DNA of 27,748 nt. Source: a virus. The notes under the pieces were generated by a model. That model ran no database searches. It saw nothing but the letters and a program-made list of their open reading frames with translations, and was not told the DNA's origin. Position 1 is the stretch's first letter, and each line of letters starts with the position of its first letter. A program made the position numbers and the translations under genes. The DNA lies in the IMG/VR virus record IMGVR_UViG_3300036985_001698, positions 1 to 27,748 of that record; one strand, written 5' to 3'. This document shows positions 1 to 27,748 of the stretch, one piece after another.

Positions 1-149
1 TTAAATCGTGCGTCCGCTTGCTCTGCGTCCTTACGCTCGTCGCGGTAGCGCTTGACAATCTTCTCGCCACGCTCTGTCCACTTCTTATATTCTTCTTGGT
101 AGCGCGATATTTCGTCGTGCCAAGGCTGTGCTGATAGTTTGTCACTCAT
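1..149 (-). CDS. Portal protein, N-terminal fragment (cut by window edge)
   Basis: The gene starts with ATG at 149 and runs off the left edge after 49 codons, so only the N-terminus is present. The visible part is hydrophilic and helical, with many Lys, Arg and Glu residues, and contains the stretch KWTERGEKIVKRYRDER. I associate this W-x2-R-x3-I-x2-RYRDER pattern with the first helix of podovirus portal proteins of the BPP-1/BcepC6B kind. Portals form the dodecameric ring through which DNA is packaged and the tail attached. The start codon overlaps the stop of the large terminase gene as TAATG, the usual TerS-TerL-portal order. The identification rests mainly on that context and a short motif. 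Confidence 0.7.
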   Translation of the reverse strand, partial: MSDKLSAQPWHDEISRYQEEYKKWTERGEKIVKRYRDERKDAEQADARF

Positions 150-1453
150 TATATTCGTCTACCTCTACGTTTCGAGCTGTGTTCCCACAACTCCTCTAAG
201 GACTGGTCTTCCCAGAATTTTGCTTTGGGCTTTGGCGCTGCGTCTGGTCGTTGTTCACGCCATGCAAGACACGCGTACCGGAAAGCGTCAGCAAAGTGAG
301 ATGTCCAATCGTGTTTAGGTCGTTCATTAAACACCTTTTTGTCCACATTATACTCTCTTTGGTACTGTGTTAGCGCTTCCATTCCTTCTTTGCAGCTTGG
401 GTCGAACCAACAGTTTGCTAATGATAACCTAGCGGCTTGTATCCCGTCCATAAGTGATATGTTTGGCACAATTCTAGGCGACCACCCAAGTGACCTAAAC
501 TGCTCCTCAATACTTCTGCCCGTTTGCAGTGATTTAGCCTTCGCGTCATGCGGCAAATACAGCCATTCGCCGTAATCATAGCCTTTACTCTGCAAAATGT
601 CATGATAGTGCGCGATAGGCATACCACTGTTGCTGTAGCAGTCAATGAATCTAAGCTCTTTACCCGCCACTTGGAACCACCAAATTGCCGTGTCGTCACT
701 CCACCCCAAATCGATAGCCGCAAATGTCTTGAGTTTGCGGTCATAGCAAGGTCTTTCCCTACCTGACTGCTTCACTTCGTACATCTCCTTACCGTATATC
801 GCCCCCGGAATAGCCGCGTCGAAGTTGCACTCCATCTCCTGTAGCCACGCGTCCTCCGACAACTCCTCCCTCAGCGCGTCAATCTCCTCTTGGTCGAGGA
901 TGCCAGAGTTAGATGCCGTCAGCAGTAGGGTAAAGCAGTCCTTATCTTGTTTTCCTGCTTCAAAGCGTTCATAAAAGCTATTCTTACCCTTTGGCGTCCC
1001 AATAATTATCGCCCACCCTTTGCGGTCAGCCAGCGCAGGACGGATAACATATGGCCATACAGTTGACTTCCAATCGCCATACTCGTCAGCAATAATCCCA
1101 TCAAAGTAAAGACCCCGCAACCTGTCAGGGTTATCAGCACCAAATAACTGAATACGCGCCCCGTTTGGAAAATCGAGTCGTAATTCACTTTCGTTCACCT
1201 TTATGTTGGGTATGGGTTTTGTAAACGTCTTACAGTAATCCCAGATTACTTGTTTTGCCTGTGAGTAGTATGGGCAGATGTAGGCATACCTACCGTCCCC
1301 ACTAGAGTCTGTGCAAGCACACTTTATCAGTTCATTAATACACGCTACCGACTTGCCCGCCCTTCTGTGAGCAACCACAACTGCCCATCTTTCTTTTCTT
1401 GCGTGTAGTGGTCGAAATACATCTCTTGGCTTATAAGGTATGACAACTTTCAT
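149..1453 (-). CDS. terL: Terminase large subunit (packaging ATPase and nuclease)
   Basis: This protein of 434 residues is the DNA-packaging motor that drives DNA into the prohead through the portal and cuts the concatemer. The N-terminal ATPase has the Walker A motif AHRRAGKS (about residues 28-35) and the Walker B motif GIIADEYGD. The C-terminal RNase H-like nuclease is marked by AAIDLGWSDDTA, a later HDAK and the final acidic ADAFRYA. The end is basic (SKRRGRR). I chose ATG 1453 over the upstream GTG at 1462 because it gives an ATGA overlap with the small terminase stop and has AGGG about 8 nt upstream. Length and motif order match a full-length phage TerL. The particular terminase subfamily, and hence the headful or cohesive-end packaging mode, cannot be settled from sequence alone. 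Confidence 0.96.
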   Translation of the reverse strand: MKVVIPYKPRDVFRPLHARKERWAVVVAHRRAGKSVACINELIKCACTDSSGDGRYAYICPYYSQAKQVIWDYCKTFTKPIPNIKVNESELRLDFPNGARIQLFGADNPDRLRGLYFDGIIADEYGDWKSTVWPYVIRPALADRKGWAIIIGTPKGKNSFYERFEAGKQDKDCFTLLLTASNSGILDQEEIDALREELSEDAWLQEMECNFDAAIPGAIYGKEMYEVKQSGRERPCYDRKLKTFAAIDLGWSDDTAIWWFQVAGKELRFIDCYSNSGMPIAHYHDILQSKGYDYGEWLYLPHDAKAKSLQTGRSIEEQFRSLGWSPRIVPNISLMDGIQAARLSLANCWFDPSCKEGMEALTQYQREYNVDKKVFNERPKHDWTSHFADAFRYACLAWREQRPDAAPKPKAKFWEDQSLEELWEHSSKRRGRRI

Positions 1454-1827
1454 GACTCCCACCCTATGACAAGGCTTGCCGCTGTGCCGTCCGCGTTAGT
1501 GATACCGAACGCCACTCTATTTTGCTCTTTAGCGCTTGCCCACCCGTGTACGTTCTGAAGGATAGCTAACGCCGCCTTTGTGTCACCCCCTAGCGCGGCG
1601 TCTTTTAGCACCTGTGCCATTTGCGCCTCTGCGTCGGCAGCACCCTTCATCGTCATCAACTCAACGTTTGGGTCTAGCTGACACAGTTGCCGATACTCGC
1701 TTGGAAGTAGCCCCGCAGCGAGGGCTAGCTTGTCACCCTTTAGCCCAAGTGCTGACGCATCGTAAATGGCGTTTAGACGCGCCTCTGTGACTTTTAACTC
1801 TCTTGGTGTATATGGAAATGATTGCAT
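1450..1827 (-). CDS. terS: Terminase small subunit, DNA-binding
   Basis: The protein has 125 residues. Its N-terminal third (about 10-45) looks like a helix-turn-helix: VTEARLNAIYDASALGLKG, then a helix ending ALAAGLLPSEYRQL. A helical oligomerisation segment follows, with the GDTKAALAILQNVHGW pattern common in phage small terminases. TerS recognises the packaging site and hands DNA to TerL, whose ATG overlaps this stop. The ATG at 1827 has a poor ribosome site (AAGG about 13 nt upstream). The first codons contain one copy of a 13-bp motif repeated twice more in the upstream non-coding DNA. Position and pattern make the call good, though small terminases diverge strongly. Confidence 0.85.
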   Translation of the reverse strand: MQSFPYTPRELKVTEARLNAIYDASALGLKGDKLALAAGLLPSEYRQLCQLDPNVELMTMKGAADAEAQMAQVLKDAALGGDTKAALAILQNVHGWASAKEQNRVAFGITNADGTAASLVIGWES

Positions 1828-1970
1828 GGTCGCATGAATCCTTAGCTTGTTAAAAAATATTTATAATATATATGGAAATGACTTTTTTGTCTGTGAATGT
1901 TTTGCATCACCTTCGGAATTGAACGCCCCCCCCCTATGCGTCAATATTTTGACGGTATATATGGAAAATG
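1809..1970. repeat. Three copies of TATATGGAAATGA
   Basis: Copies lie at 1809-1821 (inside the terS start), 1869-1881 (identical over 13 bp and exactly 60 bp further) and 1958-1970 (one changed base, one shifted). On the minus strand the motif reads TCATTTCCATATA. Even spacing and position at the start of terS suggest a TerS binding (packaging) site or a regulatory element. I see no second cluster elsewhere in the window. Confidence 0.6.
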
Positions 1971-2058
1971 CTTCTACTAGACATGGTAGGCCTGCCAGTC
2001 GTCTTGTCAAGTCCTCCCCGCCTGCGCTTTTTTATTTTATTTTACCCCCCCCCCTATT
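1926..2058. repeat. Two long C homopolymers, each followed by TAT
   Basis: A run of nine C (1926-1934) is followed by TATGCG, and a run of ten C (2045-2054) by TATTGC. Such G/C runs are rare in this otherwise mixed-composition genome. They sit about 120 bp apart within the control region next to terS. They could be part of a packaging or replication signal, or could form G-rich structures on the minus strand. Their exact length may be uncertain because homopolymers are error-prone in sequencing. Confidence 0.6.
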
Positions 2059-2177
2059 GCTGGAAGCCACGAATTACGCGGGGTGCAGAGGATTCAAGGC
2101 TAAGCGTCAATTATTTGACGTTATTGTAAGTCATTGATTTTTATAGCTTATCAAGGGTAAGCGTCAATATATTGACA
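1939..2177. promoter_or_regulatory. Three operator-like palindromes CGTCAA-N4-TTGACG
   Basis: Inverted repeats occur at 1939-1954 (spacer TATT), 2105-2120 (spacer TTAT) and 2162-2177 (spacer TATA, last base changed). The second and third also share the 17-bp left flank TCAAGG(C/G)TAAGCGTCAA and lie 57 bp apart, so they are a duplicated block of about 27 bp. Each half-site reads TTGACG/A, the consensus -35 hexamer, so a dimer bound here would cover promoter -35 elements. This is typical operator architecture. The binding protein is not identified in the window. Confidence 0.65.
2140..2167 (-). promoter_or_regulatory. Candidate sigma70 promoter towards terminase genes
   Basis: On the minus strand TTGACG (2167-2162) is followed after 16 bp by TATAAA (2145-2140). 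The -35 box is half of the third CGTCAA-N4-TTGACG palindrome, so the promoter would be blocked by whatever binds there. It would give a leader of about 300 nt before terS. No better minus-strand candidate was found nearer the gene. Confidence 0.4.
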
Positions 2178-2300
2178 CTAATGCTACCCTTGCACCGGCT
2201 TGATTAGGTTTGTAGGCAGTTGTTACCAGTCTATTCTGCACTGCCTACAATTGACAACGCTATCATTTGCCAGATTGCGCCGGAATAATTTTGTAGGCAG

Positions 2301-2326
2301 TGTAGGCAGTGTGGGCACTGCCTACA
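2301..2326. other. Perfect 10-bp inverted repeat with 6-nt loop
   Basis: Two TGTAGGCAGT copies face each other across GTGGGC, giving a 10-bp stem that could form a hairpin or cruciform. No T-run follows on either strand, so it is not an ordinary intrinsic terminator. A paired-dimer binding site is the simpler reading. Confidence 0.55.
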
Positions 2327-2532
2327 CAGTCGCTGGCTTGCTTTAGAATTCTGTAACATAACTGTAATATAATAGACAATTTTTAAAGTAGATAATGATA
2401 TACCTACAACTAACAACAAACCCGCCAGCATAGCGCGGGCGTGGGCGCGCGCGTAGGCAGTCAATCGAATGCTATCCTACCCACCGCATATAGACACGCT
2501 ACCCACAAAACGTTAGTTTGCAAAATAAAGTA

Positions 2533-2560
2533 TTGCAATAATTAATTATCGCTGTATAAT
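2533..2560 (+). promoter_or_regulatory. Early promoter TTGCAA-16-TATAAT
   Basis: A perfect -10 box TATAAT (2555-2560) stands 16 bp after TTGCAA (2533-2538) in AT-rich DNA. Transcription would start near 2567 and run into the early genes from 2623. The expected start point lies against a 20-bp palindrome, so the promoter is probably repressible. This is the best promoter-like sequence I found in the window. Confidence 0.65.
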
Positions 2561-2568
2561 GTTTTGCA

Positions 2569-2588
2569 AGTCAGCAATATTGCTGACT
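2569..2588. promoter_or_regulatory. 20-bp perfect palindrome, probable operator
   Basis: AGTCAGCAATATTGCTGACT is a perfect 20-bp palindrome covering about +2 to +21 of the predicted early transcript. The position is right for a repressor roadblock. In RNA it would form a stem at the very 5' end, which could instead stabilise the message. It overlaps the last ACTGCCTACA repeat by three bases. Confidence 0.6.
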
Positions 2589-2622
2589 GCCTACAATGAC
2601 AACATTTTGAGAGACTGACAAC

Positions 2623-2913
2623 ATGAGAAACTTGATTAGAACCACCAGCGCCATTATTTTGACACCTGTCATGAAATTGACAGGCTTTAGATTTAGCAAG
2701 TCATATCGCCGTGAAGATACAAAATTTCATTCATTCATTTACACGCTAGTTGATACAGTTGGCGCTAATACTTACGCTAACAAGTCTATTAAAGTGTTAA
2801 CACTATCGTTGATTGCATCATGCGCGATTGCGGCGCTTATTATCACCGTACTGGTAACTGCGCCGCTGTATCGCGTTAACTTCAATGATTCAGGTATTAC
2901 ATTAACAAAATAA
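2623..2913 (+). CDS. Early small membrane protein, unknown function
   Basis: This protein of 96 residues is the first gene after the early promoter. The N-terminal half is basic and polar. One strong transmembrane segment spans about residues 59-82 (rich in Leu, Ile, Ala and Val), and a short tail of about 14 residues follows. The N-terminus holds several Arg and Lys, consistent with the large domain lying in the cytoplasm. The ATG is preceded by GAGAG at about 9 nt. First-expressed phage membrane proteins often affect superinfection or host defences, but no family is recognised here and that role is only a guess. Confidence 0.7.
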   Translation: MRNLIRTTSAIILTPVMKLTGFRFSKSYRREDTKFHSFIYTLVDTVGANTYANKSIKVLTLSLIASCAIAALIITVLVTAPLYRVNFNDSGITLTK

Positions 2914-2920
2914 CATTTAA

Positions 2921-2945
2921 AGCGCGGTCGTGAGCTGGCCGCGCT
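2921..2945 (+). other. Stem-loop between the first two early genes
   Basis: AGCGCGG (2921-2927) pairs with CCGCGCT (2939-2945), and three further pairs including two G-U extend the stem to about 10 bp. There is no T-run after it, so it may protect the message end or separate expression levels rather than terminate transcription. Confidence 0.45.
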
Positions 2946-2950
2946 ACAAC

Positions 2951-3252
2951 TTAACAATAGAGAGAGAACAACAATGAAAAAATTTAAAATAGCAGTAACC
3001 AACATTGGCGGATGGAATCATATTGGCTCTATCTGTGTGAAAGGAGACTTTGTCTCCAATGGCTTGGTTGACGGAGGAGACTTCATTACCTGTAAACGTG
3101 CTGATGCAGACAAGTTCGCACAAAAATCGGCTGATTGGTGTTCACAGTTTGATAATAATCAAGGTATCGCTTTTTTAGTTTGTCGTAAAACACCCTGCAG
3201 AGGGTGGGTCGTAGTAGCGCAGTTTTAACTTCAATTAACAATAGAGAGAGAA
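2951..3252 (+). repeat. Duplicated 18-nt translation leader before two early genes
   Basis: TTAACAATAGAGAGAGAA occurs identically at 2951-2968 and 3235-3252, in both cases 5 nt before the ATG of the next gene. It replaces a standard GGAGG with an AGAGAG-type ribosome site. Related purine runs precede the starts at 2623 (GAGAGACTGACAAC) and 12538 (GGAGAGAGAACA). The shared leader decides the starts at 2974 and 3258. Confidence 0.65.
2974..3228 (+). CDS. Early hypothetical protein, 84 residues
   Basis: A small soluble protein with a basic start (MKKFKIAV), a Gly-rich first half, four cysteines and a hydrophobic C-terminus (GWVVVAQF). No domain is recognised. It follows the duplicated AGAGAG leader and sits in the early operon. 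The four Cys (about residues 21, 40, 56 and 70) are not spaced like a classical zinc ribbon. The identical leader on its neighbour and the codon pattern support it as a real gene. Confidence 0.65.
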   Translation: MKKFKIAVTNIGGWNHIGSICVKGDFVSNGLVDGGDFITCKRADADKFAQKSADWCSQFDNNQGIAFLVCRKTPCRGWVVVAQF

Positions 3253-3257
3253 TGACA

Positions 3258-3536
3258 ATGATTGCAATCCATACAAAGTACATTTCAGCATCAAATTCAC
3301 GCGGCAGTAGAATTAAAGCCTATACTGCGAGCAGCATGGGGTTAAAAGGTTTCACTGCTACAATTTCATATCCAAGCGAGTTGAGTGGCGTCGCCTGTCA
3401 TTTTGAGGCCGTCAAGGCCTTAATAGAAAAAAACAACCTAGAATGGAAAACAGACGGTATGCGATATGGTGACAGCGCCGACGGCCGCGGATATTCATTT
3501 TGTTTTGACGCGTCAAAAGTAGAAGGTGCAATATGA
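3258..3536 (+). CDS. Early hypothetical protein, 92 residues
   Basis: A small soluble protein with no recognised family. The start was chosen at 3258, not the ATG two codons earlier at 3252, because the 18-nt leader stands at exactly the same distance from ATG as in the preceding gene. The N-terminal half is rich in Ser, Thr and Gly. A mid-part helix (about 48-60) is followed by a Gly/Asp-rich turn (RYGDSADGRGYSF). The stop overlaps the next ATG as ATGA, so the two genes are probably translationally coupled. Confidence 0.65.
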   Translation: MIAIHTKYISASNSRGSRIKAYTASSMGLKGFTATISYPSELSGVACHFEAVKALIEKNNLEWKTDGMRYGDSADGRGYSFCFDASKVEGAI

Positions 3537-3733
3537 ATATTTTAACGATTGAATGGGGGGGTAAAAAAGTGCAGCTCCCTACCAGTGAAGTAAAAAAAGT
3601 CTGTTTAGAATTATGCGCCGGCCTTGGTCCATCGTTTCAAGCCGTGAGAGCGCGCGAATTATGCGCGGCGCTTGCTAAACATAAAAAAGTAGTATGCGGC
3701 AGATATAACTTAACTATTCAAGATTTGCCTTAG
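3533..3733 (+). CDS. Early hypothetical protein, 66 residues
   Basis: A basic protein with three Cys (about residues 24, 28 and 43) and a helical middle (TSEVKKVCLELCAGLG ... FQAVRARELCAALAKHKK). It is coupled to the gene before it by an ATGA overlap. The helices could bind nucleic acid or a host protein, but no family is recognised. Confidence 0.6.
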   Translation: MNILTIEWGGKKVQLPTSEVKKVCLELCAGLGPSFQAVRARELCAALAKHKKVVCGRYNLTIQDLP

Positions 3734-3744
3734 ATTCCAGCGTG

Positions 3745-3787
3745 TAACGCGTGGCTAACGTCGCGCGTTATCCGGTGCAATTTTGCA
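3745..3787 (+). other. Two inverted repeats upstream of the sliding clamp gene
   Basis: TAACGCG (3745-3751) pairs with CGCGTTA (3764-3770) across 12 nt, and TGCAA-TT-TTGCA (3776-3787) follows. Both lie in the 79-bp gap between the 66-residue gene and the clamp ATG. Without a T-run they are more likely mRNA processing or translation control elements than terminators. Confidence 0.4.
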
Positions 3788-3812
3788 TCTAATAAAAATA
3801 AAAGGCTTAACA

Positions 3813-4778
3813 ATGAAAAATATAATTTTCGCAGAAGTAACAAAACAGGCATTAAAAGAACGCGCTGCCGGGTATCACGTCGCTAAATTCGAGAGCGATT
3901 GCGTAAAATTGCGGACCAGTATGTTAGACGTTGAATTATATAAACAGCATAATATCGACGCGGTTTTAGAGCTGTCAATGTTAAAAGCGTTCAAGTTAAC
4001 CGACATTAATGCGGACCTGACTGTAAAAAATAACGCGTTAAAAGTATCTGAACGCGAGTTTTTTGAGGGTGCTAATGAAACATTTAATGGCGATGCTATT
4101 CAATATATTCCAGCAGGCTACCTTAATGCTAAATGGCTAAAAATGTTACCTAAGGCTAACGAAGTCAGATATTACTTAAACGGTATGAATTTTAAAAGAG
4201 AAGCTGGTAAATTGCAGGTGGTCGGGTCGAATGGTCACACGTTAATACTTAATAACGCACTTGGCGAGAATGGGCCGGATTTTAGTGTAATTGTGCCTAA
4301 TGAGGCCCTGCAAGTGCTAACGAAGTTAAAAACATCTTTTACAATGTCAGTTAATGAAACTCACGCTAAATTTACAGGCGATGACTGGACCATCGAAGCG
4401 CGCTTAATTGACCATCGTTATCCAGACTTCTCAAAAGTATTCAAAACGGCGATACATGGTGACATAGATATAAACAGAAAAGCGTTAATACAAGCGATAA
4501 AAGACGTTTTGCCGTTCCTACCACCTAAGCTGCAAGGCGTGGTATTAACTGCAACTATTACAGGCTTAGATTTTATCCATCATGGTGATACGCTTGCAAG
4601 CGTGCCATTCATTCATTCAAGCGGTACGCGTGCAAGCGAAGGCGTTGATCTTAACTATCTAATGAACGCGCTGGAATGTTATACCGATGAAAATATCTTG
4701 CTAAGTTTTAGGGATAGTTTAGTACAGATTAATCGTGACAGCTTTCAAACTATTATTATCATGGGCATGAGATCATGA
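3813..4778 (+). CDS. dnaN: DNA polymerase sliding clamp (beta clamp, DnaN-like)
   Basis: This protein of 321 residues resembles the bacterial beta clamp, the ring that holds polymerase on DNA. The landmarks are in the right order: SNGHTL for the domain II TDGHRL motif (about 150), VIVPNEAL for VIVPRKG, ARLIDHRYPDFSKVF for the domain III KLVDGRFPDYRRV motif, and the end IIIMGMRS in place of VMPMRL. It is about 45 residues shorter than the E. coli protein, mainly in the N-terminal part, but all three domains seem present. I chose ATG 3813 because AAAGG precedes it; the upstream ATG at 3783 lies in the intergenic hairpins. It is encoded apart from the polymerase, on the opposite strand. Whether it serves the phage PolA enzyme or redirects host clamp partners is unknown. 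Confidence 0.85.
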   Translation: MKNIIFAEVTKQALKERAAGYHVAKFESDCVKLRTSMLDVELYKQHNIDAVLELSMLKAFKLTDINADLTVKNNALKVSEREFFEGANETFNGDAIQYIPAGYLNAKWLKMLPKANEVRYYLNGMNFKREAGKLQVVGSNGHTLILNNALGENGPDFSVIVPNEALQVLTKLKTSFTMSVNETHAKFTGDDWTIEARLIDHRYPDFSKVFKTAIHGDIDINRKALIQAIKDVLPFLPPKLQGVVLTATITGLDFIHHGDTLASVPFIHSSGTRASEGVDLNYLMNALECYTDENILLSFRDSLVQINRDSFQTIIIMGMRS

Positions 4779-5017
4779 AAATATCAGAAAAATATCAATC
4801 AAGACTAAAACATCAACGCAGCTCAACTAATTATATTAGCTGTTCGTGGGCGGTGTTTTATAAAGGTGAATATATAAACGGCGCAAACTATAACGGCGTT
4901 AATATTCTATCGGCTTATATGCCATGCGGGTTAATTTTGTACAGTAAAAATATGGATATAATAAAAAAGATGATCCGCGCGCATAAAACTAACAGCCTGG
5001 TGATAGTGAGAATCTAG
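4775..5017 (+). CDS. Early hypothetical protein, 80 residues
   Basis: The start overlaps the clamp stop as ATGA. The N-terminus is polar and basic. The middle has YINGANYNGVNI and a short hydrophobic stretch (AYMPCGLILY), followed by a basic helix (MDIIKKMIRAHK). Tyr/Asn content is high. No family is recognised. Coupling to the clamp gene suggests co-expression, possibly an accessory or inhibitor. Confidence 0.6.
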   Translation: MKISEKYQSRLKHQRSSTNYISCSWAVFYKGEYINGANYNGVNILSAYMPCGLILYSKNMDIIKKMIRAHKTNSLVIVRI

Positions 5018-5018
5018 C

Positions 5019-5081
5019 ATGATAATAATCTTTTTAATACTACTCAAATTTGCAGTTTTGGCGATAATGCTAGAAAATTAA
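5019..5081 (+). CDS. Hydrophobic micro-peptide, 20 residues
   Basis: ATG at 5019 opens one codon after the preceding stop and runs 20 codons to TAA at 5079. The product is almost entirely hydrophobic (residues 2-17 Ile/Leu/Phe/Val/Ala) with one Lys and a polar Glu-Asn end, a minimal membrane-spanning peptide. It is the last unit before two terminators. No strong ribosome site is visible, so it would depend on coupling. Confidence 0.4.
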   Translation: MIIIFLILLKFAVLAIMLEN

Positions 5082-5088
5082 AACATAC

Positions 5089-5114
5089 GGGGCGGCTAAT
5101 AACCGCCCTTTTTT
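5089..5114 (+). terminator. Intrinsic terminator of the early operon
   Basis: GGGCGG (5090-5095) and CCGCCC (5103-5108) form a GC-rich stem with a 7-nt loop, followed by six T. The position directly after the early operon is as expected. Confidence 0.9.
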
Positions 5115-5133
5115 ATTGCTTCAAACAAACCGC

Positions 5134-5154
5134 GCGGACGAAAGTCCGCTTTTT
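5134..5154 (+). terminator. Second intrinsic terminator, GAAA tetraloop
   Basis: GCGGAC and GTCCGC flank a GAAA tetraloop and are followed by five T. It lies 20 bp after the first terminator, so read-through from the early operon into the convergent replication operon is doubly blocked. Confidence 0.9.
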
Positions 5155-5269
5155 ATTGCCTATCATTTAACGACCTACAATGGCCGATAGACTGCAAAAC
5201 AATCTAAAGCGGTACAACCTTACACCTTATCATTCAATCAATTAGTGACAAGCCGATAAAAGCTGTTCT

Positions 5270-5347
5270 ATGACCCTATTCAATAACAAGCGCGGGCGTA
5301 AAATCACGCGTAAACGTAATGACAAACGCGTATATAGCAAGGCTTAG
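5270..5347 (+). CDS. Possible basic micro-peptide, 25 residues
   Basis: ATG at 5270 opens 25 codons ending in TAG at 5345. The product is very basic (RGRKITRKRNDKR). There is no clear ribosome site and it lies beyond two terminators, so it may be chance. It would need its own promoter. Confidence 0.2.
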   Translation: MTLFNNKRGRKITRKRNDKRVYSKA

Positions 5348-5383
5348 GATTTCAAATCTGGCTAAGGGTAGGATTTCAAATCT
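5346..5383. repeat. Two copies of AGGATTTCAAATCT, 24 bp apart
   Basis: Copies at 5346-5359 and 5370-5383 each contain the palindrome GATTTCAAATC. The spacing is close to two or more DNA turns, as in operator or iteron arrays. Confidence 0.6.
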
Positions 5384-5400
5384 AATGAACGGTCAAAAAT

Positions 5401-5450
5401 TGCCACGAAACGATTTGCAAAATTCTGCCACGAAACCAATTGGCAAAAAA
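5401..5450. repeat. Two 25-bp units beginning TGCCACGAAAC
   Basis: TGCCACGAAAC at 5401-5411 and 5426-5436 is each followed by a TTGCAAAA-like half (TTTGCAAAA, TTGGCAAAA). The units are directly adjacent and sit just after the GATTTCAAATC pair at a nearly equal period. Confidence 0.6.
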
Positions 5451-5492
5451 ATTCCCCAATCATCCGAGCCGATAAATGGGGAACTTCATGAA

Positions 5493-5516
5493 CTAACAAT
5501 TAGAGAGAATTGTTAG
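5493..5516 (-). other. 9-bp stem-loop after the primase-helicase gene
   Basis: CTAACAATT and AATTGTTAG pair perfectly across AGAGAG, 8 nt beyond the stop of the minus-strand primase-helicase gene. The stem is AT-rich and lacks a T-run, so it is at best a weak terminator or a 3'-end stabiliser for the replication operon. Confidence 0.5.
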
Positions 5517-5523
5517 CGGTATG

Positions 5524-7794
5524 TTATTTGATTGCTACAACTTTTGCAACAGGTTTTTGCTCTGCCAAGTCCCGAAGGCTAGATTTGCTCATGTGCGCAA
5601 ACTCGGGTGCGCAGAAAACGTGCTTTTTAGTTTTAACAGAGCGCGACGCGCACATCCCGACATCAACCCAACCTGCTTCTTCGAGTGCATGGAACAGCGC
5701 AGCAGGCGGGAATTGTTTACAGCCAAACGACATAGCCGCCCGCTCACAAATTGCCTGAAAAGGAGAGGCAATCACACCCGACGCAAACTCGCCCATACGC
5801 AACGTAATCATATCCAGCAGTGATGACTCAACAGCCGACATACCATTTTGCACGAGGGACATCTTAAAGTCTGTCATCGGCGCAGGCGCAGCAGGGTTGA
5901 ACGCCGACACGTCACGCAAAAACAACCAGTTGGCTATAAGGTCATATCCGCCGTTGTTAAACCAGCTCCAAATGCGCGACGCGGCGGCAGGAGAAAGTCG
6001 CGACGCGCTACTCCAAGTGGCAAACCACCGACGGTCACCCGATTCAAGCGACAGCGGTACACGGTCATTAGAAAACGCCAGCACAGCAAGACGGTTCACG
6101 AGGTTATACGGAGCAAGACCTTTGCGGTTAACTGACAGCATCTCAGGCGGCGCCGCGATAACTGGCTTGAGTTTATTAGCAAGCATCCGACGCGCGGCGC
6201 TGTCTGCTTCTTTAAGCTCGTTAATGACCACAATCTCTGCTTCAAGATGATAGCCCCACGCCGACTGAATCGTGTCAGTAGACATCAGTGAATAGTTGCG
6301 CAGGTGTGGACCGCACACGGCGTATATGAACGGCGCGTACATGGTATCCTTACCGATACCTTGACCACCAGCGTGAAGGATAGCGTGGTTAATCTTAACG
6401 CGCGGATTCTGCACCTTAAACGCCATGTAATCCCAGATATGCGCAAGCTCACGCTCGTCAGGAACTAGGGATTTGCAGTGTTCAAGCCACAGGGATATAT
6501 CGCCATTCAAATTTCCGCCACGAGATGAATTGGGGCGGGCGTCGCGCCACCGATTGCCATAAAGCTCACCGTCACGCATAGCGATAACAGAATCACCAGC
6601 GGCGAAGGTAATACCTGCAAGCACCTTAGCGCCCATTACCTGACGGTTTTCGTCAAAACTCATTGCGGCTTCTACTTTACGGTCAGAATGGATACTCTTG
6701 CACGACACATGACGATACACCGCGTTAAACGTCTGACGTGAAAACTCACGGCGGTTTTGCAAATCGAAGTAAGAATCGTCAGACATAACGTATGCAAAAC
6801 GCTGATACCACTCGGCCTTCTCAAGCCGTGCGATTTCCTTCTGTTCGACTTCTGCAATGATAGCCGCCGCGTCAGTGCTGAACATATCAGACGGTTCGAG
6901 TTTGCCAATGGCATTGTGCATCACCTCCGCTAAAATTTCTTCACGAAGACCGTGTGAGTGTTTAGGCCCGCCCATCTCAGCTACCCACGCAAGGTAAGTA
7001 CGACTGTCCCACGACGAGCAGTGACCATGAAAGCAACAGTAGGCACGGTTAAGCGGATGGTATCTGCCCATTAACTGCCCGTCTGTATGCTCGGCGTGGT
7101 TAGGGCAGACTACGCCAACCCAGCCTTCCGTGTTAGCAGACTCTAAAATATCACCACGAGATAATAACCACGAAAGCACATCATCACTTCCTGTGTCGAT
7201 AATAGCCATAGGGCGAACAGAAGCCGTATCAGCATCAGACGGGTGAACGTCAAGCGCCGAGCAGATTTGGTCGAGGGTAAACTCACGCTCTGGGTGGAAT
7301 TCCACAAGAATAGACTGAAACGACGCACGGTCAGGCTTCAAATTCACTGATGCAGGCAAACGAAAATTTCGCACGGGGTTAATTGCGCCACTGTCAGTGT
7401 AGCCAGCGTCAGCGATTGCTTTAATAGCGGCGCTGAATTCACCTTTTGTTGGCATATCATCTAAAGCAAACGTGTAGCCCCACTGAAAATTCTGCGGTGA
7501 GGTTTCCATTATCCACGTCGGCTCGATAGGCGGGCGTAGACTCTTAGTGCCAATGTCATCTAGCACGAGAAAAGCAACATACTCGCAGTTACCTGCGCTC
7601 GCGGACGGCTTACCGTCTTTAAAACGTGACGTGATAAAAGACGCGGTATTGCCATACCATGCACCCTTGCCATCGTACTTTGCTGGCAGGTAAGCAGGCC
7701 ATGCAAACTGACCATTGTCTTTAGCTATTTGTTTGACTAGAAGGACGCTCTCGCCTTCAGGTGCTATTCTCTCTAAATAGGTAATAAAATTCAT
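5524..7794 (-). CDS. Replicative primase-helicase (AEP-like primase plus SF3-type ATPase)
   Basis: This protein of 756 residues probably lays primers and unwinds DNA at the fork. Residues 70-160 resemble archaeo-eukaryotic-type primases: acidic LVLDDIGTK (77-84), WIMETSPQNFQ and an Arg motif RNFRLPASVN. A Cys/His cluster at 230-259 (CPNHAEH ... CCFHGHC) looks like a small zinc module. The C-terminal half is a D5/SF3-like helicase with Walker A GGQGIGKDT (476-484), Walker B IVVINELKE (521-529) and the sensor-like LAFSNDRVP and DRRWF stretches. ATG 7794 was chosen because it overlaps the polymerase stop as ATGA; the extended upstream reading uses no credible start. Fusion of both activities in one phage protein is common. 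The exact family name (RepB-primase or DUF5906 type) is my inference. Confidence 0.85.
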   Translation of the reverse strand: MNFITYLERIAPEGESVLLVKQIAKDNGQFAWPAYLPAKYDGKGAWYGNTASFITSRFKDGKPSASAGNCEYVAFLVLDDIGTKSLRPPIEPTWIMETSPQNFQWGYTFALDDMPTKGEFSAAIKAIADAGYTDSGAINPVRNFRLPASVNLKPDRASFQSILVEFHPEREFTLDQICSALDVHPSDADTASVRPMAIIDTGSDDVLSWLLSRGDILESANTEGWVGVVCPNHAEHTDGQLMGRYHPLNRAYCCFHGHCSSWDSRTYLAWVAEMGGPKHSHGLREEILAEVMHNAIGKLEPSDMFSTDAAAIIAEVEQKEIARLEKAEWYQRFAYVMSDDSYFDLQNRREFSRQTFNAVYRHVSCKSIHSDRKVEAAMSFDENRQVMGAKVLAGITFAAGDSVIAMRDGELYGNRWRDARPNSSRGGNLNGDISLWLEHCKSLVPDERELAHIWDYMAFKVQNPRVKINHAILHAGGQGIGKDTMYAPFIYAVCGPHLRNYSLMSTDTIQSAWGYHLEAEIVVINELKEADSAARRMLANKLKPVIAAPPEMLSVNRKGLAPYNLVNRLAVLAFSNDRVPLSLESGDRRWFATWSSASRLSPAAASRIWSWFNNGGYDLIANWLFLRDVSAFNPAAPAPMTDFKMSLVQNGMSAVESSLLDMITLRMGEFASGVIASPFQAICERAAMSFGCKQFPPAALFHALEEAGWVDVGMCASRSVKTKKHVFCAPEFAHMSKSSLRDLAEQKPVAKVVAIK

Positions 7795-9704
7795 TTTCCA
7801 TATCTCTCTAATGTTGAAACACCAACAGCTAACGGTAACCCTTCTGCCCATGCAGGAGCGCTACACATCACCGTTTCCAAGTCTTGCGCGGCGCTTTCCG
7901 CGTCTTCTTTTTTCACTTCTAAGACGATTTCATCGTGAACATGAAGCACGACAGTATGCCCGATTCGGCGCAACGCGTCACGAAGTAAATCGTTTGCAAT
8001 CGCCTGTGTAATATTCTCACAAGCGAGTCCAGCCCATAGCCTAGCTCGCGGCCATTCAACTGCATCAGCAGCGGGTTTCCACGCCGCCTTAGCGTAAGAT
8101 ACGCTACCATCTTCAATGTATGCTGACGGGTAACACAGCACCCGACCCGAAGGCAGGGCATACCACAAATTCACGCCATCAAACAAATACGTCACGCGCC
8201 CAGCAGTAAACTCACGACCTTTGTGACGCATGGCGCACATATACGCCCGCTCAAGCTCACCCCAGTAGCGCACTGCCCATGTGTTACTGCGACGCCATGC
8301 GTCAACGGTGCGCTTAGCTTCTGCTTCGGGCAGTGAAATGCCGTAAGCCTTACCCATTGCACCAAACGCGCCAGCCCCACCCATATAGCCGCACGACAGG
8401 ATAGCCACTTTACCAATTTGGCGTTGGTCGCTAGTAATTGAATCCATTGGGCGGTTAAAGATACCCGCCGCGGCGCGAATGTAGATGTCCTCACCACTGC
8501 GAAACACGTCAAGCACGTCTTCACTACCATGCTGCAAACTAGCCCAAGGCGTCACACGCGCTTCAATACCTGCCCAATCTGCTACCACGAACACGTTTCC
8601 GCTAGCAGGCATCAGCGCAGGGCGAAGCATACCTTTTAGAACGTCCGTGACACGCTTGCCATGCACCGGAACGATATTGCGCCCAATGACCATATCATCA
8701 CGCACTCGCTGAGGCTCTTTAGCGCATTTACGCGTGAAGTTATGCACCTGCGCACCATACGATGACGCTCGACCAGTTGCCGAGCCACCGTTGAACACAA
8801 ACGCGCCACGCACACGGTGGTCTTCAAAATCGGCAAGGTAAAGCAGACGATTAAACTTAGCAACAGACGACGCCCACAAGTCATCAGCGCACTGAATTAC
8901 CTCACCGACGTGCGATGGGATTTCTTCAGGGTCATCCATCAGCATTAGATTAGCGCGAACACTTTTGTCGATAGAATACTTCTCACCGTTCCACATCAAC
9001 TCACGCGCGGCAGGACCGACACGCTCAAGCACCCACTCCCGCATCTTAGGTGAACGAACGGACTTAATTGCGCCGTCCGTTAACTCCACGACACGCGATT
9101 GAATCTCCTCAAGCTCAACACTGGCGTAACGCATCGCGGCGCGACACAGGTCAACGTCCACCAAAACGCCCGCGTCGTTAATGCGCTCGTTGACGTGATA
9201 ATCCGCAAGCTCGTCATCAGTCAACTGACGCAGTGCCGTAGACACCGCTCGCATAGTCCGCACGTCCTGACGGCAATACTCGATTAGCTCAGGTAGCAAT
9301 TTGGTGTTAAATGGAGGAGTGCAGCACTGCTTGACTAGCATCTTGCCACGATGGTCTTTGCGCATCTCACTAGAAATAGCACGACCAACGTCTTCAAGAC
9401 TGCCCGGAAGACAATTAGCGCGAGCTTGCACAGCCGTGCAGTAAAACTGCTCTAGCTTGAAGTCTATCTGTAGAACGTACCAAAAGATTAGCCGCTCAAA
9501 GGCGGCATTGTGTGCGCGTATCTGACCCGTGTAACTTCGCACGTCATCGGGAAAAGGCATATCTGGCGTCCATGTCTGCACGTCACCATCATCAAAGGCG
9601 TAGCACATACACAGCACGTCAGTGGTGAGGTCTTGCGCGTAATTGTAAACGCCGTGTTTTGGCAAATCACATTCGCTTCTTGTTTCAAAGTCAATATATA
9701 GCAT
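7791..9704 (-). CDS. DNA polymerase, family A, with 3'-5' exonuclease
   Basis: This replicative polymerase has 637 residues. The exonuclease domain starts at once: Exo I YIDFETRS (D5, E7), Exo II RAHNAAFE (63-70) and Exo III EYCRQD (D147). The polymerase domain has GSATGRASS (308-315), motif A VVADWAGIEAR (D376), motif B with K432 and Y440, and motif C HVHDEIVLEV (D591, E592). All catalytic residues are present, so it should be active and proofreading. The start cannot be later because Exo I lies at residues 3-10. An intrinsic terminator's T-run directly touches the ATG and no free ribosome site is visible, so expression is probably controlled at this point. The downstream primase-helicase is coupled by ATGA. 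Confidence 0.95.
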   Translation of the reverse strand: MLYIDFETRSECDLPKHGVYNYAQDLTTDVLCMCYAFDDGDVQTWTPDMPFPDDVRSYTGQIRAHNAAFERLIFWYVLQIDFKLEQFYCTAVQARANCLPGSLEDVGRAISSEMRKDHRGKMLVKQCCTPPFNTKLLPELIEYCRQDVRTMRAVSTALRQLTDDELADYHVNERINDAGVLVDVDLCRAAMRYASVELEEIQSRVVELTDGAIKSVRSPKMREWVLERVGPAARELMWNGEKYSIDKSVRANLMLMDDPEEIPSHVGEVIQCADDLWASSVAKFNRLLYLADFEDHRVRGAFVFNGGSATGRASSYGAQVHNFTRKCAKEPQRVRDDMVIGRNIVPVHGKRVTDVLKGMLRPALMPASGNVFVVADWAGIEARVTPWASLQHGSEDVLDVFRSGEDIYIRAAAGIFNRPMDSITSDQRQIGKVAILSCGYMGGAGAFGAMGKAYGISLPEAEAKRTVDAWRRSNTWAVRYWGELERAYMCAMRHKGREFTAGRVTYLFDGVNLWYALPSGRVLCYPSAYIEDGSVSYAKAAWKPAADAVEWPRARLWAGLACENITQAIANDLLRDALRRIGHTVVLHVHDEIVLEVKKEDAESAAQDLETVMCSAPAWAEGLPLAVGVSTLERYGK

Positions 9705-9729
9705 AAAAAAAGGCGGCCTTTCAGCCGCC
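9705..9729 (-). terminator. Intrinsic terminator abutting the polymerase start codon
   Basis: On the minus strand GGCGGC (9729-9724), loop TGAAAG, GCCGCC (9717-9712) and seven T (9711-9705) precede the polymerase ATG with no gap. It lies 15 bp after the stop of the 212-residue gene. It should reduce transcription of polymerase and primase-helicase relative to the genes before it, unless antitermination or ribosome movement overrides it. The stem also occupies the region where a ribosome site would be. Confidence 0.85.
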
Positions 9730-9743
9730 CCTCTCCTTATCGG

Positions 9744-10382
9744 TTATGCGCGTCTGCGGCGGGTGGCAGGCGCTTCATCCTCGACAACTTCTTCTTTTGG
9801 TGCAGGTACACCATCTAGGCTAATCCATTCCACAATGTCGAACATCGGTGTGTAGATACGCCCGTATGCTTTGTGTTGATAATGTTCTTTACCCAAAGAA
9901 ACAACAGCAACGGGTTTAGTTTGGTCTGTTTCTACTTGATTAGCGATATTGACAGCTAACGTTTGCACCGCACGTTTACCGCCAACGCTGGTGACGGTGT
10001 AGCGTACTTCTTCACCTTTGTCTTCGCCATCAATACATTTCAGCGAAAAACCAACTTGCGTTTCCCAGCCACGTTTAGCGGCGGCAGGTGCAGGGTCTAG
10101 CTGTGGTAATGGCTCAGTGACGCTGACCATCTTTTCACCAAGCACCTCACCTTCACCCCATGCAATAAAGCCATGCGTAAAGCTGAAAGGATTAACTGCC
10201 CAAATGCTGTCATTGTCCACTTCGGTTTCTGACGCGCCGTACACCCAATGGCCTGTTCTATCCATTTTAAGGATAGTCACGCCACCAGTCGTGCTGGTGT
10301 CGGTTTGAATGTTACGAAGTGCAGAAGAAATGCTGTTAACTGCTGGAAGGTTGGCGTTGCCAAATACGGTTAATGATGTCAT
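9744..10382 (-). CDS. Replication-operon protein, possible ssDNA-binding protein
   Basis: A soluble protein of 212 residues. The N-terminal two thirds look rich in beta strands, with repeated aromatic residues (HWVYGASE, FSFTHGFIAWGEG). The C-terminus is acidic and then basic (EEVVEDEAPATRRRRA). It lies between a Cas4-like nuclease and the polymerase, a place often held by single-stranded DNA-binding or annealing proteins, and the acidic stretch near the end is reminiscent of such proteins. No definite OB-fold signature could be read, so the role is inference. The ribosome site AAAGGT overlaps the stop of the nuclease gene. A strong terminator follows, so this gene should be expressed more than the polymerase. 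Confidence 0.55.
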   Translation of the reverse strand: MTSLTVFGNANLPAVNSISSALRNIQTDTSTTGGVTILKMDRTGHWVYGASETEVDNDSIWAVNPFSFTHGFIAWGEGEVLGEKMVSVTEPLPQLDPAPAAAKRGWETQVGFSLKCIDGEDKGEEVRYTVTSVGGKRAVQTLAVNIANQVETDQTKPVAVVSLGKEHYQHKAYGRIYTPMFDIVEWISLDGVPAPKEEVVEDEAPATRRRRA

Positions 10383-10394
10383 TTTAATTTACCT

Positions 10395-11513
10395 TTAAAG
10401 TTTATTGAGGGCATTTGTTAATTGTTGCCCGATTAGTAAGACAGTAGGGCGAGGGTCACTTTCGTGCGCCATCGTACTGCCAGAAGATACTACTGCGACA
10501 ACATCCGTTGGCATAGGCAGTTTCAGAGCCTTTAATTTCTTCTCTGCCTGTGCCGGTGATACTAATTTACTGTCATAGATGTCATCATTTGTTAGACCAA
10601 GCGCCAAAAGCGACTCTACCGCTTCTGATTCATTAGTCCATTTTCTTGTCCCACGTTTAGCTACTAATTTGTAGTTAGGGACAGGTCTACCCGCCTCGAG
10701 CATTTGAAATGCTAATGCCCTCAAATCGGTAATCCATTGTTCCAGAATCTCTGCCTGTTGTAAATAGTTTGCAATAGAATCTGCATCAATATTATCGAGC
10801 GATGCCTGCAACGCTCTATCTACCTCACCTGTCATTAGGGGGCAAGTCGGTTTAGCTGCGCACCACTTGCAATGTTTGCCACTGGCTAATGGCGCGTCAG
10901 GTGCATCAGATAAATCGATAGCCTTCTTAAGTGTATTTTCAAACTCTCTAATGCGCTTGAAGGTGGTTTTCCAGCGCTTAACAGATGGCGGCTGAACAAT
11001 CACAAGTTCAATAGACGCCGCGCCATCAAACACCCATTCTAGCCCTTTTGTGCGCATAGCGGCGGCGGCGTAGAACATGAGCTGTTCGTTTTCTTCTACT
11101 TCTACGCTAACGCCACTGCCAAACTTCCAATCTAATATAATGGCGCGGTCACCCAATCTGCCAATAAGGTCAACGCTACCAAACACCTCAGGTAAGAAGT
11201 CACCATAGCTAACATTGGCTTCAACGGTAAACTCCATTGACTTGGTAGGGTCAATTTCATCGAGTGCCGCTAGCGCCGGTTCAATTTTTTCTTTTGCCAG
11301 CTCAGTTGTCATATCAATGCCAGCATAAGACAAGCTGTAGATGTTGAAGTTATCCTCAGTCAATAACTTTTCCATTGCAAGGTGGCAAAGCGTACCTTCA
11401 TCGGCAAACGATGACGATGGCTTAGGCGGCATTTGTTGCACCAACTTTACGCTGGCAGGGCAGGCGATAACACGTTTAGCGGTGCTACCGCCGGCAATAC
11501 TTGAATGACTCAT
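10395..11513 (-). CDS. PD-(D/E)XK nuclease, Cas4/RecB-like with Fe-S cysteines (DUF2800-like)
   Basis: This protein of 372 residues shows a RecB/Cas4-type exonuclease core: H44 (EGTLCHLAM), D115 (VFGSVDLIG), D128-x-K130 (ILDWKFGSG) and the QxxxY motif (Q144-Y148). One cysteine near the N-terminus (C18, IACPAS) and three near the middle (C215, C218 and C224 in HCKWCAAKPTC) match the pattern that holds a 4Fe-4S cluster in Cas4 and AddB proteins. It probably resects DNA ends for recombination or processes replication intermediates. The start has AGGAAG before ATG and overlaps the 39-residue gene as ATGA. There is no cas1/cas2 or CRISPR array nearby, so a role in spacer acquisition is not suggested. 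Confidence 0.85.
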   Translation of the reverse strand: MSHSSIAGGSTAKRVIACPASVKLVQQMPPKPSSSFADEGTLCHLAMEKLLTEDNFNIYSLSYAGIDMTTELAKEKIEPALAALDEIDPTKSMEFTVEANVSYGDFLPEVFGSVDLIGRLGDRAIILDWKFGSGVSVEVEENEQLMFYAAAAMRTKGLEWVFDGAASIELVIVQPPSVKRWKTTFKRIREFENTLKKAIDLSDAPDAPLASGKHCKWCAAKPTCPLMTGEVDRALQASLDNIDADSIANYLQQAEILEQWITDLRALAFQMLEAGRPVPNYKLVAKRGTRKWTNESEAVESLLALGLTNDDIYDSKLVSPAQAEKKLKALKLPMPTDVVAVVSSGSTMAHESDPRPTVLLIGQQLTNALNKL

Positions 11514-11629
11514 TTTGCTTCCTCACAAAAATGTGCTTTTTCTACACCAGAAATAACGGATATTCCAATTATAGCAAGCCCGAGAATCATTAAGATTGGG
11601 CCAAGTACGTCTAATAATAAATCTTTCAT
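11510..11629 (-). CDS. Micro-protein with one transmembrane helix, 39 residues
   Basis: The reading frame of 39 codons overlaps both neighbours by ATGA. After MKDLLLD comes a hydrophobic helix (about residues 8-27: Leu, Ile, Met, Gly, Val), then a polar tail with one Cys. Ribosome site GAGGATAAAAA precedes the ATG, identical in form to that of the first gene of the operon. A single-span membrane peptide within a replication operon could anchor replication proteins to the membrane, but this is a guess. Confidence 0.65.
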   Translation of the reverse strand: MKDLLLDVLGPILMILGLAIIGISVISGVEKAHFCEEAK

Positions 11630-11745
11630 TTTTTATCCTCTTTTACTTTTAAAGTGTGTAACTCGCCAATTCTACTGGCGTTAAGCAACCACGCTAGCTG
11701 GCGTAATACGCCTTGCTGTTGTTTTATATATTGTTCTGCGGTCAT
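11626..11745 (-). CDS. Micro-protein, 39 residues, soluble and helical
   Basis: The frame starts at ATG 11745 (ATGA with the preceding stop) and ends in ATGA with the next gene. The product is rich in Gln, Leu and Lys: TAEQYIKQQQGVLRQLAWLL, then a basic end (LKVKEDKK). It is probably a short amphipathic helix. The perfect overlaps on both sides support it as a real gene. Confidence 0.6.
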   Translation of the reverse strand: MTAEQYIKQQQGVLRQLAWLLNASRIGELHTLKVKEDKK

Positions 11746-12185
11746 AACTCCACTTCCCCAGAATTCAACATATCACACGCCTTTTGTGCTACGTTTTCGT
11801 TTCTAAAGTAGGGTTGAATGCTCTCACAAAATTCATCTGATGAAACATACCAAGCTCTACTTTCGTGAGAAAAATAAACGTAATATTTTTCTTCATCGTT
11901 TGTCCAATCAACCAACTCATCACCACACAACTCATCACGCAATGCTAACAGCCTATTAAACCTACACATCTCAACTGCTGCGCGTTCGGCTTGTGCTTGG
12001 GTATCACGTTCTAACCCAAATTCACTAGCTTCGCTTGAAGTTACTGACTTAACTACTTCACCACCATACCCGATATACCATTCCCCACCTTTAGGTTGCC
12101 ACTTTACAGGTTCAGCAACAATGCGTGATTCTAAGTCAGCAACCTTTGCTTTTAGCTCTTGTAATTCTTTTTGTAAGTCGTTCAT
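11742..12185 (-). CDS. Coiled-coil hypothetical protein, first gene of replication operon
   Basis: A protein of 147 residues. The start at 12185 is set by GAGGATAAAAAA before ATG; a longer reading frame to 12254 would run through the promoter region. Residues 2-24 form a short heptad coiled coil (LQKELQELKAKVADLESRI). The rest is acidic with many aromatic residues; the second half (NDEEKYYVYF ... AWYV ... PYFRNENVAQKACDML) matches a small module common in phage proteins of unknown role that I cannot name firmly. As first gene of the replication operon it may be expressed strongly. Confidence 0.7.
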   Translation of the reverse strand: MNDLQKELQELKAKVADLESRIVAEPVKWQPKGGEWYIGYGGEVVKSVTSSEASEFGLERDTQAQAERAAVEMCRFNRLLALRDELCGDELVDWTNDEEKYYVYFSHESRAWYVSSDEFCESIQPYFRNENVAQKACDMLNSGEVEL

Positions 12186-12217
12186 TTTTTTATCCTCTAA
12201 TTGTTTAAAGAGATTGC

Positions 12218-12254
12218 AGTATATCAAAAAAAGTTTGCAAAGAAAAGTTTGCAA
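12218..12254 (-). promoter_or_regulatory. Divergent promoter region with repeated TTTGCAA boxes
   Basis: Minus strand: an extended -10 element TGATATACT (12226-12218) lies 33 bp before the first gene of the replication operon. Two direct repeats AAAAGTTTGCAA (12229-12240 and 12243-12254, 14 bp apart) cover its -35 region, so a regulator could act there. On the plus strand TTTGCA and TAAACT (about 12259-12264) are 18 bp apart and would start transcription at or near the ATG at 12270, implying a leaderless message for the nuclease gene. The -35 on the minus side is weak. Confidence 0.5.
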
Positions 12255-12269
12255 TGATAAACTTTAGCC

Positions 12270-12545
12270 ATGTTAGAAAAAGACATCGAAAAACATCTAA
12301 TAAAAGTCGTCAAAGAAATGGGCGGCAAATCGTATAAGTTCACCTCCCCAGCGTGTCGGGGAGTGGCAGATAGAATCGTGTGCCTACCAAACGGTACAAC
12401 ATGGTTTATTGAGCTTAAAACCGCAGGTGGCAGTCTGTCAGCACTGCAAAAAGTCTTTGCATCAGATATGAGCAAACTTAATCAAAAGTACGCTTGCCTT
12501 TGGAGTAAAGAAGACATTAATAGTTGGAGAGAGAACAATGATTGA
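12270..12545 (+). CDS. VRR-NUC domain nuclease
   Basis: A stand-alone VRR-NUC protein of 91 residues, a small PD-(D/E)XK nuclease of phage replication and recombination modules. Key features are SPACRGVADRIV with D34, the catalytic E48-x-K50 in FIELKTAGG, and the LSALQ (56-60) helix. Family members cut branched DNA; the substrate here is not known. The ATG has no ribosome site in front of it and lies a few bases after a possible -10 box, so it may be translated from a leaderless message. It begins the plus accessory operon and overlaps the following micro-gene. Confidence 0.9.
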   Translation: MLEKDIEKHLIKVVKEMGGKSYKFTSPACRGVADRIVCLPNGTTWFIELKTAGGSLSALQKVFASDMSKLNQKYACLWSKEDINSWRENND

Positions 12546-12684
12546 ATTTTTACAGTACCTTGATGAAAGCAACTTAGCATACCTTATTATGCTGTTTTGC
12601 TTTCTTTTAATGGCGCGTTTGCACCTTAATGCGTTAACTGAAATTGCGCGTCTTCGCAAAATTATGAAGCAGGTGATGAGATGA
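12538..12684 (+). CDS. Micro-protein with one transmembrane helix, 48 residues
   Basis: Starts inside the end of the nuclease gene (ATGATTGA overlap) after GGAGAGAGAACA and ends as ATGA with the next gene. Residues 13-27 are hydrophobic (AYLIMLFCFLLMA), followed by a basic amphipathic helix (LTEIARLRKIMKQVMR). It is probably inserted in the inner membrane. The function is unknown. Confidence 0.6.
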   Translation: MIEFLQYLDESNLAYLIMLFCFLLMARLHLNALTEIARLRKIMKQVMR

Positions 12685-12929
12685 GCGCAACTTTACTGCT
12701 TACATTAAGTTTCTTAACCGTCGATACCAATATCGACAAGAAAGGGCGCACTACGACGCATGAAACGATTGCGTACACGACAACGGCTATTTCATACGAC
12801 AGCATGATTGCCTGCAACAACGCTAAAGAAGAATATCAATTAGCAGTAGGAGCGTATCAGCTATTTAAACGCCCAACACGCATTATCGGCGCGATTTGTA
12901 ATGACAGCGCAATGGGGTCAATACAATGA
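12681..12929 (+). CDS. Hypothetical protein, 82 residues, possible exported start
   Basis: The N-terminus has a short hydrophobic run (SATLLLTLSFLTV) but no Lys/Arg before it, so export is uncertain. The rest is polar and Thr-rich with two Cys (about residues 45 and 73) that could pair if exported. It is coupled by ATGA on both sides. No family is recognised. Confidence 0.6.
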   Translation: MSATLLLTLSFLTVDTNIDKKGRTTTHETIAYTTTAISYDSMIACNNAKEEYQLAVGAYQLFKRPTRIIGAICNDSAMGSIQ

Positions 12930-13258
12930 GCTTATTAACTAAAATTCAAACCGCACAAATTGAAATAGATTGGGGTAAAGCACCGGACAACGTTGTTTCT
13001 GCTGTTGCGCATTTGGCGTGGATAGATGAAGATGGATATATGTTGCCGGGCTATGAAATAGCATCATTTGAAAAACCTGTTACACCCCACCCACACGCTG
13101 AAATCATGATGAAATATGCTGAGGTAGCAGCTAGACGGGTTGACCCGTGGGTGGAGTTTGAACGCTTTAGTCATTGTGATATGGAGTGGGATGGGCTGCC
13201 TTACCATCCAGATTGGACGCAAGGACAAACCTACCGCCACATAGGAAATGATAAATGA
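12926..13258 (+). CDS. Hypothetical protein, 110 residues
   Basis: An acidic soluble protein rich in Trp, Pro and His, with a helical middle (HAEIMMKYAEVAARRVDPW) and an aromatic C-terminus (MEWDGLPYHPDW ... YRHIG). The C-terminal aromatic pattern recalls small phage proteins of unknown function. It overlaps both neighbours by ATGA. No function is assigned. Confidence 0.6.
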   Translation: MSLLTKIQTAQIEIDWGKAPDNVVSAVAHLAWIDEDGYMLPGYEIASFEKPVTPHPHAEIMMKYAEVAARRVDPWVEFERFSHCDMEWDGLPYHPDWTQGQTYRHIGNDK

Positions 13259-13455
13259 CCGAGATAACTTTAAAAGCCTACTGCGCGGCGCATAAAGTTA
13301 GCCGCACAAGTATGGACTATCACATCGTTAAGATGGGGATATATCCTGCGGGCAGCACACGCGTATGTGAAGCAGGTGCGCCCTCATTCTTGTGGCGCGT
13401 TAAAGACTTAGACAAAGCCAAAGCACGGCTAGGCATTAGAGGGAATGGAAAATGA
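13255..13455 (+). CDS. Small helix-turn-helix DNA-binding protein, 66 residues
   Basis: Residues 5-26 (TLKAYCAAHKVSRTSMDYHI) read as a helix-turn-helix of the MerR/excisionase type, followed by a wing-like strand pair (STRVCEAGAPSFLWRV) and a basic helix (KDLDKAKARLG). It is probably a DNA-binding regulator and could be one of the proteins acting on the palindromes at 1.9-2.6 kb, but nothing in the sequence links them directly. Confidence 0.6.
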   Translation: MTEITLKAYCAAHKVSRTSMDYHIVKMGIYPAGSTRVCEAGAPSFLWRVKDLDKAKARLGIRGNGK

Positions 13456-13652
13456 AAAACGATTTAATTTGGGTAGCTATTTGCTCATTATTTATTGGTG
13501 CATTGCTTTGCTTTATTACAATAGCAGCAACGCACCGTCATCATTATGAAGTAATTAAAACCACGATTGGTGAGTTTATTATCCATGACGGTAAGATTTA
13601 TTCAGTTTACGAAATGGAAAGAAATGTTCGTGGGGAGATGGTAGCAAAATGA
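13452..13652 (+). CDS. Small membrane protein, 66 residues
   Basis: One transmembrane helix at about residues 6-26 (WVAICSLFIGALLCFITIAA), a His-rich junction (THRHHYE) and a polar C-terminal domain of about 38 residues. ATGA overlaps on both sides. The C-terminal part is likely periplasmic or cytoplasmic depending on orientation; few charges flank the helix, so the topology is uncertain. Confidence 0.6.
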   Translation: MKNDLIWVAICSLFIGALLCFITIAATHRHHYEVIKTTIGEFIIHDGKIYSVYEMERNVRGEMVAK

Positions 13653-13783
13653 CAAAAGACGAATGCTTTAAACGCCTAGAAATGGCGCAGAAAAACAAAA
13701 AGGAATTGAAGAAAATTAAACTTCAACTACTTAAAGAAATCGAGCAGTTAAAGCTAATGCTTCGCGCACTGGAGGAAGGGTAA
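13649..13783 (+). CDS. Charged helical micro-protein, 44 residues
   Basis: Almost wholly alpha-helical and charged, with heptads that could form a coiled coil (KKELKKIKLQLLKEIEQLKL). The start is ATGA-coupled and the stop forms TAATG with the next gene. The last codons contain GGAGGAAGGG, the ribosome site of the next gene. No known family. Confidence 0.6.
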   Translation: MTKDECFKRLEMAQKNKKELKKIKLQLLKEIEQLKLMLRALEEG

Positions 13784-13860
13784 TGGAAATTGATGATTTT
13801 GCAGCGCTCATGTTTTACATTGGCGTATTATTTTTAACGGGGCTATGGCTATGTCATTAG
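13783..13860 (+). CDS. Membrane micro-peptide, 25 residues
   Basis: ATG at 13783 is preceded by a strong ribosome site (GGAGGAAGGGTA). After an acidic start (MEIDD) it forms one hydrophobic helix (residues 7-23) and ends Cys-His. The strong ribosome site makes this a better micro-gene than most of its size. The function is unknown; it could be an accessory lysis or exclusion peptide. Confidence 0.55.
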   Translation: MEIDDFAALMFYIGVLFLTGLWLCH

Positions 13861-14009
13861 TTAAGCCTGTATCTCCAGTAACACCTGCGCCGACAGCGGT
13901 AGACTGTAAGCATGACCATTGGCGCGTATATAATAGCCTTGGCTACCGCGAGTGTGACCGGTGCAAAGAACAAAGACCCATTTTTAACGATATACGGCAT
14001 CAAAGATGA
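13851..14009 (+). CDS. Zinc-finger-like micro-protein, 52 residues
   Basis: Starts inside the preceding micro-gene and ends ATGA with the next. After a Pro-rich N-terminus come C19, H21 and H23 (DCKHDHW), then C35-x2-C38 (YRECDRCKEQR), a spacing suited to bind one zinc ion. The basic surroundings suggest nucleic acid or protein binding. Confidence 0.55.
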   Translation: MSLVKPVSPVTPAPTAVDCKHDHWRVYNSLGYRECDRCKEQRPIFNDIRHQR

Positions 14010-14239
14010 ACATTTCACAAATATTCATAGGGTTGTCGCCCTTCTTAAAAGACAGATTTACAAGCGAGGTATTTACGCTTGGGCTAATTAACGAGCTAAA
14101 CGAGCAACGCTTTCGTGCTAGATGCCGGCGCCTGATACGTCAGCACAACGGCGAAACGCGCAAGCTATACAAAGCACTAAACAACTTAACGATGAATGAC
14201 AGATTGCGATTTTTTGATGTGGTGAGCGGACATGAATGA
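14006..14239 (+). CDS. Hypothetical protein, 77 residues
   Basis: A basic, helical protein. The middle (ELNEQRFRARCRRLIRQHNGETRK) is strongly positive, so nucleic acid binding is plausible. The C-terminus (MNDRLRFFDVVSG) is helical. ATGA links it to its neighbour upstream, and its end overlaps the HNH-like gene by 8 bp. No family is recognised. Confidence 0.6.
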   Translation: MNISQIFIGLSPFLKDRFTSEVFTLGLINELNEQRFRARCRRLIRQHNGETRKLYKALNNLTMNDRLRFFDVVSGHE

Positions 14240-14819
14240 CAAAGATTTAGATATAGTAAGAGAAGCGGTAAAGTACAACAGCGTGACCGGACACTTTTAC
14301 AAAGGCGGCGCATCTACGCCTGCTGCGCTTAACTGGAAAAACAAAAACGCAACAATCAACGTTAAAAAAAGTGGACTGCACTCTAACTTTTTAGCGTGGA
14401 AAGTTGCGGTGTTCTTAGCCTACGGCTGGTACCCAGCGCATACTGACGCGGTAGAGTATTTAGATGACAATCCGACTAATCTGCGCATCAGCAATATTAG
14501 GGTCATTAAAGCGTCTGAAGACGAGATGACCATGATTGACTTCTGTGACGAAAACGACTTGCGCTACCCTAGCGTGTCAGCGCTTATGCGCGGAGAACCG
14601 TTTACCCGTCGAGTAGAGAACGGGTATTCAAGAGCGTATTTTAGCAAGAGCTTATTAGAAGCAAATTGCGCTAAACTTCTAGCTAAGAAACTCCGCGATG
14701 AAGAAATTAGAGAGAAGCCTAGAACGCGTCCGATGGGCAGACGCCGAAATGAACATTTTATGGAATTCTTGAGAACGCACACTATCGTGCCTAAAGGTTG
14801 GGAGATGACATTATGTTAA
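14232..14819 (+). CDS. HNH-like phage protein with lost catalytic histidine
   Basis: A protein of 195 residues. Residues around 55-90 follow the layout of phage HNH endonucleases (AWKVAVFLAYGWYP ... VEYLDDNPTNLRISNIR), in which the usual VDHIDGDPLNNRISNLR aligns without gaps. The central His is replaced by Tyr and the preceding Asp by Glu, while the Asn-containing part is intact. The C-terminal third is basic and could bind DNA (REKPRTRPMGRRR). It may have lost nuclease activity and kept DNA binding, or be a degraded homing endonuclease. It lies in frame within the plus operon and is not inside another gene. Confidence 0.65.
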   Translation: MNDKDLDIVREAVKYNSVTGHFYKGGASTPAALNWKNKNATINVKKSGLHSNFLAWKVAVFLAYGWYPAHTDAVEYLDDNPTNLRISNIRVIKASEDEMTMIDFCDENDLRYPSVSALMRGEPFTRRVENGYSRAYFSKSLLEANCAKLLAKKLRDEEIREKPRTRPMGRRRNEHFMEFLRTHTIVPKGWEMTLC

Positions 14820-15052
14820 CAGGTGACTCAGTACACGCAGGCGACCCCGTAGACGCGCCAGCGCACTATCAAGGTAACAAAATGCAGTGCATCGACGCAA
14901 TGGAGGCAATGCTAAGTGTTGATGAATTCAGAGGGTATTTGCGCGGTAATGTTTTTAAGTACCAATGGCGTTTTAGAGATAAAGGTGGGCTTGAAGACTT
15001 GCGCAAAGCACGGTGGTATTTAGACAGACTAATTAAATTGGAGAATTTCTAA
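14813..15052 (+). CDS. DUF3310 protein
   Basis: A protein of 79 residues with the DUF3310 signature: PAHYQGNKMQCIDAMEAML, YLRGNVFKYQWRF, DKGGLEDLRKARWYLDRLI. These proteins are common in phages; some are called nucleotide-kinase-like but their function is not established. ATG 14813 was chosen over TTG 14798 because GGGAG lies 8 nt upstream. It overlaps the HNH-like stop by 7 bp and joins the next gene as TAATG. Confidence 0.85.
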   Translation: MLTGDSVHAGDPVDAPAHYQGNKMQCIDAMEAMLSVDEFRGYLRGNVFKYQWRFRDKGGLEDLRKARWYLDRLIKLENF

Positions 15053-15213
15053 TGTACGCATTTAAAAGTGGACCCGTAGACCAAGACCCAACCATCAAAG
15101 CGCTACGCGGCGAGGACATGGAAAACTACATGAATTTGCTCAAATGGCTAGATACCGTGCCGTTTATCCCCTTGAAGGTAAGCGACATTGTGTTGCCTTG
15201 GCGGGATAGATGA
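15052..15213 (+). CDS. Hypothetical small protein, 53 residues
   Basis: Coupled to the DUF3310 gene by TAATG and to the next gene by ATGA. An acidic, mostly helical product (RGEDMENYMNLLKWLDTVPFIP), ending WRDR. No family is recognised. The tight overlaps make it a probable gene. Confidence 0.55.
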   Translation: MYAFKSGPVDQDPTIKALRGEDMENYMNLLKWLDTVPFIPLKVSDIVLPWRDR

Positions 15214-15593
15214 AACCAAAGCTCAAAACGATGAATGGGGTGTGGATATGCTACACCCCATGCTGCTCCATTCCAATGATGGCAGACCACCCAAAAACGG
15301 CGTACTTAAGATGGAAATTTATTAATGCTAAGACCCAACCAGATAGAAGCTGTTGCCTTTTTGAGCCAAATAGACAAAGGAATGATTCTTGCCCCAGTAG
15401 GGGCAGGCAAGACAGCAATAACATTGACAGCCATGAAGGAGGCGCTCGACACGGGCAGAGTACGCCGGATCTTAGTGATAGCGCCAAAGCGTGTCTGCAC
15501 GGACGTGTGGACGATAGAGCCAGCGAAGTGGGCGCCAAGTCTGACAGTATCTATCGCCGTTGGCTCGCTAAATCAGCGTCTAGCGGCATTTGA
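15210..15593 (+). CDS. Small phage protein, probably frameshifted near its end
   Basis: ATG at 15210 overlaps the preceding stop as ATGA. The first 38 residues (MKPKLKTMNGVWICY ... HPKTAYLRWKFI) look like a small phage protein family with a basic start, a VW-x-C strand and a final AYxxWK helix, which normally ends soon after. Here the frame runs on for another 269 bp inside the helicase gene, where the sequence looks like out-of-frame helicase DNA (Ser/Arg/Asp-rich, no pattern). A TAA that would form the usual TAATG with the helicase start (15323-15325) is in another frame. I think a one-base indel displaced the stop; the true end is near 15325. Confidence 0.5.
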   Translation: MKPKLKTMNGVWICYTPCCSIPMMADHPKTAYLRWKFINAKTQPDRSCCLFEPNRQRNDSCPSRGRQDSNNIDSHEGGARHGQSTPDLSDSAKACLHGRVDDRASEVGAKSDSIYRRWLAKSASSGI

Positions 15594-16611
15594 CGCGTCT
15601 ACGCAGGTGGTTGTGACTAATTACGATACCCTTCAAACGCTACCGCCGTTGCCTGACTTTGATGGCGTGGTGTTTGACGAGTTAACTGTTTTAAAGAACC
15701 CGTCAGGCAAACGTTTTAAAGCGCTGTTTGCGCGTATCAAAGACTTCAAGATTAAGTGGGGGCTTACCGGTTCGTTTACCAGTAACGGACTTGAGGACGT
15801 GTTTGGGCAATGCAAGATAGTGGACGCATCGCTACTTGGTAAGTCCAAAACCGCCTTTCTTCAAACGTATTTTGTGCTACTCAATAAAGACTTTGGTGAA
15901 TGGGTTGCCAAGACCACATCACTGCGTGACGTCATGGCGGAAATTAAACCCGCAACGTACCTTATCGACACGCAAGAGTACATGGACACTTTGCCCCCGC
16001 TTAACGTTGTGCCAGTCAAATGTGCGATGGATATGAAGCAATATGGTGAGATGAAGAAAGACTTTGTGGTGTACTACGAAGACAAAGAAATCATTGCGGT
16101 TAACGCCGCCGTAGTGGTCAACAAACTGCAACAAATGGCTAGCGGGTTTTCCTACATTGAAGGACACCCTACGACGTGGTTCTCGCGCCACAAGTTTGAC
16201 CGTCTTGACGAGATTCTTGAAGAAAACCAACACGCCAATACGATTATCGTGTACAACTTTCAGGCAGAGCTTGAAGAACTTAAACGCCGGTATCCAAACG
16301 CGCGGACAATCGACCAGCAAGGCGTCATCTCGTCGTGGAACGCAGGGCGAGTGGAATTACTGCTTGTTCACCCTAAATCAGCAGGGCATGGGCTGAACCT
16401 CCAATTTGGCGGCAGTAAAATGGTCTTCCTGTCGCTTCCTTGGTCACTTGATAGATATGAGCAGACCATTGGACGGTTGCACCGTAGTGGACAAAAGAGC
16501 GCCGTATATTGCTATGTACTGCTAACAGACAAAACCGTAGACGAGCGCATATTCGCAAGTCTGCATGACAAACGCGCAATCTCAGATATTGCCTTAGAGG
16601 AATTAAAATGA
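15325..16611 (+). CDS. SNF2-type (SF2) DNA helicase/translocase
   Basis: An SF2 ATPase of 428 residues that moves along double-stranded DNA. Motif I APVGAGKT (23-30), Ia/Ib region (ILVIAPKRV, VVTNYDTL), motif II FDELTVLKN (116-124), motif III GLTGSFTSNG (145-154), motif V AGHGLNLQFGG and motif VI QTIGRLHRSGQK are all present, in order. It is shorter than eukaryotic SNF2 proteins, like other phage versions near recombination genes. In this operon it could assist the VRR-NUC nuclease or remodel replication forks. There is only a weak ribosome site (GATGG). Confidence 0.92.
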   Translation: MLRPNQIEAVAFLSQIDKGMILAPVGAGKTAITLTAMKEALDTGRVRRILVIAPKRVCTDVWTIEPAKWAPSLTVSIAVGSLNQRLAAFDASTQVVVTNYDTLQTLPPLPDFDGVVFDELTVLKNPSGKRFKALFARIKDFKIKWGLTGSFTSNGLEDVFGQCKIVDASLLGKSKTAFLQTYFVLLNKDFGEWVAKTTSLRDVMAEIKPATYLIDTQEYMDTLPPLNVVPVKCAMDMKQYGEMKKDFVVYYEDKEIIAVNAAVVVNKLQQMASGFSYIEGHPTTWFSRHKFDRLDEILEENQHANTIIVYNFQAELEELKRRYPNARTIDQQGVISSWNAGRVELLLVHPKSAGHGLNLQFGGSKMVFLSLPWSLDRYEQTIGRLHRSGQKSAVYCYVLLTDKTVDERIFASLHDKRAISDIALEELK

Positions 16612-16787
16612 ACAACTTAACATGGCGCGACATCTTCTTTAATTTGAACAATTACACAGAAGGTGAATTACAGGTGATGATTGAATCAGAGCGACACGGT
16701 AAACGTAGACGCTCTATCTTGGTGCGGTTGCATCAGCGCTACTGCATACTCCGCGCTAATCGTGAGCGTGACGAATTACTCGCTTAA
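16608..16787 (+). CDS. Basic hypothetical protein, 59 residues, last gene of operon
   Basis: ATGA-coupled to the helicase. The second half is very basic (RHGKRRRSILVRLHQRYC), suggesting nucleic acid binding; the first half is polar and acidic. It ends the plus operon, its last 12 bp overlapping the 3' end of the lysozyme gene on the other strand, with no terminator between them. Confidence 0.6.
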   Translation: MNNLTWRDIFFNLNNYTEGELQVMIESERHGKRRRSILVRLHQRYCILRANRERDELLA

Positions 16788-17222
16788 AAACAATTCTGCT
16801 TCCGCATTTCTGCGTCGAGTAAGTCCAGCTAATACTTTACCGCCGGCCTTGTTCCACCGCAGAAATTGCTCTGCTATTTCAGACTTAGGTTCTTTTGCTT
16901 TTAGCATTCTAACAAGCGTTGACGAAACTAAATTTCCACTGCCAATGTTATAGCAGAGGCAAACAAGCGCATCGTATTCATTTTGAGTAAGTGGTTCGCC
17001 AATAGCGTTGACGGTATGCTCATACGGCGCTAGTGTCTGCGCTAGTAAATGCAACGCCGCTGCTTCTCCCGGCAGTGCTTGATTAGCTTTCACGGGTGTT
17101 CCATCCGCATAGCGTGTTGAGCCTATGCCAATCGTCCAAACACCTGCCGGGCATTTATAGCTTTGCAGTTTACAGCCTTCAAATTCTTTAATTAGGGCTA
17201 ACCCTTTCTCACCTATCTTCAT
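16776..17222 (-). CDS. Endolysin, T4-type lysozyme (GH24)
   Basis: This lysozyme of 148 residues cuts the glycan strands of peptidoglycan and opens the cell at the end of infection. The catalytic triad follows the E-8-C-5-T form: E15 (KEFEGCKLQ), C24 (YKCPAGVW) and T30 (WTIGIGST), where T4 lysozyme has Asp in place of Cys. The GLTRRRNAEAELF end is typical of the family. There is no signal peptide or anchor, so it needs a holin to leave the cytoplasm, and two candidates lie directly upstream. The start overlaps the preceding holin stop as ATGA. Confidence 0.95.
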   Translation of the reverse strand: MKIGEKGLALIKEFEGCKLQSYKCPAGVWTIGIGSTRYADGTPVKANQALPGEAAALHLLAQTLAPYEHTVNAIGEPLTQNEYDALVCLCYNIGSGNLVSSTLVRMLKAKEPKSEIAEQFLRWNKAGGKVLAGLTRRRNAEAELFLSE

Positions 17223-17461
17223 TTCTTTCCCCGTAGCAATAAAATAGTTGTTAGCTTTTGTGTCAGCCGAATCATGTCGTTATCTAGCACCCGCACTTGG
17301 TCGATTAGCTCGATTAGCGCGTCTGTGGCTTCTTGCAGGATAGGCTTTACGACGGTGGTTGCCCAAAGCCAGACAAAGTAGACAATATAGCCCATACCGC
17401 CAGCAGCGATAATTGGGAATCCATACTGGTTAATATATTTAGCGATAGCATCGGCGTCCAT
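17219..17461 (-). CDS. Holin-like protein (BhlA/UviB-like), copy 2
   Basis: A protein of 80 residues with a transmembrane segment at about 14-36 (GFPIIAAGGMGYIVYFVWLW), then a long polar helix with heptads (ALIELIDQVRVLDNDMIRL). This layout, and the FPI-A-GG-MGY pattern, fit the BhlA/UviB holin-like family. It lies directly before lysozyme, with ATGA coupling. It is clearly similar in layout to the gene upstream, so the two probably arose by duplication. Confidence 0.75.
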   Translation of the reverse strand: MDADAIAKYINQYGFPIIAAGGMGYIVYFVWLWATTVVKPILQEATDALIELIDQVRVLDNDMIRLTQKLTTILLLRGKK

Positions 17462-17724
17462 TAGTCTTTTCGCTCCACTGATGGGGGCTTGGGTTTTTCT
17501 TGCGGTATATCAAGCGCCGTTGACGCCAACTCATCAATTCTAACGATGTCATGCGACATAGCCGTAACACGTTTATCTAGCTGCTTGATAATCCCAATCA
17601 GACTTTTAATCTTCTCAAGCACACTATCAAGCAGAAATTTCTGCGTCAAGTAGACGAAATACATTCCGCCAGTCGCCGCCGCAATAGGAAACCCTACGTC
17701 CGAGGCAAATTGCAGGAATTCCAT
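17461..17724 (-). CDS. Holin-like protein (BhlA/UviB-like), copy 1
   Basis: A protein of 87 residues with the same arrangement as its downstream neighbour: a membrane segment with GFPIAAATGGMYFVYL (11-26), then a helical stalk (KIKSLIGIIKQLDKRVTAMSHDIVRID). The C-terminus is longer and Pro/Lys-rich (PQEKPKPPSVERKD). Start and stop are shared as TAATG with both neighbours. One copy may act as holin and the other as antiholin. Confidence 0.7.
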   Translation of the reverse strand: MEFLQFASDVGFPIAAATGGMYFVYLTQKFLLDSVLEKIKSLIGIIKQLDKRVTAMSHDIVRIDELASTALDIPQEKPKPPSVERKD

Positions 17725-17936
17725 TATTTACTCGTCCACCAAGCGATGAAAGAGAACAGTGCGCCAACAGTAAATACAATACCGCCGATAAAGCCTTTGT
17801 AGCGCGTTTGCTCGGTTTTCATCTCGTCAAGCGCAGCTATGATAGCGTCTAGCTTTCTCCCTCTGTCTTCAAACACTTCTTCTAGCGCATCAATGCGCTG
17901 TTCTACTTTAGCTAAACGGCAGGCTTCGTCGGGCAT
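17724..17936 (-). CDS. XhlA-like membrane protein
   Basis: A protein of 70 residues: an N-terminal coiled coil (RLAKVEQRIDALEEVFEDRG, then further heptads) and one C-terminal transmembrane segment (about 48-66, FIGGIVFTVGALFSFIAWW). This is the hemolysin XhlA layout, a partner of holin and endolysin in lysis cassettes. The ribosome site GAGG lies 5 nt before ATG and overlaps the preceding stop. Confidence 0.7.
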   Translation of the reverse strand: MPDEACRLAKVEQRIDALEEVFEDRGRKLDAIIAALDEMKTEQTRYKGFIGGIVFTVGALFSFIAWWTSK

Positions 17937-17943
17937 CTCGACC

Positions 17944-18300
17944 TCACTTTAAGAATCTAAGTTTATAAAGAACAGTAAAATAGGTTTCCATAATACCGTC
18001 AATTAGGTTTTGAATTGGCGTGTCGTCTTTACCGCAAACTTTATAGCGGTTTTCGTCAATCCATGTCACTTGTTTCTTTAAGAAGTCTTCAATATTATCG
18101 ACATTTTTACTGCCGATTATTTCTAAATCTTTAAGCAGTTGATAACTGCCCTGATACGCTTCTGTAATGCCGTCCGCCTGTTCGATAATCTCATGGTAGA
18201 AGTCGTTAAGCGCCATATGCGCCGCAAAACTTCTAGTGCGTAGATGCTCACGGTGGGCAACATCTCTTGCAAGAAATAATAACGATATGAAATGTTCCAT
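17944..18300 (-). CDS. DUF5856-like helical phage protein
   Basis: A mainly helical protein of 118 residues. The N-terminus (FISLLFLARDVAHREHLRTRSFAAHMALNDFYHEI) resembles DUF5856 proteins, which look like small four-helix bundles of the ferritin/Dps sort. His and Glu are spaced as in such bundles (H16, H19, H28, H36), but iron binding is not shown. It lies between tail and lysis genes. The family assignment is from memory. Confidence 0.6.
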   Translation of the reverse strand: MEHFISLLFLARDVAHREHLRTRSFAAHMALNDFYHEIIEQADGITEAYQGSYQLLKDLEIIGSKNVDNIEDFLKKQVTWIDENRYKVCGKDDTPIQNLIDGIMETYFTVLYKLRFLK

Positions 18301-18695
18301 TAAACGGCCTCAACCCAGTTAATTATTGATTCGTCCCAGCGATAGTATTTGCCGTCTTGTGGTTTAGGTATAGGAGGTTCGTAAGTACATTTATCTTCGT
18401 TAAATACCCACGATGGAAAATGATTATTCCAAGACGCGATAGTATCTGCTTTTTTAATCGCTATTTCTTCAGCAGTCATAGAACGCACCATCCAGACATC
18501 TTTGTAAACTTCATTGATTAACTGATATTCGGGTTGTTCTGACTCTAATACATCATAAACGCCTATATCTGGGCGTTGTACACGCTCAAACGGCTCCCAG
18601 TTTTCTGGTATATTGCCAAAGGCTTGCAGTAAGTTATCTTCAAAAGCAGGGTGATTTTTAGGTTGCTCGTTTTCTATTTCAATATATAAATTCAT
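18300..18695 (-). CDS. Possible tail-fibre assembly or accessory protein
   Basis: An acidic protein of 131 residues. The C-terminus (PKPQDGKYYRWDESIINWVEA) carries a W-D-E-x5-W pattern seen at the ends of many tail-fibre-associated proteins, and the middle (VWMVRSMTAEEIAIKKADTIASWN) resembles fibre assembly chaperones. It follows the glycine-rich fibre gene with TAATG coupling. The role is inferred from position and pattern. Confidence 0.55.
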   Translation of the reverse strand: MNLYIEIENEQPKNHPAFEDNLLQAFGNIPENWEPFERVQRPDIGVYDVLESEQPEYQLINEVYKDVWMVRSMTAEEIAIKKADTIASWNNHFPSWVFNEDKCTYEPPIPKPQDGKYYRWDESIINWVEAV

Positions 18696-19480
18696 TATAC
18701 GTCACCAGTATTTGTTGAGGGAAATGCTCGTCCAGCGCCCCAAATAATGCGAACGCCCCCTTTTCCGCCAACTCGCCCCTCAGACCCGCCGCCGCCATAA
18801 ACACCCACTGTAGTGTTAGTTGTACCATTACTTCCCCCTGAGCCTCCTTGTCCACCTTTACCGCTAGCAAAAGTTGCCGAGCCACTTGTACCTTCGCCAA
18901 GTAAACCAACGCCGCCGCCATTGTATGGGCTAGACCCTGTCCCGCCCGCCGCCCCGCCGCCAGCGCCGCTCGTTTGGTCTGCGGCTCCACTATCTCCGCC
19001 TCTGCCGCCGTTCCCAGAATACCCCGCTGCTCCGCCGCCGCCACCCCACCCGCCGCCGCCAGTGCCACCCCTTCCACCATTACCACCGCCAACAGACCCG
19101 CCAATTGTTGTACCTGTGCCGCCAGCGCCGCCAGTACCGCTATCAGCGCTATAGCTACCACCATTAGCGATAAGCGTAGTAGAATTAAAAGATGAATCTC
19201 CGCCAGAAACGCCTTGAGAGCCTGCCACCCCCACCACCACAGTGTATGAATTGCCGGGAGTAACTGTAAAGCCGTTGTAATATCGAAGACCACCCCCGCC
19301 CCCGCCAGATGCTGGAGGGTTACTTGTGCCTCCGCCTCCACCAACGGCAACAAGAGAAATGCTAGTAACCCCTGTTGGAGCTACCCAAGAATATGTACCT
19401 GCAGTTGTGTAAGCTTGTTGCCCAGGAGCCGCACCGTAAGAACGAAAATCACGCATTACTGCTTGAAGAATTCCACTCAT
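18695..19480 (-). CDS. Glycine-rich tail tip protein or adhesin
   Basis: This protein of 261 residues is made up in its middle (about 45-245) of Gly-rich repeats, with runs of five or six Gly and Ser/Thr/Asn spacers. The N-terminus (YTTAGTYSWVAPTGVTSISLVAVGGGGG) and the end (GGVRIIWGAGRAF) are typical of phage Gly-rich fibre tips that bind host receptors, such as polyglycine-sandwich adhesins. This part of the genome is probably under strong selection for host range. It lies after the small fibre gene, one base between stop and ATG. Confidence 0.8.
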   Translation of the reverse strand: MSGILQAVMRDFRSYGAAPGQQAYTTAGTYSWVAPTGVTSISLVAVGGGGGTSNPPASGGGGGGLRYYNGFTVTPGNSYTVVVGVAGSQGVSGGDSSFNSTTLIANGGSYSADSGTGGAGGTGTTIGGSVGGGNGGRGGTGGGGWGGGGGAAGYSGNGGRGGDSGAADQTSGAGGGAAGGTGSSPYNGGGVGLLGEGTSGSATFASGKGGQGGSGGSNGTTNTTVGVYGGGGSEGRVGGKGGVRIIWGAGRAFPSTNTGDV

Positions 19481-19481
19481 A

Positions 19482-20165
19482 TTAGGTCAACCCCGCACCG
19501 GAAATAATCCATTTATTAGATTCAATTTTTAACGCTGTTGCTGTACCGTATTGGGCAAGCGAGCGTGTGCCTGTCGTACCTGTGCCAGCTAAATACATCG
19601 TGTCTGTTGTGATGGCAATACTGACTACTTGTGATGTCATATTAACAAACGAAATTGCTGTGCCAATTGGATAAGCTACCGAGCCGTTAGCGGGGATTGT
19701 AAACGTCCGAGCGTTAGCGTCAGTTGATGGGTGAAAAATATGCTTACCTGCGTCAGCAGCAACAAGTGTGTAAGCCGCTGATTGACTATTTTGAGGGATA
19801 TTTATATAACCTACACCATTTGTGCCGTCTACCGTACAGCTAGTTAACGTACCGCTTGTAGGCGTACCAAGAATAGGCGTGACAAGTGTAACCGTACCGG
19901 TCATCGTGCCGCCAGCAAGCAATAGCACCTGCTCATACCGCACACTATCCCCCGCAGACGTACCAGCGGCAAGCCCTGTGAGTTTCTTTGCATTCATTGG
20001 CAAGTTAGCCGACGGCGTAGACTGACCATCACGAGTGATGCAGTTTGTTAGCGCTGTCGCGATGTCACTGTTGGTTGTATTTGTCGTTGATGATGAAATC
20101 GTTGTACCGGTGACAACGGGGTTGCCAGCAGGCAAATTGTATGTTCCTGAGCCGTTAAAAGCCAT
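19482..20165 (-). CDS. Tail fibre protein
   Basis: A Thr/Ser/Gly-rich protein of 227 residues. The start (MAFNGSGTYNLPAGNPV) and the stretch TRDGQSTPSANLPMNAKKLTG are very common in short tail fibre proteins of environmental phages, the second being the usual linker before the fibre shaft. The C-terminal half is rich in beta strands (HIFHPSTDANARTFTIPANG). A good ribosome site AGGAG lies 8 nt before ATG. Confidence 0.8.
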   Translation of the reverse strand: MAFNGSGTYNLPAGNPVVTGTTISSSTTNTTNSDIATALTNCITRDGQSTPSANLPMNAKKLTGLAAGTSAGDSVRYEQVLLLAGGTMTGTVTLVTPILGTPTSGTLTSCTVDGTNGVGYINIPQNSQSAAYTLVAADAGKHIFHPSTDANARTFTIPANGSVAYPIGTAISFVNMTSQVVSIAITTDTMYLAGTGTTGTRSLAQYGTATALKIESNKWIISGAGLT

Positions 20166-23113
20166 TATTTTTCTCCTGTTATTGAGGTGACTGCGCCAGC
20201 AGCAGTGCGTGGTAGAATTCTACCATATTGCAATGCCCACGCCGAATTTGTTTGAGATGGGCCTTGTTGCGCTCGTTCTAGCGCATTAGCAAACGCTTCA
20301 GACGACATTAACTCTTTAGACAAGCGGTCTGCAATAGACTTATCAGCAACTTTTATTAATGATGAATGAACCCATTTAGCTACTGACGCCCAAGTAGTTA
20401 ATGAAAACGGCGTAGCGGGCGTTGATTGAGTAGCTAATTTAGCAGTTCCTTCGCCGGCTTTAAGCCCACGTTCCGCTAATAAATTAAATTTCTTATTGTC
20501 GTTAATAGTTGCCATTATATCTTCTACGACGCGTTTAACTTGCGGTTTACCTTCAGTCAAATTGTCCAGCGCTTGCGCGGTGTCGTAAGGGTGCTTAGGC
20601 GTGTCTTTTTTAATACCTTCAATCATAGTTTGAATATGCGCAGTATCTTTAAAATCAGCTAGTTTAGCCGCGCCTTCTTCTTTACCATAAGTAGATTTTA
20701 ATAGCGTCGCAATGCGCGGGTTTTCTAAAGCCGCATTTACTTTAGCTCCTGCTTTATCTACGCCTGCTGTAATAGGCTCAAACGCATTATTGATTACTTG
20801 CTTTGCCAATTCAGGCTTTGCTTCAGGTGACATCTTGTGCAGTATGCGCCCCATTACGCGAGCGTCAGCGTTAACAGCTACTTTAGCCAAATTCGCTGCG
20901 TCAGTTGCGCCGCTTAAATCTTTAGCTGATTTGCTAATAATACGCTGTTGATTAGCAACCGATTCGTCCACCACTTTAGGAATCGCTTTAACTTGCTCAC
21001 CAAGCGCCGTTTGATTTGCTTCAATAGGTTCAAAGTTACGCACAATTTCACTTAGCCGGTTTTGAATTCCCGCGCCAGTAGAATCAAGCGTTTTTAGCGC
21101 TTCTCGGTTATCTTTTAAAAATTTATCTGCGGATTTGCCGCCTTGTACAACTTCGGCGTTGAATTTACCCTCAACGCCTGTTGCGATAGCTTGTAGCGCT
21201 TCGGGGTCGTTACCAAACGCGCGAATAAAATCTGCCGCTCTATCTGGTTGAAGCATCCGCTCCGTTACATCTGACGGGCTTATTTTAGGGCGAGCGTTAC
21301 TTGTCTGACGCGTTAAATTAGAAACGGCGCCTTCTTTAAACGGCTCTGCAACAGTTGTTCTGTAAAGCTCATTGGCTTGGTTAAAAACGGTTCGTGCTTC
21401 AGAAGGCGCGTGTTTAGCAATAGATTCTTCAATACCCTGTCTTAATAAGTCTAAGTTAGCAATGGTAAGCCCTGCTTTAGGGTCACCTTTAAGATTTCTT
21501 GCTTCTTTTAATACGACACTGCGAAGCTCTTTAAGGTCTTCCAATTTAGCCGCATGAGGTATGCCCTCAGACGTCTTTTTCATTGGGTTGCCTCTGGCGT
21601 CAAGAATTGCAGGGCCTTCTTCTGCTTTTTGTTTAAATACGGTAAGCGCTTTATCAGTTAAAGGGGCGGTATCTTTATTGATAGCGGTAGAAATTTTATC
21701 CGCTATTTGAGATGCTTTATCAATTAACGGCTGAACACTGAAAGGCTCAGGCGCAAGCTCGTAGGCTTGTTTGTATATAGGGCTTACTAGAGCTTTAGCT
21801 TCATCTTCTAACGCTACTTTACGCGCAGCGATTGACTGTCCAATTTCACGTTGAGCAGGTTGCGCAACTGTACTAGCTACCTGCTGCTTGGCTTCTTCAA
21901 GTCCTGCCTGTTGTGTTTCGGCTTGGCGCAATAGTTCGGCTGTGCGAGCCGCTTTAGTATCTTCAAGCGCTCCTTTCTGCGCAATTTGCGCGTCACGCAC
22001 GTTTTGATATGGCGCATTAGCGCTTACATTGCTAACAGGCAATTCACCTTGGTGCAACGCATTAAGCGAGCTTTGCGCTTGATTAACTCTTGACGCTAAT
22101 GCTTCTGCTTCGGCGTCGCGTTTAAGTATCCAAGAGCTAGGGTCAACTTTTTCTTCTGATGCTCTAATAGACGCAGCTATTTCAGGAGAATCCATAGCTA
22201 CTGCAAGCTGCTCTGGAGTCAGTCCTTTGTTACGCAAGCGGTCAATTAACCCGCCCATTGTATCTTTACCTCCTGCTAAAGACTCCAGTTTTCTGTTTAG
22301 TATTGCTTCACGCCCTGCTTTAGTCACAGGTTCTGCAACCTTACCTAAAAACCGACCAACAGGCGCAAGCGTCGCTGACGCAGCGCCAATTCCAGCGCCA
22401 AGTCCAGTATCTAAAACACCCATATTATTCTCTGGTGCAATAATTTGCCCAGTGACGCCTTGCGTAGTTGCGCCGCCTAAAGTTCTGTAGCCTAAGTCTT
22501 TAACAAAATCACCTTCGACGACGTTTTTAGTGCCGCCATATTTAAGTGCGGTAGCTAACTGTTCGGGTATTTTTGATTTGCCCGCTGCGCTTAGCATATC
22601 TACCGCTTTACCTGTTACACCTAGGTTTGCTAATTTTTCAGCCGCCAAGCTAGGTAACTTAGCCCCTCCGCTAACAGCTTTTCCAAGCAAACCCCCAACA
22701 GGAAGGGTAGCAATCGATTCGCCGACTACTTGCCCAACACCAAAAGGGTCACTTTTAGTATCTGCACCAAGACCGCTTAACTTAGATTCAATAGCGGCTT
22801 TGTAGTCTTGCGCAGTTGAGGTTTTATTAGGTGCAATTAAAGAGCTTAAGTTTTGTTCTTTTTTAGGGAGCGCATGAACAATATCAGCTAAATTAATAGC
22901 CGTATCAGCAGCGCCTTGTGCTGCCCCAGCGTAAATATTACCGATGTTTTGCCCAGTGGATTTAAGGTACTCTATGGCGTCTTGTGTAAGTGTTGGTGGC
23001 GTTTCTTCGGCAAACCGTTTAGGTGCTGCCGGTAATTCTTGAGTAAAATCTTCCCAAGGCATACTCTGTTTAGCTGGCGCTTGCGGCGCAAAATCTTCCC
23101 AAGGCATAGACAT
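20165..23113 (-). CDS. Large ejection (internal virion) protein
   Basis: A mostly helical protein of 982 residues, rich in Ala, Lys, Gln and Glu, in the position of podovirus proteins that leave the head with the DNA. It starts with a duplicated SMPWEDF motif (residues 2-8 and 17-23). A hydrophobic or Gly/Ala-rich part at about 100-260 could interact with membrane. Long coiled-coil stretches follow (about 330-470 and 560-800). No transglycosylase motif is seen. I chose ATG 23113, which forms TAATG with the preceding stop and has GGAGAG 7 nt before it, over the TTG at 23128. Confidence 0.75.
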   Translation of the reverse strand: MSMPWEDFAPQAPAKQSMPWEDFTQELPAAPKRFAEETPPTLTQDAIEYLKSTGQNIGNIYAGAAQGAADTAINLADIVHALPKKEQNLSSLIAPNKTSTAQDYKAAIESKLSGLGADTKSDPFGVGQVVGESIATLPVGGLLGKAVSGGAKLPSLAAEKLANLGVTGKAVDMLSAAGKSKIPEQLATALKYGGTKNVVEGDFVKDLGYRTLGGATTQGVTGQIIAPENNMGVLDTGLGAGIGAASATLAPVGRFLGKVAEPVTKAGREAILNRKLESLAGGKDTMGGLIDRLRNKGLTPEQLAVAMDSPEIAASIRASEEKVDPSSWILKRDAEAEALASRVNQAQSSLNALHQGELPVSNVSANAPYQNVRDAQIAQKGALEDTKAARTAELLRQAETQQAGLEEAKQQVASTVAQPAQREIGQSIAARKVALEDEAKALVSPIYKQAYELAPEPFSVQPLIDKASQIADKISTAINKDTAPLTDKALTVFKQKAEEGPAILDARGNPMKKTSEGIPHAAKLEDLKELRSVVLKEARNLKGDPKAGLTIANLDLLRQGIEESIAKHAPSEARTVFNQANELYRTTVAEPFKEGAVSNLTRQTSNARPKISPSDVTERMLQPDRAADFIRAFGNDPEALQAIATGVEGKFNAEVVQGGKSADKFLKDNREALKTLDSTGAGIQNRLSEIVRNFEPIEANQTALGEQVKAIPKVVDESVANQQRIISKSAKDLSGATDAANLAKVAVNADARVMGRILHKMSPEAKPELAKQVINNAFEPITAGVDKAGAKVNAALENPRIATLLKSTYGKEEGAAKLADFKDTAHIQTMIEGIKKDTPKHPYDTAQALDNLTEGKPQVKRVVEDIMATINDNKKFNLLAERGLKAGEGTAKLATQSTPATPFSLTTWASVAKWVHSSLIKVADKSIADRLSKELMSSEAFANALERAQQGPSQTNSAWALQYGRILPRTAAGAVTSITGEK

Positions 23114-24540
23114 TATTGCGCTCTCCAACTAGCGGGATTAGATAAATCTCCCCCAAGATAAACATGGCCTTTGTACATTTCCCCCGGTTGAAGTGATTGG
23201 GGTTTCGCCGGCGCTTGTTGTTGCACTGGCGCTTGTTGTTGCACTGGCGCTTGCATAGGCATTTGTTGCTGTACTGGTAGACGTGTAGGCGCGGTAGGAA
23301 CAGGTGATTCCCCACCTAACGCTCCTCCAATAGCAGGGCGTTGGTCTTTAGGGACTGCTGACAAAACCCCTTCAATAGCTGACTTTCTTGACGCCGCTTT
23401 TTGTGCTAAAACTTCCGCTGAGTCTTTTGGCTGAGGAAAATAAATTCGGTCTGCCGCTTCAAACTCATTAGGGTCAATCTTAGCTCCTGATTCTTTACGC
23501 AATTTGGCATGAATAAAAGATTCTTTTGCTTGTTTTAACAACTGTTCGTTTACAGGAAGCATAGCTGTAGCCGCGCTCCCTAAAATAGGGACGTTCGTAA
23601 CGCCTTCGCTAGCTTTAAGTTTCCAAGGTGCATAGCTAGTCCCAACTTTCTCAATGATGGCGTCCGCGTTTTGCATACGAGTGCCGTATTCTAAAGAATT
23701 AGACGCCGCTTGGCTTAACCCTTTAGTAGCTTTATTTGTTAAATCACTAGGCAAGTTAGTAGCAGGTTCATATTCACCTGTTTTTCTATTAAATCTACCT
23801 CTTTCGCCATTTTCAAAAGTTACCGGAGCATATGATGATTCTCCGCCGCCAGAACCTTGTCGTAAGCCCGCTACCAAACGAATATTTGCTTCCTGTTGCG
23901 CAAGTCTTTCATCTTGCATATTCTTTAAAAAGATTCGCTGTTCTTCAGCGCGGGTAGCTCTTTCTTCGGCGTTTGCAGCGGCTATTTCTTTTTTGTTTTG
24001 CAATGCTTCTTGTTTACTTTCTTTATCCTGCTGCTTACCGTACATGAACTGCTCATGCGCTTGCAGTGGCGCGGCGTATTCTGGCGCAACGGGAATTAGA
24101 CTGCTAATAGCGCTCATTCGTTGGTCAGGCGTTAAATCTTTTGCAGGCTGTTGCGTGAATTCTTGGCGAGGAACAGTTTGTGGTTGCTCACCTCCGGTAA
24201 CGCCCGCCCACAGTTTACTTCCCCAAGAAGGCGTTTGCTCAGGCGTTGCAAGGCTATCGCGCATTTCTTGAGGAATAGGAAGCCCTGCTTGCAAAAGACC
24301 GTTAGCCAAGGCTTTGTTTCTGGTCATTTCTGCCTTGTCCAAATCTTCTCTAGCGCCTTTTTCGTCCCATGCACCGATGATATTATTAAGTGCTCCAAGT
24401 GCTGCGCCGCCAGTATTAGGGACGTACCACCCGCTGACCATTTGACCTGCTTGTTGGTTAGCACTTTGTTCTTGTAACTTACGCGCTAGCGCAATTCTAT
24501 CTTTAGCTCCAAGTACCTTTTCATCATATAAACTAGCCAT
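23113..24540 (-). CDS. Ejection-type virion protein with Gln/Pro-rich end
   Basis: A hydrophilic helical protein of 475 residues. The N-terminus (MASLYDEKVLGAKDRIALARKL) and a Gly/Ala stretch (TGGAALGALNNIIGAWDEKG) are followed by a long charged helix (about 155-205, EERATRAEEQRIF) and a Gln/Pro-rich end (about 425-460). It lies between two other large virion-type proteins. ATG 24540 has GGAGG 7 nt upstream and overlaps the previous stop by 8 bp. It is probably a second ejection protein. Confidence 0.65.
   Translation of the reverse strand: MASLYDEKVLGAKDRIALARKLQEQSANQQAGQMVSGWYVPNTGGAALGALNNIIGAWDEKGAREDLDKAEMTRNKALANGLLQAGLPIPQEMRDSLATPEQTPSWGSKLWAGVTGGEQPQTVPRQEFTQQPAKDLTPDQRMSAISSLIPVAPEYAAPLQAHEQFMYGKQQDKESKQEALQNKKEIAAANAEERATRAEEQRIFLKNMQDERLAQQEANIRLVAGLRQGSGGGESSYAPVTFENGERGRFNRKTGEYEPATNLPSDLTNKATKGLSQAASNSLEYGTRMQNADAIIEKVGTSYAPWKLKASEGVTNVPILGSAATAMLPVNEQLLKQAKESFIHAKLRKESGAKIDPNEFEAADRIYFPQPKDSAEVLAQKAASRKSAIEGVLSAVPKDQRPAIGGALGGESPVPTAPTRLPVQQQMPMQAPVQQQAPVQQQAPAKPQSLQPGEMYKGHVYLGGDLSNPASWRAQ
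23210..23245. repeat. 18-bp tandem repeat in an ejection protein gene
   Basis: GGCGCTTGTTGTTGCACT occurs twice in tandem (23210-23227 and 23228-23245), with a third degenerate copy after it. It encodes repeats of VQQQAP near the protein C-terminus, a flexible Gln/Pro linker. Confidence 0.75.
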
Positions 24541-24832
24541 TACTTCCTCCAAACAGCCCGTTCCACTTATTCTGCAAGCCTTTCATAAAGTCGCCTTCGT
24601 CAGGTGTTTTAGCTTGCTGTGCAGCAAAATCAACGTCAAACTTGCCAAACTCGTCAGCGTACTGCTGCGCGTCGCTTTTGCCCGCCGCTTTAATATCTTG
24701 ATACCCTTTAGCTAACGTGTCAGCGTTAGCCATTATTGACTGCGCTGATGGCGCGGCGTTAAATTGCGGGTATTGCGGTTTATTTCTAAGTGCTTGTGCA
24801 AGCGCTTGTTGTTGTTGTTCGCCTAGCATCAT
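24533..24832 (-). CDS. Small virion-operon protein, 99 residues
   Basis: A polar protein. The N-terminus is Gln/Ala-rich (MMLGEQQQQALAQALR), the middle is helical (SIMANADTLAKGYQDIKAAGKSD) and the end is Gly/Asn-rich (KGLQNKWNGLFGGSNG). It lies between the S74-domain protein (TAATG) and the next ejection-type protein. It could be a small structural or ejection protein; no family is recognised. Confidence 0.6.
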   Translation of the reverse strand: MMLGEQQQQALAQALRNKPQYPQFNAAPSAQSIMANADTLAKGYQDIKAAGKSDAQQYADEFGKFDVDFAAQQAKTPDEGDFMKGLQNKWNGLFGGSNG

Positions 24833-26787
24833 TATAGTAACCCCAACATTGAATAATTAACCATTTTAAACCCACTTGGGTGCATAACAATAGCTTCTGG
24901 CATGACTTGTTCCACTTCATCCGCCATAACGCCTGAGAACGGTTGCCCCCACAAGTAATCCCATGTGTAAAGCCCAATGCCAAGAACGTGTGTGCCAATG
25001 CGTTTAATGTTCTTTTTAAGCCTTCTATCAGATGCCGCTTTAATACCTGCGCCGCCAAGCGCTCCCGCCGCGCCAATACCCGCGCTCATCATTTGCGCGT
25101 TAGCTGCCGCTTGAGCATTGTACACGCTTTGGTCGTATTGACCCTGCGCTGTAGCCGCGCCCAGCATATCCGCTCCTTGCCAGTTAGCTAACTGTCCGGG
25201 CTGTGATGTGCCTACCTGTGGAAGGTTAGCGGTGTTAAGTTGAGCGCCTGTTCGCAACGCTTGCAAGATATTAAGCGGGTTCTGTTGAATCGCTTGATTC
25301 TGCGCGAGTTGTTGATTGCTGGCTTGATTGCTAAGTTGAGCGCTTTGCAATTGTTGATTATATAGCTGCGATAATTGCTCGTTATTTAAGTTAGCGTTAG
25401 CAAGCCCAGCATTAAATGTTAACTGTTGCGCACTATTTGAATCCGCTTGATTAGATGTATCCATGCCAAAACGCTGATTAACCGCTGCGTTTTGCGCTTG
25501 CATATTAGACAAATTTTGCCCGTATTGCTGTGCTTGCGCCGCATTTTGAAATTGCGCGTTGCCTTGTGCTTGATCGTACGCTTGTTGTTGCGCCGCATTA
25601 GCAAAATTTGCCGCCGTGACATTTTGACCAAATTGTTGCCCTAATGCAGCATTAGTAAGCCCCATATTAGTCTGCGCATTAGCATTGTTCTGCCCCGCCG
25701 AAGCGTTAGCTAATTGTTGCGCGGTAACGTTTTGACCAAATTGTTGACCTAAAGAAGTATTGCCAAATTGAGCGCCTTGCAACCCCATACCAAACAACCC
25801 TTGCGCCGCCGCCGTGCCTTGCCCTATCGCTTGGTTTCTTGCATCCGTGTACGCTTGTTGCTTTTGGTTGTTGAAGTTAAGCATCGCATTGTTATACGCT
25901 TCACTTCCCCGCGTAATGCCTTGGTTAGCCAATTGACTTTCCATTTTTGCTTGGCTCTGCGCAAACTGCGGGTTTAAGTACTGCGTATTAGCTTCATATA
26001 GCGCATCAACGGCTTGTTGATTAAGTAGCTTTGGGTCTATTCCTAAGCTAGTTTGAATCTTATCAGAGTTATTTAGCGTAGCTGCAAGGCCGCCTGCGCG
26101 TTCATCAGCGCCAGAAGACGTTACAATTCTTTCACCGTTATTATTAACAACGTATTGCGCTTGCCCGTTTACGTCCCCAATAGACGTTCTCATTTGCCCC
26201 GCGCCCTCTACGCTACCCTGCAAACCGGTAGTATTTAAGTTGCCTCCGGTAAACGTAGGCGCGTTAACGCTTTTCGTCATTAGGTCAGCAGTAGCCGCAG
26301 AGCCACCTTGAATTGCGATATCAGGTGCAACGCCTTCAGAAATAGCTTGCTTAACTTTATCAAGCCCAGTCAACGCCATTCCCGATAAGCCTAATTGCGT
26401 AGCTTGGCTTTGGTTAAATAGCTGTTGGTCGTTAGCACCTAATGTTTGAGTTTGATTCCATTGCTGAGGGTCATACGTTTTAACAAAGTTTTTAGGTAAC
26501 CCTTTTCCAGCATAATACGCGTCTTTTTGCGCTTGTGTTAAAGAAGTCATATCAAAAGGCATACTGCCTTGAGAATCAGGTTTTGCTGGGTTTGTATAAG
26601 TTACGCCAGTTGATGTGCCAGTAGGTGTATATTTTCCTGTTTCTGCGTCATACGAATACTGCTGTGGGCCAACTTGATTAGTCATGTTGCCGTATTGAGC
26701 CGCTATAGAGGCGTTTTGATTTCCTGCCGCCGTTTGTTGCGCAGCTAATTTATAGTCCGGCGCGGGCGGTGCTGAAGGTGTACACAT
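24832..26787 (-). CDS. Gln/Asn/Ala-rich virion protein with C-terminal S74-type chaperone domain
   Basis: A protein of 651 residues. The N-terminus is Pro-rich (MCTPSAPPAPDYKLAAQQ). Residues about 250-560 are very rich in Gln, Asn and Ala with repeated units such as GQQFGQNVTA, probably long helices. The C-terminal 66 residues form a Peptidase_S74/intramolecular chaperone segment: SDRRLKKNI with the presumed catalytic Ser-586, then SGVMADEVEQVMPEAI and VNYSMLGL. The domain ends early and lacks the usual long helical tail, so self-cleavage would release little. Such domains trimerise fibres and are then cleaved off. The ribosome site is GAGG. Position suggests an ejection or tail structural role. 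Confidence 0.75.
   Translation of the reverse strand: MCTPSAPPAPDYKLAAQQTAAGNQNASIAAQYGNMTNQVGPQQYSYDAETGKYTPTGTSTGVTYTNPAKPDSQGSMPFDMTSLTQAQKDAYYAGKGLPKNFVKTYDPQQWNQTQTLGANDQQLFNQSQATQLGLSGMALTGLDKVKQAISEGVAPDIAIQGGSAATADLMTKSVNAPTFTGGNLNTTGLQGSVEGAGQMRTSIGDVNGQAQYVVNNNGERIVTSSGADERAGGLAATLNNSDKIQTSLGIDPKLLNQQAVDALYEANTQYLNPQFAQSQAKMESQLANQGITRGSEAYNNAMLNFNNQKQQAYTDARNQAIGQGTAAAQGLFGMGLQGAQFGNTSLGQQFGQNVTAQQLANASAGQNNANAQTNMGLTNAALGQQFGQNVTAANFANAAQQQAYDQAQGNAQFQNAAQAQQYGQNLSNMQAQNAAVNQRFGMDTSNQADSNSAQQLTFNAGLANANLNNEQLSQLYNQQLQSAQLSNQASNQQLAQNQAIQQNPLNILQALRTGAQLNTANLPQVGTSQPGQLANWQGADMLGAATAQGQYDQSVYNAQAAANAQMMSAGIGAAGALGGAGIKAASDRRLKKNIKRIGTHVLGIGLYTWDYLWGQPFSGVMADEVEQVMPEAIVMHPSGFKMVNYSMLGLL
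25622..25752. repeat. Near-identical 23-bp repeats, 108 bp apart, in the S74 protein gene
   Basis: TTTTGACCAAATTGTTG plus a nearly identical six-base tail occurs at 25622-25644 and 25730-25752. It encodes LGQQFGQNV twice, 36 codons apart, reflecting an internal duplication in the helical shaft. Confidence 0.7.
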
Positions 26788-26799
26788 GGATAATCCTCG

Positions 26800-27261
26800 T
26801 TAAAATGTATATGTCATGTTTGCGCAAGTGTGCTTGAACCCCATTCGTTCCCACAACTTTGCAACGCGTAAATCGGTCATTGCGCTAACATTTAGACGTT
26901 TTACTCCACGGTCACGCAGGTCTATAAGCCCAAAGCGTACTAAATTCTTACCAATGCCTTTTCGGTGTTCTTTTGTAATGTAGAGCGCATCTTCTTGCGC
27001 TATTAAATCCATATTGTGCATATCGTTTGTTATATAGACCGCGCAATGTCCTACTGGTTTGCCATCTAATCGCGCAACGTACATGATTAAATAGCCCGCA
27101 TGACTAGCTTTTAAATATTCGTCAAGTCGCCAGTTAAAAGGTGAAAATTCTATATCCTGTTTTGCTAAACGTTCAAGCATTTCGCTGTAATGTGCGCGGA
27201 ATAAAGGCTCGAATTCTTGCCATATATCGTGAAAATTCTCTATGCTGTAGGTGTAGCTCAT
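26800..27261 (-). CDS. GNAT-family N-acetyltransferase
   Basis: This GNAT-fold enzyme of 153 residues shows YLIMYVARLDGKPVGHCAVYI (strands 2-4), LYITKEHRKGIGKNLVRFGL with the acetyl-CoA pyrophosphate loop (R/K-x-x-G-I-G-K), and WERMGFKHTCANMTYTF at the end. The N-terminus (ENFHDIWQEFEPLFRAHYSEM) is the usual phage-type extension. It lies within the virion operon, as in some BPP-1-like phages; its substrate is unknown but may be a phage structural or host protein. It is linked to its neighbour by TAATG. Confidence 0.85.
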   Translation of the reverse strand: MSYTYSIENFHDIWQEFEPLFRAHYSEMLERLAKQDIEFSPFNWRLDEYLKASHAGYLIMYVARLDGKPVGHCAVYITNDMHNMDLIAQEDALYITKEHRKGIGKNLVRFGLIDLRDRGVKRLNVSAMTDLRVAKLWERMGFKHTCANMTYTF

Positions 27262-27748
27262 TATAGTACGCCTCCGCCTTCAAATACATAGTCCGTTGCA
27301 TAATAGCGTATGTCGGACGTTTTACTTGATGTTCTGATTCTAAACGTGCCGTAATAACCCATGCCCGATGCCATTTGCCAACGAGAGAAAGGCTGAATAT
27401 TTCCGCCCCATTGTACGTTATCCCAAGTGCCAGAATCCCAAACACCTGCATTGGTAGCGAGAAGGTTATAGGGTTGAGGTGGTTGAGAATCTAAATCAAA
27501 ATTAAGGTTAATCTGACCGGAGAAGGCAAACGCATAATCGTAGCCCATTGATACTTTAGCCATCGTCCAACGTTTAATTTGACTTTGACTGCCAAAAGCA
27601 GAAAACGCAGGTAGCAGGTCGGTATTGATGACCTCACCATCGTCAGTTGGTCCATCCCAAAACTTAAAGACTTTGCCACCTTGCCCGAAATACATTACGT
27701 TGTTAACAAACGCCCAACAGGTCGCATTAACGCCTGTAAAGCGTGACC
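27261..27748 (-). CDS. Tail (nozzle-like) protein, C-terminal part cut by window edge
   Basis: The frame is open to the right edge, and at least 162 codons of the C-terminus are present. The part contains VMYFGQGGKVFKFWDG, then TDDGEVIN, AGVWDSGTWDNVQWGG and a final beta-rich end (YYATDYVFEGGGVL). Repeated W-x-G and aromatic strand pairs are typical of beta-propeller tail tube or nozzle proteins of podoviruses, and the MYFGQ...GKVF pattern is frequent there. An internal ATG at 27695 is not the start: the 17 codons before it (RFTGVNATCWAFVNNV) fit the same fold. Confidence 0.65.
   Translation of the reverse strand, partial: SRFTGVNATCWAFVNNVMYFGQGGKVFKFWDGPTDDGEVINTDLLPAFSAFGSQSQIKRWTMAKVSMGYDYAFAFSGQINLNFDLDSQPPQPYNLLATNAGVWDSGTWDNVQWGGNIQPFSRWQMASGMGYYGTFRIRTSSKTSDIRYYATDYVFEGGGVL

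Follow-up and report, generated by a model that had tools for sequence, protein, structure and literature searches.

A terminator-shaped hairpin within a predicted split ribosome-binding site at the DNA polymerase gene of freshwater phages

To our knowledge, few genes have been described with a split ribosome-binding site. In phage T4, a hairpin cuts the spacing between the Shine-Dalgarno (SD) sequence and the AUG of gene 25 from 27 to 11 nt, and a hairpin at gene 38 cuts it from 22 to 5 nt (Nivinskas 1999; Malys and Nivinskas 2009; as reviewed in PMC3014915). Here we describe a hairpin in front of the family A DNA polymerase gene of a virus in IMG/VR (record IMGVR_UViG_3300036985_001698, positions 1 to 27,748; this whole stretch of 27,748 nt is referred to as the window). 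As in T4 genes 25 and 38, the hairpin lies between SD and AUG and shortens an over-long spacing, in this case from 28 to 10 nt. We consider it likely, with a probability of about 0.7, that the element is a hairpin-bridged (split) ribosome-binding site of the polymerase gene, built from a terminator-shaped hairpin. The phages with this arrangement are freshwater phages, and in them the hairpin perhaps also trims the amount of polymerase message.

The junction upstream of the polymerase gene

The operon runs in the order exonuclease (DUF2800), SSB-like protein, family A polymerase, primase-helicase (Table 1). The label SSB-like is a working one. The AlphaFold model of the P0002 product (pLDDT 81) has OB-fold SSBs as its best Foldseek matches, with weak scores (best E 0.024, probability mostly 0.2-0.44), which is suggestive only. 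PHROG 9528 names the same product (window 9744-10382) 'nucleotidyltransferase'; the predicted fold is nearest to OB-fold SSBs, again at weak scores, and the PHROG name is probably wrong. The likely start of the primase-helicase is 7794, where ATGA (7794-7791) overlaps the polymerase stop, and not 7851, where the longest ORF begins. On the plus strand, two tandem intrinsic-terminator-like hairpins with U-tracts are found at 5089-5149, after a plus-strand gene ending at 5017.

The first-pass annotation had described a GC stem and seven T ending at the polymerase ATG, with no ribosome site visible. The stem and T-tract are indeed present, on the minus strand at 9729-9705, but a ribosome site is not missing: a strong AAGGAG stands at 9738-9733, just upstream of the hairpin. 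The minus strand reads TAA (9746-9744), CCGA, TAAGGAG (9739-9733), AGG, the hairpin (9729-9712), T7 (9711-9705) and ATG, with UAAGGAG three bases 5' of the hairpin stem. At -9.0 kcal/mol to the anti-SD, the polymerase SD is among the strongest in the window, versus -3.2 kcal/mol for the best match proximal to the ATG. In most other genes of the window an SD stands 4-10 nt before the start codon, a region where the polymerase has none. Its SD, at a raw spacing of 28 nt, is too far from the ATG for ordinary use, and the stable spacer hairpin, when folded, restores a usable effective spacing of 10 nt.

The 71-nt junction region folds at -24.1 kcal/mol (z -2.94), with 2 of 200 shuffles equally stable. 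In a scan of the window, the composite of SD, hairpin and ATG occurs at this single site; when the 27.7 kb sequence was dinucleotide-shuffled 300 times, 11 of the shuffled versions contained such a composite (mean 0.04). The 7-bp GC-rich stem followed directly by U7 also has the form of an intrinsic terminator. The output of a terminator scan of the window lacks the hairpin at 9729-9712; our guess is that the scan probably missed it because the stem was extended by G-U/A-U pairs into the U-tract, leaving no tail. The window and 13 relatives gave no Rfam match at gathering level, and the two searched at E<=1 gave nothing meaningful. An alternative start inside the hairpin was rejected: the hairpin contains no ATG, GTG or TTG, and the polymerase ORF begins at the first start codon after a stop.

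Table 1. Junction and operon features in the window (coordinates), and loci that carry related elements (L numbers)
Feature	Position or loci	Strand	Evidence
DUF2800 / PD-(D/E)XK exonuclease gene, upstream, same operon	10395..11513	minus	Pfam DUF2800 2.4e-59; PHROG 69 exonuclease
SSB-like gene P0002, stop TAA at 9746-9744	9744..10382	minus	AlphaFold pLDDT 81; Foldseek
Shine-Dalgarno AAGGAG	9733..9738	minus	sequence; UAAGGAGA vs anti-SD -9.0 kcal/mol
Hairpin GGCGGCU-GAAA-GGCCGCC between SD and start codon	9712..9729	minus	-13.2 kcal/mol, core pairing probability 0.99
Stem 5' arm GGCGGCU	9729-9723	minus	sequence
Loop GAAA	9722-9719	minus	sequence
Stem 3' arm GGCCGCC	9718-9712	minus	sequence
U7, start-codon linker and terminator-type U-tract	9705..9711	minus	sequence; terminator d-score +46
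Polymerase ATG	9704-9702	minus	sequence
Family A DNA polymerase gene	7791..9704	minus	Pfam DNA_pol_A 2.3e-21; PHROG 17
Primase-helicase gene	5524..7794	minus	PHROG 1156 DNA primase; probable start 7794
C5 methyltransferase after cassette	L155		PF00145 3.3e-46
NUMOD4-HNH after cassette	L270		
Shared unnamed family starting MRVLVACEFSG after cassette	L033, L046, L151, L160		
PP-loop-like fragment after cassette	L266		
Other genes after cassette	L059, L052		
Mirror arrangement (hairpin arm overlapping an ordinary SD)	L086, L088, L092, L093, L098, L103, L111, L116, L122, L083, L203, L204, L105		
R1 RNA	L130, L134, L136, L137, L177, L178, L187, L189, L196, L124, L112, L212, L182		
Shorter R1 relatives	L161-L163, L197		
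Long inverted repeat downstream of R1	L174, L171, L104, L178, L189, L130, L136		
R2 RNA	L188:1399-1492, L180:974-1067, L038, L045, L051, L084, L085, L087, L106, L108, L118, L186, L191, L201, L268, L271; L109:1636-1711 (weaker)		

The arrangement in related phages

Scans of viral contigs and genomes provided 199 unique loci, in which 174 ends of the SSB-like gene were compared. These ends show five arrangements, the rest having no element or being unclassed. Type A (SD, simple hairpin, short linker, start codon) accounts for 72 of the 174 by automatic label, which includes mini-ORF loci; the arrangement is kept among related phages at about 65 if only loci with a gene starting directly after the linker are counted. 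Type B, a hairpin and then an ordinary SD, occurs at 20 loci, and type T, a U-tract terminator and then an ordinary SD, at five (L061, L114, L129, L135, L183). The larger structured RNAs R1 and R2 occupy the junction at about 27 and 16 loci. A mirror arrangement was also observed, in which a hairpin after the SSB-like stop has an extended 3' arm (GAAAG) overlapping the start of an ordinary SD, AAAGGAG.

Among type A loci, 35 distinct sequences have a recognised SD; their inserts measure 16-24 nt, with a raw GGAG-AUG distance of 26-35 nt and an effective distance of 6-14 nt (median 10), linker length being partly bounded by design because the start was sought at 18 nt or less from the stem. None of the 35 has an SD in the linker between hairpin and start. 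Sequences of the window clade are close, and conservation within it has little power, so weight is placed on the diverged lineages. In the window clade the SD reads UAAGGAGA, and other lineages have AAAGGAG, AAGGGAG, GACGGAG or CAGGAGG; L066 has no good SD, and all other lineages scored keep a recognisable upstream SD. The MAFFT alignment of all cassettes is not structural, and stems were therefore compared by hand. Stems vary with pairing kept (CCG/CGG in L148, UCG/CGG in L035, CUG/CAG in L047), L047 and L148 differing by a C-G to U-A double change, and the loops differ as well (GAAA, AAAA, GCAA, UACG and others). On a weakly supported tree of the SSB protein, the split-site label needs at least 8 changes, of which well-supported branches force only 2; independent origins of the arrangement are likely but not proven. 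A single named phage record, MW202483 (L078), has DNA similarity, and its polymerase start has no such cassette.

Terminator character is less constant. By a d-score of the d'Aubenton Carafa form, the window clade (+46) and the L054, L060/L220/L262 and L222/L225 lineages pass and keep terminator features, L066 and L148/L150 are slightly positive, and the other L034-type sequences and L273 fail (below or near zero). Features are degraded in these failing sequences and in L270 and L052, which have almost no U after the stem. The U-tract is broken in some relatives (GATCTTT, AATCTTTCT, ACTTTTCT), and there the order of SD, hairpin and ATG and their spacing are kept. Since lineages with a failing score also keep SD order and spacing, the arrangement outlives the U-tract. 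The first-pass annotation had proposed comparing this hairpin in related phages as one check on its reading; the U-tailed shape recurs in the window clade and some lineages, but elsewhere the U-tract is broken with the order intact.

The arrangement also persists when the downstream gene is replaced. The cassette directly abuts the ATG of a non-polymerase gene in nine loci (Table 1), their linker lengths coming from a script with the 18 nt limit, and an identical hairpin precedes the polymerase in L036 and the MRVLVACEFSG gene in L046. In L012, L013, L025, L029, L048 and L053, near 1712, the predicted split site opens an 8-codon mini-ORF, MFVLLELI*; its TGA stop shares bases with the ATG of a PAPS-reductase-like gene inserted there (L012 and kin). 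The mini-ORF ATG is changed to ATT in L006, where hairpin and U7 remain; this hairpin persists without a start-codon role, which counts against a split ribosome-binding site as its function there. Gene insertions leave the elements next to the end of the SSB-like gene, a behaviour that also fits a 3'-end function.

A model for the element and its competitors

Relatives with a broken U-tract keep order and spacing, and the main role of the element is better explained as a hairpin-bridged ribosome-binding site. In read-through transcripts the hairpin would stay folded. The 30S subunit would bind AAGGAG, 5' of the hairpin, by base pairing, and folding would bring the SD-AUG distance down from 28 to about 10 nt. 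The sequences show the arrangement, its recurrence and spacing, and its persistence through U-tract decay and replacement of the downstream gene; ribosome use, termination and coupling we infer. In the window clade, some transcripts probably terminate at hairpin and U7, behind the SSB-like gene, and such partial termination would yield more SSB than polymerase and helicase. Ribosomes that stop at the TAA, 14 nt upstream of the stem, could reduce termination; on another template, a trailing ribosome lowers termination in vitro (PMC10135430). The terminator score in the window clade and about three other lineages, together with the five loci that have a terminator and an ordinary SD, makes partial termination after the SSB-like gene a plausible second layer in those lineages.

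The first-pass annotation had favoured attenuation at the polymerase. The terminator shape in the window clade and U-tailed hairpins before ordinary SDs in relatives make some attenuation plausible. A pure transcription attenuator, with most transcripts ending after the SSB-like gene, the polymerase translated by reinitiation and the upstream SD idle, is nevertheless unlikely. It would suit the well-formed terminator of the window clade, the terminators with an ordinary SD at the equivalent junction in the type T loci, and the lack of minus-strand promoter-like sites within the SSB-like gene in a scan, but it does not predict that SD and effective spacing are kept where the U-tract is broken, or that unrelated downstream genes begin at an equal distance from the hairpin. 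Autogenous repression, with the polymerase or the SSB-like protein binding the hairpin as an operator in the manner of T4 gp43 and gp32, appears improbable: with its hairpin beside a replicative polymerase's SD the junction recalls the T4 gene 43 operator (PMC3014915), and the upstream gene looks SSB-like, but stems and loops vary among lineages, no common loop or recognition sequence was found in them, and the element also precedes unrelated genes.

Predicted folds of the free mRNA pair much of the SD with the U-rich linker, and this was counted against the split site. In the partition function GGAG is mostly paired in almost all sequences folded, as would suit a switch in which the linker zips onto the SD and holds the gene off until a factor or condition opens the element. 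Such a switch is improbable. The linker pairs with the SD at -1.4 to -10 kcal/mol. Outside the L060/L220/L262/L059 group this falls short of the pairing between SD and anti-SD, and in most lineages it does not exceed that of random linkers; sequestration was for these reasons rejected as the conserved function.

To gene finders that look for an SD at 5-10 nt from the start codon, starts of this type will count as SD-less. A hairpin acting both as terminator and as spacer would tie transcript termination to translation of the following gene within 40 bases, and a literature search at the level of titles returned none describing a terminator that overlaps SD and start codon. Dozens of natural variants in one phage group, differing in stems, loops, U-tracts and downstream genes, make the rules for spacer hairpins testable.

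Larger RNAs at the junction and comparison with known systems

R2 is a pseudoknotted RNA of about 92 nt after the SSB-like gene, comprising P1, P2, P3 and a GCCAG/CUGGC pseudoknot. Across 13 distinct sequences, 98.3% of cells pair, a figure that leans towards the structure because it was read from the same sequences; 17 of the 23 pairs have double changes, none of 500 shuffles reaches this, and sliding the partners destroys the pairing. R2 was found at 17 places among the loci searched and is single-copy in each of ten records searched; no Rfam match to it was found. R2 separates TAAGGAG from the polymerase ATG in L180 (10-nt linker) and L188 (9-nt linker); at several other loci no SD precedes it. 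R1 has constant core strands, GAAAGCGGAU...GCAGCGAGUA, around a variable stem, with thin evidence for the helix; the GAAAGCGGAU/GCAGCGAGUA strands are possibly a loop E / bulged-G motif. In L161-L163 a small gene has an R1-like RNA of 48-55 nt between its start and an SD. Some loci contain a further long inverted repeat downstream of R1, ahead of the polymerase start (for example GGCTCTGGTCA ... TGACCGGAGCC, with TTGGTCGG in the loop).

We tentatively suggest, as a possible though doubtful extension, that the junction accommodates exchangeable structured RNAs ranging from a simple terminator hairpin to the ~92-nt pseudoknot, that in part of the lineages the insert lies between SD and start codon and its folding sets translation of the next gene, and that some larger inserts could respond to a ligand or protein. 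If so, responsive inserts would amount to control by an RNA domain in the SD-AUG spacer.

The predicted split site described here differs from T4 genes 25 and 38 in several respects: the phages are different, the gene is that of a family A DNA polymerase, function is predicted from sequence, the hairpin carries a terminator U-tract in several lineages, and unrelated downstream genes share the cassette. With intrinsic terminators and attenuators inside phage operons it shares a GC stem with a U7 tail, placed between two genes of an operon; unlike them, the hairpin is enclosed by the predicted ribosome-binding site, the SD preceding it and the AUG coming right after the U-tract, and several relatives lack a usable U-tract. 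It has in common with the autogenous translational operator of T4 gene 43 an RNA hairpin where the message of a phage DNA polymerase begins. The gene 43 hairpin, however, stands about 40 bases before the start codon, its operator sequence overlaps the ribosome-binding site, and its loop bases matter, whereas loops vary here. In the E. coli thrS split site, the hairpin presumably parts an upstream single-stranded domain from the SD-start domain, in contrast to the cassette here, which parts SD from AUG. The two are alike in that the thrS hairpin, too, lies between two parts of the binding site, where the ribosome accommodates it without unfolding (PMC3936740).
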